From positions 1-64,000 of the forward strand of contig WGNI01000011.1 in NCBI GenBank assembly GCA_016124655.1: a stretch of DNA of 64,000 bases. The letters are read 5' to 3'. The DNA comes from Alphaproteobacteria bacterium (GTDB lineage Bacteria; Pseudomonadota; Alphaproteobacteria; Caulobacterales; Aquidulcibacteraceae). Below the pieces are notes generated by a model, which saw only the letters and a program-made list of their open reading frames with translations, did not search any database and had not been told where the DNA came from. Within the stretch, counting starts at the first letter, position 1, and every line of letters begins with the position of its first letter. The position numbers and the translations under genes were made by a program. This document shows, one piece after another, positions 1 through 64,000 of the stretch.

Positions 1-140
1 CCTCGAACCGGAACCCGCGCGCCGGGTTGGCGGGCGTCGGCGGCGCGCAAACAAGAATGGTGGAGGTGAGAGGATTTTCCTCGAACCGGAACCCGCGCGC
101 CGGGTTGGCGGGCGTCGGCGGCGCGCAAACAAAAATGGTG
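1..140. repeat. tandem direct repeat (about 61 bp, period 78) next to tRNA 3' end
   Basis: Two copies begin at 1 and 79 and match over about 61 bases with one mismatch near their ends (acaagaat against acaaaaat). Each contains the palindrome AACCCG-cgcgc-CGGGTT. The second copy runs directly into the 3' end of the tRNA, and both copies carry the TGGTGG that reads CCACCA on the minus strand. This looks like duplication of the tRNA 3' flank, possibly including a weak tRNA terminator hairpin. Copy 1 begins exactly at the window edge, so further copies may lie to the left. Confidence 0.8.
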
Positions 141-211
141 GGCCCGGCAGGACTCGAACCTGCAACCAGACCGTTATGAGCGGCCGGCTCTAACCATTGA
201 GCTACGGGCCC
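136..211 (-). tRNA. tRNA with anticodon CAU (tRNA-Ile2 likely, or elongator tRNA-Met)
   Basis: Read on the minus strand this folds into a full 76-base cloverleaf. The acceptor stem is GGGCCCG paired with CGGGCCC, the T arm contains GGTTCGAGTCC, the anticodon stem is GGCCG/CGGTC, and the loop CTCATAA places CAT at the anticodon. The CCA end is encoded. A CAU anticodon with this loop occurs in elongator tRNA-Met and in tRNA-Ile2, whose C34 is modified to lysidine. The short D loop and acceptor sequence resemble Ile2 tRNAs as I remember them, but that choice is not proven here. There is no initiator-type mismatch at the first acceptor pair, so it is not fMet. Confidence 0.93.
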
Positions 212-436
212 GGACGCGCCGGCGCGGCCGGCGAGGCGGGCGCTGGGTCTAGACCCTTTTCTGTGTTGGAGGAAACCGCCAGCCGCCCCCGCCCCGACGC
301 GGCGCCGCATAAAAAATCCGCCCCGCCACGCCACTGCGCAAACTGCTGCCGGCCGTCGCTTTCCAACCTGCGAACGATGGCGCGGCTGTGGACAAGCTGT
401 TAAGAACTGTACGCCTTCGGGGGGCTGGAGGTGGAG

Positions 437-1084
437 ATGTCTGGGCTATTGGCGGCCACGCGTCTGATCGGGGCCTTATTCGCACAAGTCTTTCTCGGCG
501 TGGCGCTGCTGGCCGCGCTCGGGCCGGTGGAGCTGTCGCGGCATGTGCCGCACCTGCGCGTCGGCGCGGCCGCCGCGGCGACAGCGCAGCCGTCCGCAAC
601 ACGCGCCCATGGCGGCCTCTCCGCCGACATCATCGTCTTCGCGCCCAAGGCCATGGGCGCGGAGGTGCTCGATATCGCCGCGCGCGCCACCATCGACCGT
701 TCCGAGCCCTGGATGGGCGACGCCATGTTCGCGCGCGTGCGCTCCGGCATCGCGCTGGAGGGTGAAGCCGGCCTCTGGTGGGCCCAGGCCGATGGCCGCT
801 ACGCCCGCTCGATCTATCCCGACATCGGCGGCGTCCTGGTGCTGACTGGCGCTGTGGGCCCGCACGTCGCCGTGGTGGCCGGCGTCCTCAATCAGCGCGA
901 AGTCCTGATCGACCACGCCGATTGGAACGGCGCTGGCGCGATCGTGCGCGGCGCGCTGGTGCGCGACGTCTCCGGCGCCGGCGACTGGAGCGCCGTGCGC
1001 GTGTGGGACGCTGACGCCGGCGCCCTTGGCGCGCGCGTCTACGACGCTCAGGGCTTCATCCACCCCGCGCGCCTCTCAAGCTAA
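437..1084 (+). CDS. CHAP-domain-like envelope protein lacking the catalytic cysteine
   Basis: This 215-residue protein has a hydrophobic N-terminus (about 5-28) that serves as a signal peptide or membrane anchor. Its C-terminal half follows the alphaproteobacterial CHAP amidase pattern: FARVRSGI, WWAQADGRY, the His-containing HVAVVAG (His143), HADW (160-163), the DVSGAGDWSAVRVW stretch and a terminal GFI. CHAP peptidoglycan hydrolases use Cys-His; the position matching the Cys of the usual C-V-P-[FY]-A-R motif is Asp95 here (D-A-M-F-A-R, gapless alignment from memory of the family). It is therefore probably not an active amidase and may bind or regulate. I start at ATG 437, which has GGAGG five bases upstream; GTG 431 is in frame and possible. 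Confidence 0.75.
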   Translation: MSGLLAATRLIGALFAQVFLGVALLAALGPVELSRHVPHLRVGAAAAATAQPSATRAHGGLSADIIVFAPKAMGAEVLDIAARATIDRSEPWMGDAMFARVRSGIALEGEAGLWWAQADGRYARSIYPDIGGVLVLTGAVGPHVAVVAGVLNQREVLIDHADWNGAGAIVRGALVRDVSGAGDWSAVRVWDADAGALGARVYDAQGFIHPARLSS

Positions 1085-1141
1085 TTCGCTGGCGCATCGC
1101 CGCTCTGCGCGGCATCACCGCCCCGAACACAGGGGAGAACG

Positions 1142-1900
1142 ATGATGCGCGTTTGGATCACCGCGATGGCGCTCATGGCGGCGCTCACGAGCGCAGCTGC
1201 GGCTCAGGTCATCGCGCCATTGCGGCCCTACGATCCGGCGGTCGTGCGCGTCGCCGGCCGGGCCGAGCTCTATCTGCCGCCGGACCAGGCCCGCGTGTCG
1301 GTGGGCTTCTACAATCCCGCCCGGTCCGCGACCGAAGCGACCCAGGCCGTCAGCGACCGCGCCCGTGCGCTGGAGGCGGCGATCCGCACGCTCAACGCCG
1401 AGACGGTCGCCATCGAGCGTACCGACATTTCCGTCCGTCCGGTCGTGCGCTCCGGCGAGGATCGCCGGCCCGATCGCATCTCCGGGTATGAAGCGAACGC
1501 GTCGGTGACCATCCTCGTGCGCGACTTGGCGCTTCTGGGCCGCGCCGTGGAGGCCGGCATGAATTCGGCGCCGGATTCCTTCAACGATGTGGAGTTTTCC
1601 ATCCGTGACACGTCCGCCGCGCGGCGCAGCGCGCGCGAAGCCGCTATCCGCGACGCGGTGGAGAAAGCGCAAGTCTATGTCGAAGGCGCGGGCTTCAGCC
1701 TGGGCCGCCTGCTTCTGGTGGAGGAGGGCGGCTCCAACATGATTGCGCAAAGCGGCAATCGTTTGCGCTCGCAGATCGTGGTGACCGCGTCGGAAGCGCC
1801 CGCGCCGATGGTGGCGCCCACGATCGCGCCGGAGCCGCAGCTCTACACCGCGGAGGTGTCCGTTGTGTACGAGATCGGCGCCGCCCGCGCCGCGCGCTGA
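1142..1900 (+). CDS. SIMPL domain (DUF541) periplasmic protein
   Basis: The 252-residue product begins with a clear Sec signal peptide ending near AAAAQ (about residue 22). The body matches the SIMPL/DUF541 family: a VRVAGRAELYLPPDQARVSV strand early on, then a helix with repeated Ala/Arg, the S-G-Y-E-A motif (ISGYEANASVTI), and a final strand VSVVYEI. Members are exported beta-rich proteins with roles reported in outer-membrane and stress physiology, but no defined enzymatic activity. The start has a good AGGGGAG ribosome site; a second ATG follows immediately. It lies 57 bases behind the CHAP-like gene and may share its transcript. Family assignment is firm, role is not. Confidence 0.88.
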   Translation: MMRVWITAMALMAALTSAAAAQVIAPLRPYDPAVVRVAGRAELYLPPDQARVSVGFYNPARSATEATQAVSDRARALEAAIRTLNAETVAIERTDISVRPVVRSGEDRRPDRISGYEANASVTILVRDLALLGRAVEAGMNSAPDSFNDVEFSIRDTSAARRSAREAAIRDAVEKAQVYVEGAGFSLGRLLLVEEGGSNMIAQSGNRLRSQIVVTASEAPAPMVAPTIAPEPQLYTAEVSVVYEIGAARAAR

Positions 1901-2013
1901 CACGCCCTGAAAGCGCGCAACGCGCAACACGTGGGCGCGCGTCCGGCGAGCGGCGTTGCCCGCTGCGCCGCGCGCCCTTAAAAGCCGGGCAGGGGGGCGG
2001 GCCGGGAGGCCCT

Positions 2014-3321
2014 ATGCTCAAGGTCGTCAAGGAAAATGCAGGCCTGATCACCAGCGCCGTGTGCGGCGTTGTGTTGATCTTTTTGCTCGGCGTGGTCGCC
2101 GGCGTGCAGCGGTGGTTTCCAGGCCCCCTGGTGGCCGACGCGATCGCCGCAGCCTATGATTTGCGCCGCAACGCATTCGCGTATCTCGGCGATGAGCCGA
2201 CCATGCACCTGCGCCCGCGCCGCGGCCCCGGTGATGGCGTCGTCGTTTCCGACCCCGCGCGCATGGAGCCCGGCCTCACCTTCATGACCGGCGTGTTCGG
2301 CCGCACCCTGACCGCGCGTCTCTATGCGGCTGACGGCGCGATCGTCCACGAATGGCCGATCAACTTCTTCGACGTCGCGCGTCCGGAGATGGACTACCCT
2401 TACGACGCGCTGGTGCATGGCGCGCTGTTGCTCGACAACGGCGACATCCTCGTCAATCTCGACGACAAAACCATGATGCGCGTGTCGTATTGCGGCGAGA
2501 TTCTTTGGCGCAATAATGCGCCGACGCATCACTCCATCGCGCTCGACACCGAAGGGTTCGCATGGGCGCCGATGGCGGGGCCAGCATATCGCGAGCCCAC
2601 CTTGTTCCGTCGCCCGTTCCGCGCCGACCGCATTGGCCGCTTCAATCCCGACACCGGGGAATTGGTGGAGGAGATCGATCTGGTTCAGGCGTTGATGCGC
2701 AGCGACGCGGTCGGCCTGGTGACAATCAACAATCCCAATCTGGACGATCTCTTTCACCTCAATGACGTCGAGCCGCTGACGCACGCCAACGCGGCGGCGT
2801 TCCCGATGTTCAAGGAAGGCGATCTGTTGCTGTCGCTGCGCAACACCAATCAGATCTGGGTGGTCGATCGCACGACGCATCAGATCAAGTGGCGCTTTCT
2901 AGGCCCCATGGTGCACCAGCACGACGCCGACTTTCAGGCCGACGGAACCATCACCCTGCTGGACAATCGCCCGATGGGCGACCCGACCGCGGAAAACGGC
3001 TGGCGCGGCGAAATGGGCGGCAGCCGCATCCTGCGCATCAATCCCGCCGATCGAACGTTCGACGTGCTCTACCATTCCGACCGCCGCAACGCGTTCTACA
3101 CAGCGTTCCGCGGCAAGCATCAGCTTCTGGAGAACGGCAACATTCTCATCGCCGAGACCGATGGCGGCCGCGTCATCGAGATCGCGCCCGATGACGAGGT
3201 GGTTTGGTCGTTCATAAACGGCTGGGACGAAACCCGCGTCGCCTGGGTGATGAGCGCACGCCGGGTCCAGGATCGTTTTTCCAATCTGACATGCCCTGCG
3301 GCTGCGCCGGCGGCGCGCTAG
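2014..3321 (+). CDS. arylsulfotransferase (ASST)-like membrane-anchored protein
   Basis: This protein has 435 residues. An N-terminal transmembrane helix (about 9-30) is followed by a beta-propeller-like body with the repeats typical of the arylsulfotransferase family: LLDNGDILVNLDDK, WRNNAPTHHSIALD, FHLNDVEPL, IWVVDRTTHQIKWRF, VHQHDADF, and LLENGNILIAETDGGRVIEI. Classical ASST enzymes transfer sulfate between phenols using active-site histidines; His pairs of that kind are visible (THHS, HQHD), but catalysis has not been shown for the anchored alphaproteobacterial versions. The ATG has GGGAGG five bases upstream. The gene stands 113 bases after the SIMPL gene and is followed within 60 bases by a lipoprotein gene. 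Confidence 0.82.
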   Translation: MLKVVKENAGLITSAVCGVVLIFLLGVVAGVQRWFPGPLVADAIAAAYDLRRNAFAYLGDEPTMHLRPRRGPGDGVVVSDPARMEPGLTFMTGVFGRTLTARLYAADGAIVHEWPINFFDVARPEMDYPYDALVHGALLLDNGDILVNLDDKTMMRVSYCGEILWRNNAPTHHSIALDTEGFAWAPMAGPAYREPTLFRRPFRADRIGRFNPDTGELVEEIDLVQALMRSDAVGLVTINNPNLDDLFHLNDVEPLTHANAAAFPMFKEGDLLLSLRNTNQIWVVDRTTHQIKWRFLGPMVHQHDADFQADGTITLLDNRPMGDPTAENGWRGEMGGSRILRINPADRTFDVLYHSDRRNAFYTAFRGKHQLLENGNILIAETDGGRVIEIAPDDEVVWSFINGWDETRVAWVMSARRVQDRFSNLTCPAAAPAAR

Positions 3322-3378
3322 CCTATGTCGGCGCGTCGCGCCAGAATGCGCGCAACGAAGAAGATGAAGGAGACGGCG

Positions 3379-3705
3379 ATGCGGGGGTCCCTGACGATAG
3401 CGACGATAGCGGCGCTGACAGGGCTCGCAGGCTGCGCCACGCCGTGCCCGGCGGAGCTTGGCCAGGTCTATCGTCAGCAGACGTTCCGCTGCCTCGACGG
3501 CGCAGAACTCGCCGTCTCGTTCGCCCGTCAGCCCGACGTCGCCGTGATCGCGGTCAACGATCGCCGCCCGTTCACATTGCCGTCACAGCAGACGGCTGAG
3601 GGCTTCCGCTTTGCCGGCGCGCCCGGCGTGTTTTTCGGCGACGGCGCAAATGCGCGCTGGAACCCGGTGGGCGGTCCCGAAGTTCCTTGCCAAGCGGAAA
3701 ATTGA
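3379..3705 (+). CDS. MliC-like small lipoprotein
   Basis: This is a 108-residue lipoprotein. The signal peptide MRGSLTIATIAAL ends in the lipobox LAGC (Cys19). The mature part has the MliC/PliC pattern: YRQQTFRCLDG with the first conserved Cys, a strand ELAVSF, an acidic/hydrophobic run, and a closing GGPEVPCQ. Such proteins inhibit host c-type lysozymes at the cell surface. The SGxxY inhibitory loop of canonical MliC is not obvious, so inhibition is uncertain. I start at 3379 because AAGGAG lies at the correct distance and because it gives a compact lipoprotein signal; upstream in-frame ATGs would bury the signal peptide. Confidence 0.7.
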   Translation: MRGSLTIATIAALTGLAGCATPCPAELGQVYRQQTFRCLDGAELAVSFARQPDVAVIAVNDRRPFTLPSQQTAEGFRFAGAPGVFFGDGANARWNPVGGPEVPCQAEN

Positions 3706-3790
3706 TCCGTCGCGGTCTGAAAATCGTCTAGAACAGGGCGCAGAGGGATCACGGCGCGCAGGACTGCGCGCACATTGCAGGAGATTTAGG

Positions 3791-4309
3791 ATGGGGCTTC
3801 GTCTTTTGGCTGCAGCGCTTGCGGCCTCGTTTGCCTTGGCGGGTTGCGAAACCACCGGCGGCGCGTATGGCGGCGGCGGCGGATATGGCGGCACGCAATT
3901 GTCGCAGTGCACGCGCAACGCGCTGATCGGCGCGGGCGTCGGCGCAGTCGCCGGCGCGCTGATCGGCTCTGAGAACAATCGCGGCGAGAATGCAGCGCTC
4001 GGCGGCGCCGCCGCGGGCCTCGCCACATATGGCGTTTGCCGTTGGCTGGACGCGCGCTCGCAGCAGCGCGTGGAGCAGGCGTATTATCGCTCGCTCAACA
4101 CCAATTCGTCGGTGAATGATTCCTGGCAGACCGATCAGGGTCAGCCGCGCTCGCTGGTGGTCAATCAACCTGCGCCGGCGGCCACGACATCCGGCTACAG
4201 CGAATGCCGCCGCGTGACCGCCACGATCAGCGATCCCGCCCGCGGCTCCGAGCAATTGCCGCCGGAAACCTTCTGCCGCAACGCCTCCGGCGCCTGGGTG
4301 CCGGTGTAA
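3791..4309 (+). CDS. glycine-zipper outer-membrane lipoprotein
   Basis: The protein has 172 residues. The signal peptide ends in the lipobox ALAGC (Cys19). It is followed by a Gly-rich linker and a glycine-zipper hairpin (GAGVGAVAGALIGS, about 47-60, then GAAAGLATYG), as in the 17-kDa surface antigen and YMGG-like families that insert in or stabilise the outer membrane. The C-terminal part (YSECRRVTATI... ETFCRN.SGAWVPV) has two cysteines and the small domain often seen behind glycine zippers. A ribosome site AGGAG lies a little far (about 9 bases) from the ATG. The gene ends with a strong terminator at 4338-4374. Confidence 0.82.
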   Translation: MGLRLLAAALAASFALAGCETTGGAYGGGGGYGGTQLSQCTRNALIGAGVGAVAGALIGSENNRGENAALGGAAAGLATYGVCRWLDARSQQRVEQAYYRSLNTNSSVNDSWQTDQGQPRSLVVNQPAPAATTSGYSECRRVTATISDPARGSEQLPPETFCRNASGAWVPV

Positions 4310-4337
4310 CGCGCCGGAAAATGTGAAGTGAACAACG

Positions 4338-4374
4338 CCGGCGGCTCAATCTTGAGCCGCCGGTTTTGTTTTGC
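4338..4374 (+). terminator. rho-independent terminator after the lipoprotein gene
   Basis: A nearly perfect 12-base inverted repeat (CCGGCGGCTCAA / TTGAGCCGCCGG) is followed by TTTTGTTTT. It sits 28 bases after the stop of the upstream gene. Confidence 0.93.
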
Positions 4375-4390
4375 GACGGTGAAATCCTAC

Positions 4391-4756
4391 TCAAATTGCA
4401 AGGGCAGCGAATACGATTCCCACCACGAACAACGCCGCGCTAAGAAATGCTCCTAGTATCGCCGCTACTCGAACTGCCGTGTCTCTCTTGCCAGGAGCCC
4501 CACGCGTTTGAGTCCAGAACAGCTGCGATATATACGCCAATATCGTCGCGAAAGCGGCAGCCGCTACGCCGAGTGCAAACAAGAGAAGACTTCCCTCAAA
4601 CCACCGGAGATCGATCCCTCCGGTGCGGCCTTCAGACAATGCCTCCCCATAAAACGCCAAGAGCGCGACCGCGCCGCCGCCATTGATCAGTATCAAGCTT
4701 TGAAGTCCGGCAACGGCGAGACTCACTGCTCCGGCATGCCCCTCGTCGTTCGGCAT
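4391..4756 (-). CDS. small three-helix membrane protein, uncharacterised
   Basis: This 121-residue protein has three predicted membrane helices: around LQSLILINGGGAVALLAFY, LLLFALGVAAAAFATILAYI and VAAILGAFLSAALFVVGIVF. Between the first two is a charged loop with SEGRTGGIDLRWFEG; a positive loop (RGAPGKRD) precedes the third. I do not recognise a named family. The ATG at 4756 has AGGGG about seven bases upstream; a GTG at 4789 in frame is less likely. It is convergent with the lipoprotein gene and divergent from ettA. Its base composition is lower in GC than its neighbours, which may indicate a later acquisition. Confidence 0.7.
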   Translation of the reverse strand: MPNDEGHAGAVSLAVAGLQSLILINGGGAVALLAFYGEALSEGRTGGIDLRWFEGSLLLFALGVAAAAFATILAYISQLFWTQTRGAPGKRDTAVRVAAILGAFLSAALFVVGIVFAALAI

Positions 4757-4858
4757 TTTCTGTGCCCCTAGAACTTCCCATGATAACACTAGGCCCTAGA
4801 CCCTCGCCCCGCCAATCGCTACATCCCGCGCTTCCCACACCACGGAAGACGCAGACCT

Positions 4859-6526
<1,668 letters not shown>

Positions 6527-6528
6527 GG

Positions 6529-6580
6529 CGCGGCGTTATCGGGCAATCCCGGACGCCGCGGAGCGACAATCCGGGATCCC
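6529..6580. repeat. palindromic intergenic repeat after ettA
   Basis: Nested inverted repeats are present just behind the ettA stop: CGCGGCGT (6529-6536) with ACGCCGCG (6553-6560), and ATCCCGG with CCGGGAT further right. There is no T-run. This resembles widely dispersed alphaproteobacterial palindromes that flank genes and may also stabilise the mRNA end. Confidence 0.55.
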
Positions 6581-6683
6581 GTGCAGAATGAACCGCGGAG
6601 TCCTTCTCCCGCGTGGGTTCATGCTCCTGACGCCAACGCTCTCCTTCCATGGGAGGGAGGGGGCAGAGTGCAGCATTGCCTGC

Positions 6684-6699
6684 GGCATCATTTGATGCC
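6684..6699. promoter_or_regulatory. candidate VapB operator palindrome
   Basis: GGCATCATTTGATGCC is a perfect 7-base inverted repeat with a 2-base centre. It ends 13 bases before the vapB ATG. VapBC complexes commonly repress their own promoter through such palindromes; binding here is inferred. Confidence 0.6.
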
Positions 6700-6712
6700 A
6701 TAACCCGTGCCT

Positions 6713-6904
6713 ATGCGCACGACCCTCGCCCTCGATGACGATCTCCTCGCCGAAGCCCAGGCGCTCACGGGGATGGAGGAGAAGACCGCGCTCGTGCGCG
6801 AAGCGCTCAAGGCGCTGATCGAGCGGGAAAGCGCGCGCCGGCTCGCGCGTCTCGGCGGCAGCGATCCCAAGGCGAAAGCGCCGCCCCGTCGCCGGCCCGG
6901 TTAG
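6713..6904 (+). CDS. vapB: VapB-type antitoxin
   Basis: This small protein of 63 residues matches the VapB antitoxin family (PF09957): MRTTLALDDDLLAEAQ forms the DNA-binding strand-helix start, the EEKTALVREALKALIERE helix follows, and RRLARLGG precedes a basic Pro-rich toxin-neutralising tail. It should bind VapC and, with it, the promoter palindrome at 6684-6699. I start at ATG 6713, where homologues usually begin; a GTG at 6707 is possible. There is no clear Shine-Dalgarno sequence, suggesting leaderless or weak initiation. vapC follows after an unusually long gap of 135 bases. Confidence 0.85.
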   Translation: MRTTLALDDDLLAEAQALTGMEEKTALVREALKALIERESARRLARLGGSDPKAKAPPRRRPG

Positions 6905-6928
6905 CGTGCGCACACGCCGGTTGACACG

Positions 6929-7035
6929 CCCCTCCCCCCTTGCGGGGGAGTGTAGGGAGGGGGGTGCGGGCGGCGCGCTTCGTATCTCTTGGCTTCAGCC
7001 CCACCTCCTGCCCCCTCCCTGCAAGGGGGAGTGGG
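6929..7035. repeat. inverted pair of GC-rich palindromes between vapB and vapC
   Basis: Two hairpins face each other. The left one is around CCTCCCCCCTTGCGGGGGAG (6931-6950) with a second arm GTAGGGAGG. The right one (about 6999-7035) is its approximate reverse complement, with CCCCCTCCCTGCAAGGGGGAG at its core. The whole has the look of a small mobile palindromic repeat inserted in the toxin-antitoxin operon. Its right edge supplies the AAGGGGGA that serves as the vapC ribosome-binding site. Confidence 0.75.
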
Positions 7036-7039
7036 CGTT

Positions 7040-7408
7040 GTGATCCTCGTCGACACCTCGATTTGGATCGATCACTTTCGCGCCGCCGACCCGCAGCTGA
7101 CGGCCCTCCTGACGCGCAACGAAGTCATCTCCCATCCCTGCGTGATTGGCGAAATTGCGTTGGGCAGCGTCAAGGCGCGCGCAAATGTGCTGCGCCATTT
7201 GAAGAATCTGCCTGGCGCGGTCGTCGCAACGCATTCTGAAGTGATGGTCTTTATTGAGGCGCACGCCCTCGCGAATGCCGGGATCGGCTATGTCGACGCC
7301 TGCCTTCTGGCCGCAACAGCGCTGACGCGTGACGCTTTGTTCTGGTCTCGTGATAAGAACTTGCGCGCCTGCGCACAGAAGTGCGGACTAACGCCCAGCT
7401 TCACCTAG
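7040..7408 (+). CDS. vapC: VapC PIN-domain ribonuclease toxin
   Basis: This is a 122-residue PIN-domain toxin. It starts with the canonical ILVDTSIWIDHF, and the acidic residues expected for Mg-dependent RNA cleavage are all present: Asp5, Glu38 (GEIALG), Asp86 (GYVDACLLAA) and Asp105 (WSRDKNL). VapC toxins cleave tRNAs or rRNA when the antitoxin decays. I choose GTG 7040 because it yields the family's usual start and has AAGGGGGA nine bases upstream; an earlier ATG (6989) would add a tail translated from the palindromic repeat. It is convergent with cheR, 15 bases away. Confidence 0.9.
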   Translation: MILVDTSIWIDHFRAADPQLTALLTRNEVISHPCVIGEIALGSVKARANVLRHLKNLPGAVVATHSEVMVFIEAHALANAGIGYVDACLLAATALTRDALFWSRDKNLRACAQKCGLTPSFT

Positions 7409-7423
7409 ATCGATGGAAACCGT

Positions 7424-8254
7424 CTAAGCCGCTTCCATTGCCGGCTGCGTGCGTTCGAACACGCCGTGATGCACGCGCGACGGCGCAAACGCGCGCATGC
7501 CGCCCGCAATGGTTTCGCCCTGGCCGATGAACAGCGCCCCGCCGGGCTTCACCGCGCCCGCGATATTCTCCAACGCGTCCGCGCGCGCGTCCGCGGAGAA
7601 TTCGCTCAGCACATTGCGGCAGAACACGACGTCGAACGCGCCCCATTGCGGCGCCTCGGTCAAGAGATTGTGGTTGATGAAGCGCACGCGCGCGCGCAGC
7701 CGGTCGGAAATGCGCCAATGATCGCCCGCGCGTTCGAAATGCTGGATCAGCCGGCGGATCGAAAGCCCACGCTGCGCTTCGAATTGCGTGTATTCGCCTT
7801 TGCGCGCGCGGTCGAGCAGCCGCTCCGACGCATCCGTCGCGATGATCTCGAAATCGCCGATGCGGCCCGCGTCGCGCGCTTCATGCAGCGCCATGGCGAT
7901 GGAGAACGCCTCCTGGCCGGTGCCGCAGCCCGCACTCCAGATGCGCAGCGAATCTGCGCCGCTTTCGCGCAGCATTGCCGGCGCGACCGCGTCGATCAGC
8001 GTCGCAAACGGCGCGCGGTCGCGAAAGAATGAGGTCTCCGCGTTCAACAGCGCATCGCACATCGCGTCCCAATAGGGATCGTCGGGCCGCATCTGCGCAG
8101 CTGCAATCAGCTCCGCCGCATTGGTCATGCCCGAGCGCCGCGCGATCGGCATCAGCCGCATTTCGATCAGCGCCGCGCGCTGTGCATCGAGCACCACGCC
8201 GGTGCGCCGCGTCATCGCGCGCTGCAACTCGCCCAGATGCGCGTCCGTCAGCAT
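7424..8254 (-). CDS. cheR: CheR-type chemoreceptor/protein-glutamate methyltransferase
   Basis: This SAM-dependent methyltransferase has 276 residues. The N-terminal all-alpha CheR domain (LRRAMTRRTGVVLD-like helices) contains the family motif ETSFFRDR; the catalytic domain has the SAM-binding IWSAGCGTGQEAFSIAM, then IIATDASERLLDRAR and FDVVFCRNVLSEF. CheR enzymes methylate glutamates of chemoreceptors, but no receptor is encoded nearby. The ATG at 8254 overlaps the stop codon of the CheY-like gene (TGATG), so the two are translationally coupled. It is the last gene of a four-gene minus-strand set. Confidence 0.9.
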   Translation of the reverse strand: MLTDAHLGELQRAMTRRTGVVLDAQRAALIEMRLMPIARRSGMTNAAELIAAAQMRPDDPYWDAMCDALLNAETSFFRDRAPFATLIDAVAPAMLRESGADSLRIWSAGCGTGQEAFSIAMALHEARDAGRIGDFEIIATDASERLLDRARKGEYTQFEAQRGLSIRRLIQHFERAGDHWRISDRLRARVRFINHNLLTEAPQWGAFDVVFCRNVLSEFSADARADALENIAGAVKPGGALFIGQGETIAGGMRAFAPSRVHHGVFERTQPAMEAA

Positions 8255-8625
8255 CACGCCAGCCCGACTTCAGCGAATTTCGAGGCGATGATTTCCCCGT
8301 CGAACGGCTTCATGATGTATTCGTCGGCGCCGGCTTTGATGGCTTCGGAAATCTGCGCTACGTCGTTTTCCGTCGTGCAGAACACGACCACCGGCTTGTC
8401 GCCGTTCGGCTCCGCGCGCAATTGCTTCAGGAATTCCACGCCGTTCATCACGGGCATGCGCCAGTCGAGCAGGATCGCGTCCGGCATCGCCTTGCGGCAC
8501 GCTTGCAGCGCTTCAAGTCCGTCGCCCGCTTCGTCGATGGCAAAGCGCATGTCTTCGAGAATGCGCCGCGCCACCTTGCGGATCACGCGGCTGTCGTCGA
8601 CGACAAGACAAGACTTGATGCTCAT
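8254..8625 (-). CDS. single-domain CheY-like response regulator
   Basis: The protein consists of a lone receiver domain of 123 residues. Key residues are in place: Asp10-Asp11 (metal), Asp54 (phospho-acceptor in ILLDWRMP), Thr84/Thr85 and Lys106 (YIMKPFDGE). There is no output domain, so it should act by protein contact or as a phosphate shuttle. I start at ATG 8625, which has GAGGGGAAG upstream. It overlaps cheR by one base and follows the CheA-like gene by 10 bases. Whether it is a motor-binding CheY or a phosphorelay intermediate cannot be told from the sequence. Confidence 0.88.
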   Translation of the reverse strand: MSIKSCLVVDDSRVIRKVARRILEDMRFAIDEAGDGLEALQACRKAMPDAILLDWRMPVMNGVEFLKQLRAEPNGDKPVVVFCTTENDVAQISEAIKAGADEYIMKPFDGEIIASKFAEVGLA

Positions 8626-8635
8626 GCGCTTCCCC

Positions 8636-9499
8636 TCACGCCGCACGCGCGCCCGCGGCGCGGCTTGGCAGAACGATGCGAAAACAAGCGCCGACCGGCG
8701 CGTCACGGCGCAGATCGAGCGCGCCGCCGATCTCGGCGATGCCCGCGCGCGCCGCGCTCAGGCCGATGCCGGCGCCGGAATAGCGCTGCGCCGCGGTGGC
8801 GCTGGAAACGCCCGGCGTAAACAGGCCGTCGAGCAGGGCGGGCGTGACGCCGCGCCCGTCATCGGCCACATCGATCGCAAGCCCGTCGCGCACGCGATGC
8901 GCAAGAATGCCGATCTGGCCGGTCTCATCCTTGCCCGCCGCGCGGCGCTCCTCCGGCGTCTCGATCCCGTGATCGCACGCATTGCGGATCAGATGCACCA
9001 GCGCGCCGCGTACGCCCGCGATATCGCGCGGCGGAACCAGCGCTTCGCCGCCCTCGGCGGTGAACGCGATGCGCTTGCCCAGTGTCTCCGCGGCGTCGGC
9101 GATGAAGATCGGCGCAAACGTCCAGGCTTCGCCGATCGCGCGCGGCGCGTCGTCTTCCGGCCTGGCCGGACCGCGCGACAACGCGTCGAGATGGCTTTTC
9201 AGGCCCGACAGCGCGGCCTGCAGCAGTTTGCGCGAGGGGCCGTCAATGCCCACCGCCGCGATCGTTTCTGCGGCATGCGAGGCGGCCTCGACGCGCAAAA
9301 GGCCGGTGCAGCCCGCCGCGCCGCGAATGGTGTGCAACAGGCCAAGCAGCGTGACACGCGCATCGCTGTCGCCTTCCGCGGCGCGCGCGAGCGCCTGATC
9401 CGCGGCTTCCAGACGCCGCCGCGTTTCGATGATGAAGTCTGGAACGAGGTCGTCCATCGCGCCCGCCGGAGCGCCCGAATCGGACGCCGTCGGCGCCAT
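8636..9499 (-). CDS. short CheA-like histidine kinase (HPt + ATPase only)
   Basis: This 287-residue protein has an N-terminal HPt domain with the phosphorylatable His56 in LLHTIRGAAG, followed by a HATPase domain: N box LVHLIRNACDHGIETPEERR (about 160-180), DDGRGV, and G box GAGIGLSAARAGIAEIGG. Full CheA proteins are 600-700 residues and also carry a dimerisation domain, a CheY/CheB-binding P2 domain and a CheW-like coupling domain; none of these fits here. The start could be ATG 9499 or the in-frame ATG at 9457 (MDDLVPDF), which resembles other CheA starts. Its partners are probably the adjacent CheY- and ChpT-like proteins. Confidence 0.82.
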   Translation of the reverse strand: MAPTASDSGAPAGAMDDLVPDFIIETRRRLEAADQALARAAEGDSDARVTLLGLLHTIRGAAGCTGLLRVEAASHAAETIAAVGIDGPSRKLLQAALSGLKSHLDALSRGPARPEDDAPRAIGEAWTFAPIFIADAAETLGKRIAFTAEGGEALVPPRDIAGVRGALVHLIRNACDHGIETPEERRAAGKDETGQIGILAHRVRDGLAIDVADDGRGVTPALLDGLFTPGVSSATAAQRYSGAGIGLSAARAGIAEIGGALDLRRDAPVGACFRIVLPSRAAGARAA

Positions 9500-9525
9500 C
9501 GTGCGCCCCGGGCGTTAACGGAATT

Positions 9526-10158
9526 TTACGCCGCCGCCTGCAGCGCGAAAGCCTGCGAGCGCGCGATCAGCTCCACCCGCTCTTCGCCCTCGCGCACGCT
9601 CAGCGTCACGCCCGCCTCGCGCGCGATCTGGCCGGTGAAGGTCGGCAGCACGGCATAGGAGCGCACCTCCGCGGCGGGAATGTCGCCGTTGAAGGCTTTC
9701 GCGATATCGGGCCGCAGCGACGCCTTCGGCCCGGTCGCGATCAGGCGCGCCTCGCCGTTTTCCGCGACAAGCTCGACCCTCCCGCCGCGCGCTGCGCAAT
9801 CGGCGATGATCAACGCCAGGTTGGCCACCACGCACATCGCCGGGCGCGGCAACGTCATCTCGCCCGCGCTCCACACGAAGTCCGGTTTCAGGTGGCGATA
9901 GAGCTTCTGCAGAATTTCGCGCATCTCGCTCAGGCTGGCGTCGCCTTCGATGCGCGCGCTCGACACCGCGAAGCGGAAGAAGTCGAGCTTCGCCCACATC
10001 TTGTTGACGCTCTGTTCCAGAAGCGCGCCCGCCTCGGTGCGGTCGGCCCCTTCGCTGCGCGACAGCTCCAATCCCTGGACCATGGCGTTCAGCGGCTCGA
10101 ACATATCGTGGCACACTTTGCCGGCCACCAACACGGCGAGCTCAGACCCCTCGATCAT
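9526..10158 (-). CDS. chpT: ChpT-like histidine phosphotransferase
   Basis: The 210-residue product resembles ChpT (HPTransfase, PF10090), which passes phosphate from CckA to CtrA and CpdR in Caulobacter-type cell-cycle control. The dimerisation helix has LAVLVAGKVCHDMFEPLNAM; His17 in CHDMFEP matches ChpT's CHDLxxP. A degenerate histidine-kinase-like C-terminal fold follows (ANLALIIADCAARGGRVELV). The ATG at 10158 has GAGGAG upstream. It is the first gene of the set with the CheA-, CheY- and CheR-like genes, and is divergent from the nitronate monooxygenase gene. It could be the true ChpT or a paralogue serving only this cluster. Confidence 0.72.
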   Translation of the reverse strand: MIEGSELAVLVAGKVCHDMFEPLNAMVQGLELSRSEGADRTEAGALLEQSVNKMWAKLDFFRFAVSSARIEGDASLSEMREILQKLYRHLKPDFVWSAGEMTLPRPAMCVVANLALIIADCAARGGRVELVAENGEARLIATGPKASLRPDIAKAFNGDIPAAEVRSYAVLPTFTGQIAREAGVTLSVREGEERVELIARSQAFALQAAA

Positions 10159-10241
10159 GGCGCGCTCCTCTCTTGTCGGAAGAGCAGGGACCATAGATGA
10201 TTCGTCCCCGCGGCGAGGCGGTCGAATGACGCCCGAAATGA

Positions 10242-11282
<1,041 letters not shown>

Positions 11283-11298
11283 TGCGGATTGCCGTTTT

Positions 11299-11487
11299 CC
11301 TCCGCGAGGGGGAGGTGATCGCGAAGCGATCGGAGGAGGCGGCGACGCTGCGCGTCCTCATCCTCCCCCTCAGTCATGCTGCGCATGACAGCTCCCCCGT
11401 GAACAGGGGAGCACGCTCGAGGGACATCCACGCAGCACTGTCTTCCCCCGCGTGCGGGGGAAGTGGTCGCGAAGCGACCGACGGGGG
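11299..11487. repeat. mosaic of GC-rich palindromes in an intergenic region
   Basis: The 259-base gap between the monooxygenase gene and the antiporter gene is almost filled with hairpins: CCTCCGCGAGGGGGAGG with ATCGCgaaGCGAT; TCATGCtgcGCATGA; CTCCCCCGTGAACAGGGGAG; and CTTCCCCCGCGTGCGGGGGAAG with GGTCGCgaaGCGACC. These are modular units of the same style as those at 6929-7035 and 35351-35504. One or more may act as terminators between the convergent genes. Confidence 0.7.
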
Positions 11488-11541
11488 CATCGGTTTCGGC
11501 GCCGCTTTCAAAACGTGCTTCAAGAGCGTCACGCACAAGCG

Positions 11542-13416
11542 TCAGGCCCGGCGCTTGGCCTCTTCATCGAGGCTCTCTGTGTCCCACGCCTCGTCCCCGC
11601 GCGTCACGCCTTGCGACGCAAGATCGCGCTGCAGCGCTTCCTCAAGCATGGTCTGCCGCGCGGTGACCGCGGATCGGTAGGTCTCGAATTCGCCCGCGGC
11701 CCAGTGCGCGCGCATCTCTTCAAGTTGGCGCTCGTCATGGCGGCGGAAGAGGCGGCCCGCGCGCTCCGCCTGATGCGCGCCATAGCCCAGCGCGCGCAGC
11801 GCCTTCACGCCCAGCCGCAATCCGCCTTCGAAGGTCTCGCGCTCCGCGGCGTCGACGCCTTTGTCCATGAGGTCGTAATAGTGCAGCCGGTCGAACGCGC
11901 GTGCGATCACTTTCAGGTTCGGAAAATGTTTGCGTGAGATCTCCACGATTTCGGTCGCCTTTTCCGCGTCATTGACCGCAATCACGAGCAGCTGCGCATC
12001 CGCAGCGCCCGCCGCGCGCAAAAGGTCAAGCCGGCTGGCGTCGCCATAATTGGCGCGGTGGCCGAAACCGCGCGCCAGCTCCACTTGCTCGGCATTGTGC
12101 TCCAGGACCGATGTGCGGAACCCATTGGCCTTCAACAGCCGGTGCGGAATTTGCCCGAACCGGCCAAACCCGGCGATGATGGCGTGCGGCTGATCGATGT
12201 CGAGCGCATCCGGCGTCGCGCGTTGCGCGCTCGTGCTCAGGCGCGTTGAGATGCGCTCGCCAACGATCAGCAGAAGCGGCGTCAGCGCCATCGACAGCGC
12301 CACCGCCGCGATCAACGGATCCGCGAAAGCGCCGGTGACGACATTCTGCGACTGCGCGAACGCAAACAGGACGAATGCGAACTCGCCGCCCTGCGCCAGC
12401 GACAGCGCCACCAGGCTGGCGTCCGCCGCCGGCCGCTTGAATCCGCGCGCCAAAAGGAACAGCACCGCCGCCTTGATGCAGATCAGGCCCACAACCAGCC
12501 CAAGGATGAATAGCGGCTGCGCCAGGATCATCGCGAAATCGATCGCCGCGCCGACCGACACGAAAAACAGGCCGAGCAACAGCCCGCGAAACGGCTCGAT
12601 GTCGCTTTCAAGCTCGTGCCGGTATTCGCTGTCGGCGAGAACCACGCCGGCCACGAACGCGCCCAGCGCTGGCGAAAGCCCGACGACTTGCATCAACAGC
12701 GCCACGCCCACCACGATCGCGAGCGCGAACGCGGTGAAGATTTCCTGCATGCCCGCGCGCGCGATGTAGCGAAACACCGGCCGCAACAAGAACCGCCCCG
12801 CCAGCACGATGCCGCCGACTGCGCCCAGCACCGCCAGCGCCTGCGCCCACGCCGGCAACGCCGCCACGCCATGCGCTTCGCCTTCCCCGCCCGCCGGCGC
12901 CATCGCCAACAGCGGAAACAGCGCCAGCATGGGGATCACGGCGATGTCTTGAAACAACAGCACCGCAAACGCCGATCGCCCCGGATCGGTCGCGGCAAGC
13001 CCGCGCTCGCGCAGGCTCTGCATCACGATCGCGGTGGACGACAGCGCCAGAATGAATCCCACAGCCAGCGCCATGCGCCATTCCGCGCCCAGCGCCATCG
13101 CTGCGCCCGCGAGCGCCAGCCCCGTCAGCAGCACTTGAAACCCGCCGAGCCCCAGAATGGAATCGCGCATCCGCCACAGCAATTCCGGCCGCAATTCCAG
13201 CCCGATCAGAAACAGCATGATCACCACGCCGAACTCCGCAACGTGCATCATGTTTTCCGGATCGCCGAACAATTTCAGCCCGAACGGCCCCAGGATCGCG
13301 CCTGCGATCAGATAGCCGAGCACGGACCCAAGCCCGATGCGCTTGGCGATCGGCACTGCGATCACGGCCGCGGCCAAGAAGGCGAAGGCTTCGACGAAGG
13401 GAAGATCGTGCGGCAT
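11542..13416 (-). CDS. KefB/KefC-type K+/H+ antiporter (CPA2) with NAD-binding domain
   Basis: The 624-residue protein has about twelve membrane helices in the first 390 residues (CPA2 fold; LGYLIAGAILGPFG, VIMLFLIGLELRPE, LALSSTAIVMQ, ALGAFVAGVVLADS). A TrkA-N Rossmann domain follows (HAIIAGFGRFGQIPHRLL) with the KefB/C-typical RKHFPNLKVIARAFDR and RETFEGGLRLG. Kef systems release K+ in exchange for H+ to acidify the cytoplasm during electrophile stress, gated by glutathione adducts in E. coli. The flavoprotein gene directly upstream, four bases away, is the usual ancillary subunit, which supports Kef rather than a generic antiporter. Confidence 0.92.
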   Translation of the reverse strand: MPHDLPFVEAFAFLAAAVIAVPIAKRIGLGSVLGYLIAGAILGPFGLKLFGDPENMMHVAEFGVVIMLFLIGLELRPELLWRMRDSILGLGGFQVLLTGLALAGAAMALGAEWRMALAVGFILALSSTAIVMQSLRERGLAATDPGRSAFAVLLFQDIAVIPMLALFPLLAMAPAGGEGEAHGVAALPAWAQALAVLGAVGGIVLAGRFLLRPVFRYIARAGMQEIFTAFALAIVVGVALLMQVVGLSPALGAFVAGVVLADSEYRHELESDIEPFRGLLLGLFFVSVGAAIDFAMILAQPLFILGLVVGLICIKAAVLFLLARGFKRPAADASLVALSLAQGGEFAFVLFAFAQSQNVVTGAFADPLIAAVALSMALTPLLLIVGERISTRLSTSAQRATPDALDIDQPHAIIAGFGRFGQIPHRLLKANGFRTSVLEHNAEQVELARGFGHRANYGDASRLDLLRAAGAADAQLLVIAVNDAEKATEIVEISRKHFPNLKVIARAFDRLHYYDLMDKGVDAAERETFEGGLRLGVKALRALGYGAHQAERAGRLFRRHDERQLEEMRAHWAAGEFETYRSAVTARQTMLEEALQRDLASQGVTRGDEAWDTESLDEEAKRRA

Positions 13417-13420
13417 GGTT

Positions 13421-13963
13421 TTAGTCCTGGGCGTGGCGCTGCAGCGCCAGAATGCGCGCGCGGTACGCGGCCGCGGCCGTATGCAATTCAGAATCCGATT
13501 TCAGACGGCTTGCGAACACCGCATAGGGCGCGTGCCAGCGCATGCCGCACAGATCCGCTGTCGCGCGCAGCGGCGCCAGCAGCGCCTCGACCGCAAGCTT
13601 GTTGGCGCCTTCCGCGCGGTAGGAGTCTTCCGAGCCCCCCGCCGTCAGCGCATGCATCCAGTCCTTGCCGCGCAGCGCGACGCCGCCTTCGCCATAGGCC
13701 CAGCCATGCTCAAGCACGAGATCCTGCCACTCTTTCAAAAGCGCCGGCGTGGAATACCAATAAAACGGATGCTGCAGCACCAGCGCGTCATGCTGCAGCA
13801 CAAGACCCTGTTCGTGCGCCACATCGATGAACCCGTCGGGATAGGTTTCGTAGAGATCGTGGAACGTCACGCCATCGAGGTCGCGCACGGCGTCCGCCAT
13901 CGCCCGGTTGGCGCGGGAGCGGTGAAAGGCGGGATGGGCGAAGAGAACAAGAACAGTGCGCAC
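13421..13963 (-). CDS. KefF/KefG-like NAD(P)H quinone oxidoreductase (flavodoxin fold)
   Basis: This 180-residue flavodoxin-like protein starts with VLVLFAHPAFHRSRANRAM, the FMN phosphate-binding region of the KefF/KefG/MdaB group, and contains LVLQHPFYWYSTPALLKEWQD and the Gly-rich TAGGSEDSYR loop. In enteric bacteria KefF and KefG bind the antiporter and are needed for full activity, besides reducing quinones and electrophiles. Here it lies just upstream of the antiporter gene on the same strand, so co-expression is very likely. Which of KefF or KefG it corresponds to is not meaningful across this distance. Confidence 0.87.
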   Translation of the reverse strand: MRTVLVLFAHPAFHRSRANRAMADAVRDLDGVTFHDLYETYPDGFIDVAHEQGLVLQHDALVLQHPFYWYSTPALLKEWQDLVLEHGWAYGEGGVALRGKDWMHALTAGGSEDSYRAEGANKLAVEALLAPLRATADLCGMRWHAPYAVFASRLKSDSELHTAAAAYRARILALQRHAQD

Positions 13964-13995
13964 GCTGCCGCCATGTCACGAGAAGGGCTTCGAAC

Positions 13996-15375
13996 TCAAG
14001 GCGAATTCGCCCGCGACGGCTTGAGCTGGCTCAGCGCATAGAGGCCAACCCCGATCGCCAGCACGCCCAGCCCCACAAACGCGCCGATGCGTCGTTCGCT
14101 CAAGCTGGCGAGATAGGTCAGGCTCGACCACAGCACCAGCGCGTTGGACGCAGCAAAGATCAGCGGCAGCGCGGGATAGAACGGCACGCGGAACGGCCGC
14201 TCCGCATCCGGTCGCCGCACCCGCAAGATGATCACCGCCAGCGCGCTCAAGGTTAGAAACAACCAGAACGCCGGCGCGGTATAATCGACCAGCGTGGAGA
14301 AGCCGTCGCGCGTCCACGCGCCCAGCCCGACCAGCGCCAGCCCGACGACGCATTGCGCCAGCGTCGCGCGCGCGGGAATGCCGCGGCGCTCGTCCCATTC
14401 CGCCAGCGCGCGCAGCATCGGGAAATCACGCGCCGCCGCGAATGTCGTGCGCGCGCCGACGATCACCGTTGCGTTGATCGAGGTGATCGCCGCGAACGCG
14501 ACCGCAAGCGCAATCAGCAAGGCGGCGTGATCTCCGAACGAGCGCCCCATCAACACGGCGGCCGGCGCATCCGCTTGCGCGAGCCCGGCATAGCCGAGCC
14601 CGCGCAGAAACGCCCAGTTCACCAGAATATAAAGCGCGGTGATGGCGAGGATCGAAAAGATGAGCGCCCGCGCCATCCCGCGCCTGGCGTCCTTCACCTC
14701 CGCCGATAACGTCGCCATTTCGCTCCAACCGCCATACGCCAGCAGCACGAACACCAATGACAACGCAAACGAGGAGGGCGGCGCAGCCAGTGAAGGTGAC
14801 CAGATCGGCGTCATCGGCGCAACGCCGCGCAGCGCCAGCCACAGCGCCGCCGCCGCCATCATCACCAGCCCCAACACTTCCAGGCCCGTCACCGCATAAT
14901 CGCTGGCCGAGCGCAGCGCGCCGCGCAGATTGTGCGCGCCCAAGGCAAGCACCGCGATGGCGGCGTAAATCGCCGGACCGTTCGGTCCTAACGCAAACAT
15001 CGGCACGGCGTTGAGATAATCGCCGATCACGAAACCCAAGAACGCGATCGAGCCGGCATTGATGACCGCAAACCGCGACCACGCGAACACGAACGCCACG
15101 CCGCGCCCATAGGCGAGCTTCAGGAAGTGATAGTCGCCCCCGGCATTGGGAAACGCCGTCGCCAGTTCCGCGTAGCACAGCGCCCCCAACAGCGAGAGTA
15201 TGCCGCCCGCCGCCCACGCTGCATAAAGCCATGCCGCCGAGCCGGCCGCATCGGCCGCCTGCGCGGGCGCGCGGAAGATGCCGGCGCCCACCACCATGCC
15301 GATCGAAAGCATCACGATGGCCGCAGTGGGAATGCGGCGTTCTGGGCGTGTATCGGCGGAGTCTATCGCGGCCAT
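13996..15375 (-). CDS. APC-family amino acid permease
   Basis: The 459-residue integral membrane protein has twelve helices. The first carries the APC signature IVMLSIGMVVGAGIFRAPAQ (Gly-rich unwound helix that binds the amino group). The LAGG-like ALCYAELATAFPNAGGDYHFL in helices 2-3 is typical of amino acid/polyamine permeases of the LAT or AAT group. Substrate cannot be read from the sequence. It ends 32 bases from the KefF-like gene start region, and is transcribed in the same direction, so read-through is possible but not shown. Confidence 0.88.
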   Translation of the reverse strand: MAAIDSADTRPERRIPTAAIVMLSIGMVVGAGIFRAPAQAADAAGSAAWLYAAWAAGGILSLLGALCYAELATAFPNAGGDYHFLKLAYGRGVAFVFAWSRFAVINAGSIAFLGFVIGDYLNAVPMFALGPNGPAIYAAIAVLALGAHNLRGALRSASDYAVTGLEVLGLVMMAAAALWLALRGVAPMTPIWSPSLAAPPSSFALSLVFVLLAYGGWSEMATLSAEVKDARRGMARALIFSILAITALYILVNWAFLRGLGYAGLAQADAPAAVLMGRSFGDHAALLIALAVAFAAITSINATVIVGARTTFAAARDFPMLRALAEWDERRGIPARATLAQCVVGLALVGLGAWTRDGFSTLVDYTAPAFWLFLTLSALAVIILRVRRPDAERPFRVPFYPALPLIFAASNALVLWSSLTYLASLSERRIGAFVGLGVLAIGVGLYALSQLKPSRANSP

Positions 15376-15493
15376 GCACCGCTTCTATCGACCGCAAAAG
15401 AAAACGCCAGCACGGAACCGAAGCGGGGGCTTGCGCGCTTGTAACCCGAAGCTTTCTCCACATCTCAATCGACAACGCCTTGAGGAGCTGCTC

Positions 15494-15967
15494 ATGCCCA
15501 AGACCCGCATCGATGTGCCCGACAACACCCGCAAAGCCATGGTCGCACTGCTGAACGCGCGCCTTGCCGACGCCATGGATTTGCGCAGCGCGTTAAAGCA
15601 GGCGCACTGGAACGTGAAGGGACCATCCTTCATCGCGCTGCACGAACTGTTCGATCAAATCGCCGGCCGCACGACCGATTTCATCGACGACATCGCCGAA
15701 CGCGCCGTCACGCTCGGCGGACAGGCCATCGGCACCGTGCAGGAAGCGGCGAAGAATTCCACGCTGGAGCCTTACCCCGTCGACATCAACGCGGAGAAGG
15801 AACACGTCAAAGCCGTCGCCGATCGCCTCGCCGCATTCGGCAAGCTGGTGCGCGACGCCATCGATCAGGCCGATGAAGCCAACGACAAGGACACCGCCGA
15901 TCTCTTCACCGGCGTCTCACGCCAGATCGACAAAGATCTCTGGTTCGTGGAAGCGCATTTAGGCTGA
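15494..15967 (+). CDS. dps: Dps ferritin-like DNA-protecting protein
   Basis: The 157-residue protein is a four-helix ferritin-like subunit. The intersubunit ferroxidase residues appear in LKQAHWNVKG (His), ALHELFDQIAGRTTDFIDDI (Asp/Glu) and AERAVTLGG; a C-terminal HLG is typical. Dps dodecamers oxidise and store iron using peroxide and protect DNA in stress or stationary phase. The ATG at 15494 has GAGGAG upstream; longer in-frame starts lack a site and the extra sequence is antisense to the permease start. It is divergent from the permease and convergent, 11 bases apart, with the enoyl-CoA hydratase gene. Confidence 0.94.
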   Translation: MPKTRIDVPDNTRKAMVALLNARLADAMDLRSALKQAHWNVKGPSFIALHELFDQIAGRTTDFIDDIAERAVTLGGQAIGTVQEAAKNSTLEPYPVDINAEKEHVKAVADRLAAFGKLVRDAIDQADEANDKDTADLFTGVSRQIDKDLWFVEAHLG

Positions 15968-15978
15968 AGGCGCAGCGC

Positions 15979-16758
15979 CTATTGTGATTTCTGCTCGCGT
16001 CCGCGCGCCATCACGCCGGTGCGCGCCTGCGCGACGTCGTCTGGCGTGACGGCGCGGTTGCGCGCGGACGAAAACGCGTGCTCGTGCGCCATGGCGCCGC
16101 CAAAGGGAAGCGCGAAGCCGTCGTCGATCAGTCGCTTGTAAGACGCCACCTTATCCGCCGGCGCACTGGCGATGTCGGCGGCGAGCTTTTTCGCGGCGGG
16201 AAGAAGCTCTTCTGGCGCGAACACGCGATTGACGAGCCCCCACGCCTCCGCCGTCTTGGCGTCGAGAAAATTGCCGCTGAGCGAAAGCTCTTTGGCGCGA
16301 TAAACCCCGACCACGCGCGACAGCTTCTGCGACAGCCCCCAGCCGGGCATGATGCCTACGCGCGCATGCGTGTCAGCGAAACGCGCATTGCTGGATGCAT
16401 ACAGAATGTCGCACGCCAGCGCGACTTCGAATCCGCCGGTGATCGCAGCGCCGTTGATCGCCCCGATCACCGGCTTGGTGCAGGTCTCGATCGCCTTGAC
16501 CGGATTGCGCGCGGCGTCTTCCGCATTGGCTGCGCCGAGCGCCGACGCATCTGATCCCAGTTCTTTCAGATCAAGCCCCGCCGTGAACGCTTTTCCCGCG
16601 CCGGTAAGGATCACGGCGCGCACATCGTCATCGGCATTGAGCGCGACAAACGCATCCGCAAGACACGCGCGCAGCTCTTTGGAGAGCGCATTCATCGCCT
16701 CGGGGCGATTGAGCGTGACGACGGCGTAGCCGTCCTGCTTTTCGACCAGCAATACCAT
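15979..16758 (-). CDS. enoyl-CoA hydratase/isomerase family protein
   Basis: This crotonase-fold enzyme has 259 residues. Oxyanion-hole and CoA motifs are present: LNRPEAMNALSKELR, AVILTGAGKAFTAGLDLKE, IGAINGAAITGGFEVALACD, FADTHARVGIMPGWGLSQ. The first catalytic Glu of hydratases lies in the family's G-x-E-x-A stretch (GGFEVALACD); the second usual Glu position is not a clear Glu (MPGWG), as in several paralogues with other crotonase activities. Its ATG lies one base after the stop of the acyl-CoA ligase gene, so the two are coupled and probably act on the same acyl-CoA. Confidence 0.88.
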   Translation of the reverse strand: MVLLVEKQDGYAVVTLNRPEAMNALSKELRACLADAFVALNADDDVRAVILTGAGKAFTAGLDLKELGSDASALGAANAEDAARNPVKAIETCTKPVIGAINGAAITGGFEVALACDILYASSNARFADTHARVGIMPGWGLSQKLSRVVGVYRAKELSLSGNFLDAKTAEAWGLVNRVFAPEELLPAAKKLAADIASAPADKVASYKRLIDDGFALPFGGAMAHEHAFSSARNRAVTPDDVAQARTGVMARGREQKSQ

Positions 16759-16759
16759 A

Positions 16760-18505
16760 TCAAGCTCCGAATGCGTCGGGAAAGGCCGCGCGCAAATCCT
16801 TTTTCATGATCTTGCCGTTGGCGTTGCGCGGCAGCGTCTCGTGCCAGAACGCAACCTTCACCGGCACTTTGAACGCCGCCAGCTTCTGCGCCACGAAATG
16901 GCGTAATTCCTGCTCCGTGGCCGAAATGTCCGGCTTCAGAAACACCACCGCCGCCGGCTCTTCCCCGAGCGTCTTGTGCGGCAGGCCGATCACCGCCGCA
17001 TCCATCACCGCGGGATGATCGTAGAGCGCGTTCTCCACCTCCACGCAGTAGATGTTTTCACCGCCGCGGATCAGCATGTCTTTGGCGCGATCGACGATAT
17101 AGACGAACCCTTCCTCGTCGACGCGCGCGAGATCGCCCGTCTTCACCCAGCCGTCCACAAACGTCTCCGCCGTCGCCTGCGGTTTTTGCCAATAGCCGCG
17201 CACGACGATCGGCCCTTTGTACCACAACTCGCCGACCTCGCCGACCGGCAGCTCCTTGCCTTCAGGCGACATGATCTTCACTTCGCCCGTCATGGACGGC
17301 ACGCCGCAGCTCGCCGGCTTTCGCTCATAATCCTCTGCGAAGTTGGACACGGCGGTGGCTGAGGTTTCCGTCATGCCCCAGCCCTGGCCCGGCTGCACTT
17401 TTGGAAAGCGCTCCCGGATCCTGCGCACAAGCTCCGGCGCGGAAGGCGCGCCGCCATAGGAAATCGTTTCCAGCGACGACAAATCATACGAGTCGAATTT
17501 CGGATGCTCCAAAATTTGCCACGCGATCGTCGGCACGCCGCCGGCGTTCGTCACGCGCTCGCGCTCGATCAGCGGCAACGCCTGATCCACATCCCAGCGC
17601 CGCTGCATGACGACTTTGCCCCCGCCCATCAGCGTCGGGATCATGATCGCGAAACAGCCCGTCGCGTGAAAGAACGGCACTGAAAGCAGAAAGCCCTTCT
17701 GCGCCGCGTTCGGATCCGGCTGCGGCGGCGCCTCGCCCCGGCGCAGGAATGCGCGCGCCTGTGCGCTCGCGGCGTTGATCATGTTGGAGATGATGTTGCG
17801 ATGCGTGATGATCGCGCCTTTGGGTTTGCCGGTGGTGCCCGACGTATAGAAGATCGTCACATCGTCATCGGCGTCGAGCGCAACCTCCGGCAAGGCCGCG
17901 CTCGGCAACGTCTTCCACTCGTTCGGACCGCCGATCACGCCTTCAAGCCGCTGCGCGCGCGGATCGGAAATTTCGTCGTTCGCGCGGCTGACATAAATGC
18001 GCTGCAGCGCTGGACACGCGTCGACATGCTCGCGCATGCGCTCCCAGCGCTCGATATCGACGATCGCGACTTTCGCGCCGGAATCCTGCAGCCCGTATTC
18101 CAGTTCAGGGCCTGTCCACCACGCGTTCAGCGGCGTCACGATCGCGCCGCAGAACATCGCCGCCCAGAACGCGACCGGCCATTCCGGCACATTGCGCATG
18201 ATGATCGCGACCCGGTCGCCTTTTTTCACGCCGTCCGCCTGCAGCCGCGCGGCGAGCGCGGCCACCGCGCGGTTCAGCGCATCGAACGTCACGCGTTCAT
18301 CTTCGTAGACGAGGTGGTCGCGCGCGGCGAACGGCGCGCTCAGCGCGTACACCGCCTTCAGCGTCGGCGGCGCATTCTTCCAGACCTTCATCCGCACGCC
18401 GCGGACCTCGCGCTCTTCGATTTCCAGCGGACCGCCCGGCTGGTTCAAAAGGGCGTGCGCCTGCTCGATGGGCATGGCGGGAAAGCGCGCGGCGGCGTCG
18501 GTCAC
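16760..18505 (-). CDS. AMP-forming acyl-CoA ligase
   Basis: This 581-residue enzyme belongs to the ANL superfamily and activates a carboxylic acid to its acyl-CoA through an acyl-adenylate. Motifs in order: ATP loop FYTSGTTGKPKGAIITHRN, GWGMTETSA, VKTGDLARVDEEGFVYIVDR, RGGENIYCVEVE, and the C-terminal lysine in NGKIMKKDLR. The substrate is unknown. The N-terminal region (EWPVAFWAAMFCGAIVTPLNAWWTGPELEY) is close to that of the ligase at 49278-50948, suggesting paralogues. GTG start at 18505 with AGGAGG seven bases upstream. Confidence 0.92.
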   Translation of the reverse strand: MTDAAARFPAMPIEQAHALLNQPGGPLEIEEREVRGVRMKVWKNAPPTLKAVYALSAPFAARDHLVYEDERVTFDALNRAVAALAARLQADGVKKGDRVAIIMRNVPEWPVAFWAAMFCGAIVTPLNAWWTGPELEYGLQDSGAKVAIVDIERWERMREHVDACPALQRIYVSRANDEISDPRAQRLEGVIGGPNEWKTLPSAALPEVALDADDDVTIFYTSGTTGKPKGAIITHRNIISNMINAASAQARAFLRRGEAPPQPDPNAAQKGFLLSVPFFHATGCFAIMIPTLMGGGKVVMQRRWDVDQALPLIERERVTNAGGVPTIAWQILEHPKFDSYDLSSLETISYGGAPSAPELVRRIRERFPKVQPGQGWGMTETSATAVSNFAEDYERKPASCGVPSMTGEVKIMSPEGKELPVGEVGELWYKGPIVVRGYWQKPQATAETFVDGWVKTGDLARVDEEGFVYIVDRAKDMLIRGGENIYCVEVENALYDHPAVMDAAVIGLPHKTLGEEPAAVVFLKPDISATEQELRHFVAQKLAAFKVPVKVAFWHETLPRNANGKIMKKDLRAAFPDAFGA

Positions 18506-18634
18506 GAGGATCCTCCTGCGGGCGCTTGAGCGCGCCTCGTTGGTTTCCTCGTGAGTGTGGAGCAGGCCTGCGTACGCTTCAACCGGCGCGCGGCGCCTTG
18601 TTTTGCTTTCAGTGAACCGCCTTCAGCGGATACG

Positions 18635-19798
18635 TCAGGCGGCGAACCGCTTGTCGCGATAAATCCCGCTGCGCAGCACCCGCAGCAGCGCCGCCGCGCC
18701 CGCCCGGGCGTCGGCTGCCGTCACATAGAGCGGCGCGAAGCCGAACCGCATCAGGTCCGGCGGCCTGCTGTCGCCGATCACGCTCTCGGCCTCCAGCGCC
18801 TTAACGATCGCCGGCGCAAACGCGTGCCGGTAGGCCACATGCGCGCCGCGCTCGGCGGAAATGATCGGCGAAACCCGCGTCAGGCCCAGCTGCGCTTCGT
18901 GCGGCGCAATGGCGTCGATGAAGGCTTGCCCGTTTTCGCGCGCCTGCTCCTGCAATTTGTCCGGCGCGGCCGCCGCGATCACTTCGACGGCGGCCTCCAG
19001 CGCGATCAGCGACAGGATCGGCGGCGTCCCCGAGGCGAAGGCCGCAGCGCCCGCGCGCGGCACGTAATTCTGCCGAAACGCGAAGGGGTCGGCTGAGCCC
19101 ATCCAGCCGGCGATGGGATTGCGCAGCTGGCGCTGCATGTCCTGCGACACATAGATAAACGCCGGCGCGCCGGGACCGCCGCTCAGATATTTATAGCCGC
19201 AGCCGACCGCGAGCTGCGCCCCGTGCGCGGCCAGCTCAACGCCCATCGCGCCGACCGAATGGCTCAGATCCCAGATCACCGGCGCATCCACGAGCGCCGC
19301 CTGGCTGTTGAGCGCCTGCATGTTTTGCGCGTGCGCGCTGCGGTAATGCACGTGGCTCGTGATCACGACCGCAGTGTCATGATTGAGCCGCGCCGCCAGC
19401 CCCTGGCGCGGCGCCAGCACTACGGTCTTGCCCAGCGCCGCCGCGGCGCTCGCCGCCACGTAGGCATCGGTCGGGAAGTCGTCGGCTTCGACCAGGATTT
19501 CGCTGCGCTTGGGGCGGATCGCGCACACCGCAGCGATCAGCTTGAACAGGTTCACCGACACGCTGTCGGCGACCATCACTTCGTTTGCGCGCGCCCCGAC
19601 CAGATCGGCGATATGCCCGCCGATCCGCTCGGCCAGGCCCATCCAATCCGCCTCGGTCCAAGAGCGTACCTGCCGCGCGCCCCAATGCGCGTCCACGGTC
19701 TCCAAGAGCCGGGCGCGGGCGAGCTTCGGCGCCGGTCCCAGCGAGTGGCCCGCGAAGTACAAGAGCCCATCGGGCAGGTCGAACAGGCTGCGGATCAT
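18635..19798 (-). CDS. kynU: kynureninase-like PLP enzyme
   Basis: The 387-residue PLP-dependent enzyme matches kynureninase: YFAGHSLGP near the start, DDFPTDAYV, WDLSHSVGA (Asp177 and His180) and the PLP lysine in GCGYKYLSGGPG (Lys203). It would hydrolyse kynurenine (or 3-hydroxykynurenine) to anthranilate (or 3-hydroxyanthranilate) and alanine in tryptophan breakdown. It is slightly shorter than the usual 400-420 residues at the N-terminus. Other kyn genes (tryptophan dioxygenase, formamidase) are not in the window. It is divergent from the alpha-2-macroglobulin gene. Confidence 0.87.
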   Translation of the reverse strand: MIRSLFDLPDGLLYFAGHSLGPAPKLARARLLETVDAHWGARQVRSWTEADWMGLAERIGGHIADLVGARANEVMVADSVSVNLFKLIAAVCAIRPKRSEILVEADDFPTDAYVAASAAAALGKTVVLAPRQGLAARLNHDTAVVITSHVHYRSAHAQNMQALNSQAALVDAPVIWDLSHSVGAMGVELAAHGAQLAVGCGYKYLSGGPGAPAFIYVSQDMQRQLRNPIAGWMGSADPFAFRQNYVPRAGAAAFASGTPPILSLIALEAAVEVIAAAAPDKLQEQARENGQAFIDAIAPHEAQLGLTRVSPIISAERGAHVAYRHAFAPAIVKALEAESVIGDSRPPDLMRFGFAPLYVTAADARAGAAALLRVLRSGIYRDKRFAA

Positions 19799-19956
19799 GC
19801 GCGACGCGCCTTTACGAAGACGGCCTGACGCGGCCGCCCTCCGGCGAACAGTGCGCGGGAGCGAAAGAAATGCAAAGCGCGCTAGAGAACGTCATAAAGA
19901 TTTCCAATTCGTAAGGTTGGCATTGAGGGGCGCAACGGGCCTAGTGGAGAAAAGCC

Positions 19957-22900
19957 GTGCGCAAGGCGCCGGGGAGGGCGACGACCGTGGATTTTCAACA
20001 GCTTCTGCAGAAGGCCGGCGCGTATGTGACGGCGCGCCGCAATCTGGTTCTGGCTGTCGCCACGGCGCTTGTGGTCGGCTTATGGGCCGGCGCCGTGGCG
20101 GGCGGGGTCGCCGTCGGCGGACGCGGCTCAGCGCCGCTGTTGGCGGCCACCGGCGAGAGCGGCGCGGCTGAGCCGATCCGGTCCGCCAACGCCCCCCGTC
20201 AGGCGCCGCGCGGCGTGGAAGGCATGGCCTTCATCCAGGCCCGCATCGACGTGTCCGGCCCTGATCCCCGCGCCTGCCTGGAATTCTCCCGCCCGCTGGC
20301 GACCGATCCGTCCGTGAACTTCCGCGACTTTCTGGAGATCGACCCAGCGGCCCAGGTGTCGGTCGAGGTGTCCGACACGCTCCTGTGCCTGCGCGGCCTG
20401 AGCTACGAGCCGGACCATCAGGTCACCATCAAGCGCGGCCTGCCCAGCCAGGACGGCGAACGCACGCGCAGCGATGAAACCTTCACCCTCAGCTTCGGCG
20501 ACCGGCCCGCTTATGTCGGCTTTGTCGGCTCCGGCGTGATCCTGCCGCGCGCGGAAGCCGATGGCGTCGCCATCGAAACCGTCAATGTGCGCAAGATCGA
20601 AGTGCGCGTTCTGCGCGTGAACAACCGCATCCTGTCCCAGCGCCGGGTCGAGCCCGGTGAAGCGACGCCCGAAGGCCAATGGGGGTATTGGGGCTTTGAG
20701 GACGCCGGCGATCAGGACGGCGTGGAAATCTACAAGGGCGAAATCGACGTCGCCGCCCAGGACGCCCGCAATCAAAGCGTCACGACCGTGTTTCCGCTGG
20801 GCTCCGTGCTGACCGATCAGCGCCCCGGCGCCTACGTCGTCAAGCTGCGCGACGTGACGCCCGGCGCCGGCGACAATGGCGAAAACACCGATCGCCCCGC
20901 TGTCGCCTATCGCTGGGTGATGTACACCGACATGGCGCTGCAGACCTTCACCGGCGCCACCGGCGCGGACGTGTTCGTGCGTTCGCTGCGCACGGCGCGG
21001 CCGATGCAGGGCGTCACGCTCACGCTCATCGCGCAGAACAATGAAGAACTCGCGCGCGCGGTCACCGACAATGACGGCCACGTCCGCTTCGCCGAAACGC
21101 TGATGAACGGCGAAGGTTCGGCGCGGGCGCGCTATGTCATGGCGTATGGCGCCGGCAATGATTTCGCCGCGCTCGATCTGGAGCGCCCGACGCTCGATCT
21201 CTCTGATCGCGACGTGTCCGGCCGTCAGCCGCCGGGCGACATCGACGCCTACATGTACACCGAGCGCGGCGTGTATCGGCCGGGCGAGGTCGTGCGCATC
21301 ATCGGCTTGGTGCGCGACATCAATGGCCGCGCGATCGATGATCGCCAGTCCACCCTCGTCGTCTATCGCCCCAACGGCACCGAAGCGCGCCGCCAGCGCC
21401 TCGCCAACGCAGAAGAAGCGGGCGCCATCGCGCAAAATCTCACGCTCGATCGCTCGTCTCCGCGCGGGCAATGGCGCGCGGAACTGCTCGTCGATGGCCA
21501 GGAAGCCGCCGCCGGCAGCGTGTCCTTCGCCGTGGAGGATTTCGTGCCGCAGCGCTTGCGCGTGCGCTTCGACGCCAATGACGCCCCGCTTCTCGCCGGC
21601 CAGAACCGCGCGCTCGATGTGCAGGCGGATTTCCTTTACGGCGCGCCCGGCGCCGGCTTGCCGGTCGACGCCGAAGCGCGGCTGCAAATCGACCCCAATC
21701 CGTTCCCGGCCTTCGAAGGCTACGCGTTCGGCCGCGCCGATGAATCCTTCTCCGAGCAATTCCTGCAATTGCCGTCCACGACGACGGACGGGCAGGGCCA
21801 CGCGCAACTTTCCTTTGCGTTGAGCAGTCCGCCGGAAACCAGCTTTCCCTTGCGCGCGCGTTTGATCGCCAGCGTTTCCGATCCCGGCGGACGCGCCGTG
21901 CGTGAAAGCTTCAATGTGCCGGTGCGGCTGTCCAACCGCTATCTCGGCGTGCGCGAACGGTTCGATACCGGCGTCGTGCCCGACGGTCGCGCCGCAGCGT
22001 TCGACGTCGTCGCCGTCAATCCCGCCGGCGCGCAAGTCGCCGCGCGCGGCGTCAGCTGGACTTTGGTGCGCGAAGACTGGTCCTACGATTGGTATCTGGA
22101 AAGCGGCCAATGGCGCTGGCGCCGCACCGGCCGCGACATTCCCATCGATACCGGCCGCATCGATCTCGCCGCCAATGCGCCCGCGCAATTGACGCGCGAA
22201 GGTCTGGAGCCGGGCTCCTATCGTTTGATCCTGCGCCAGGCCGGAAGCGCTGAAACCGCGCATCGCTTCTATGTCGGCTGGCGCTGGTCCACCGATTCAG
22301 AAGACGCAACCCCCGACATGGTGACGGTTGCGGGCCCGACCGAGCCCACGCGCCCCGGCGGACGCGCGCGCATTGAAATTCGCCCGCCCTATGCCGGCGA
22401 AGCGCAGATCGTTGTCGCCACCGATCGCGTCTTGAGCGTGCGCACGATGCGCGTGGCGCAGGGCGGGGGAACCATCACCCTGCCGGTCGAGCCGGAATGG
22501 GGCGCAGGCGCCTACGTGCTTGTCACGGTGATGACGCCGCGCGATCCCGCCAATCTGCCGGTGCCGCGCCGCGCGGTCGGCGTCACCTACGTGCCTGTCG
22601 ATGTGTCGAGCCGCACCTTGAATGTCGCCGTCGGCGAAGACCTGGGCGTGGTGCGTCCGCGCCAGCGCGTCAATTTCCCGATCCAGGTCACCAATGCGCC
22701 GCGCGGCGAGCCGGTCTTTGTCGCCATTGCGGCGGTGGATGAGGGCATCCTGCAGCTCACGAAATTCGAGAGCCCCAATCCGCTCGATTATTTCTTCGGC
22801 CGCCGCGCGCTTGGCGTCGGCATCCGCGACGATTACGGCCGCTTGCTCAATCCCAATCTCGGCGCGCCCGCCACGCCGCGCCAGGGCGGAGATTCCATCG

Positions 22901-24996
22901 GCGGCGAAGGCTTGACGGTGGTGCCGACGCGCACAGTTGCGCTCGTGTCGCCCGTGATCCGGCTCGATCGTTCCGGTCGCACGCAAATTCCGCTCGACGT
23001 GCCGGACTTCAACGGCGAATTGCGGCTGATGGCGGTCGCCTGGTCGCGCAGCGCCGTCGGCCAGGACGCCGAAGCGATCACCGTGCGCGATCCCGTGGTC
23101 GCGGAATTGACGTTGCCGCGCTTCATCGCCCCCGGCGACGCCGCCTTCGCGACGCTGCAGATCGACAATGTCGAAGGCCCCGCCGGGGCGTATTCGGTGA
23201 GCTATGCCGGCTCCGGCGCCATTGCGCTCGATGCGCCGCAAAGCCGATTCACATTGGGCCAGCGTCAGCAGCAGCGCGTGCGCATCCCATTCACGTCAAG
23301 CGCTGCAGGTCTCGGCCGCATCACCATGGTGCTGCAGGGCCCCAACGGTTTTCAAAGCATCACGCGCACTTACGACATGCAATCGCGCGCGCCCTTCATG
23401 CCGGTCACCGAAACGCGCACCGAGCCGCAGGCCGCCGGCGCATCCTGGCGCGCGCCGAACGATCTTCTGGCGCAATTCTATGCCGGCCAGGGCCAGGCCG
23501 TGGTGTCCTACTCGAACTTGCCCGGCCTCGACGCCGCCGCCTATCTCGATCAGCTCACCCGCTATCCTTACGGCTGTTCGGAACAATTGGTTTCGGTGTC
23601 GATGCCGCTGCTCTACTTCAACGCCGTCGCGCAACGGATCGATCGCCAACAGGATCGCCGCATCCGCCAGCGCGTGCAGGACGCAGTGACAAAGCTCCTC
23701 GATCGCCAGGCGCCGGACGGATCGTTCGGCCTGTGGAGCGCCGGCGACGGCAGCGCCAGCCCCTGGATCGGCGCCTACATGGTCGACTTCCTGCACCGCG
23801 CGAAAGAGCAGGGCTATATCGTGCCGCAGGCCGCCTTGGATAAGGCCTATGACGGCTTGCGCGCCGTCGCCCGCCTCAATGATTTCGCGTCGATCAATTA
23901 CAATTTCGAAGTCTATCAATGGCCGGGCTCCAACGATTCCACGCGATTGCTGCGCTCGCGCTCGGCCGCCTACGCGCTTTACGTTCTGGCCAAGGCCGAT
24001 CGCGTAAACCCCGGCCAGCTGCGCTACTTCCATGATGCGCTGTTGGACGACGAACCCTCGCCGCTCGCGCGCGCGCAGATCGGCGCAGCGCTCGTGCGGC
24101 TGGGCGATCAGGCGCGCGCGCGCAACGCCTTCCGCGAGGCTGAGCGTGCGCTGGGCTATCGCAACACCGGCGATTGGTATCAGTCGCCGGTGCGCGATCT
24201 CGCCGGCGTCTTGGCGCTCGCCGCCGAAGCGGGGCAGACCGATCTCGTCGCGCGCTTGCGCCAGCGCCTGGAGCGCGAAACGCCGGATCCCGATTCCACC
24301 ATGACGCAGGAACAGGCGCAGCTTCTCCTGGCCATCGACGCGCTGCAGCGCGCCAGCGGGCCCGTGCATGTGTCCCTGAACGGCCAGGCGGACGCGGGCC
24401 GCCGCGTGCTGATCGATGCGGCCAATGTCGCGCGCGCCTTTGTGTTCCAGAACAACAGCCAGGGTCAGCTGTTCCGCACGGTCACGCTGTCCGGCCCGCC
24501 GCGCGAACCGCCCGGCGCAGCCTCCAACGGCTTTTCGATCGACAAGCGCTTCTATGCGCTCAACGGCGGCGGCGTGGACTTGAGCGCACTGCGCCAAGGC
24601 GATCGCATAATCGTCGTCGTCAGCGGCCGCGCCGAAGGCGTACGCACACATCAATCCGTCGTCGTCGATCTTCTGCCCGCGGGTCTGGAGATTGAAAGCG
24701 TGTTGACGCCGGAAGACGGCCTCGGCCCCGAGAACTATGACGGCACGCGCCGCAACGGCCAATTCCCGTTCGTCGGCGAGATTTCCTACGCCAGCGTCGC
24801 CGAGGCGCGTGACGATCGCTTTGTCGGCGCAATCGAATTGCGCAACGCCGGCGGCTATCGCTTCGCTTACATGGCGCGCGCAGTGACGCCGGGAACCTAC
24901 GCCATGCCGGGCGCGCTGGTGGAGGATATGTATCGGCCCGGCGTCAATGCGCGCACGTCGGTGTCCAGCGTGCGCGTCGCGCCGCGGAGCGAATGA
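19957..24996 (+). CDS. bacterial alpha-2-macroglobulin family protein
   Basis: This very large protein (1679 residues) is a bacterial alpha-2-macroglobulin, a periplasmic, inner-membrane-anchored protease trap. One N-terminal membrane helix (about 30-52) is followed by MG domains, an A2M core and the thioester domain: YPYGCSEQ has the reactive Cys1207 within GCxEQ. The thioester cross-links invading proteases after bait cleavage. The gene overlaps pbpC by four bases, the classic pairing thought to defend and repair peptidoglycan after outer-membrane damage. GTG 19957 (GGAG seven bases upstream) and GTG 19987 (GGGGAGGG upstream) are both plausible starts. Confidence 0.94.
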
Positions 24997-27080
24997 CGCC
25001 GGGCAATTCAAGCGCTTCTGGGCGCCGCATCAAGCGCGGCCCGCGCGCCGCATTGCCCTTGTCGCGCGCCGGTAAACGGATCGCCGGCGCGTTGATCGCG
25101 CTGATGCTCGCCGTGCTCGCGCTGGACCTGGCGTTCCCCCCGCCGCTGGAGCGCGCGCGCGTGCTTTCGCCCGTGGTGCTCGATCGCAACGGCCAATGGC
25201 TGCAAGCCTTCACCACGCCGCAAGGCCGCTGGCGCCTCGCCGCGCGGCTCGATGAAATCGATCCAGTCTTCTTGCGCCGCGTCGTGCAGGTCGAGGACGG
25301 CCGCTTCTGGCTGCATCCCGGCGTCGATCCGATCGCGCTGGGGCGCGCGAGCGCGAATTTCGCGCGCACCGGCCGCGTCAGCTCCGGCGGCTCCACCATC
25401 ACCATGCAGGTTGCACGGCTTCTGGAGCCGCGTCCGCGCACGGTCTCGTCCAAGCTGACTGAAATCGTGCGGGCGCTGCAAATCGAGCGCCGAATGTCCA
25501 AACGCGAAATCCTCGCGACCTATCTGCAACTCGCGCCCTATGGCGGCAATCTCGAAGGCGTTCGCGCCGCCGCCCGCGCCTATCTTGAGCGCGATCCGCT
25601 TTGGTTGACCGACGCGGAAATGGCGCTGCTGATCGCCCTGCCGCAGGCGCCGGAAGCGCGCCGCCCCGATCGTCGCGCCGACGCGGCCCGCGCCGCGCGC
25701 GACGCCATGCTCGATCGCTTCGCGCGCATGGGCGCGATTTCCGCCCAGCGCGCCGCAGAGGGAAAATCCGAACCGCTGCCCTCGCGCGCCCCGTTTCCTT
25801 ACGCCGCCGCGCAAACATCACAGCGCCTGGCCGCATCCGGCGAAGCGGTGGTGCGCACCACTTTGGATGCAGCCTTGCAGGCGGCGTTGGAAGCGCTCGC
25901 GCAGCGCAGCGCGCAAGCCTTGGAGACGCAGGCCTCCGTCGCCATTCTCGCCGTCGAGATCGAAGGACGACGCGTGCGCGCATCCGTCGGCGGCGCGGGC
26001 CGCGCGCGCGCCGGCGGCTGGCTCGACATGACCCGCGCGGTGCGCTCGCCGGGCTCGACGCTGAAACCCTTCATCTATGCGCTCGCGCTCAGCGACGGCA
26101 TCGCCGCGCCGGAAACGCTTCTGAACGATGCGCCGCGCCGCTTCGGCAATTATCTGCCGGAGAATTTCGATCGCCGTTTTCATGGCGACGTCCGGCTCTA
26201 TGAGGCGCTTCAGCATTCGCTCAACGTGCCCGCGGTGCAAACGCTGGAGCGCATCGGCGCCGCGCGCTTTGAAGGCGCGCTCGCCAATGCCTATGCGCGT
26301 CCGCGCTTGCCGCACCGCGAAACCAGCGCGCCAGGTTTGGCGCTCGCGCTCGGCGGCGTCGGGCTGACGCTGGAGGAATTGGTCACGCTTTATGCCGCGC
26401 TCGGCGATGACGGAATCGCCCGCCCGCTGCGTTACCAGGAAGACGACGCCGCGCGTCCGCGCCGCTTCGTGCGCCCGCAGGCCGCGCGGCGCGTGCTGGA
26501 GATACTCGAAGACGCGCCGAGCCCGCGCGGCCGCGCGCCGGCCGATTTGATCCAAGGCGCGCCGCGCGTCGCATTCAAGACCGGCACGTCCTACGGCTTT
26601 CGCGACGCCTGGGCGATCGGCGTCGCCGGCGGTTATGTTGTGGGCGTGTGGGTCGGCCGTCCCGACGGCGCGCCAAGACCGGGCGCGACGGGCCGCTCCG
26701 AAGCCGTGCCGATCCTGTTCGAAGCGTTCGACAACATCGCCCCAAGCGGACGCTCAGCGCCCGCGATGGCGCGCAACGATCCTGCGCCGCCGGGCCTGGA
26801 GCGTTTGGCGCAATCGGATCGTTCGAATGCGCCGCAAATTCTGTTTCCGCCTGCCGACGCGGAAGTGTTTTTGCCGGAAGGCGATACGCGCGGCCTTTCG
26901 CTGGCCGCATCGGGCGGACGCGCGCCGCTGACCTGGTATGCGCAAGGCGATGCGTTGGCGGAAGAAGAAACCAGCGGCCGCGTGATCTGGCGCCCGCATG
27001 CGGCGGGCTTCTACGACGTCGCGGTGGTGGACGCCGATGGCCGCAGTGCGCGCGTGCATGTGCGCGTGCGCCGGCAATAA
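24993..27080 (+). CDS. pbpC: penicillin-binding protein 1C (peptidoglycan glycosyltransferase/transpeptidase-like)
   Basis: The 695-residue protein has a membrane helix (about 28-48), a GT51 transglycosylase domain ([15 protein letters not shown] with its catalytic Glu, then [16 protein letters not shown]), a transpeptidase domain with SxxK at Ser355 (GSTLKP), SLN, and KTG at Lys529 ([10 protein letters not shown]), and the C-terminal PBP1C domain (after about 600). It polymerises glycan strands. It follows the alpha-2-macroglobulin gene with an ATGA overlap, so the two are translationally coupled. It ends just before the terminator of the opposite-strand peptide gene. Confidence 0.95.
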
Positions 27081-27085
27081 GTGCC

Positions 27086-27127
27086 GAAAAAGAAAAAAGA
27101 CGCGAGCTGCGGGGGCATGCTCGCGTC
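27086..27127 (-). terminator. rho-independent terminator of the first small-peptide gene
   Basis: Perfect 9-base stem GACGCGAGC/GCTCGCGTC with an 11-base loop. On the minus strand it is followed by TTTTTTCTTTTT. It lies 36 bases after the stop of the peptide gene and also faces the end of pbpC. Confidence 0.93.
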
Positions 27128-27162
27128 TCTTGAGTGGATCGTCGCCATCAGGCGTTGGAGTG

Positions 27163-27270
27163 TCACGCGACGATCTGGGCTGCTTGAAGCATCAGGGCCG
27201 TTGCGATTGCGGCGACCAGCGCCAGCGACGCGACCATGGCGTAAATCTTGGGGAGGGCTTGGGCGTTCAT
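27163..27270 (-). CDS. 35-residue single-helix membrane peptide, copy 1
   Basis: The peptide begins MNAQALPKIYAMVASLALVA and ends LQAAQIVA; apart from one Lys and a short polar start it is one hydrophobic helix that should sit in the membrane. AAAGGA lies eight bases upstream of the ATG. A strong terminator follows, so it is a stand-alone transcription unit. It differs from copy 2 at six of 35 residues, all conservative within the helix (M/I, V/F, A/P, I/L, T/A, L/I). The reading frame is open further upstream, but the duplicate and the ribosome site fix this start. I do not recognise the family. Size and tandem layout resemble type I toxins such as Ldr, or small membrane regulators. Confidence 0.72.
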   Translation of the reverse strand: MNAQALPKIYAMVASLALVAAIATALMLQAAQIVA

Positions 27271-27363
27271 GTCTGCATCCTTTCGCTTCACATCGTGTTT
27301 GATGAAGAGATGCTGAGGCTCTTGCGTTTGGATGCAGGCGACAAAGAAAATGGAACTATTGCC

Positions 27364-27406
27364 GAAAACGAAAAAATGACGCGAGCTGCAGGGGCAGGCT
27401 CGCGTC
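27364..27406 (-). terminator. terminator of the second small-peptide gene
   Basis: Same 9-base stem (GACGCGAGC/GCTCGCGTC) as the first unit, with a slightly different loop, followed on the minus strand by ATTTTTTCGTTTT. It separates the two copies, so each is its own transcript. Confidence 0.88.
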
Positions 27407-27441
27407 TTCTGAGTGGATCGTCGCAATCAGGCGTTGGAGTG

Positions 27442-27549
27442 TTACGCGACGATCTGGGCTGCTTGGATCATTAAGGCGGCGGCGAGGGGGGCGACCAGCG
27501 CCAGCGACGCGAAGATGGCGTAAATCTTGGGGAGGGCTTGGGCGTTCAT
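27442..27549 (-). CDS. 35-residue single-helix membrane peptide, copy 2
   Basis: Paralogue of the peptide at 27163-27270, with 29 of 35 residues identical: start MNAQALPKIYAIFASLALVA, end IQAAQIVA. Stop is TAA instead of TGA. The upstream leader, including AAAGGA and the TGCAGAC just before the ATG, is the same as in copy 1. No antisense gene or regulator is obvious, though a short antisense RNA could be hidden within the repeated leader. Function unknown; see copy 1 for what it may resemble. Confidence 0.72.
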   Translation of the reverse strand: MNAQALPKIYAIFASLALVAPLAAALMIQAAQIVA

Positions 27550-27651
27550 GTCTGCATCCTTTCGTTTCACATCGTGTTCGATAAGGAGATGCAGGCGTCC
27601 CCGCGCTTGGATGCGCGCGCCAAGTCAGAATCGAAGAAAATCGAAGCTGGC

Positions 27652-28380
27652 TTATTCGCCGCGCACGCGCCCGTCGCCTTCTTCGGCGAGAACGATGTCG
27701 GGATTTTCCGGCGCCGGGCTTTCAAACAGCCCCACATCCAGCGGCGCCTGGGGATCGCTCGGCTTCAACGGCGCGGCCAGCCGTTCGGCCAGTTCGTGGC
27801 GCTCGGCCGGCGCCAAAGGGGTGGGCCGCGCCGCCGACGTCAGCGGCCGCCAATAATGCACCGCGACCGCCAGCTTGCCTTCCCGCTCCACGATCTCCGC
27901 CAGCCCCTGGTTCACCAAAGCGCCCCACTGCGCCATTGCGCGATGCCGCGTCCGGTAGAGCTTCGGCAGCGTCTCGCTGACCCGCTCCGCCGGGCCGCCG
28001 AGCACGCCGCGCGCTTCTTCAGGCGTCCGTGCATGGCCGAGCGGACGGCGCACCGCCGCCGCCACGTTCCGCGCCACCGGCGCGGGCGGAGCCGGGCGCC
28101 AGAACCGCAGCGCCACGCGCCACGCCCCCTCGCGCCAGTACAATTCGTAGGTCCCAACGCCGTAGAGATCAGGGAAGGCGGCCTCCGCCGCCTGCGGGCT
28201 GGCGAACGCCTCCGGCAGCTCCTCCACAGCGAGAAAAGCCGCGCCGCCCAAGGCCTCTTCGGCAGCTTCGGCGGTGCGGGCGGTCTTGGCTCCGTCCGCC
28301 CGCGCCTCCGCCGCATTCGCCCCGATGGGGAACGCCGTCACCCGATCCTCGCTCCATCTCGCCTGAGACGCGCTTGTCAT
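27652..28380 (-). CDS. uncharacterised protein with two related WRP-type segments
   Basis: The protein has 242 residues, no signal peptide and no membrane helix. Two segments look like a diverged internal repeat: one with YELYWREGAWRVALRFWRP (about residues 77-95) and one with LAEIVEREGKLAVAVHYWRP (about 166-185), each a pair of beta strands ending in [FY]WRP. The regions between are Ala/Arg-rich helices. I do not recognise a family. I start at ATG 28380; an upstream in-frame ATG at 28440 would overlap the start of the divergent protease gene. The two genes share a short intergenic promoter region. Confidence 0.6.
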   Translation of the reverse strand: MTSASQARWSEDRVTAFPIGANAAEARADGAKTARTAEAAEEALGGAAFLAVEELPEAFASPQAAEAAFPDLYGVGTYELYWREGAWRVALRFWRPAPPAPVARNVAAAVRRPLGHARTPEEARGVLGGPAERVSETLPKLYRTRHRAMAQWGALVNQGLAEIVEREGKLAVAVHYWRPLTSAARPTPLAPAERHELAERLAAPLKPSDPQAPLDVGLFESPAPENPDIVLAEEGDGRVRGE

Positions 28381-28438
28381 ACGTCTGAGGCAAGGTAAAC
28401 ACTGCTGTCTTCCCCTATACAGAGTGAGGAAACGGGCC

Positions 28439-30508
28439 ATGTCGAAGAATCGCGTGAGTCTGATCGCCCTGGCGCTGGCGCCGCTGCTGGCCATCGCGGC
28501 CTGCGATCAGGTGTCCTCGGTTCTGGAGCGCGCCCGTGGGGCCGCGGAGTCCGGCGGCGGCCCGGCGCCGCTGGAATCGGTTGCCGTCGAGGCCCGCGCG
28601 ATCGCCGGCGAAGTCCTGCCGGACGGGGAAATCCAATCCCTGCTGGCTACGGAGCCGGTCATGGCCACGCCGGGCGAAATTATCGTTGGCGCCCGCGTCG
28701 AGAGCCAATTGGTGGCGAGCGCCGCCGCGCTCGGCATTTCCGGCAATTTCGTCAATCGCCTGCGCGCCGACGGCATGGACGCCTTCGAAGAGCTGCCCGA
28801 CGATCTCGTCGCCCGCGTCCGCGCCGCGGCCGAGGAGCGCGCCGGGACCGCCGCCCGCAACACCGCCAGGACCGTGATCGGCCGGCTGGGCCTGCAGGCC
28901 GACGCGGTGGAGGTGGACGTCAATCCCGGCGGCGTCGTGGTCATCGATCTGCGCCCGCAGCCGGGCCCAAGCCCGACCGCGCTCAATCCCGGCGCCGCCG
29001 CCGCGCCTGAGGCCGCAACGCCTGCGCCCGCCGCGGACGCCACGCCCGAGCAGATGGTGTGGACCGACGAGGCCTGCCCGCGCATCGTCAATGCGCGCGA
29101 TCTGGAGGCCAATCTCGAACTGGCCACCCGCTGCGCCGTCCAGCGCCTCTCCGCCTCGCGTCAATTCGAGTTCGTGGAGCCGAATTTCATCATCGACGTG
29201 CAGCTCGACCGGCTGTTCCCGCCGCGTCAGGAGCAGGCGCCCGCGCCGCGTCCGCCCGAAAGCAAGACCTTGCCGCCCGAGCCGAATGCGCCTGCAGCGG
29301 CCGGCTTGAGCCTGCCCAACGATCCGCTGGCCGCCTTCCAATGGCATTATCGCCCGCGCGGAACCGCCGCCGGCCAATCGCCGGGCGGCGCCGGTTTTGA
29401 AACCTTCTGGACGCGCGCGCGTCAGGTCGGCTCGCGCAATGTGCGCGTGGCCGTGCTCGACACCGGCCTCTTGAGCGATCACCCCGACATCGCCCAATCC
29501 GGCAATGTCGGCCCTGGCGTTGATCTGATCACGGCGTACGAACGCGCCGGCGACGACGACGGCATCGACACCAATCCCTACGACGTCGGCGATCGCTGCG
29601 GCGCCGCGCGGGAGAATTCCTATCACGGCACGCACGTGGCCGGCACGATCGGCGCGGTGGCCACCAATGATCGCATCGGCGTGGCCGGCGGGGCCTGGGA
29701 AGTCACCATCCTGCCTGTGCGTGTGCTGGGCCGCTGCGGCGGAGAATTGGCCGACATCGTCTCCGGCATCCGCTGGGCCGCCGGCCTTGCGCCCGCGATC
29801 GCCGAGAACGGCGCGCAATTCGTGAACTCCACGCCCGCCGACGTCATCAATATGAGCCTGAGCGTCGGCATTCCGTGCCCGGCCTCGATGCAGGCCGCGA
29901 TCGACGCCGCCGTCGCGCGCGGTTCGGTGATCGTTGTCGCCGCCGGCAACAAAGCGCGGCCCACGCAAAGCTATGCGCCCGCAAACTGCAACAACGTCAT
30001 CGTCGTCGGCGCCAATGACGCGCGCGGCGGCCTGGCCTTTTATTCCAATTTCGGCGCGGAAGTGGACATCTTGGCCCCCGGGGGCGACATCTTCACCGAC
30101 AGTGATGCCGATGGCCGTCCCGACGGCGTCTTGTCCTCGCGCGTGTCGAGCGAAGCGTGCACCGATCCCGCCACGAACGCCTCGGCGCCGACCTGCTATT
30201 ACGGCTTCCTGCAGGGCACCTCGATGGCCACGCCGCACGTTTCCGCGGCGCTGGCGCTGCTCGCCGCTCAGACCGGCTTGCGCGGGCGTCTGTTGGAGGA
30301 TGCGCTGTTCACCCGCGCGCTGGGTCCAATTGATCCCGCGCAATGCCGCATCGAGTGCGCGCGCAATCAATTCGCGACGCCGGTCGAAGGCCAGGCGGGC
30401 CAATGCATGCGCGCGTGCGGCCGAGGCATGCTCGATCTGGCCCGGGCCGCAAGCGCGCCGGTGTCCGCGCCGGTGACGCCGGCCGGCGGCATGCGGCGCA
30501 GGCGATGA
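28439..30508 (+). CDS. subtilisin-like (S8) lipoprotein serine protease
   Basis: The 689-residue precursor has a lipoprotein signal (lipobox IAAC, Cys22), a long Pro/Ala-rich pro-region, and a C-terminal peptidase S8 domain. The catalytic triad is visible: Asp341 (VAVLDTGL), His396 (YHGTHVAG) and Ser595 (GTSMATPH), with the oxyanion Asn in VVAAGN. Six or more cysteines in the catalytic domain suggest disulfides and a periplasmic or surface location. Residues near 247 (FEFVEPNF) look like the end of an inhibitor I9-type propeptide. The next gene encodes a small protein with the same type of ending. Confidence 0.9.
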   Translation: MSKNRVSLIALALAPLLAIAACDQVSSVLERARGAAESGGGPAPLESVAVEARAIAGEVLPDGEIQSLLATEPVMATPGEIIVGARVESQLVASAAALGISGNFVNRLRADGMDAFEELPDDLVARVRAAAEERAGTAARNTARTVIGRLGLQADAVEVDVNPGGVVVIDLRPQPGPSPTALNPGAAAAPEAATPAPAADATPEQMVWTDEACPRIVNARDLEANLELATRCAVQRLSASRQFEFVEPNFIIDVQLDRLFPPRQEQAPAPRPPESKTLPPEPNAPAAAGLSLPNDPLAAFQWHYRPRGTAAGQSPGGAGFETFWTRARQVGSRNVRVAVLDTGLLSDHPDIAQSGNVGPGVDLITAYERAGDDDGIDTNPYDVGDRCGAARENSYHGTHVAGTIGAVATNDRIGVAGGAWEVTILPVRVLGRCGGELADIVSGIRWAAGLAPAIAENGAQFVNSTPADVINMSLSVGIPCPASMQAAIDAAVARGSVIVVAAGNKARPTQSYAPANCNNVIVVGANDARGGLAFYSNFGAEVDILAPGGDIFTDSDADGRPDGVLSSRVSSEACTDPATNASAPTCYYGFLQGTSMATPHVSAALALLAAQTGLRGRLLEDALFTRALGPIDPAQCRIECARNQFATPVEGQAGQCMRACGRGMLDLARAASAPVSAPVTPAGGMRRRR

Positions 30509-30562
30509 AACATTGAAGGATCGCGCGTTCGGCGGCGCGCGCGATCGCTGGAGGTCCGCAGC

Positions 30563-31114
30563 ATGGACCGCAAGATGTTGCGCAATGCAGGCCTCGGCAT
30601 AGGCGGAGTGTGCCTCGCCGGCGCGCTGGGCCTCGCGCTGGAGAACCGTGCGACCGAGCCTTCGCCGGCTGCGCCGCCCGCCGCCGTCGCGCCCGCACCA
30701 GCGCCGCCGCCGGCTGAACAAATCGCTCCGCCAGCGCAGGCGCCGGTCGCCGATCCCGCCAGCGCGCCGGGCCCCGCGACCGAGTCGACGCCATCCGGCG
30801 CCAGCGTCAGCTTCATCGTGCGGTTCGAAGACAGCCATCCGATCGGGCAGGCCCAAGCGCTGGAGGCGCAAGGCCGCCACGCCGACGCCGTGAACGCCGC
30901 GCAGCGCGCCGTTCGCCGGGACCGTGCGCTGCGCGGCCTGTGCTTTGATCGCTTCACCGCTGGCGGATTTGAAACCGTGCTCGCCTCGTGCGACGCCGTT
31001 GCGCCCGCCCAGCAGGCGGATTTTGCGCGGCGCTGGAGCGCGCGCTTGTCGGCCCTGGATGGCGTGGACTACGCAGAGCCGAACGCCATCGCCCAGCCCG
31101 ACCGCGGCGCCTGA
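30563..31114 (+). CDS. secreted or anchored protein resembling a protease propeptide
   Basis: The 183-residue product has an N-terminal hydrophobic segment (about 8-27), a Pro/Ala linker (about 33-75) and a compact C-terminal domain. That domain starts with VSFIVRFEDSHPIG and ends with ALDGVDYAEPNAIAQP (Glu172-Pro-Asn), which fits the strand pattern of inhibitor I9/subtilisin propeptides (start V-x-F/L, end V-x-Y-V/A-E-P-N). A Cys pair (LCFD, ASCD) is present. It follows the subtilase gene by 54 bases. I infer that it could fold or inhibit that protease in trans; this is not an established family member. Confidence 0.65.
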   Translation: MDRKMLRNAGLGIGGVCLAGALGLALENRATEPSPAAPPAAVAPAPAPPPAEQIAPPAQAPVADPASAPGPATESTPSGASVSFIVRFEDSHPIGQAQALEAQGRHADAVNAAQRAVRRDRALRGLCFDRFTAGGFETVLASCDAVAPAQQADFARRWSARLSALDGVDYAEPNAIAQPDRGA

Positions 31115-31143
31115 TCCCAGGCGGTGCGGCAAGGAGACACTGC

Positions 31144-32040
31144 ATGCAAAGCGCAGCCCAGCGCACCGAAGCCGAGCCCTTCGTCGATCGTTTCGCCAGA
31201 ACCGCCGACGGATTGAAGCTGCACGCGCGCGAATACGCGCCGCTGCCGCCGGAAACCGGACTGCCGGTAATTTGCCTGCACGGGCTGACGCGCAATGCGA
31301 GGGACTTTGAAATCGTCGCCCCGCGTATTGCTGCGCTCGGCCGGCGCACCATCGCAATCGATGTGCGCGGCCGCGGCGGCTCCGATCGCGATGCCGACCC
31401 CGCGCACTACACTGCCGCAGTCTACGCGCAGGACATCATCGCCGCGATGACGCAATTCGATGTGCCGCGCGCGGTGTTTGTCGGCGCCTCGATGGGCGGC
31501 TTGATCACCATGCTGATCGCGTCCTTTGCGCCCGATCGCGTCGCCGCCGCCGTGCTCAACGATATCGGGCCGGAATTGAATCCGGCGGGCCTCAAGCGCA
31601 TCGCCGGTTTCGTGGGTCAACAGCCCGCCGTGTCGACTTGGAAAGCCGCCGCCGACGCTGCGCGCGCCAACAACGAACACGCCTTTCCCCACCGCGACGC
31701 CGCGTTCTGGGACGCGTTCGCGCGCCGCACCTATGTCGCGCGCGCCGATGGCCTGGTCGAGCCGGACTACGATCCGATGATCGCGCTGGCGTTTCAGGGC
31801 CAGGACGAGGACGCGCCGCCGCCGGACATGACGCAGTTTTTCGATGCGCTGGCGAAGGCGCCGATCCTTCTTGTGCGCGGCGGAACCAGCGATCTCATTT
31901 CCGCCGACCATGTCGCGCGCATGCGCGCCCGCGCCAAGGATTTTACAAGCGTGGAGCTGGAGGGGATTGGCCATGCGCCGATGCTCGATGAACCAGAGGC
32001 CTGGCACGCGATGATCGATTTTCTCGCGCGCGTGCCTTGA
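31144..32040 (+). CDS. alpha/beta hydrolase
   Basis: This 298-residue enzyme has the alpha/beta hydrolase fold: LPVICLHGLTRNARDF (oxyanion region), nucleophile elbow VGASMGG (Ser116), an acid in VRGGTSDLIS, and His in GIGHAPMLDEPEAW. The ARD motif after HGLTRN and the RGRGGSDRD stretch are common in esterases and C-C bond hydrolases of aromatic catabolism, but the substrate is unknown. ATG 31144 has AAGGAG upstream. It lies 29 bases behind the propeptide-like gene and 21 bases before the GFA gene. Confidence 0.88.
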   Translation: MQSAAQRTEAEPFVDRFARTADGLKLHAREYAPLPPETGLPVICLHGLTRNARDFEIVAPRIAALGRRTIAIDVRGRGGSDRDADPAHYTAAVYAQDIIAAMTQFDVPRAVFVGASMGGLITMLIASFAPDRVAAAVLNDIGPELNPAGLKRIAGFVGQQPAVSTWKAAADAARANNEHAFPHRDAAFWDAFARRTYVARADGLVEPDYDPMIALAFQGQDEDAPPPDMTQFFDALAKAPILLVRGGTSDLISADHVARMRARAKDFTSVELEGIGHAPMLDEPEAWHAMIDFLARVP

Positions 32041-32061
32041 GACGAGGGGGCGCGGCGCGGC

Positions 32062-32562
32062 ATGAGCGAACCGAACGCGATAGATTTCGGCCGGCTCGCG
32101 GAAGCGCACAAACGGCTGCGAGCCATGCCTGCGCCTTTCGAAGGCGGGTGTTTTTGCGGAGCGTTCCGCTACCGCTGCTCCAAGCCGCCGTTTTGGAGTT
32201 CAAACTGTCACTGCAGGGCTTGTCAAAAGCTCACCGGCAGTTCGTTCTCGACTGCGTTCACAGTCAAGGCGGACGGATTTGAAGTGCTGTCTGGCGAAGC
32301 CTTCAAGTTTGACCGCGTGGCCGAGTCTGAGGATGTGGTCACAGTCACGCGCTGCGCAACGTGCGGCGTCTGGGTGTTCGCGGAACGCGCCAGCAAGCCG
32401 GAGTATCGAAGCATCCTTGCGTCGACCTTGGACGATGCGTCCAAATTCGTTCTCATCTCGGATGTGTTCGTGACCGAAGCTGCGCCCTGGACCGTGTTCG
32501 ATCCAGCGCTGACGCAGTTTCAAAAAATGCCGGAAGATGAGCTTCCCGCGAGCGCGCCTTAG
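32062..32562 (+). CDS. GFA/CENP-V domain zinc-binding protein
   Basis: The 166-residue protein has the GFA fold with zinc-ligand cysteines Cys30/Cys32 (GGCFCGAFRYRC), Cys49/Cys51/Cys54 (NCHCRACQKLTGS) and Cys98/Cys101 (RCATCG). The family is named after the glutathione-dependent formaldehyde-activating enzyme, but most members have no proven activity. It follows the alpha/beta hydrolase gene by 21 bases on the same strand. Confidence 0.9.
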   Translation: MSEPNAIDFGRLAEAHKRLRAMPAPFEGGCFCGAFRYRCSKPPFWSSNCHCRACQKLTGSSFSTAFTVKADGFEVLSGEAFKFDRVAESEDVVTVTRCATCGVWVFAERASKPEYRSILASTLDDASKFVLISDVFVTEAAPWTVFDPALTQFQKMPEDELPASAP

Positions 32563-32606
32563 AACACAGCGTCCGGCGATATACCACCGCGCCCGCCTAG
32601 CCCCTC

Positions 32607-33623
32607 TCACCCCATCGGATAGAGAATCTCCTTCGACACCGCGTTGATGGCTTTGAGCGTCTCCGGCGCGAGCGTCACTTCCGCCGCCGCCAAAATATCG
32701 GCCATCTGATCAGCGTGCGTGGCGCCGACAATGGTGGACGCGACGAAGTCGTGTTGCTTACTCCACGCCGTCGCCAGCGTCGTCACAGACATCCCGGCCT
32801 CTTTGGCGATCGCCGCGAAGCGCTCCGTCGCCGCGAGGCTGCGCTCATTGACGAACCGCCGCGCCATCGCGCCCTGACGGCCGCCGATCTTCAGATAGCT
32901 GGAAAAGCGCGCGCCCTCCGGCAAGTTTCCGTCCTGATATTTCCCCGTCAGCACGCCGCCCGCGAGCGGCGAATACGGGATCAGGCTCACGCCTTCCTGC
33001 CGGCACACCTGCGCCAGCTCGTCTTCGAAGCGGCGATTGTTGAGGCTGAAATTGTTCTGGATCGTGTCGTAGCGCGCCAGGCCGTTGCGCTCCGAAACCG
33101 CAAGGCTCTTCATCAGCCCCCACGCCGTTTCGTTGGAGCAGCCCAGCACCCGCACCTTGCCCGCGCGCACCAGATCGTCGACTGCATCGAGCGCTTCTTC
33201 ATAGCGCGCGCCGTGATCGGGCCAGTGCGTCTGGTAGAGGTCGATATAATCGGTCTGCAGCCGCGTCAGGCTCGCTTCCACCGCGCGCATGACATTGTGG
33301 CGGTCCAGCGCGGTCATGCCCGCGCGCTGCGAAGCACGCAGCCATCCATGGCTGGGCCCACACACCTTGGTAGCCATGATGATGGCGTCGCGGTTCTTCG
33401 TCTTCATCCAGCGGCCGACAATCTCTTCCGTGCGGCCTGCCCACTTTTCGTCCGGCGGCACTGGATAGTTCTCCGCCGTGTCAAAGAAATTGATGCCCGC
33501 GTCGAACGCCATGTCGAGGATGCGGATCGACATCGCTTCATCGGCCTGATTGCCGAACGTCATCGTCCCCATGCAGATGTCGGACACCGCGATCGCGCTT
33601 TTTCCCAGTCTTTTGCTTTGCAT
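32607..33623 (-). CDS. aldo/keto reductase
   Basis: This 338-residue NADPH-dependent oxidoreductase has the AKR barrel. Catalytic residues appear in FFDTAENYPV (Asp, Tyr), MATKVCG (Lys) and YQTHWPD (His). The GCSNETAW and IPYSPLAGGVLTGKY stretches are typical of the AKR group that includes E. coli Tas/YajO-type proteins. The substrate is unknown. I start at ATG 33623, six bases after AAGGGGG; two upstream ATGs lie in or before that site. It is divergent from the SDR gene. Confidence 0.9.
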   Translation of the reverse strand: MQSKRLGKSAIAVSDICMGTMTFGNQADEAMSIRILDMAFDAGINFFDTAENYPVPPDEKWAGRTEEIVGRWMKTKNRDAIIMATKVCGPSHGWLRASQRAGMTALDRHNVMRAVEASLTRLQTDYIDLYQTHWPDHGARYEEALDAVDDLVRAGKVRVLGCSNETAWGLMKSLAVSERNGLARYDTIQNNFSLNNRRFEDELAQVCRQEGVSLIPYSPLAGGVLTGKYQDGNLPEGARFSSYLKIGGRQGAMARRFVNERSLAATERFAAIAKEAGMSVTTLATAWSKQHDFVASTIVGATHADQMADILAAAEVTLAPETLKAINAVSKEILYPMG

Positions 33624-33735
33624 GCGCATCCCCCTTATCGTCGGCCGCAAGCGTTGATACGCAGCTTGACCTGCGGCGCCTAGAGCAGGCGCTGCAACGG
33701 CAGCCTCAATCGGCGCGCAAATACGGAGGAGCGCG

Positions 33736-34512
33736 ATGGCCGACTATCCCTTGCCCAATGTGTCCCACGATCTCAGCGGTCAGACCGCTTTGGTCACCGG
33801 CGCATCCTCAGGCCTTGGCCTGCGCTTTGCCCACGTTCTGGCCGCGTGCGGCGCGCGCGTCGCGCTGACGGGCCGGCGTCTGGAGCGGCTGGAGGCGGTG
33901 GCGGAAGAAATCCGCGCCAAGGGCGGAGAGGCGGTCCCCCTCGCGCTCGACGTCACCGACACCGAACAGCTCATGGGCGTCGTCGCCCGCGCGGAAGAGG
34001 CGCTGGGGCTCGTCACGATCCTCATCAACAATGCCGGCATTCCCGATGCGCAGCGCGCGCATAAAATGCCGATCGAGCTGATCGATCGCGTGCTCGATAC
34101 CAACGTGCGCGCGCCCTACGTTCTGGCGTGCAATGTCGCGCGCCGCTTGATCGAAGAGAAAAAGCCCGGCCGGATCGTCAACATCGCGTCCGTCGCGGCC
34201 TATCGCTATTCCGGCGAAGGCGCAGCGCTCTATTCGATTTCGAAATCCGCGGTCGTGCGCATGACGGAAGCGCTCGCCGTGGAATGGGCGCGCTTCAACA
34301 TCAATGTTAACGGCATCGCGCCCGGCGCATTTTCGTCCGAGATGATGGACGGCATGCTCTCGCGCATGGGCGATATTTCGAAACATTTTCCCCGCGGCCG
34401 GATCGGCGATCCCGCGCAGATGGATTCAACGCTTTTATATTTCTTGTCGCCCGCGTCGGACTTCGTCTCCGGCACGATCGTCAAGATCGACGACATGCAG
34501 GGCCCGCGCTAG
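33736..34512 (+). CDS. short-chain dehydrogenase/reductase
   Basis: The 258-residue enzyme is a classical SDR: cofactor loop TGASSGLG (21-28), NNAG, catalytic Ser in NIASVAAY and the YxxxK pair in YSISK. An Arg after the second strand (LTGRR) suggests NADP(H) preference. The C-terminal DDMQGPR is in place of the usual VDGG. GGAGGAG precedes the ATG. Substrate unknown. Confidence 0.9.
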   Translation: MADYPLPNVSHDLSGQTALVTGASSGLGLRFAHVLAACGARVALTGRRLERLEAVAEEIRAKGGEAVPLALDVTDTEQLMGVVARAEEALGLVTILINNAGIPDAQRAHKMPIELIDRVLDTNVRAPYVLACNVARRLIEEKKPGRIVNIASVAAYRYSGEGAALYSISKSAVVRMTEALAVEWARFNINVNGIAPGAFSSEMMDGMLSRMGDISKHFPRGRIGDPAQMDSTLLYFLSPASDFVSGTIVKIDDMQGPR

Positions 34513-34560
34513 ACCGCGTTCAGGAAAAGTGGATACCGGTTTTCCGTCCGAACGCGGTCT
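34511..34560. repeat. palindromic repeat overlapping the SDR stop codon
   Basis: Perfect 11-base outer stem AGACCGCGTTC/GAACGCGGTCT with an inner GGAAAA/TTTTCC pair around GTGGATACCGG. I recognise this core (CGTTCAGGAAAAGTGG...CCGGTTTTCCGTC) as a dispersed alphaproteobacterial palindrome. It starts within the SDR stop codon and may end the transcript, though it lacks a T-run. Confidence 0.75.
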
Positions 34561-34763
34561 CACTACATGCTCATTGCGGTTTCCGGGCGGCCGACCGGCT
34601 TCCACTCGGCCTGAAACCGCAATAGCCGTGGGAATGCGCCGAATTCAGCCAGCGCCCGTTGACCGAGGCCAGGGCGTCCGGCACATCCAAGGCGAGCTTT
34701 GCGCTCGGACTTTAGTTGCGGAAAAACGAAACGGGCCAGAGCCGGGCCCAGGAAAGGGTCGCG

Positions 34764-35207
34764 ATGGATACCGTTAAAGATGCTCTGGCCAAGAAGCCTG
34801 GCGTCCTGATCCAGGTTCGCTCCAGCGATATGGTCGTCGAAGCCTTGCGCCTGATGCGCGACAACAAAGTCCGATCCGTGCTGGTGATGGACGATGAAAA
34901 TCTTGTGGGAATCGTGACCCAGGGCGACTGCGCCATCAAGGTGCTGCTGCCGGGGCTCGACGCGAAACAAACGCCCGTCAGCCAGGTGATGACCGCCAAT
35001 CCCGTCACGGTCACGCCGGAAGACCAATTGGAAACCTGCATGGGGCTGATGGCCAAGCGCGGCTTCCGCCATCTGCCGGTGTTGGAAGGGAGCAAGGTCG
35101 TCGGCGTGATCTCGATCGGAGACGTCGTGAAGGACGTCATTCGCAATCTGGAGCTCAACGTCCGCGACCTTATGGGCTTCGTCATGAAGGACGGCCCGGG
35201 GGGCTGA
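34764..35207 (+). CDS. CBS-domain pair protein
   Basis: The 147-residue protein consists of two CBS motifs (a Bateman module): VEALRLMRDNKVRSVLVMD...VGIVTQGDCA and METCMGLMAKRGFRHLPVLE...VGVISIGDVV. CBS pairs bind adenosine nucleotides and act as energy or stress sensors, usually on partner proteins. No partner domain is fused here and no target is evident nearby. The ATG at 34764 has AAAGGG upstream. Confidence 0.9.
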   Translation: MDTVKDALAKKPGVLIQVRSSDMVVEALRLMRDNKVRSVLVMDDENLVGIVTQGDCAIKVLLPGLDAKQTPVSQVMTANPVTVTPEDQLETCMGLMAKRGFRHLPVLEGSKVVGVISIGDVVKDVIRNLELNVRDLMGFVMKDGPGG

Positions 35208-35350
35208 AGGGCGGACATCCCGACTCGCGCCTCATTGAGAATGGCTTTGCCCATTGCAGAAATGGTGTTGCGAGCGGCTGGCGCGGTTCAATTAGTCCAG
35301 CGGCGTGCGCATCGCGCAACCGGAAGTGAATCGCCGCAAGGCTCCATCGT

Positions 35351-35504
35351 CCTTCTCCCCTTGTGGGAGAAGGTGGTCGAGCTGAGCGAGACCGGATGAG
35401 GGGTGAACGCGCAAGTCTTTCAAAGCGGGCGCCCGCACCCCTCACCCGCGTTTGGAATGTGGCGACGTCGCGCCCTCGATCCCTCTCCCACACGGGGAGA
35501 GGAG
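35351..35504. repeat. dispersed palindromic repeat region between the CBS gene and a small lipoprotein gene
   Basis: This fills much of the 341-base gap between 35208 and 35548. It starts with CCTTCTCCCCTTGTGGGAG and its partner arm, continues into GGATGAGGGGTG, and ends with an inverted counterpart (CACCCCTCACCCG, then CCTCTCCCACACGGGGAGAG). It is a well-known style of alphaproteobacterial intergenic repeat, in the same general class as 6929-7035 and 11299-11487. I see no gene in this gap. Confidence 0.78.
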
Positions 35505-35548
35505 CGATGTCGCGTCCGCGCCCGGCGTCTGTTTTTCGTCAAACGAGG

Positions 35549-35809
35549 TCACTCAGCGGGCCGGTTCACCCACTGTCGAACACCGCCATGTCGAACGCAC
35601 GCCTCACGTCTTTTGTCGCTGTAGGAAAAATAGTCATCTCGGCAGATCGCGGTCACGGGCGGCGGCGGAAGCGGTATCGGCTCGGAGCCGCCATCGCGGG
35701 GCCGACCGTACCGCACGCCATACTGGACTGGGGTCGCGGTTGGGTCGTCTAGGATTGGACTGGCGCAGGCGCTTAGAAGCAGCAGAGCGGCGGTGAGTGC
35801 GGCCTTCAC
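35549..35809 (-). CDS. small DUF3761-like lipoprotein
   Basis: The 86-residue product begins with a lipoprotein signal (lipobox LLSAC, Cys15) and ends in ICRDDYFSYSDKRREACVRHGGVRQW. That resembles DUF3761, whose core is C-x-D-G-x-Y-S...C-x-x-H-G-G-V-x-x-W. Function unknown. I use GTG 35809, which follows GGAGGAAGAC and places the signal at the N-terminus; earlier in-frame starts would precede the lipoprotein signal with a charged extension. Confidence 0.65.
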   Translation of the reverse strand: MKAALTAALLLLSACASPILDDPTATPVQYGVRYGRPRDGGSEPIPLPPPPVTAICRDDYFSYSDKRREACVRHGGVRQWVNRPAE

Positions 35810-35880
35810 GTCTTCCTCCACGATAGCGGATAGTGCTCTGGCGTGCGGAGCCATGACATCATCTCGCCGAAGGCGGACGT

Positions 35881-36401
35881 TCAACGGCGCGGCTCATAGA
35901 GCGCGCGAAGCCACGCCCATCTCTCTTCGGAACTCCCTAGAGAACGCTCATAGGCCTCAACCCAGCCAATGAAATGGTGGGGGTTCGGATTGGCCTTCAA
36001 TGTGAGATAATAGTGCGCGCGCATCGCCATGTAGAGCGCGCCTTCGTGATGGAAGAATTCTTCGTCTTGAACCGGGATCCGAATGGAAGCGCAAAAGTGC
36101 TCGTCCCGAAACTACCGATAGCGTTCCCGCATAAGAGCATCGGCCTCGTCAGGCGAGTATTCGTACAATCGCTGCAACACGATTGCCGCCCGTTCGAACA
36201 AGGCGTTCGTCGAGCGATCAGAGGAGAGCGGCGAACTCACCACGCGATCGTACGCGGCGGTTTGAGTTCCGCAATGTCCGTCTCGGGCCATTTCCAGTCC
36301 AACGGGTGACCAAAGGAAATCAACAGAAAGGGGCCAATCGCCGCCGGCAGTCCGCCACGCCCTGTGCGCCAGATCTCCAAAGCGCCCCGCCCACGCCCCA
36401 T
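35881..36401 (-). pseudogene. decayed gene with an in-frame amber stop and a probable frameshift
   Basis: Read on the minus strand, the segment with RAAIVLQRLYEYSPDEADAL ends at TAG (36112-36114), but the same frame continues as FRDEHFCASIRIPVQDEEFF, then YYLTLKANPNPHHFIGWVEA and stops at 35881. The continuation looks like real protein (aromatic-rich, natural composition). Upstream, a different frame from ATG 36401 encodes a plausible N-terminus (GPFLLISFGHPLDWKWPETD) and ends at TGA 36237-36239, where the downstream frame takes over. The simplest view is one gene broken by a frameshift near 36240 and an amber stop. I do not recognise the family; a sequencing error cannot be excluded. Confidence 0.6.
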
Positions 36402-36562
36402 TTGCTCCCCGCGCGGCGCTATGGCACAAAAAACAAGCGAGACGGCTTGTTTTCGCGCGGCGTCCGGCAAGCTTGGCCCAACCAGCCAGGCCGCCGGCAG
36501 ACCAGAGCAGGGCCTAAGCAGGCCCAGAGAAGACGCAGAGAAGACCGACAAGGGAGCGCGCC

Positions 36563-38785
36563 ATGGCGGAACGCCGCGAACACGTCATTTGCCGGGCGTG
36601 CCATGCCCAGTGCGGGCTGATCGTCGATTTCGACGCCGAAGGCCGCCCCGTCGCCACCCATGGCGATAAGAACAATCCCGCCTATGCCGGCTATTCCTGC
36701 ATCAAGGGCCGCGAACTCGCGAATTACCACGCCTTCTCCACCCGCCTGACGCACACCATGAAGCGCCGGCCCGATGGCGGCCACGATCCGGTCCCCTGGC
36801 GCGACGCCGCCCGCGACGTCGCCGCGCGCACGCAAGAGATCATCGACCAACACGGCCCCAACAGCGTGGCGATCTATATCGGCACGTTCGGCTACAACAC
36901 ATTTCCCGCGCAGGCCTTCATGCTCGCCTTCATGAAGGCGATCGAAAGCCCGATGGTGTTCACCAGCGTGACCATCGATCAGCCGGGCAAAGGCGTCGCG
37001 AGCGCGCTGCACGGCGCCTGGCTCGCCGGCAGCTATCGCCATCACGAATGGGACGGTTTGATGCTCGTCGGCACCAATCCGGTCGTGTCGATGCTCGGCG
37101 GCGTCGGCATGAACCCGCACAAGAACCTGCACGACGCCAAACAGCGCGGGATGAAGCTGATCGTCATCGATCCGCGCGTCACCGATGTCGCCAAGCGCGC
37201 CGATCTGCACCTGCAGTGCCGCCCGGGCGAAGACAGCGCGATCCTGGCGTGCATCGCGCGCCAGATCATCGAGGAGGGCCTCTACGATAAGGCATTCGTG
37301 CAGGAGGAAACCGAAGGCTTCGCGGCGCTCAAAGCCGCGGTCGCGCCGTTCACGCCCGAACGCGTCGCCGTGCGCGCTGGCGTGCCCGCCGAACAATTGG
37401 TCGAAGCCGCACGGATGTACGCGTCCTTCAAGAAGGGCGATGTCAGCTGCGGCACCGGCGCGAACATGTCCGGCTTCGGCAACAGCGCGGAATATATGGC
37501 GCGCGTGCTGATGTCGCTGATGGGCCATTGGCGCCGCGCCGGCGAATTGAAGCGCAATGTCGGCGTGCTCATCAAAGGCTTTCCCGCCATGGCCGCGAGC
37601 CCCGGCTCCGCCGCCGCGTGGGGTTTCGGCACCAAGTTGCGCGTGCGCGGCCTGGAGGAGTGCACGTCTGGTTTGCCGACGGGCGCGCTCGCAGATGAAA
37701 TCCTCACGCCCGGTCCCGGTCAGATCAAGGCGCTGTTCGTGCTTGGCGGCAATCCGATGTTGGCCTGGCCCGATCAGATCAAGACGTTTGAGGCCATGAA
37801 GGCGCTCGATCTGCTTGTGTGCTTCGATCCGCGCATGTCGAAGACCGGCCTGTTGGCCGATTATGTCGTCGCGCCGAAAATACATTACGAAACCCACGGC
37901 ACGACCGCGCTCAACGAATTTCTCGGCAATTTCGGCGGCGGTTGGGGCTATGAAGAGCCCTACGCGCAGGTGAGCGATCCGATTCTGCCGACGCCGCCGG
38001 GCTCCGATCTCTGCGAGGAATACGAATTCATTCACGCCATGGCCGGCGCGATGGGCCGCGATCTCAGCGTCAAGACCATGGCCATCCTCAACCCTGCCGA
38101 AGCCGATGCGCATCGCACGCGGTTCAAGGCTGGCGAGCCGACGCCCGATCCCCTGACCGCGTGGGACGCGGTCTTGAACGGGGCGCCGATTTCCTTCCGC
38201 GACGTGCGCGCCGATCCCGACGCCTTCAAGGGCAAAGTGTTCGATCGCCAGGCCGCGGTCGTGCAGCCGCGTCCCGCCGATTGGACCGGCCGGCTCAATA
38301 TCGGCAATCCCGCCATGATGGAGGAATTGAACGACGCCGCGCTGCGCCTCGGCAAGAGCGCGGAGACCGATGATTTTCCGTATCGCGTGATTTCCCGCCG
38401 CCTGTCCGACATTCTGAATTCGACATGGCATGAAGACCCCGTGCAGCGCTCGCGCGTGCCGCACCATCCCGCTTTCATGAACCCCGCCGACATGGCCGCC
38501 ATCGGCGTACAGGAAGGCGATATCGTCGAATTGGAATCCGCGCGCGCATCCATTCAATGCGTCGCCGTCGAAGCGCCGGACGTGCGCGCGGGCTGCCTCT
38601 CCGTACCGCATGCCTGGGGCACCAACCCCGACGAAGCCGAAGATCCGCTCGGCGCCGGCGGCAACACCGGAAGGCTGTCGTTCAACGATCGCGATTTCGA
38701 CAAGCGCACCGGCATTCCCTTGATGAGCGCGATTCCCGTGCGCGTGCGGGCCGTGCGTGCGCAGGCCGCGGTCGCTGCGCAATAG
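36563..38785 (+). CDS. molybdopterin oxidoreductase (DMSO reductase family)
   Basis: The 740-residue protein starts with a 4Fe-4S motif (Cys10, Cys13, Cys17, Cys46 in ICRACHAQCG...YSCIKGRE), followed by Mo-bisMGD-binding domains (VGTNPVVSMLGG, IDPRVTDVAKRAD, LFVLGGNPMLAWP, DPRMSKTGLLADYV) and a C-terminal molydopterin dinucleotide-binding barrel (NPADMAAIGVQEGDIVELES). There is no Tat signal, so it is probably cytoplasmic. The substrate cannot be read; catalytic-subunit-only enzymes of this type act on varied substrates. ATG has AGGGAGCG-like spacing. The cofactor genes moaA-E, moeA and mobA lie just downstream. Confidence 0.92.
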   Translation: MAERREHVICRACHAQCGLIVDFDAEGRPVATHGDKNNPAYAGYSCIKGRELANYHAFSTRLTHTMKRRPDGGHDPVPWRDAARDVAARTQEIIDQHGPNSVAIYIGTFGYNTFPAQAFMLAFMKAIESPMVFTSVTIDQPGKGVASALHGAWLAGSYRHHEWDGLMLVGTNPVVSMLGGVGMNPHKNLHDAKQRGMKLIVIDPRVTDVAKRADLHLQCRPGEDSAILACIARQIIEEGLYDKAFVQEETEGFAALKAAVAPFTPERVAVRAGVPAEQLVEAARMYASFKKGDVSCGTGANMSGFGNSAEYMARVLMSLMGHWRRAGELKRNVGVLIKGFPAMAASPGSAAAWGFGTKLRVRGLEECTSGLPTGALADEILTPGPGQIKALFVLGGNPMLAWPDQIKTFEAMKALDLLVCFDPRMSKTGLLADYVVAPKIHYETHGTTALNEFLGNFGGGWGYEEPYAQVSDPILPTPPGSDLCEEYEFIHAMAGAMGRDLSVKTMAILNPAEADAHRTRFKAGEPTPDPLTAWDAVLNGAPISFRDVRADPDAFKGKVFDRQAAVVQPRPADWTGRLNIGNPAMMEELNDAALRLGKSAETDDFPYRVISRRLSDILNSTWHEDPVQRSRVPHHPAFMNPADMAAIGVQEGDIVELESARASIQCVAVEAPDVRAGCLSVPHAWGTNPDEAEDPLGAGGNTGRLSFNDRDFDKRTGIPLMSAIPVRVRAVRAQAAVAAQ

Positions 38786-38804
38786 AGGGCAAAGGAGCGC
38801 TGCC

Positions 38805-39104
38805 ATGCCGCTTTCAAACGAAGATCGCGATCGGCTGGACGCGGCGGCCTTCCGGCGTCTGCTGCGGCATTTCGATGAGAACAAGGACGTTCAGAACATC
38901 GATCTGATGAACCTGGCGGGCTTCTGCCGCAATTGCCTGGGCAAATGGTACAAGGCCGCCGCCGATGATCTGGGCGTTGATCTGAGCGCCGACGCTGCGC
39001 GCGAACGCATCTACGGCATGCCGTATGAAACCTGGAAAGAGCTGTATCAGAAGCCGGCGAGCGCTGAGCAGCTTGCGGCCATGGCCGCGCGCGCGAACGA
39101 CTGA
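38805..39104 (+). CDS. DUF1244 family protein
   Basis: The 99-residue protein matches DUF1244, conserved in alpha- and gammaproteobacteria: AAFRRLLRHFDENKDVQNID, LMNLAGFCRNCLGKWY and IYGMPYETWKELYQ. The CRNC pair and conserved acidic residues could bind a metal. Function unknown. ATG 38805 has AAAGGAG. It follows the molybdopterin enzyme by 19 bases, so they are probably co-transcribed, and is convergent with moeA, 7 bases away. Confidence 0.93.
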   Translation: MPLSNEDRDRLDAAAFRRLLRHFDENKDVQNIDLMNLAGFCRNCLGKWYKAAADDLGVDLSADAARERIYGMPYETWKELYQKPASAEQLAAMAARAND

Positions 39105-39111
39105 ACCCCGC

Positions 39112-40299
39112 TTACAAGCGCACGATGGCGGCACGCGCGCCGGCTTCGGCTGCCGGAGCATGCGCCGGACGACGGATCAGGCAATCCGCCTCCAGGAACG
39201 GCGTCAACAGCGCGCTGTCCTGTCGATCAAGCGGACGCGCGAACAGCCCGTCAGCGCTTTCGGTTTGTTTCCCGCGCACGAATGTTTCCCGCGGCCCGTT
39301 TGCAGCCATCGGCGCAGCCAAACGCGCAGGAGTTTCCGCAAGCCCGTCGCATGCGCCGAGCAGGGGCTTCAAGAATAAGTGCGCGCACACGAACGCGGAC
39401 GCGGGATTTCCCGGTAGCCCCAGAACGCGCCGATCGCCTTTGCCCGCGAACCACGCCGGCTTGCCCGGCCGCACCGCGACCTTGTTGAAATGGAGATCAT
39501 AGCCGAGCTCAAGAAACGCTTCCTTCATGTGATCATGATCGCCCACCGACGCGCCGCCGATCGCGACGATGATGTCCGCGTCGGCCGCCAATTGCGCCCG
39601 CGCGATGATCGCGTCTTTGGAATCTGCTGCGATGCCGATGTCTTCTGGAACAGCGCCCCAGATGCGCACAAGCGCGGCGATCGCAAACGGATTGGAGCTG
39701 ATCACGCCGCTCGATCCGCCCAGCGCGCCCGGCGGCCGCAACTCATCACCATTGGCGAGCAGCGCAACGCGCAACGGTTTCAAAATCGGCGCCGCCGCAT
39801 GATCGCCGGACGCCGCCACGCCCAACGCCGCCGCGCCGAGCCGCTGGCCCGCGCGCAGCAACGTGTCGCCGGTAAAGAAATCGATGCCGGCTTTGCGGAT
39901 ATGGCTGGGCGCGCTTTGCGCCTGGGACACGCGAAGGGTATCGCCATGTGCTTCGGCGTCTTCCTGGATGAGGATGTGGTCGGCGCCATCCGGCACCGCG
40001 CCGCCGGTGAAAATGCGCACCGCTTCGCCGGCAGACACGCGCCCCGCGAACGGCGCGCCGGCAGGCGCAGCGCCGATCACGCGCAATGCTGCGCCAGGCG
40101 TGCGCGCATCTTCAAATCGCACCGCGTAGCCATCCATCGCCGACACATCGCACGGCGGCAGCGTGACGCGCGACGTCACGTCCTCCGCAAGCGTGCAGCC
40201 CAAGCAATCGTGCAGAGCTCTGGTTTCAACGGCGCGCGGCGGCCGATGGCGCACGATCGACGCAATGGCGTCATCGACGGACAGCAAGCCTTGCGTCAC
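39112..40299 (-). CDS. moeA: molybdopterin molybdotransferase MoeA
   Basis: The 395-residue enzyme inserts molybdate into adenylated molybdopterin. Motifs: [37 protein letters not shown], a MoeA central domain with [15 protein letters not shown] and the [27 protein letters not shown] stretch. The C-terminal domain IV is somewhat short but present. Its ATG overlaps the moaC stop by 4 bases. It is the last gene of the moa operon. Confidence 0.95.
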
Positions 40300-40778
40300 G
40301 GCGCTCTGCGAAAATCGCCCGACGCGCCGCCGGACTTTTCAAGCAGCGCAACCGCTTCGATCGTCATCGCTTTGTCCGCGGCTTTCAGCATGTCGTAGAG
40401 CGTCAACAGCGCCACGCTGACGGCCGTGAGCGCCTCCATCTCCACGCCCGTCTGTCCCAAGGTCGTCACGCGCGCCGTCACTACAAAGCCCGGCAGCTCG
40501 GAATCGTCAGCCACCGCGATCTGCACGCCAGTCAAAGGCAAGGGATGGCACAAGGGAATGAGGTCCGCGGTTTTTTTGGCGGCCATCACGCCGGCGACCT
40601 CCGCAACCGCGCGCGCATCGCCTTTCTTCGCGTCGCCCGAGAGCGCCAGCGCCAGCGTCTCCGCACGCATGCGGATGCGGCCTTGAGCAATGGCGACGCG
40701 CGCGGTGGCGTCTTTGCCTGTCACTTCGACCATCCGCGCGCGGCCTTCGGAATCGAAATGCGTCAACTGGTTCGCCAT
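40296..40778 (-). CDS. moaC: cyclic pyranopterin monophosphate synthase MoaC
   Basis: The 160-residue protein has the MoaC pattern: [40 protein letters not shown] (with the active-site [13 protein letters not shown]), [20 protein letters not shown] and a terminal KSGG. It completes the step from the MoaA product to cPMP. It lies directly between moaB and moeA, with short spacing (4 bases) and overlap, as expected in an operon. Confidence 0.96.
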
Positions 40779-40782
40779 GGCC

Positions 40783-41316
40783 TCACCGCTCCAACAGACG
40801 CGGCATCAGCTGCACCAGATTGCACGGCTTGTGGCGGCTATCGAGCTGCGGGCCGATCACTTTGTCCCAGCCGTCCTTCACCGCGCCGTTCGATCCCGGC
40901 AGGCAGAACACGAACGTGCCGCCAGCAAGGCCCGCGATGGCGCGCGAATTCAACGTCGAGAGCCCCACGCTCTGATAGCTCACCTGATGGAACACCACGG
41001 CGAAGCCTTCGATGATCTTGTCGAACAGCGGCGTAAGCGCTTCCGGCGTCACGTCGCGCCCGGTGAGCCCCGTGCCGCCGCTGGTGATCACCACGTCCAC
41101 GGCCGCATCGTCGATCCACGCCTTCACCGTGCGCTGAATGATCGCCTTGTCGTCAGTGACGATTCTGCGATCGGCCAGATGATGCCCCGCGCTGGCGATG
41201 CGCTCAGCGAGCAAGGCGCCGGACGTATCCGTTTCCATCGTGCGCGTGTCTGACACGATCAGAACGGCGATGCGCACAGTCTTGAATGTCAGGCTTTCAT
41301 CGATGCCGGCCATCAT
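40783..41316 (-). CDS. moaB: molybdenum cofactor biosynthesis protein MoaB (MogA-like)
   Basis: The 177-residue protein belongs to the MoaB/MogA family, which adenylates molybdopterin: [74 protein letters not shown]. The TSGGTG(L/T) and PGSNGAV loops bind molybdopterin. Two consecutive ATGs (41316, 41313) overlap the moaE stop (ATGA). Confidence 0.92.
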
Positions 41317-41777
41317 TGTGCTCCTTCACGCGCGGCCCAGCGCGCACGGTCGGCGTAATCGGCGTCGCGCGGCTCGATCCACGTTGCGCCGGAAGCCGTG
41401 GTTTCCTTCTTCCAGAACACGGCGTCGGTTTTCAGATAATCCATCAGGAAATCGCACGCCTCGAACGCGGCGCGCCGATGCTTGGCCGCGACAATCACGA
41501 GAACGATCGCATCGCCCGGCGCCATGTCGCCAATGCGATGCATCACAACATGCCCAAGCAGCGGCCAGCGCGTATGCGCGGCCTCGATGGCGTCGGCGAT
41601 GCCGCGCTCCGTCAGCGTCGGATGCGCCTGCAGATGCAGACTGAGCACCGCCCCTTGCGCCGACGTCGCGCGCACATAGCCCGCAAAGCTGACCACCGCG
41701 CCGGCGTCGTTCAGGCCGGATTGAAAGTCGCGCAGAGCCTCTGCGGGATCAAACGCGGCGCTTGTAAGATACGCCAC
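41313..41777 (-). CDS. moaE: molybdopterin synthase large subunit MoaE
   Basis: The 154-residue subunit has GAVVSFAGYVRA, the HRIGDMAPGDAIVLVIVAAKHR stretch and the catalytic-site KTDAVFWKKE. With MoaD it adds the dithiolene sulfurs to cPMP. It lies 3 bases after moaD and overlaps moaB. Confidence 0.95.
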   Translation of the reverse strand: MAYLTSAAFDPAEALRDFQSGLNDAGAVVSFAGYVRATSAQGAVLSLHLQAHPTLTERGIADAIEAAHTRWPLLGHVVMHRIGDMAPGDAIVLVIVAAKHRRAAFEACDFLMDYLKTDAVFWKKETTASGATWIEPRDADYADRARWAAREGAQ

Positions 41778-41780
41778 GGC

Positions 41781-42029
41781 CTAACCTCCGCCCACCGGCG
41801 GCAGGAACGCGATATCGTCGCTGTCGCGCACGGGCGCGTTGCCGCGCACGATCTCGTCATTCACCGCGATCCGCACGGCGCGCCCGCCGGCATCGAGCCG
41901 CAACCCCCGCACGCTCTGCGCCCACGCGCGCAAGCCGTCGACATCGCGCACCTCGTCCGGCAGCCGCACGCTTTCCTGAAACGCGCCAGCATCGTCGGCG
42001 AGACGGCCATAATAGGTCAGCGTCGCCAC
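41781..42029 (-). CDS. moaD: molybdopterin synthase sulfur-carrier subunit MoaD
   Basis: The 82-residue ubiquitin-like protein starts MATLTYYGRLADDAG and ends in PPVGGG, giving the Gly-Gly tail that is thiocarboxylated. AVNDEIVRGNAPVRDSDDIA is the typical beta-grasp region. GTG start at 42029, eight bases after GGAGG and four bases behind the moaA stop. Confidence 0.92.
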   Translation of the reverse strand: MATLTYYGRLADDAGAFQESVRLPDEVRDVDGLRAWAQSVRGLRLDAGGRAVRIAVNDEIVRGNAPVRDSDDIAFLPPVGGG

Positions 42030-42033
42030 GCGC

Positions 42034-43086
42034 TCAGCCTCCCGTGACCGACATGTGCCGCGCCACCGCCGGCGCCGCATTGCGCTCGGAGATCGCAAAC
42101 GCATGCTTTTCCGGCTTGGCGCCGAGCGCGCGGTCCAACGCTTCATCGAGCGCTTCGTCATCGCCGGGACGATCGCGCATCACCTGCCGCAGGTCGATAT
42201 GATCGTCATGGCCAAGGCACATATAGATGCGGCCCGTGCAGGTGACGCGCACGCGATTGCAGCCGGCGCAGAAATTGTTCGTCAGCGGTGTAATGAAACC
42301 GATCCGCCCGCCGGTTTCGCGCACCCGGACATAGCGCGCAGGACCAGCGTCGCGCTGCACGCCGGGCTCGTCCGTCAAGGTCCAGCGCGCTTCGAGCGCA
42401 TCGCGCACCGCCGTCATGGGCAGATATTGATCGACGCGATCTTCGCCGGTTTCGCCCAGCGGCATCACTTCGATCAGCGTAAGGTCCATGTCGCGCGCGT
42501 GCGCCCACGCGATCATATCGGGAATGGCGTGCGCATTGTCGTGCTTCAAGGCCACCGTGTTGAGCTTCACGCGCAGGCCCGCGCGCTGCGCGGCGTCGAT
42601 GCCGGCAAGCACCGCATCGAGTTCATCGCGCCGCGTGATGCGTTGAAACGCATCGCGGTCGAGGCTGTCGAGCGAAGCATTGACGCGCTTCACCCCGCAA
42701 TCCGCGAGCTTGCCGGCGTAGGCCGCAAGCCGCGTTGCGTTCGTCGTCAGCGTCAAATCCTCAAGTCCGTCGCCCAGCCGTCCGCCGAGGCTTTCAAACA
42801 GCGCCAGCACATCGCGCCGCACCAGCGGCTCGCCGCCCGTGATGCGGATTTTGCGCACGCCGCGGCGGATGAAGGCCAGCGCCAGCGCTTCCAGCTCCTC
42901 GAAGGACAACAGGTCCTTGCGCGGCAGGAACGTCATCCGTTCGGACATGCAATACGCACAGCGCAGATCGCACCGGTCGGTCACCGACAGGCGCAGATAC
43001 GTGATCGCGCGGCCGAAGGAATCGACCAGCGGCGCGGCGGAAACAGGGGATGGGTCGGCGGCGGCGCGCGGCATCGCCGCCATCAT
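42034..43086 (-). CDS. moaA: GTP 3',8-cyclase MoaA (radical SAM)
   Basis: The 350-residue radical SAM enzyme starts the molybdenum cofactor pathway, converting GTP to 3',8-cH2GTP. It has the CxxxCxxC cluster motif in CDLRCAYC, ITGGEPLVRRD for SAM binding, the second 4Fe-4S site in CAGCNRVRVTCTGRIYMC, and the C-terminal Gly-Gly required for function. It is the first gene of the minus-strand moaA-moaD-moaE-moaB-moaC-moeA operon. The divergent neighbour is mobA, 73 bases away. No Moco riboswitch structure is evident in that gap. Confidence 0.96.
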   Translation of the reverse strand: MMAAMPRAAADPSPVSAAPLVDSFGRAITYLRLSVTDRCDLRCAYCMSERMTFLPRKDLLSFEELEALALAFIRRGVRKIRITGGEPLVRRDVLALFESLGGRLGDGLEDLTLTTNATRLAAYAGKLADCGVKRVNASLDSLDRDAFQRITRRDELDAVLAGIDAAQRAGLRVKLNTVALKHDNAHAIPDMIAWAHARDMDLTLIEVMPLGETGEDRVDQYLPMTAVRDALEARWTLTDEPGVQRDAGPARYVRVRETGGRIGFITPLTNNFCAGCNRVRVTCTGRIYMCLGHDDHIDLRQVMRDRPGDDEALDEALDRALGAKPEKHAFAISERNAAPAVARHMSVTGG

Positions 43087-43159
43087 AGCATCCAGCGCCC
43101 GCCTGCGGGCAACTCAGCGCCCCAGTTTTGCGGCGCGCGCTTTTGTGGAAGAATCGCCC

Positions 43160-43753
43160 ATGCCGACCGGAGCCGCCGACATCCCATCCGCCATCCTAGC
43201 CGGCGGCGCCGCCCGCCGCTTCGGGTCTCCTAAGGGTCTGGCGCTCTTGAACGGGAAGCCGATGATCGCGCACGTCGTCGGCAGGCTGCGCGCGCAAACC
43301 CGCGGACCCATCGCCGTGGTGTGCGATGCGGAAGGGCGCTACGGCAGTTTTGCCGACGCGGTCCTTGAAGACGCCGTGCCGGGCGGGCAGGGGCCGCTGG
43401 CTGGGCTGCTGGCGGCGCTGCGCTGGGCTGACGGCCTGGGCGCGACAGTCGTGGCCACCGCCCCGATCGATGCGCCCTTCCTCCCCGCGAACCTGATCTC
43501 GGCATTGGCGCAAGCCGGCGCGCCGGCGATCGCCGCGCAGGACGTCCGTGATCATCCGGTGTGCGGGCTCTGGGCGGTCGAGGCCGCACCCGATCTCGAA
43601 GCGGCGCTGACCGGCGGCATGCGCGCGGTGCACGCATGGACGCAAATGTGCGCCGCCCGCCGCGTTGCGTTCGACGATGCGCCGCCGCACGCCTTCTTCA
43701 ACGTCAACACTCAAGAGGATCTGGCTCGCGCCGAAGCGCTAATAATTCGCTGA
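43160..43753 (+). CDS. mobA: molybdenum cofactor guanylyltransferase MobA
   Basis: The 197-residue nucleotidyltransferase attaches GMP to molybdopterin to form MGD, as needed by the DMSO-reductase-type enzyme encoded at 36563-38785. Motifs: AILAGGAARRFGSPKGLALL (GTP-binding, with LAGG and Lys), GQGPLAGLLAAL, ATAPIDAPFLP and FFNVNTQEDLARAE. An in-frame GTG at 43145 could be an alternative start. Its 3' end overlaps the convergent TpsB gene by 15 bases. Confidence 0.92.
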   Translation: MPTGAADIPSAILAGGAARRFGSPKGLALLNGKPMIAHVVGRLRAQTRGPIAVVCDAEGRYGSFADAVLEDAVPGGQGPLAGLLAALRWADGLGATVVATAPIDAPFLPANLISALAQAGAPAIAAQDVRDHPVCGLWAVEAAPDLEAALTGGMRAVHAWTQMCAARRVAFDDAPPHAFFNVNTQEDLARAEALIIR

Positions 43754-45340
43754 AAGCGTAACGAACGGACGCCAATCCTTGTCGCCCTCCAGCGTCGGCG
43801 TTCGCGTGAGCGGGCGCGCCGCTTCCACTTGCGCGGTCAGCCAGTCTGCAAACGTCAAGCGCATGCCGACGCCAGCCGAGCTTAAAGACAATTCGTCCGC
43901 GCTCGGTGGCGTGTTGTAATTCCACACCTGCGCGGAATCCACGAACACATAGCCTTGCGCAAAGCTCACCCCCGGCACGCCTGGATCGGCGCCGACGCGA
44001 AACTCCAAGACGCCCGCCACGCCGTCATCGCCGGACATCTCGCCATAATCATAGCCTCGACCATAAGGCAGCCCGCCGACGCTGAATTCTTCAGAAGATA
44101 ACAGCGGCCCATCCGTGACCTGGCCGTCAACAGCCGCGTAGAGCGCGAACCATCGCCCGATCGGCTCAAAATGCGTCAACCGCACATTCAGCTTGCCGAA
44201 CTGCGCGTCAGCATCGAAACGCGACCGCCGTGCAGGATTGGCCGAAGACGCGCCCAGCACGTCCACGCCCAAAGAGAACGCCGCGAGCACGCTGGACGCG
44301 CGGCCGTCATCGCTCAGGAAACCGCGCAGCGCCACGCGGACGACGCGGGTTTCGTCCGCAAAGGCGCCGCCGCTCATCCAATCGTACTGCGACCGGCGCG
44401 CATCGAACGCGCCTGACAGCCACAGCGCAGCGTCCCGCCTGCGTATCAGCGGATGCGCGTATTGCAGCGAAAGCGTTTCGCCTTCGCCGCCAATGTCGGA
44501 TGTCCCCGCGTTCGCGCCGTCATGCGCGCGCGAAACGGAAGCCGTGGCCGACGCAAACGCGCCATTCTCAAGCGCGCGGCCGTAGCGCGCTTCGACGAGC
44601 GCAAACTCACGAATGTCGAACGGCGATCCAAAAAAGGAAAGCGCAGCCTGATCGCGCGGCAGCAGCAAAGGGTTCCACGCTGCCTGCCCATACGCCTGCC
44701 AAGGCCCGACACGATCGGAGCCGCGATTGTCGAGCGATGCGAACGCGGAGAAGCGCTTCAGCTCGGCGTGAACGATCAGGCGATGACGGCTCGGATCATC
44801 CACGTCCGGCTCGATGCGGGAGCGCAGTGAAATCCCTGGCGCGTCGCCCGCGCGCGCCAACCGCCGGTCGATGTCGCCAAGGGCAGCGACCGGCGCAGCA
44901 TCCAGGCCTTCGAAATAGGGCGCAACGAGATCCGCGCCGTCGCCTTCAAGGACGACCGACGCGATCCGTCCCTCGATCATGCGGATGCGCGCAATGCCCG
45001 CCGCGAAGGATTGCGCCGGCACGCTCGCGCGGCTGAGGAAATAGCCCTGCGCGCGGTAGCGGTCGGTCATCACCTGTGCGATGCGCGCGATGTCCTGAAG
45101 CGAGACGGCCTGCGCCAGCGCCGGCTCGTAGGCGTCGGCCAGCTCGGCCGCGGGGATCGCGTGCGCGCCTTCAATCTGCACGGCAAGCAGGGTGAAGCAA
45201 TCGTTGACCGTGGTGTCGCACGCGCCTGCGCCGACGCGGCCGCGCAAGGGCTCGGGCGCATCGTCCGCCCGCGCCGCGGAAGGCGTAGCAGCAAACGCTG
45301 CGGCAGCGAGCGCCGCCGTCGTTGCGCCGATCCTCCGCAC
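43739..45340 (-). CDS. two-partner-secretion outer-membrane transporter (TpsB, ShlB/FhaC family)
   Basis: The 533-residue protein has a signal peptide (cleavage near AARADD), POTRA domains (FTLLAVQIEGAHAIPAAELA then YRAQGYFLSRASVPAQ and IRMIEGRIASVVLEG) and a 16-strand Omp85-type barrel. SVGGLPYGRGYDYGEMSGDD is the family's conserved loop/strand with VRGY-like GRGY, and the C-terminus ends in an aromatic Tyr. TpsB proteins export large TpsA exoproteins, but no TpsA gene is in the window. It is divergent from the FecR-domain gene and overlaps mobA at the 3' end. Confidence 0.9.
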   Translation of the reverse strand: MRRIGATTAALAAAAFAATPSAARADDAPEPLRGRVGAGACDTTVNDCFTLLAVQIEGAHAIPAAELADAYEPALAQAVSLQDIARIAQVMTDRYRAQGYFLSRASVPAQSFAAGIARIRMIEGRIASVVLEGDGADLVAPYFEGLDAAPVAALGDIDRRLARAGDAPGISLRSRIEPDVDDPSRHRLIVHAELKRFSAFASLDNRGSDRVGPWQAYGQAAWNPLLLPRDQAALSFFGSPFDIREFALVEARYGRALENGAFASATASVSRAHDGANAGTSDIGGEGETLSLQYAHPLIRRRDAALWLSGAFDARRSQYDWMSGGAFADETRVVRVALRGFLSDDGRASSVLAAFSLGVDVLGASSANPARRSRFDADAQFGKLNVRLTHFEPIGRWFALYAAVDGQVTDGPLLSSEEFSVGGLPYGRGYDYGEMSGDDGVAGVLEFRVGADPGVPGVSFAQGYVFVDSAQVWNYNTPPSADELSLSSAGVGMRLTFADWLTAQVEAARPLTRTPTLEGDKDWRPFVTLSANY

Positions 45341-45520
45341 TTCGCCCTCACCTCTCAGTTGCGCAAAACATCCATTACAGGTGCGATGGCGAACGCAGGG
45401 TTAAGAACAAGCAGCCCTAACTCAACCCCAGGGCTCAACGTTTCGTTATAAAAATTAGAACTTTGTTATTTTCTCGATTTTAGAAGCATCGGACCGAATG
45501 CCGCTGAAGGACTCTGCGTC
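45341..45520. promoter_or_regulatory. divergent promoter region between the TpsB and FecR-domain genes
   Basis: This 180-base gap is notably A/T-rich for the window, especially 45441-45485, with CGTTATAAAAATTAG and TTTGTTATTTTCTCG. It should carry promoters for both divergent genes. I cannot assign a specific -35/-10 pair or operator with confidence. Confidence 0.5.
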
Positions 45521-46876
45521 ATGCGTTCATATTTGCTTAAGCTTTTGCCGCTGTTCGCGGCATTTTTCGTTTGGTCGGCGCCTGCAGCGCACGCGCAGGA
45601 AGGGCCTTGGCGGCTCACCGCGCGCGAAGGCGTTGTGCGCGTTGCCGAGCCAGGCCAGGGCGCGCGCGAAGGCGAGGCGCGTCAGGTGCTGGCGCCCGGC
45701 GCCACGGTGACGACGGGCGCGCGCAGCCGCGCCACCATCGAAAACGGCGTGCAGCGCATGGAGATGACAGCAAACAGCCGTCTCACCATCGCCGCGAACT
45801 CATCCTCATCCTCAACCCGCATCCTGCAGGATTTGGGCTCGGTCCTGTTCCGCGTGGACCGCCGCCCTGAGCAGCATTTCCGCGTCGAAACCCCGCTTCT
45901 GGCGGCCGTGGTGAAGGGCACGACGTTCACTGTCACAGCCAATGCCGAGCAGGACGCAGTGCATGTCGCCCATGGCCTGGTCGAAGTGCACGCCAACGCC
46001 AACGGCGCCGTGCAGGACGTGCCCGCCGGCGAAACCGTTCTGGTGACGCGCGAGGCCCCTGGCGTGCTCGCGGCCCCTGCCTTCGGCGATGCCGCGCCCG
46101 ACGCGGCGGCGGTCACGCAGGAATTGGACTATGCAGCGCTGTCTGATGGTCTGTTGGAAGGCCCCGGCGCAGCCCAGGCGGCGACGGTCGTGCCCGGTTC
46201 GGCCAACGCCGCAGCCCCCGGCGCCGCCGGCGGCATGAGCGGCGCGGCGCAAGAGAACGCGTCGTCCGGCGGCTTCTTCAGCCAGACATTCGGCGCGCTG
46301 CGCAGCGTCGTCGCCTCGGTCACCGGCGCGTCGCACGCCAACCAGAACAACAACGGCGTCCCTGGAGTGAATGGCAACCCCAATGCCGGCGGCAATGGCA
46401 ACGGCAACGGCAACGCGGGTGACAATGGCAACGCTGGCGGCAATGGCAACGGGAATGGGAATGCCGGCGGCAATGGAAATGGCAACGTCGGCGGCGGCAA
46501 CGCCAATGCTGGCGGCGGCGCGAACGCAAACGTCGGCGGCGGCAACGCCAATGCTGGCGGCGGCGCGAACGCAAACGTCGGCGGCGGCAACGCCAATGCC
46601 GGCGGCGGCGCGAATGCGAACGTCGGCGGCGGCAACGCCAATGCTGGCGGCGGCGCGAACGCCAACGTCGGCGGCGGCAACGCGAATGCTGGCGGCGGCG
46701 CGAACGCAAACGTCGGCGGCGGCAACGCCAATGCTGGCGGCGGCGCGAATGCGAACGTCGGCAGCGGCAACGCCAATGTTGGCGTCAATGTCGGCGGCGG
46801 CGGCGTGGCGAATGTCGGCGCGAACACTGGCGGCAACGGCAACGGCAACGGCAACGGCCAGGCGCCGCTGCTATGA
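45521..46876 (+). CDS. exported FecR-domain protein with Gly/Asn repeat tail
   Basis: The 451-residue protein has a signal peptide (ends near AAHAQE), a FecR-type domain (about 30-160: REGVVRV, GATVTTGARSRATIE, RLTIAANSSS, GSVLFRVDRRPEQHFRVETP, AVVKGTTFTV, VLVTRE) and a low-complexity tail from about 285. That tail has GNG/NAG blocks, then six copies of GGGNANAGGGANANV. FecR domains of this type occur in periplasmic or surface proteins that sit next to CHASE2 proteins. The tail is not a known export signal. It overlaps the next gene by 4 bases. Confidence 0.85.
   Translation: MRSYLLKLLPLFAAFFVWSAPAAHAQEGPWRLTAREGVVRVAEPGQGAREGEARQVLAPGATVTTGARSRATIENGVQRMEMTANSRLTIAANSSSSSTRILQDLGSVLFRVDRRPEQHFRVETPLLAAVVKGTTFTVTANAEQDAVHVAHGLVEVHANANGAVQDVPAGETVLVTREAPGVLAAPAFGDAAPDAAAVTQELDYAALSDGLLEGPGAAQAATVVPGSANAAAPGAAGGMSGAAQENASSGGFFSQTFGALRSVVASVTGASHANQNNNGVPGVNGNPNAGGNGNGNGNAGDNGNAGGNGNGNGNAGGNGNGNVGGGNANAGGGANANVGGGNANAGGGANANVGGGNANAGGGANANVGGGNANAGGGANANVGGGNANAGGGANANVGGGNANAGGGANANVGSGNANVGVNVGGGGVANVGANTGGNGNGNGNGQAPLL
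46490..46759 (+). repeat. six tandem 45-bp coding repeats
   Basis: Each unit encodes GGGNANAGGGANANV; units start at 46490, 46535, 46580, 46625, 46670 and 46715. They differ mostly at third codon positions (aat/aac, gca/gcg/gcc, gct/gcc), so the protein repeat is under selection while copy number may vary by slippage or recombination. Confidence 0.95.
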
Positions 46877-49263
46877 TTTCAGCGGCGTCGGTGCGCACGC
46901 GGTTCGACGCCTTCCTCGGCGTTGCGCGGCGCATCGGCGCGCGCCGGGCGCGGCTGGCGGCGGTGTTGGTCGCCCTCGCGGTTGCGCTGTCGCTCGGCGC
47001 GTTTCAGCCGCTGGACAATGCCCTGAACGCCTTTCGCGCGCGCATCTTGCAGCGCGCGCCCACGCACACGATCACCATCGTCGCGATCGATCCCGAAAGC
47101 CTACGCGCGGACAATGAATGGCCGTGGCCGCGCGAGCGCTATGCGCGCGTGATCGACAATCTGCGCACAGCCGGCGCGACCCTGATCGGCTTTGACATCG
47201 ATTTCAGCGCGCGCTCGGACGACCAGTCCGATGATGCGCTGCGCCAAGCCATCGACGCCGATCCCGGCGCGATCGTGCTGCCGACCTTCGTGCAGAGAGA
47301 CGGCGTCAACCGCAACCTGCCGCTGGCCGCGCTGTCGGAGAACGCGATATTCGCCGGCGTCAACGTGCCGATCGATCCCGACGGCGCTGCGCGGCGATAC
47401 TTTCGCGGCTACGTGCACGACGGCGCCTACACGGCCTCGATGGCCTCCGTCCTGGCCGGCGCGCCCTATGGCGACGTTTCAGCGTTCACGCTCGACTTTG
47501 GCATTCGTCTCGATCAGATCGACGTGCTGAGTTTCCAGGATGTGTACACCGGGCGTTTTGATCCTGAACGCGTGCGCGGTCGCGTCATCCTGATCGGCGC
47601 CACGGCGCTGGAGTTCGGCGACGTGTTTCCCACAGTTGCGGGCCCCGCGACGCCCGGCGTCGCCATTCACGCGCTGGCGTACGAAAACTTGCTCCAAGGG
47701 CGCGCGCTGATGCCGCTCACGCCGCTGGCGTCTTTGGGCGCGGCGTTTCTGGTGTTGGCGCTGTTGTGGCCGCGCGCGGGCGCGCTGGATGTGCGCCGTT
47801 TGCTTTGGCGTCACGGCGCTGTCGCATCGGCTGCGATCCTCGGGCCGCTCGTGCTGCAGGCGATGACGCCGGTCATGATTGACGCAGGCGTCGTGCTGGC
47901 GGCGCAGGCGATCAGTCTGATCGCCGCGATCCAATACGAACTGGCGCGCCGCAAATCCGAGGTCGCGCGCCAGCGAGAAGCCCATCTCCGCCACGCCGCA
48001 ACACACCATTCCGAAACCGGTCTGACCAATCGGCGCGCCGCGCTCGCCGCGTTGGAGCAGGCGATGGCCGCAAAGCAGGACGGCGTGATCGCCGTCGTCG
48101 TTGTTGGCGTCAGCCGCTTCCGCACGCTGCGCGCCGCGATCGGCCATGCGCGCGCCAACGACGTCATGACCCGGCTGTCAAAGCGGATCGCCGAGGTCTG
48201 CGGCGAGGGCGCCGTGTTTTATCTCTCGACGGCGACGTTTTGCGCTTGGCTCGACGCAGCCGATTGCAAAGAGGCGCTGCGCCGCATTCAGGATTGTCTG
48301 CAGCATCTCGACACCCGTGTCGAACTCGACGGCCAGGAATTCGATCTGGCGCTGCGCGCCGGCGCCGCGATTTCGCCAACCGCCCAGGGCGCGCCGGAGG
48401 CGCTCCTTGAAAACGCCGCCCGTGCGCTCGACGAGGCGCAGGCGCAAAAGCGCGCCTTCCTGGCGTTCGATGCAGCGAACTTCCCCGATCCGCAGCTGCG
48501 CCTGACCATGCTATCGGCGATGCAGGCGGGCTTGAGCCGCAATGAGTTTCGGCTTGTCTACCAGCCCAAGGCGTCCGCCCGCGACGGCGCGATCGTCGGC
48601 GCGGAAGCGTTGATGCGCTGGACCCATCACGAGCACGGCCCGATCCCGCCAGGCCGGTTCATCCTCGCCGCGGAAGAAACCGGCGCCATCGATCCCTTGA
48701 CGCGTTGGGCCATCATCCGCGCGATCGAAGATCAGGCCGCGATGCGCGCGGCCGGCGTGTTCGTTCCGATTTCAGTCAACGTTTCCGCGCGATCCTTGTC
48801 GGACGCAAAGTTCTGCGATTTCGCGGTCGATGCGGTGAAACGCTCCGGCGCCACGCTCTGCTTTGAGATCACGGAAACCGCGATTATCGACGATCCCGTT
48901 GAAGCGCTCACCGCCATCGATGAATTCCGCGCCGCTGGCATCAAGATCGCGATCGACGATTACGGCGCGGGCCTCTCGTCCCTGGCTTATCTCAAGCAGA
49001 TCGCCGCCGACGAATTGAAGCTCGACAAATCGCTCGTCGACGACATGGAGGCCACACCGCGCGACCGCCTGATCGTGAAATCCACGATCGATCTGGCGCA
49101 CGGCCTTGGCTTGACCGTTGTGGCCGAAGGCGTCGAAGACGAAATGATCACCGCCGCGCTCGCGGCGATGGGTTGCGACCTGATCCAGGGCTACCATGTC
49201 TCCAAGCCGTTGCCGTTGGATGACTTCATCACGCTGTGCGGCGTCCGCGCCGCCGCCGCCTAG
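46873..49263 (+). CDS. CHASE2 - degenerate GGDEF - EAL c-di-GMP phosphodiesterase
   Basis: The 796-residue membrane protein has a first helix (about 33-53), an extracytoplasmic CHASE2 domain (AIDPESLRADNEWPWPRERY, GATLIGFDIDFSAR, GRVILIGATA), helices (about 275-365), a degenerate GGDEF domain (TGLTNRRAAL is kept, but the GGDEF motif position reads YLSTATFCAW), and an EAL domain. EAL residues look complete: EAL at 578-580, NVSARSL, FEITETA, Asp695-Asp696 (IDDYGAG), LKLDKSLV, AEGVED and QGYHVSKP. It should hydrolyse c-di-GMP in response to a periplasmic cue, and is translationally coupled to the FecR-domain gene. Confidence 0.9.
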   Translation: MISAASVRTRFDAFLGVARRIGARRARLAAVLVALAVALSLGAFQPLDNALNAFRARILQRAPTHTITIVAIDPESLRADNEWPWPRERYARVIDNLRTAGATLIGFDIDFSARSDDQSDDALRQAIDADPGAIVLPTFVQRDGVNRNLPLAALSENAIFAGVNVPIDPDGAARRYFRGYVHDGAYTASMASVLAGAPYGDVSAFTLDFGIRLDQIDVLSFQDVYTGRFDPERVRGRVILIGATALEFGDVFPTVAGPATPGVAIHALAYENLLQGRALMPLTPLASLGAAFLVLALLWPRAGALDVRRLLWRHGAVASAAILGPLVLQAMTPVMIDAGVVLAAQAISLIAAIQYELARRKSEVARQREAHLRHAATHHSETGLTNRRAALAALEQAMAAKQDGVIAVVVVGVSRFRTLRAAIGHARANDVMTRLSKRIAEVCGEGAVFYLSTATFCAWLDAADCKEALRRIQDCLQHLDTRVELDGQEFDLALRAGAAISPTAQGAPEALLENAARALDEAQAQKRAFLAFDAANFPDPQLRLTMLSAMQAGLSRNEFRLVYQPKASARDGAIVGAEALMRWTHHEHGPIPPGRFILAAEETGAIDPLTRWAIIRAIEDQAAMRAAGVFVPISVNVSARSLSDAKFCDFAVDAVKRSGATLCFEITETAIIDDPVEALTAIDEFRAAGIKIAIDDYGAGLSSLAYLKQIAADELKLDKSLVDDMEATPRDRLIVKSTIDLAHGLGLTVVAEGVEDEMITAALAAMGCDLIQGYHVSKPLPLDDFITLCGVRAAAA

Positions 49264-49277
49264 CAGGGACGCGCGCC

Positions 49278-50948
49278 TCACAAGAAATAGGATTGCCTAA
49301 GGTCGCGCTTCAGCACTTTCCCGGTCGCGGTGCGCGGCAGATCTTGCGTCGTGATTTTCAGCTGTGTGGGAATCTTGAAGCGCGCCAACCGCTCCAGAAG
49401 CGGCGCGATGATGTCGGCTTCGCGCACCTGGCCGGCGCGCACTGCGCTGACCTGAACCACGGCGCCGACTTCTTCGCCGTAGGCGGCATGCGGCACGCCG
49501 ACGACCGCGGCGTCGAGCACGTCTGGATGCTCCAGCAGCAACGCTTCCACTTCCGCGCAATAAACGTTTTCGCCGCCGCGGATGATCACATCCTTCAGCC
49601 GGTCCACGACGTAATAAAGCCCGTCGCTGCTGCGATAGCCCAGATCGCCGGTGCGAAACCAGCCGCCGCCGAACGCTTTTTCCGTCGCGTCCGGATTGCC
49701 CCAATAGCCGGGCACGACGTTCGGCCCGCGCACCCAAAGTTCGCCGATGTCGGCTGACGCGCAATCATGGCCCTGATCATCGACAATGCGGATATCCGCC
49801 GTCGGAACCGGGCGGCCGATGCTGTCAGGATGCGCGAGATAATCCGCCCCGGAATTGACGATCACGGCGCTCGTCGTCTCCGTCAGCCCATATCCGTTGC
49901 CGGGCGCGGCGCGGGCGTTGAACTGTTCGCCGATGCGCCGGATCAGATCGGGCGGCACCGGCGCGCCGCCGGACGTGACGCCAAGGAGTGTATCGAGGCT
50001 GTGCCCGGTCGCCGATGCGGTCTCCAGCAATTGCCGCACGACAATCGGCACGCCGGCGACGCTCGAAAGCTGATGCCGCTCGATAATCGCAATCGCCTCT
50101 GGCGGCGACCATTTATACATCAGCCCCAGCCGCATGCCGGCCGCCATGCCAATTAGGAGCCCGCTCAATCCGCCGATATGAAAGAACGGGAACGTCGCCA
50201 GCATGCCGGCCTGCGGTTCATCCGGCGCGGCCTGCGTGGGCAGTCCTGCCATCACGCGGCCGACTGTGGCGTTCAACAGCGAATTGAAGAGATTGGTGAC
50301 GTGATTGCGATGCGTCGCCATCGCGCCCTTCGGCGCGCCGGTCGTGCCGGACGTGTACAGGATCGTCGCCAGATCGAGCGGGCTGATGGCGCAATCGGGT
50401 GGTTCTCCGCCGCCCGCGCAGGCGTCCTCAATGGCGATTCCGCCCGCGCCATGTTCGCCGCGCCGCGCAACAATCAGCGCGCGGGGATTGATGGCGTCGA
50501 GAATCGGGCGCACCCGCGCCAGCCGTTCGCCGTCCACGATCAGCGCGCAGGCGCCGCTGTCTTTCAGCGCGTACGCCAATTCCTGCGTGGTCCACCACGC
50601 ATTGAGCGACACCGTGATCGCGCCGATGCTCTGGCACGCCCAGAACGCCACACTCCAATCGGGATAATTGCGCATGCCGATGGCGACGCGGTCGCCCTTG
50701 AGCACGCCCTGGGCGTTGAGCGTGCGCGCAAGCGCTGCGGCGCGCGCATAATGCTCGATATACGTGAGCGTTTCGCCTTCGTAGAGCAGGAACGGGCGCT
50801 CGCCATACGCCGGCGTTTGCAGAAACACCTCGCGCAGTGACGCAGGCGCATGGGCGTAGATGCGCATCGGCGGCGCGCTGTCATCGTGCGCGATCTCAAA
50901 CGGACCCTCCGCGGTCAGCGCGGCGACGACCTCTTCCCGTTGCGTCAT
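49278..50948 (-). CDS. AMP-forming acyl-CoA ligase
   Basis: The 556-residue enzyme has the ANL motifs ILYTSGTTGAPKGAMATHRN, GNGYGLTETTSA, FRTGDLGYRSSDGLYYVVDR, RGGENVYCAEVE and a C-terminal ATGKVLKRDLR. It activates an unidentified acid to acyl-CoA. Its N-terminal half (DWSVAFWACQSIGAITVSLNAWWTTQELAY) resembles the ligase at 16760-18505. The start ATG at 50948 has a weak ribosome site. It is divergent from the truncated acyl-CoA dehydrogenase. Confidence 0.9.
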   Translation of the reverse strand: MTQREEVVAALTAEGPFEIAHDDSAPPMRIYAHAPASLREVFLQTPAYGERPFLLYEGETLTYIEHYARAAALARTLNAQGVLKGDRVAIGMRNYPDWSVAFWACQSIGAITVSLNAWWTTQELAYALKDSGACALIVDGERLARVRPILDAINPRALIVARRGEHGAGGIAIEDACAGGGEPPDCAISPLDLATILYTSGTTGAPKGAMATHRNHVTNLFNSLLNATVGRVMAGLPTQAAPDEPQAGMLATFPFFHIGGLSGLLIGMAAGMRLGLMYKWSPPEAIAIIERHQLSSVAGVPIVVRQLLETASATGHSLDTLLGVTSGGAPVPPDLIRRIGEQFNARAAPGNGYGLTETTSAVIVNSGADYLAHPDSIGRPVPTADIRIVDDQGHDCASADIGELWVRGPNVVPGYWGNPDATEKAFGGGWFRTGDLGYRSSDGLYYVVDRLKDVIIRGGENVYCAEVEALLLEHPDVLDAAVVGVPHAAYGEEVGAVVQVSAVRAGQVREADIIAPLLERLARFKIPTQLKITTQDLPRTATGKVLKRDLRQSYFL

Positions 50949-51050
50949 GTGGGGCCTGCTCCCGACGCGCGGTGATAACACGATTGCCGCAAGATTGAAA
51001 CGCGATATAGAAATTTCAACAACACCGAGCGCGATGGCGAGGAGGCGACG

Positions 51051-51458
51051 ATGGATTTCAATCTGCCCCAAGAGCTGACCGCTTATCTTGGCGAGCTTGA
51101 TCGCTTCATCGAGGCCGAGATCGAGCCGCTCGAATTGCAGGACGACAACATCCGCTTCTTCGATCACCGCCGCGAATGGGCGCGCACTGAATTCGACAAC
51201 GGCGGCTTGCCGCGTCCGGAACGGGAAGAGCTGATGCGCGACGCGCGCCGCCGCGCCGACAAGGCGGGCCATTTGCCTTTCGCGCTGCCGCGCGAGTTCG
51301 GCGGCAAGGACGGCTCAATCCTTTGGATGACCGTGATCCGCGAACACCGCGCGACGTTCCCGTTCGGGTGCCTCGGCCCCCGTCGCAACGAGATGGACGC
51401 TCTGACCTGGGACGATGTCGATTACCGCAAGCAAAGCCCGGTGCGCCCCGGCCACTGA
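51051..51458 (+). pseudogene. truncated acyl-CoA dehydrogenase, N-terminal part only
   Basis: Residues 1-103 match the N-terminal domain of acyl-CoA dehydrogenases of about 400 residues (MDFNLPQELTAYLGELDRFI, DNIRFFDHRREWARTEFDN, LPREFGGKDGSILWMTVIRE). Homology stops abruptly after IREH; the last 32 residues are unrelated, and the substrate-binding, FAD-binding and catalytic domains are missing. The tail contains LGPRRNEMDALTWDDVDY, which resembles box I of tyrosine recombinases (R-x-x-E-x-x-x-L-x-W-x-D-V-D); this may be a scar of an integration or chance. The ribosome site GAGGAGG is intact. Confidence 0.78.
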
Positions 51459-51508
51459 AGACGCGGCGCTTCCGAGATCAGGCGCGGCGGAGGAGGGGAG
51501 AAACGCCC

Positions 51509-53056
51509 ATGCTGCTGAGCGATATTCCCGTATTGGCGGCGCATCACGCGCCGGATGTTCCCGCCATCCTGTTTGAAGACCGCGTCACCACGTATCGTGC
51601 GCTGCGCGACCGCGTGTTTCAGCTTTCCCATGCGCTGGCCGATATTGCAGCGCCCGGCGATCGCATTGCCATTCTGGCGGAGAATTGCCCCGAATACATC
51701 GAATGCTACTACGCCGTGCCCGGCGCGCGCATGGGGCTGACGCTCCTCAACTATCGCCTCTCGCCACGCGAACTCGCCTTCATCATCGGCGACAGCGCGC
51801 CGAAAGCGCTTTTCCTGGAGCCGAAATATCTGCCGGCGATCCGCGAAGTCCGCGATCGCATCCCATCCGTCGAGACGCTGATCCTGATCGGCGGCCAAGC
51901 GGAGGCCGACTGCATCGCTTATGAGGCGCTGCTGGCGCGCGGCGCGCCGGTTGAGCCAAGCGAGCGGCCCGCCGAAACGGATTTATGCTGGCTGCTCTAC
52001 ACCTCCGGCACGACCGGTTTGCCCAAAGGCGCGATGCTCTCGCATCGCAATCTCTTGGCCGCGATCATGAACGCGCTCGCTGCCTGGGAGACGCCGGCCG
52101 ACGACGTATGCCTGCAAACGTTTCCGCTGTTTCATGTCGCGGGCTATGTCGTGCCGATCCATCACCTGCGCGGCGTGCCGCTCGCGGTGATGCGCAATTT
52201 CGATCCCGAGACCCTCGCGCGCATGGTGGAGCGCCACAAAGTCACCAACACCGCCATGGCGCCGACCATGGTGGCGATGCTGCTTGACGATCCGCGCCTC
52301 GCGGCCTTCGATCTCTCCAGCCTGCGCCGCATCGGCTATGGCGCATCCGCCATGCCAGCGGAAATCATACGTCGCGCGCAGCGCCGCTGGCCCGCCGTGC
52401 GCTTCACCACCGGCTTCGGCATGACCGAGCTGGCGGGCAATGTCATGGCGATGGGCCCAGACGATCACGAGCGCGCCGCGGCGCACGATCTGCCGATCCT
52501 TCGCTCCGTTGGCAAACAAATGCCGCTCGCGCGCGTGCGCGTCGTCGACGATGCGGGCCAGGACGCGCCGCCCGGCGAGACTGGAGAGCTGGTCGTCAAG
52601 GGCGACCAGGTGCTGTGCGGCTATTGGGGCAATCCGGATGCGACGAAGAAGAGCTTCATCGACGGCTGGTTTCGCAGCGGCGATCTCGCGCGCTGGGATG
52701 ACGAAGGCTACCTCTATATCGTCGATCGCAAGAAGGACATGATCCTGACCGGCGGGGAGAATGTCTATCCGCGCGAAGTCGAAGAGGTTCTGTTCGAGCA
52801 TCCCGAAATTGCTGACGCCGCCGTCATCGGATCGCCCGACGTCACCTGGGGCGAAATCGTCGTCGCTGTCGTTTGCCAACGCAGCGGCGCCGCGCTGACG
52901 GCGGAAGAGGTGATCGCATTCGTGCGCGAACGGATCGCAAGTTACAAGAAACCGCGCTGTGTCGTATTTCTCGACGCCTTGCCGCGCAATGCGTCGGGCA
53001 AAGTGCTCAAGCGCGAACTGCGTGAACGCATCGCCTCCGGGGACATCCCGCTCTGA
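51509..53056 (+). CDS. AMP-forming acyl-CoA ligase (long-chain/benzoate-like)
   Basis: The 515-residue ANL enzyme has LLYTSGTTGLPKGAMLSHRN, TGFGMTELAGN, FRSGDLARWDDEGYLYIVDR, LTGGENVYPREVE and NASGKVLKRELR. It has no membrane segment. The start at 51509 follows GGAGGAGGGGAG. It comes 50 bases after the acyl-CoA dehydrogenase remnant and 134 bases before the TonB-dependent receptor gene; the set suggests uptake and CoA activation of one compound, now with a broken dehydrogenase step. Confidence 0.92.
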   Translation: MLLSDIPVLAAHHAPDVPAILFEDRVTTYRALRDRVFQLSHALADIAAPGDRIAILAENCPEYIECYYAVPGARMGLTLLNYRLSPRELAFIIGDSAPKALFLEPKYLPAIREVRDRIPSVETLILIGGQAEADCIAYEALLARGAPVEPSERPAETDLCWLLYTSGTTGLPKGAMLSHRNLLAAIMNALAAWETPADDVCLQTFPLFHVAGYVVPIHHLRGVPLAVMRNFDPETLARMVERHKVTNTAMAPTMVAMLLDDPRLAAFDLSSLRRIGYGASAMPAEIIRRAQRRWPAVRFTTGFGMTELAGNVMAMGPDDHERAAAHDLPILRSVGKQMPLARVRVVDDAGQDAPPGETGELVVKGDQVLCGYWGNPDATKKSFIDGWFRSGDLARWDDEGYLYIVDRKKDMILTGGENVYPREVEEVLFEHPEIADAAVIGSPDVTWGEIVVAVVCQRSGAALTAEEVIAFVRERIASYKKPRCVVFLDALPRNASGKVLKRELRERIASGDIPL

Positions 53057-53190
53057 GCTTCCCCAGGCGCGCGACTGCCCTGAGGGCAAGCGGTTCGGCG
53101 CAAAAATTATTTGTGCACGTTATAAAATGGAGTACCGTCCAGGGGCCGGTAAAGCCGCGAAACAAGCGGCGCCGGTCCTGGGAGGAGTAC

Positions 53191-55725
53191 ATGAGGCTGC
53201 GTCATCTCGTGCGCGCCAGCGCGTCCGTTATCATCACGGCGCTCGGCGTGGGGTCTGCGTTCGCACAAACCGAGCCGAGCGATCGCTCGATGCGAACCAG
53301 CGATGAAATCGTCGTCACCGCGCAGAAGCGCGAGGAAAGCATCAACGACGTCGGCATGTCGATTCAGGCCGCCACCGGCGACCAGCTGACCCAACTCGGC
53401 ATCACCGACACCGCGCAGCTGGAAAAAATTGTGCCCGGCTTCAGCGCTACGCAGAGCTATTACGGCACGCCGGTCTACACCATTCGCGGCATCGGCTTCC
53501 TCGACACCTCGCTCGCCGGCGCGCCGACTGTCAGCGTCTATGTCGATGAAGTGCCGCTGCCGTATTCGATCATGACCTCCGGCGCCTCGCTCGATCTCGA
53601 GCGCGTGGAGGTGCTGAAGGGCCCGCAGGGCACGCTGTTCGGCTCCAACGCGACGGGCGGCGCGATCAACTACATCGCCGCCAAGCCGACCGACACGTTC
53701 GACGCCGGCTTCGACGCCAGCTACGGCCGCTTCGAAACCTTCGATCTCACGGGCTATTTGTCCGGTCCGATCGCGCCGACTTTGCGCGGCCGCATTGCTG
53801 CGCGCATCCTCAACAGCGGCGACTGGCAGGAAAGCTATACGCGCAATGACGAATGGGGCTCCTCTGACCTTATCGTCGCGCGCGCGTCTTTGGTGTGGGA
53901 GCCGACCGACACGTTCGCCGCGAACCTGACGCTGAGCGGGTTCCGCGATCAAGGCGATACGCAGATGCCGCAATTGTTCGGCATCGCCGTGCTGAGCCCG
54001 ACCAGCGGCCTCGATCCCAATATCCGCAACTATCCGCGCGCGCCTCAGAACGCGCGCGCCGCCGATTGGAGCGCCTGCGTCAACCAATCCCCGGCGAACC
54101 CGCCCTTCGGCAACACGCTGTTCCTGCCGGGTGATCCGCGTCCGGCGAGTTCAACCGATTGCCATCCCGCCACCAAGGACAACGATCTCATCACCGCGGC
54201 CTTGCGCGTGGATTGGGACATCGGCAGCGATCTGCGCCTGACGTCGCTGAGCGCATACGAAGAATTCACCCGCGATCAATTCATCGAAGGCGACGGCACC
54301 ATCTGGCAGGACTATGAAAGCCATCAGATCGGCAGCATCGAAACCCTGTATCAGGAACTGCGCCTGGCCGGCGATTGGTGGGACCGCGGCAGTTGGGTGC
54401 TCGGCGCCAATTATCAGGAAGACACCACCGAAGACCGCTTCCTGCAGACCTACGGCGGCTCCACCGCCAATCCCACGGCGTTGCCGACCGGGTTCATTCC
54501 TCTCGGCCCCACCGCGCCGACGAACAATCAAACCACGACGATCAAGGCGATCTTCTTCAGCGGCGATTACCCGATCGCCGAGGACCTGATCTTCCAGGCC
54601 GGCGTGCGCTACACCGACACCGAGAAGGAGTTCTTGGGCTGCGGCTATGACAGCGGCGACGGCACGTGGGCGGAGGTGTCGCAAGGCATCCAGAACCTTT
54701 TGGCCTGGATCAATCGCGGCGCGTCATTGACGGACACGGTCTATTTCAACGGCACGCGGACCGGCGGCGGGCCGGGCATCAATGTCGGCGCCGGCAATTG
54801 CGGCACCACTGGCGTTGCGCCCACGTTCAACCCCGATCCCGCCGGATACCGGCGCGAACTCAACGAGGACAACGTCTCTTGGCGCGTCGGCCTCAACTAC
54901 TTCCTCACGGCCGATTCCTTGATTTACGGCAACGTGTCCAAGGGCTTTAAGATCGGCGCGTTCCCGACCGTCGCCTCTTCGGCGTCGTCGCAGCTTGAGC
55001 CTGCGGTGCAGGAAGAATTGCTGGCCTACGAAGTGGGCTTCAAATCGAGCCTCTTCGATGACACGCTGCAATTGAACGGCGCGGTGTTCTACTATGATTA
55101 CACCGACAAGCAATTGCTCGGCGCCATCGTCGATCCGGTGTTCGGGCCGTTGCCGGCGCTGGTGAACGTGCCGGAAGCGCACGTGCAGGGCTTCGAATTG
55201 TCGGCCGTCTGGCGGCCGATCGAAAACCTGCGCATTTCGCCGGTCTTGAGCCAATCAAGAAGCGAAGTCGACGGCTGCAGCAGCGGCCCGAATTGCATCA
55301 ACGGCAACTACTTCCAGTTCGATGCGTTTTCCAACTTCGTGAACCTGACCGGTCAGCCTTTCCCGGCTTCGCCGGAATGGCAAGCAGCCCTCGACGTGCA
55401 ATATGATTGGACACTGTCCGACAATTTGCGCGCCTTCGTCGGCGGCACGGCAAGCTTCCGGGATGTCACGAACAATTTCTTCTACAAGCCGGACGCGGAC
55501 ATCTCCGCCGGAGACCAGCCGCGCGATGTCTTGAAACTTCCCGCGACGACCCTGCTTGATCTCCGCGCCGGCGTGGAGAACGATCAATGGCGCGTGCAGG
55601 TCTGGGGCCGCAACGTCACCGATGAATATTATTGGGTGTCGGCGGTCCACGTGAACGACGTGATCTACCGCTATGCCGGCATGCCGGCCACCTATGGCGT
55701 GACGGTGAGCTACAGGCTCAACTAA
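53191..55725 (+). CDS. TonB-dependent outer-membrane receptor
   Basis: The 844-residue receptor has a signal peptide (cleavage near AFAQTE), a TonB box-like DEIVVTAQKREESINDVGMS, a plug domain (IVPGFSATQSYYGTPVYTIR, RVEVLKGPQGTLFGSNATGG) and a 22-strand barrel that ends in YGVTVSYRLN. The substrate is not readable, but the group with AQKREESI is the one common in sphingomonad and caulobacter lipid, terpene or aromatic uptake. ATG 53191 has GGGAGGAG upstream. A strong terminator follows at 55765. Confidence 0.93.
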   Translation: MRLRHLVRASASVIITALGVGSAFAQTEPSDRSMRTSDEIVVTAQKREESINDVGMSIQAATGDQLTQLGITDTAQLEKIVPGFSATQSYYGTPVYTIRGIGFLDTSLAGAPTVSVYVDEVPLPYSIMTSGASLDLERVEVLKGPQGTLFGSNATGGAINYIAAKPTDTFDAGFDASYGRFETFDLTGYLSGPIAPTLRGRIAARILNSGDWQESYTRNDEWGSSDLIVARASLVWEPTDTFAANLTLSGFRDQGDTQMPQLFGIAVLSPTSGLDPNIRNYPRAPQNARAADWSACVNQSPANPPFGNTLFLPGDPRPASSTDCHPATKDNDLITAALRVDWDIGSDLRLTSLSAYEEFTRDQFIEGDGTIWQDYESHQIGSIETLYQELRLAGDWWDRGSWVLGANYQEDTTEDRFLQTYGGSTANPTALPTGFIPLGPTAPTNNQTTTIKAIFFSGDYPIAEDLIFQAGVRYTDTEKEFLGCGYDSGDGTWAEVSQGIQNLLAWINRGASLTDTVYFNGTRTGGGPGINVGAGNCGTTGVAPTFNPDPAGYRRELNEDNVSWRVGLNYFLTADSLIYGNVSKGFKIGAFPTVASSASSQLEPAVQEELLAYEVGFKSSLFDDTLQLNGAVFYYDYTDKQLLGAIVDPVFGPLPALVNVPEAHVQGFELSAVWRPIENLRISPVLSQSRSEVDGCSSGPNCINGNYFQFDAFSNFVNLTGQPFPASPEWQAALDVQYDWTLSDNLRAFVGGTASFRDVTNNFFYKPDADISAGDQPRDVLKLPATTLLDLRAGVENDQWRVQVWGRNVTDEYYWVSAVHVNDVIYRYAGMPATYGVTVSYRLN

Positions 55726-55764
55726 GCCTGAGAATAACATGGGGCGCGCGCCCCAATGCAAATC

Positions 55765-55799
55765 GGCGGGAAGCGTCGCGCTTCCCGCCAATTTCTTTT
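55765..55799 (+). terminator. rho-independent terminator after the TonB-dependent receptor
   Basis: Perfect 11-base stem GGCGGGAAGCG/CGCTTCCCGCC with a TCG loop, followed by AATTTCTTTT. It is located between convergent genes and may serve both. Confidence 0.93.
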
Positions 55800-55818
55800 C
55801 AACCTCGTCAGTGACGGA

Positions 55819-56673
55819 TCACCACCAGGGATAACCTTTCGGCATGTCGCGCGATGGCCGGCCTGGAAAGTGCGGCGCGCGCTTCTCCAGGAACGCCGCC
55901 ACGCCCTCCCGCACATCGCCGCCCGCGCCAAGCGCCATCGCGAACGCACCGTCCACAGCCAGCGCCGGGTCGGGGCCTGAGGCGCTTGCAAACCGCCACA
56001 ACATTTGTCGGGTTAGCGCAATCGACACCGGCGCGGTATTCTCCGCGATCTCCATCGCGATCTCGCGCGCACGCGACAAGAGCGCCTCAGGCTCAACGAC
56101 TTCGCTCACCAATCCGCCCGCAAGCGCCTCATCCGCGTTGAATACGCGTCCGCTGAGGCACCAGCGCAGCGCCTGCGGCAAACCCACGATCTGCGGCAGA
56201 AACCACGCGCTGCCCGCTTCCGGCACAAGCCCGCGCCGCGCGAACACAAAGCCGAACCTCGCCGCCGACGACGCAATCTTGATGTCCGTTGGCAACGCCA
56301 GCGTTACGCCCACGCCGACGGCGGCGCCATTGAAGGCCGCGATCGTCGCTTTCTTGCAGCTGAACAGCGCATCGATGAAATTCACGCCCTGGCTGCGCTG
56401 CGGTTCGCCGCCGCCGAAATTTTTTGCGCCCGCGCCGCCGACGGATGTGTCGAAACTGCCAGCGCCTTCGGAAATGTCCGCGCCCGCGCAGAAGCCGCGC
56501 CCCGCGCCCGTGATCACGACCGCGCGCACCGCATCGTCTTCACTTGCTGCGTTCACCGCCGCGGCGATCTCAGCGCCCATTTTCGCGGTGTAGGCGTTGA
56601 GTTTCTCGGGGCGATGGAGCGTCAACGTGGCGACGGGGCCATCGACGGCATAGCGTATCTGTTCGAAATCCAA
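55819..56673 (-). CDS. enoyl-CoA hydratase/isomerase family protein
   Basis: This 284-residue crotonase-fold protein has LHRPEKLNAYTAKMG, AVVITGAGRGFCAGADISEG, IAAFNGAAVGVGVTLALPTD, FGFVFARRGLVPEAGSAWFL (with the second Glu of hydratases) and a C-terminal helix. I start at TTG 56673, which follows GAGGAG by six bases; an ATG at 56691 is in frame but has no ribosome site and overlaps the upstream gene. It is transcribed together with the SMP-30 gene. Confidence 0.88.
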   Translation of the reverse strand: MDFEQIRYAVDGPVATLTLHRPEKLNAYTAKMGAEIAAAVNAASEDDAVRAVVITGAGRGFCAGADISEGAGSFDTSVGGAGAKNFGGGEPQRSQGVNFIDALFSCKKATIAAFNGAAVGVGVTLALPTDIKIASSAARFGFVFARRGLVPEAGSAWFLPQIVGLPQALRWCLSGRVFNADEALAGGLVSEVVEPEALLSRAREIAMEIAENTAPVSIALTRQMLWRFASASGPDPALAVDGAFAMALGAGGDVREGVAAFLEKRAPHFPGRPSRDMPKGYPWW

Positions 56674-56683
56674 TGCGCTCTCC

Positions 56684-57598
56684 TCATGCATTGTGCGCAA
56701 GGCGCAATCCTGGCCGCGGCCAGCGGCATTTCAACAGCCGGCCCGTAGCGGACGCGGTGATCCACGCATCGCGCATGTCCGCGCCGCCGAAACAGATATT
56801 GGTGCAGATCGGATCGTCGAACGAGGCATGCTCATGGCCGCCGTCAGGATCGAACGCGGTAATCCCGCCATTCACGATCGTGGCGACGCACACCTTGCCG
56901 CCGGCCTCCACCGCAAGGCTATCGAGCAATTGATAGCCGGGCAGGGGCCCCATCACGCGGCCCGGGCTCCACATGTCGGCGCTGGCGCGCAATATGCCGG
57001 GCGCATCGATGTCGAACGCCCAAACTCGGCTTGTGTACGTTTCCGCCACATAGACGGTGCGTCCGTCCGGCGACAGGCCGACGCCGTTCGGCGTGATCAT
57101 GCCTTCGCGCACGCGCCGGATCATCGAGCCGTCGGCCTTCGCATAGAGCAGGTGGCCCATCTGCATGCTGTCGCCGTCGCTCTTGCCGAGATCGGTGAAC
57201 CAGAACCCGCCGTGACCGTCGAACACCAGATCGTTCGGGCCGCGCAGCATGCGGCCGTCGCACGCATCGTACAGCGTCGTCACCTTGCCGTTCGCGAGAT
57301 CTACGCGCTGGATCGATCCGGATTTGTAGTCGCGCGCCTTGCCGTGCGGCGCCATCGTGCCGTCGGGACGATCGACCCATTCGAACCCGCCATTGTTGGT
57401 GATGTAGACCGCGCCGTCCGGGCCGATGGCCGCGCCGTTCGGTCCGCCGTCGAGTTCTGCAACGATCTCGGTTGCCCCGTCAGGCTTTACGCGCGTGAGC
57501 GTGCGCCGCCGGATTTCCACCAGCAGCACCGAGCCATCCGCCATGGCGATGGGGCCTTCGGGAAAGTGCAGTCCGCTGACGACCGTTTCAGCCTGCAT
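56684..57598 (-). CDS. SMP-30/gluconolactonase family protein
   Basis: The 304-residue six-bladed propeller starts with SGLHFPEGPIAMADGSVLLVE (Glu metal ligand) and contains LDGGPNGAAIGPDGAVYITNN, MLRGPNDLVFDGHGGFWFTD and ITPNGVGLSPDGRTVYVAET, with conserved Asn and Asp metal ligands. Members hydrolyse lactones from sugar or aromatic catabolism; the substrate is unknown. It overlaps the downstream crotonase gene region and is divergent from the TetR gene. Confidence 0.9.
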   Translation of the reverse strand: MQAETVVSGLHFPEGPIAMADGSVLLVEIRRRTLTRVKPDGATEIVAELDGGPNGAAIGPDGAVYITNNGGFEWVDRPDGTMAPHGKARDYKSGSIQRVDLANGKVTTLYDACDGRMLRGPNDLVFDGHGGFWFTDLGKSDGDSMQMGHLLYAKADGSMIRRVREGMITPNGVGLSPDGRTVYVAETYTSRVWAFDIDAPGILRASADMWSPGRVMGPLPGYQLLDSLAVEAGGKVCVATIVNGGITAFDPDGGHEHASFDDPICTNICFGGADMRDAWITASATGRLLKCRWPRPGLRLAHNA

Positions 57599-57638
57599 GC
57601 GCGCCTCCCAAGGACAGGGTCTCTTGCCCCATTGGACT

Positions 57639-57652
57639 TAGAACATGTTATA
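57639..57652. promoter_or_regulatory. candidate operator in the SMP-30/TetR divergent gap
   Basis: TAGAACATGTTATA is a 14-base palindrome with one mismatched pair (6 of 7 pairs match) inside the only A/T-rich patch of the gap. A site between a TetR gene and its divergent neighbour fits autoregulation, but this is inferred. Confidence 0.45.
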
Positions 57653-57793
57653 CTGAATTTGGCGCGTCAAGCAGGCGGGGTCCTGCCGCGCTCGACAAGA
57701 CGGGCGGGCCTCTATAGGCGTGGCGCCGTCTTGGCGCACATGGCCCTGACCGTTGGGCCGCGATCGCTTCAGCGATCCGCGCGCCGTTTGGAG

Positions 57794-58501
57794 ATGAGTG
57801 TGCCGAGCCGATCAAGCGCAGCGCGCGCACGCCAGGCCGCCGATCCGTCGGAAGGGCTTTCGCGTCGCGAAGCCGGAAAGGCTGAGCGCCGCCGCCGCAT
57901 CATCGAAGCCGCGCGCGAATTGATCCGTGAAACCGGCGATGTCGGCTTGTCGATGCGTGCGCTGGCTGCGCGCGCCGGCGTCAGCCTCGCCACGCCATAC
58001 AATCTCTTCGGCTCCAAGCGCGCGATTATTTTGGCGTTGCTGGAAGATGTTCGCGCATTTCAGGAACGGTTTCGCGCCGTGCGCAGCGTCGATCCGCTGG
58101 AGCGCCTGTTCGCGGGCCTCGATCTCGCGGTCGGTTTTTATATTGGCGATCCCGCGTTTTATAAGATGCTTTGGTCGGCCGTGTTCGACACCAAGGACGA
58201 CGTGCGCGGCCAGGTGCTGAGCCTCAAGGCGAACGCGTTCTGGCGCCAGCTGATCGACGCCGCTGTCGACGCAGGCGCGCTGCATCGCGACGTCGATCCG
58301 GAATTGTTGTGCACGCACCTGTTGCACATCTTTCGCTCGGTCATGTTGGATTGGGCCGTTGGCGATCTGCCCTGCAACCGTGTCGCGCCGACGATGCAGG
58401 CCGGCGCCGCGATGCTGCTCGCCGGCTGCGCCGCGCCGGATTGGCGCGGACCGCTGCACGCCCGCCTCCTTGCTTGCCAGGCGGCGCTGAAACGGCGCTG
58501 A
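57794..58501 (+). CDS. TetR-family transcriptional regulator
   Basis: The 235-residue protein has the TetR DNA-binding domain: RRRRIIEAARELIRETGDVG, MRALAARAGVSLATPYNLFG and SKRAIILALLE. The ligand-binding C-terminal half contains FYIGDPAFYKMLWSAVFD. It probably represses the divergent SMP-30/crotonase operon and perhaps the catabolic genes nearby. Start is uncertain: ATG 57794, GTG 57800 (GGAG six bases upstream) and ATG 57740 are all in frame. Confidence 0.88.
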   Translation: MSVPSRSSAARARQAADPSEGLSRREAGKAERRRRIIEAARELIRETGDVGLSMRALAARAGVSLATPYNLFGSKRAIILALLEDVRAFQERFRAVRSVDPLERLFAGLDLAVGFYIGDPAFYKMLWSAVFDTKDDVRGQVLSLKANAFWRQLIDAAVDAGALHRDVDPELLCTHLLHIFRSVMLDWAVGDLPCNRVAPTMQAGAAMLLAGCAAPDWRGPLHARLLACQAALKRR

Positions 58502-58948
58502 CGCCCGCGCAAGCGAAAGATGAGCGCGCCGGCCGGTCAGGCCGCCCCCGCGGAGGCGTTGAGCGCCGCGAAATCGCCGTGAGCGAACAAACTGGCGGAG
58601 AGGGAGCTTGCCGAGCTAGGCGTCCACGCGCGATCAAGTGCATGCGCCAGAGCCTGAACAATCTACCAACTTTGCAAGGAAAATGCGGTGCGCTGGTTTG
58701 CTGGCGTTGGCTCCTGTTCGCCCGTTGCCGATTATTTTTGTGGGGAGCGCGTGGGTAGAGAGCGTTGCGCGGAAGCCAGCGCGCGATGGCGCGGATACAT
58801 AGACAGAGCATGAAGGACGTCGGACTGACAATCAGCCTGGTTCGACGCAAGAATCGATGCGCGACCTAGGCGGATTGGCATCATGGGGGCGAAGGATCGC
58901 CTCGTTACAAATCATTTCAGCCCAATGAATGACAGCTGCGTCCACTGT
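58502..58948. other. 447-base intergenic region without a recognisable gene
   Basis: I see no supported gene, repeat or terminator here. The stretch has lower and more mixed base composition than coding neighbours and short open frames without family motifs, the best a 39-codon frame at about 58683. It separates the TetR gene from the stop of the convergent FAD oxidoreductase gene. Confidence 0.6.
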
Positions 58949-60805
58949 TCAACCAGGGACCGCCTTGAACTTTCGCTGCGGCGGGGAGCTCTCCATGTCG
59001 TGGTCACAAGCCGTAAGCGTTGCAACCAGCGCCTTGAGTTCCTGCAAGCGGGTCCTGCGCAGGTCTCGAGGCGTGGTCGCGTGCTTGTTGCACAAGTAGG
59101 CCGCCGCCGCGACCGCGACGCCGTGCTGCGCGCCGTTGCCCATGAGTTTCGTCGCCGAGGCGGCGATGTGCGTGACGCTGATATGCTTGCCCGCCGCGAA
59201 CAGGTTGTCGATATTCGCGGAGTAGAGGCAGCGGAACGGAATCTCGTAGGACTGGCGATCCCGCTGATCGAAAATCCAGTCCTTGAGCCTAAACGGATAT
59301 TTGCCTTCCCCCGGTCGCCATGCGCAATGAGTGCAGAATGAGCCATCGTTTGCGATGAGCGTGTCCTCAAACCGGACATGCTCCCGTATGTCGTTCTCGG
59401 TGAGCACATAATCGCCCCGGTAGCGGCGAAACTCGCCTTGGGCGGCGACGAACGCCATCCATTCGAATTCAAGGTTCGCGTACTTTTCCGGCTCCATGCG
59501 TTTCACATTGGAGAAGGTGCCGTAGAGCGCGCGCATCAGGTAATCGCGAACCTCCTCGCCAGACGTGTAGGGGTCGAGCCACTGGCCGTATTCCCAGAAG
59601 TGTGTGGCGGGAAACGACTCCGTTCCATCATTGAACTTGAATTCCGGCGTGCTTGGATTGTCTCCGGCCATGGGGCCTGGGCCGTTCTCAAGACCGGGCT
59701 TGATCAACTGACCGCTGAGATTGGCGTAGTCTTTTGAAATCTCCGTCGCCCAAGGCACATCCGGAAACGGGACGGGATGGTCCGCCATGCGCGTGCGGAA
59801 GAAGAGCGTGTTGCCATGGTGCATGGCGTCCGCCTCTTCCGGCGCGTAGGGTTCGTTGTAGTCTGAGCGCGCCTCGCGACCGAAGAGTGTTTTGGCCCCT
59901 CCGAGAACGCCCAGTATCGCCACGCCGCTTGCGTCAATGAACATCGAGCCCGTGAATCGTCTCTCCTGGCCGCTGCGCGCTTCTACGGCATCGACGGAAA
60001 CGATGCGACTTCCCGCGCGGGCGGCGGCGATTATGCGGTGTTGGAGAAAGACGGAAGCTGTCGGCTCGGCCTCGATCAGAGACAGCGCCGCGATATCGCC
60101 ATGGGCGTCGCGTTCTGAAAGCTCCTTGAGGAGTGCGCCCTGCGCGCCGCGCGGCATGAGCCCGATCTCGATACTTGCATTTCCGCCGAGCACGGGCCGA
60201 TCATGGATGAGCGCGACGCGCTGGCCGAGCCTGGCGGCTGCGAGCGCCGCCGCGCAACCAGATATGCCGCCCCCGACGACGATCACATCATACATTCCCG
60301 CATCGATGGGCGCCTCGGGCAGTCCGCGCAGGGCTCGGCGCCACGCTCGACTCTTTTCGCTGACGTCATTCGGCGGCGCGACGCCGTCGCGCGCGAAGTA
60401 GATGGCGTCACAACGCGCCTCGAAGCCGGTGAGATCGTGCAGCGCGAGCATGGTCAGCCCCTCGCGCAGCGCCACGCGACCCGCCGACTGCCACGACCAG
60501 TCCTGTCCGTTGGCGCCGAAAACGGTTTCGAGCGCGACGCCGTCGATCGACAAGCGGAAACGACCAGGATGATGCGAAGCAACCCAGTCTTTCGCACGCA
60601 CCCAGACCTCATACGCGGCGCTCTCGGGCACGACGATGGTCGTCGTGGCGTCTGCGACCGGGCGACCGAGCCCGTGCGCAAGCAGGTATGGCGATCCCAT
60701 CTGCACTTCAAACTGGGAGTCGAGAAGCCAGCCGCCATGGTCATCGAAATCTTCCGCTTCAATCAAGATTCCGGACGGCGCCGGTGTCACGGGATCAATG
60801 CTCAT
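58949..60805 (-). CDS. FAD-dependent oxidoreductase with N-terminal carbohydrate-binding-like domain
   Basis: The 618-residue protein has two parts. Residues 1-140 (ILIEAEDFDDHGGWLLD, YEVWVRAKDWV, GRFRLSIDGV) resemble beta-sandwich modules found on glycan-acting proteins. From about 172 comes a FAD_oxidored domain (PF12831): MYDVIVVGGGISGCAAALAA, VALIHDRPVLGGNAS, FIDASGVAILG, and near the end LFAAGKHISVTHIAASATKLM and GNGAQHGVAVAAAAYL. Such proteins oxidise sugars or related alcohols in polysaccharide utilisation; the substrate here is unknown. No signal peptide is visible. Its gene is followed upstream by an epimerase gene. Confidence 0.88.
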   Translation of the reverse strand: MSIDPVTPAPSGILIEAEDFDDHGGWLLDSQFEVQMGSPYLLAHGLGRPVADATTTIVVPESAAYEVWVRAKDWVASHHPGRFRLSIDGVALETVFGANGQDWSWQSAGRVALREGLTMLALHDLTGFEARCDAIYFARDGVAPPNDVSEKSRAWRRALRGLPEAPIDAGMYDVIVVGGGISGCAAALAAARLGQRVALIHDRPVLGGNASIEIGLMPRGAQGALLKELSERDAHGDIAALSLIEAEPTASVFLQHRIIAAARAGSRIVSVDAVEARSGQERRFTGSMFIDASGVAILGVLGGAKTLFGREARSDYNEPYAPEEADAMHHGNTLFFRTRMADHPVPFPDVPWATEISKDYANLSGQLIKPGLENGPGPMAGDNPSTPEFKFNDGTESFPATHFWEYGQWLDPYTSGEEVRDYLMRALYGTFSNVKRMEPEKYANLEFEWMAFVAAQGEFRRYRGDYVLTENDIREHVRFEDTLIANDGSFCTHCAWRPGEGKYPFRLKDWIFDQRDRQSYEIPFRCLYSANIDNLFAAGKHISVTHIAASATKLMGNGAQHGVAVAAAAYLCNKHATTPRDLRRTRLQELKALVATLTACDHDMESSPPQRKFKAVPG

Positions 60806-60911
60806 GGCGCTTGTCCTGGTGATTTTCGGGTTGAGAAAGGTTTCGGCGCGGTCGACGAGTGGGCGCGTTCCAATCGCAAGCAGCGCGTGCAGCGAAGAGA
60901 GATTTCAGCGC

Positions 60912-61898
60912 TCATCGCCCGCTTCGCTGCGCAGCAATTTCAGCCATGGCGTCTGCGTAGGCGATGCGTGGTCGCCAGCCGAGTTCGGTACGAATGCGGG
61001 AAGCCTCGATGCGGTTGTCGAAACCGACGAGATTGAGCCCCTCCAGCATGGGGATCTCGGGCGACTTCGGACCGATGAGGCGCTCGGGGTCTTCGTTGGC
61101 GCGGGCGGCGGCGAGAAGGGGCGCAAGGGCGATCGCCGGTGGCGGCGGCTTTCCCGCCAGCGCGGCCATGTCGTCCATGAACCGGCGCCAGGTGACGTTT
61201 TCGCCGTCGCACACATTGTACGTCCGCCCGATCGCAGCCTCATGAGTGCCGGCAAGGACGAGGGCGTCTGCGAGATTTTCGACATAGACCAGGCCGGCAT
61301 TGTTCGTGTCGCCGTCGCCGATCACTGCGCCGCCGGTCGTGCTGATGAGATCGATGAGCCGATCGCCCCAAGCGCTGGCGCCGCCGAGCCCGTAGACGTT
61401 GGCCGGGCGCACAAGGGTCAGTGCGAGTTCGTGGGCGGCCGCCAGTTCGAGGGCAATGGATTCCTGCGCCTGTTTCGCGCGGCCATAGGCGCCTTGCCAA
61501 GGGCCGTGTCCGTCCTCTTCGCGGCAGACCTGCGTTTGGATCATCGCGCCATAGACAGCGATCGAGGAAGCAACGACGAGCCGTGCGCGCTCCTGCGCCG
61601 CGGCCTCGCAGACATGACGGGTGCCTTCCGCGATGACGCGCCATTGTCGCTCGTAGTCGCCCGCCACGCCGACGATCGCCGCGAGGTGGATGATGAGATC
61701 CGCGCCGCGTGCGGCTGTGCTCACGGCATGGCGATCCGCAAGATCGCCATGATGCATGGCGACCGGCTTCCGCCAAAGCGGAGATGCGGCCTCGCCAGGG
61801 AGCGAAAAGCTGGATGCTTGCCATCCCCGGTCCAGAAACCGCGCAACCACCCGTCGCCCAATGAATCCAGGGCCGCCCGTGACCAGAACTGATGGCAT
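60912..61898 (-). CDS. NAD-dependent epimerase/dehydratase (extended SDR)
   Basis: The 328-residue enzyme has MPSVLVTGGPGFIGRRVVAR (NAD loop TGGPGFIG), IIHLAAIVGVAGDY, the catalytic Ser/Tyr/Lys in VVASSIAVYG and AYGRAKQAQE, and LVRPANVYGLGG. It acts on nucleotide sugars, other sugars or 3-beta-hydroxysteroid-like substrates; the family is broad. I start at ATG 61898 with GGAG nine bases upstream. It is divergent from the metal-hydrolase gene. Confidence 0.88.
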   Translation of the reverse strand: MPSVLVTGGPGFIGRRVVARFLDRGWQASSFSLPGEAASPLWRKPVAMHHGDLADRHAVSTAARGADLIIHLAAIVGVAGDYERQWRVIAEGTRHVCEAAAQERARLVVASSIAVYGAMIQTQVCREEDGHGPWQGAYGRAKQAQESIALELAAAHELALTLVRPANVYGLGGASAWGDRLIDLISTTGGAVIGDGDTNNAGLVYVENLADALVLAGTHEAAIGRTYNVCDGENVTWRRFMDDMAALAGKPPPPAIALAPLLAAARANEDPERLIGPKSPEIPMLEGLNLVGFDNRIEASRIRTELGWRPRIAYADAMAEIAAQRSGR

Positions 61899-62040
61899 TG
61901 CCAGGTCTCCACGCTCTCCGTCCGATCGGCATCGCCGCACTGAACTGCTGTTCAATTTTGATTGACGCAAGACCTAGCGTCCGGCAGAAGGGCTGTAAAC
62001 CGGCGAAACAAAGCCGATGTCCGTGGTGAGGAGGCGGGCC

Positions 62041-62874
62041 ATGAGCGCTGCGGTCGATATCCCCGTGCGTCGGATGAACTTCGAGTTTCCCGACGACATG
62101 GATCTCGTCTTTATCGAGGACGATCCGGCGCTGTCCTACTTCTTCGTCGGCGCCTGGATGATGCTGCCGTATCTGGAGCCGTATTTGATCCGCACCGTGC
62201 AGGCGGCGATGGCCCACATCAAGGATGCGGAAACGCTCGAGGAAATGAAGCGCTTCTGTGCGCAGGAAGGCCAGCACTTCCGCCAGCATGCAAAGGCCAA
62301 TGAGGTCGTGAAACGCATCCATCCATCGGGACCGCAGCTCGCCGCGCTCGAAACGGAAGTGGAGGCGCTCTTCGCACGCTGGAGCAGGGAGAAGCCGCTG
62401 CGGTTCAATCTCGCTTATGCGGAGGGGTTTGAATCCATGACGTGCGCCGGCGCGCGTGCGCAGATCGAGGTGGGCATCTTCGATGACATGAAAGAACCCC
62501 TTCGCGGACTCATGTTCTGGCACATCATGGAAGAGATCGAACACCGCACGGTGTGCTTCGATGCGTTCGAAAAGGTATGCGGCGGCTACTTCTATCGCAC
62601 CGCGATGAGCCTCTGGTTCCAGAACCACTATCTAAAATGGTGCGGCAAGTTCGCGGCCGCGATGATCGCCGCCGATCCGGAAACGATGGCGCGATACGAT
62701 ACGCCGGAAGCAAAGGCGCGCCGTGATGGGCGTATGCGCCGCTATCTCGCGTGTGCGACTCCCAAGCGTCTTGCGACCTTCCTGCCCTGGTACGATCCAC
62801 GCAAAGTCAAGTTGCCGACGGGCTTCGAACCCGCCCGCGAGCACTTCAGCGCACTCGCCGCATCCATTCAATAG
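62041..62874 (+). CDS. metal-dependent hydrolase-like protein (PF10118)
   Basis: The 277-residue protein matches the PF10118 group of predicted metal-dependent hydrolases: FFVGAWMMLPYLEPYLIRTV, FCAQEGQHFRQHAKANE (Glu/His), FESMTCAGA, IMEEIEHRTVCFDAF (EExxH-like Glu/His). The helical E/H pattern is ferritin-like, so a di-metal oxygenase role is as likely as hydrolysis. ATG 62041 follows GAGGAGG. It is followed by the cupin gene 12 bases later. Confidence 0.85.
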   Translation: MSAAVDIPVRRMNFEFPDDMDLVFIEDDPALSYFFVGAWMMLPYLEPYLIRTVQAAMAHIKDAETLEEMKRFCAQEGQHFRQHAKANEVVKRIHPSGPQLAALETEVEALFARWSREKPLRFNLAYAEGFESMTCAGARAQIEVGIFDDMKEPLRGLMFWHIMEEIEHRTVCFDAFEKVCGGYFYRTAMSLWFQNHYLKWCGKFAAAMIAADPETMARYDTPEAKARRDGRMRRYLACATPKRLATFLPWYDPRKVKLPTGFEPAREHFSALAASIQ

Positions 62875-62886
62875 AACGAGGACAAC

Positions 62887-63435
62887 ATGGCCGACACGCT
62901 CGCTGCGCCCGCCCCGGACAAGCTGGCCGCCTTTATCGCCGCCGCCATGGCGCGCCCGGTCGTTCCCGCGGAAGGCGCGCTTGAAACCGCGCACGTCGGC
63001 GATGATGAGCTGCCGTGGATGGACACCGGGTCAGGCGCCGCGCTTCAGCTTCTGCACGTTGACCTGAACACTGGTCTTTGGGTTTCCAAGACGCGGCTCG
63101 CGCCAGGATATCGCGTACCGACGCACTATCACACCGGGCTCGTGTTCGCGATGACGCTGAAGGGCGCATGGTACTATCTGGAAAGTCCAGAGGCCGTGAA
63201 CCGGCCGGGGTCGTATTTGTTCGAGCCCGCGGGATCGCGCCACACGCTCGTGACCCCCCAGGACCAGGTTGACGACACGATCGCGTGGTTTGCCATCTAT
63301 GGCGCGAACATCAACGTCGACGACGCGGGCAGCGTCACTTCGATTGTCGATGCGCGCAGCGCGCTGGATCTCTACACCGGCTATTGCGAGGCTATGGAGC
63401 TCGACTGTTCGAAGCTTATCGTGCAGGGCCGCTGA
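62887..63435 (+). CDS. cupin dioxygenase related to 2,4'-dihydroxyacetophenone dioxygenase
   Basis: The 182-residue cupin has metal ligands His80 and His82 (THYHTG) and His119 (GSRHTLV), with the two-motif cupin pattern and the LNTGLWVSKTRLAPGYRVPT lead. The family includes 2,4'-dihydroxyacetophenone dioxygenase, which cleaves a C-C bond in an aromatic ketone side chain; related proteins act on other substrates. It lies between the PF10118 gene and the dehydrogenase gene, 2 bases before the latter's start. Confidence 0.85.
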   Translation: MADTLAAPAPDKLAAFIAAAMARPVVPAEGALETAHVGDDELPWMDTGSGAALQLLHVDLNTGLWVSKTRLAPGYRVPTHYHTGLVFAMTLKGAWYYLESPEAVNRPGSYLFEPAGSRHTLVTPQDQVDDTIAWFAIYGANINVDDAGSVTSIVDARSALDLYTGYCEAMELDCSKLIVQGR

Positions 63436-63437
63436 CC

Positions 63438-64000
63438 GTGCGCGCCGCCGTCGCACGAAAGGGAAAGTTCTTCGTCGAGGAGCTGCCGACGCCAGTTCCT
63501 GCGGCAGGTGAAGTGCTGGTGAAGGTGCGCGCCTGCGGGATTTGCGGTTCAGACCTTCATTACGTGAAACACATTCAACACATCATTGACCGCACGCGCA
63601 AACTCGGCGCGCCGACGGACGCACTCGAACGCGGCGTCGAAGAGGGTGTCGTCCTCGGTCACGAATTCGTCTGCGAAGTCGAAGAGTTCGGTTCCGGGAC
63701 GCAGCGAACGCTTCGCCGGGGCGACAGGGTCTGTTCGATGCCGTTCCTGATGCGGGGAGGGACGCCGTCGCTCATCGGCGCGAGTCGCGACCCGCCTGGC
63801 GCTTATGCACAGTATATGGTGCTGACCGAGTCTTTGCTGCTCCCGGTCGACGATTCGATACCGGACGAGGCGGCAGCTTTCGTCGAGCCGATGGGCATCG
63901 CCGTGCATGCGGTCAACAAGTCAGGGGTAGCGGCAGACGACGCTGCCGTAGTCGTCGGTTGTGGACCGATCGGCCTTGCGCTGATCGCCGTACTGAGGGC
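63438..64000 (+). CDS. zinc-type MDR alcohol dehydrogenase, cut by the window end
   Basis: About 188 residues are visible. The GTG start is 2 bases after the cupin stop. Catalytic zinc motif ACGICGSDLHY (Cys36, Asp39, His41), GHEFVCEVEEFGSG and the NAD loop VVVGCGPIGLAL are present. The four-cysteine structural-zinc lobe of many family members is missing in the usual place (after GDRVCSMPF). It oxidises or reduces an unknown alcohol or aldehyde. The C-terminal half lies beyond 64000. Confidence 0.9.
   Translation, partial: MRAAVARKGKFFVEELPTPVPAAGEVLVKVRACGICGSDLHYVKHIQHIIDRTRKLGAPTDALERGVEEGVVLGHEFVCEVEEFGSGTQRTLRRGDRVCSMPFLMRGGTPSLIGASRDPPGAYAQYMVLTESLLLPVDDSIPDEAAAFVEPMGIAVHAVNKSGVAADDAAVVVGCGPIGLALIAVLR

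Follow-up and report, generated by a model that had tools for sequence, protein, structure and literature searches.

The window, by which we mean the whole 64,000-nucleotide stretch of DNA analysed here, carries on its minus strand two open reading frames, each encoding a 35-residue peptide (27163-27270 and 27442-27549, stops included), convergent with the pbpC gene on the plus strand. The features of the locus are the following.

24993-27080, plus strand: pbpC, penicillin-binding protein 1C (Pfam domains Transgly, Transpeptidase and BiPBP_C), the convergent neighbour, with synteny in 30 genomes.
27092-27133, minus strand: intrinsic terminator of copy A, stem GACGCGAGC/GCTCGCGTC with a U run after it (-25.0 kcal/mol, z -7.9).
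27163-27270, minus strand: gene of copy A, peptide MNAQALPKIYAMVASLALVAAIATALMLQAAQIVA, coding part 27166-27270, TGA stop 27163-27165.
About 27278-27283, minus strand: ribosome site AAAGGA of copy A.
27271-27307, minus strand: predicted 5' leader of copy A, between the GCATCT element and the start codon, unstructured (z +1.1).
27308-27335, minus strand: promoter-like element of copy A, a fixed-spacing motif with GCATCC at 27330-27335, a 16-bp spacer and GCATCT at 27308-27313.
27371-27412, minus strand: intrinsic terminator of copy B, a hairpin followed by a U run (-21.2 kcal/mol, z -6.1).
27442-27549, minus strand: gene of copy B, peptide MNAQALPKIYAIFASLALVAPLAAALMIQAAQIVA, coding part 27445-27549, TAA stop 27442-27444.
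27550-27586, minus strand: predicted 5' leader of copy B including its ribosome site, between the GCATCT element and the start codon (fold z +1.2).
27587-27614, minus strand: promoter-like element of copy B, the same kind of fixed-spacing motif with GCATCC at 27609-27614, a 16-bp spacer and GCATCT at 27587-27592.

The two peptides are 83% identical, and the DNA repeat unit of 252 nt has 87% identity between the copies. The 6 differences in 35 residues and the period of 279 bp, both given in an earlier note on this DNA, are reproduced. The peptides are small and hydrophobic, with no charged residue beyond K8, and AAAGGA lies 7 nt upstream of the ATG in both copies. The leader and the hairpin are the best-conserved parts of the repeat and are nearly unchanged; the leader and ribosome site had been described as nearly invariant, and indeed only few positions differ there. 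We refine this comparison in that the promoter hexamers are kept, while the 16-nt stretch between them has diverged. The z-scores of the window hairpins and leaders were computed against dinucleotide shuffles, and the values for the hairpins agree with the earlier proposal that each cassette has its own terminator. Both hairpins were missed by a simple terminator scan, probably owing to its 8-nt loop limit, and a sigma-70 promoter scan of the window locus gave nothing. The predicted leaders of the homologues have a median length of 34 nt, consist of 39% A and 9% T, and are less structured than their shuffles (median z +1.4, in this case against mononucleotide shuffles).

The homologue search in related genomes that the earlier note had proposed matched the window peptide in 31 of 60 genomes of the same family. 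With a DNA pattern scan we gathered 158 ORFs from 123 loci, one of the 158 being an obvious false match. Over 1833 homologue pairs with 75-97% DNA identity the pN/pS is 0.33, the median dN/dS is 0.23, and there is a strong excess of third-position changes. Since synonymous changes dominate, the peptide is the selected product. In the arrays next to pbpC an intact family peptide follows 74 of 77 promoter elements, where intact means QA near the C-terminus with no other sequence demanded; random nonsense and frameshift changes, which had been named as grounds for rejecting the genes, are not seen. At the sequence level, homologues plus purifying selection on the peptide confirm that the window genes exceed chance. 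The earlier description of the locus, a pair of genes in tandem that each have a terminator and code for a hydrophobic membrane peptide, is borne out by the ORFs, the repeat, the hairpins, the homologues and the selection.

Judged by their sequences, both genes belong to an undescribed family with the pattern K/R-x12-P-x-A-x-[AS]-xxx-QAA[QL]IVA, the tail of which ends exactly at the C-terminus. With the columns numbered after a typical 30-residue member and taken over 138 distinct peptides, position 3 is K/R in 136 and position 10, within the hydrophobic stretch, is A/S in all 138; P occupies position 16 in 129 peptides, A position 18 in 134, and A/S/T position 20 in 128. The C-terminal end is QAA[QL]IVA and the last 22 residues are uncharged; the search patterns included the QAAQIVA tail, so that the Q-A-A conservation is partly ascertained. 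Of 184 peptides, 181 have a spacing of 12 residues between the last K/R and the P column, and in 176 the tail has a fixed length of 7 residues from QAA, whereas the length of the N-region varies.

Among 299 genomes of the order searched with a profile, 36 carry the family; they represent 5 of 54 genera, all 5 belonging to a single taxonomic family, and one genome can hold up to 24 copies. The window's own genome (85% complete) has two copies only. The members are placed in one group of Hyphomonadaceae, Terricaulis among them, and in a class-wide sample of 385 genomes the window's own genome is the sole match. The sampled genomes are mostly metagenome assemblies, and with 30-residue queries the single-pair E-values are modest while the profile E-values are strong. 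Pfam, NCBIfam, PHROGs and PDB contain no family above threshold for the peptide, in agreement with the earlier statement that it has no named family. PsbX matched 2 of 20 members weakly (E 0.004), which we judged to be similarity of hydrophobic composition, and Rfam has no family for the locus or for seven related loci. Plasmid and phage collections gave no match to the family, hence a mobile origin is not supported.

In 30 genomes of the genera g1, g3 and g14, one to six head-to-tail peptide genes lie downstream of pbpC on the opposite strand, mostly spaced by 260-330 bp, and no array is present at the pbpC orthologues of the other sampled genera. By its layout, the window pair is a two-gene version of this conserved pbpC-side array; the layout is conserved although the window copies are close duplicates of each other. 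Most family copies in sister genomes sit away from pbpC, hence pbpC need not be the partner of the peptide. A 20-nt inverted repeat with 85% complementarity flanks the array exactly (27062-27081 and 27651-27670 in the window). Its arms coincide with the 3' ends of pbpC and the ORF beyond the array, and it may be due to chance in GC-rich sequence.

With at most one mismatch allowed in each hexamer, a GCATCC/GCATCT-like pair is found in 77 of 89 array genes, and the spacer is exactly 16 in 75 of these 77; among the 12 genes lacking it, some are of the CRP type or the second gene of a pair. The consensus is cGCATCCAa.c.........gcgGCATCTca.aatCA and ends at a median of 40 nt upstream of the ATG. 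Across four whole genomes, 37 of 72 matches to GCATCCA-N12-20-GCATC have N15, that is, the same spacer (hand count). Other sites of the element are located about 20-120 nt upstream of the start codons of envelope-related genes, and the genes behind it include those for outer membrane efflux proteins, DUF2807/DUF4097 exported proteins and a CAAX-type protease, as well as lipoprotein-like genes. The element also precedes an operon of DUF6249, an ECF sigma factor and a small membrane protein in the window's genome and in five other genera. In the window's genome this operon is found as follows.

G000:C5, about 532.8 kb, minus strand: DUF6249-ECF operon (locus L132), sigma factor with Sigma70_r2 and r4_2, with its own GCATCC-N16-GCATCT element.

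Further loci having both the operon and its own element are L125, L131, L234, L235, L237 and L238. The element lies upstream of the ECF operon in G010, G011, G014, G021, G022, G027, G028, G029, G030, G032, G042 and G053, so that the link is seen in genera g3, g4, g8, g13 and g14; for g8 and one g13 genome the match covers the sigma gene but not DUF6249. In the two g8 genomes with a match (G021 and G022), the element of the ECF operon is the only match in the genome. Four GCATCC matches in genus g2 were set aside, being conserved together with their surroundings, coding-like and with no ECF match nearby. We found no paper describing a DUF6249-ECF sigma-small membrane protein operon, and no relevant paper on DUF6249 or on small proteins of Terricaulis.

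Because the same element precedes the DUF6249-ECF operon, the peptide genes look like members of an ECF regulon. On the simplest reading, the ECF sigma factor would regulate itself and have the peptides in its regulon, and we infer that the DUF6249-linked factor itself drives the peptide genes through the element. A GCATCC-type -10 is already known for a sigma factor, ECF29, whose promoter in Sinorhizobium has the -35 GGGAAC and the -10 GCATCCAA (PMC6180224). Unlike in ECF29, the upstream hexamer here is GCATCC instead of GGGAAC, and the sigma gene is encoded with DUF6249. The two-hexamer promoter with fixed spacing, the apparent autoregulation of the sigma operon and the exported and outer-membrane targets make the system similar to envelope-stress ECF regulons. 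However, unlike the ECF regulons compared, this one appears to include a multicopy micropeptide array.

A second type of promoter is found in sister genomes, where most dispersed copies carry GTGAC-N4-GTCAC followed by TAgcTT at a fixed distance. The centre of the palindrome is near -41, as in class II CRP/FNR promoters, and the dispersed copies are often two genes about 130 bp apart. The CRP/FNR-type element is present in 85 members with at most 2 mismatches, 48 of them perfect, versus 6 of 157 shuffles. In many arrays the first-transcribed gene has both the ECF-type and the CRP/FNR-type element, and the window copies have the ECF-type element only. We note that in dispersed copies of genus g14 (for example L005, L008 and L009) the palindrome is accompanied by a leader with a conserved hairpin-like repeat CGAAGCG...CGCTTCG. 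These copies usually have two peptide genes per operon and were not found in the window's genome.

The locus looks like a new family of stress-induced membrane peptides, not an ordinary toxin-antitoxin pair. Coding constraint, array synteny, the fixed promoter element common to the ECF operon, the terminators and the peptide geometry were all computed directly. With evenly balanced confidence, we suggest that these are ECF-driven, lineage-specific membrane micropeptides acting as an accessory subunit or ligand of a partner, and the peptide probably spans the inner membrane once as a helix, its conserved tail at the periplasm. RNA polymerase with the ECF sigma factor that shares an operon with the DUF6249 membrane protein would transcribe two monocistronic genes. 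The factor would be active in an envelope-stress-like state, and each cassette would yield a short mRNA on which the ribosome site is open and which ends at the cassette's own terminator. The helix, itself uncharged, would then insert with the N-terminal K/R in the cytoplasm and the QAA[QL]IVA C-terminus at the periplasmic face, a topology that we infer. We further suggest that the peptide packs on a putative inner-membrane or periplasmic partner as a small accessory subunit or ligand, with the invariant alanines (10, 18, 25 and 26) and the fixed K-x12-P geometry as the packing face and the exact C-terminus as the recognition end. No interaction partner was found for the peptide. Repeats of the cassette would raise dosage and allow variants.

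The A-x-A site, with P at -5, is equally compatible with cleavage of a signal peptide. The main rival, which we think rather unlikely, is a Sec-exported precursor whose first 20-25 residues form a signal peptide; signal peptidase I would cut it after A-x-A and release an uncharged 10-mer that acts in the periplasm or outside the cell, as a signal or as a ligand of a protease. The predicted 10-mers would be LMLQAAQIVA or LMIQAAQIVA in the window, and the commonest in the family is TLNQAAQIVA. This reading accounts for the (-3,-1) rule, which 87% of 184 peptides obey at the same one offset (52% at the next best), for P at -5 in most peptides, for the basic N-region (K/R at position 3 in 136 of 138) of variable length, and for a tail of 7 residues from QAA (176 of 184) ending exactly at the C-terminus. 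However, A/S is always present at position 10 and K-x12-P is fixed in 181 of 184, and a signal sequence needs neither; hence we weight the membrane form above cleavage, without certainty. A broader claim is unlikely: a Gram-negative lineage would process tandem micro-precursors, expressed under ECF-sigma control, into families of 10-residue C-terminal peptides ([TVAL][LM]xQAA[QL]IVA), set free either as stress signals or to bind a protease or receptor of the envelope, the paralogues being a variant repertoire.

Translation of type I toxin mRNAs is restrained by a long or structured leader. The possibility raised in the earlier note, that of a type I toxin-antitoxin locus of the Ldr/Ibs kind, with a membrane-damaging peptide repressed by an antisense RNA, is not supported and we regard it as quite improbable, although the peptides are of similar size (LdrD has 35 aa, PMC8309996), hydrophobic, tandem and separately terminated. 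The leaders are short (about 34 nt), A-rich, open and less structured than shuffles (z about +1 in the window), and the opposite strand of the window locus has neither a promoter-like site nor a GCATCC element. The C-terminal, proline and alanine constraint is specific instead of a loose hydrophobicity, the promoter element is common to the ECF sigma operon and envelope genes, and there is no Pfam match. The locus is like Ldr/Rdl and Ibs/Sib of E. coli in having tandem repeats that each encode a tiny hydrophobic peptide, but differs from them in that its leader is short and unstructured, its promoter element is of the ECF type, its C-terminal motif is strict and its array is lineage-restricted and convergent with pbpC, with no antisense promoter seen. 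A noncoding or repeat element, with selection acting on the hairpin-bearing RNA and the ORF only incidental, would explain why the element is repeated and why leader and hairpin are best conserved between the window copies. But with pN/pS at 0.33, the third-position excess and 74 of 77 promoters leading to an intact peptide gene, an incidental ORF is very unlikely; in addition, the terminator sequences differ between members and Rfam has no match. Entericidin-like small lipoproteins, anchored by a lipidated cysteine, would likewise be tandem, small and exported-looking, and 41 of the 184 members have a motif resembling a lipobox; however, only 65 of 184 peptides have a cysteine, inside the hydrophobic stretch, and Pfam shows no entericidin match, which leaves hardly any room for this reading. 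For the window copies, which have no cysteine, it is refuted.

CydX, KdpF, AcrZ and MgtS are small single-span membrane regulators, mostly single copy, some of them encoded in the operon of the partner. The membrane micropeptide that we propose is of a similar size class and has one hydrophobic helix expected to pack on a larger membrane protein. Unlike these regulators, it is encoded by 2 to about 24 paralogues in each genome, which have separate promoters, and no partner was found. Annotation usually misses genes this short, and the present family, of which a genome may hold up to about 24 copies, has no match in the family libraries, yet is clearly under selection. The promoter element ties it to one identifiable ECF sigma factor, which makes its role directly testable, and would add a multicopy micropeptide layer to an envelope-stress regulon.

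Last, some units with the element have no obvious peptide gene. In L146 (G052), L227 (G027) and L233 (G010), about 100 nt with no obvious gene separate GCATCC-N16-GCATC[CT] from a hairpin-like stretch behind it; these units are possible ECF-controlled small RNAs. In L171, L174 and L189, about 675 nt from the pbpC stop, GCGTCC-N16-GCATCT is followed by about 100 nt conserved without a peptide gene and then by a terminator. This unit may have stayed behind as a small RNA after the loss of a peptide gene, and with such noncoding promoter-terminator units in the array of three genomes a trans-acting RNA may be conceivable. Either CTTTCCCTCTC or CTCTCCCTCTC is present in the unit, a sequence complementary to GAGAGGGAAA, the ribosome site of the neighbouring peptide gene in L171.
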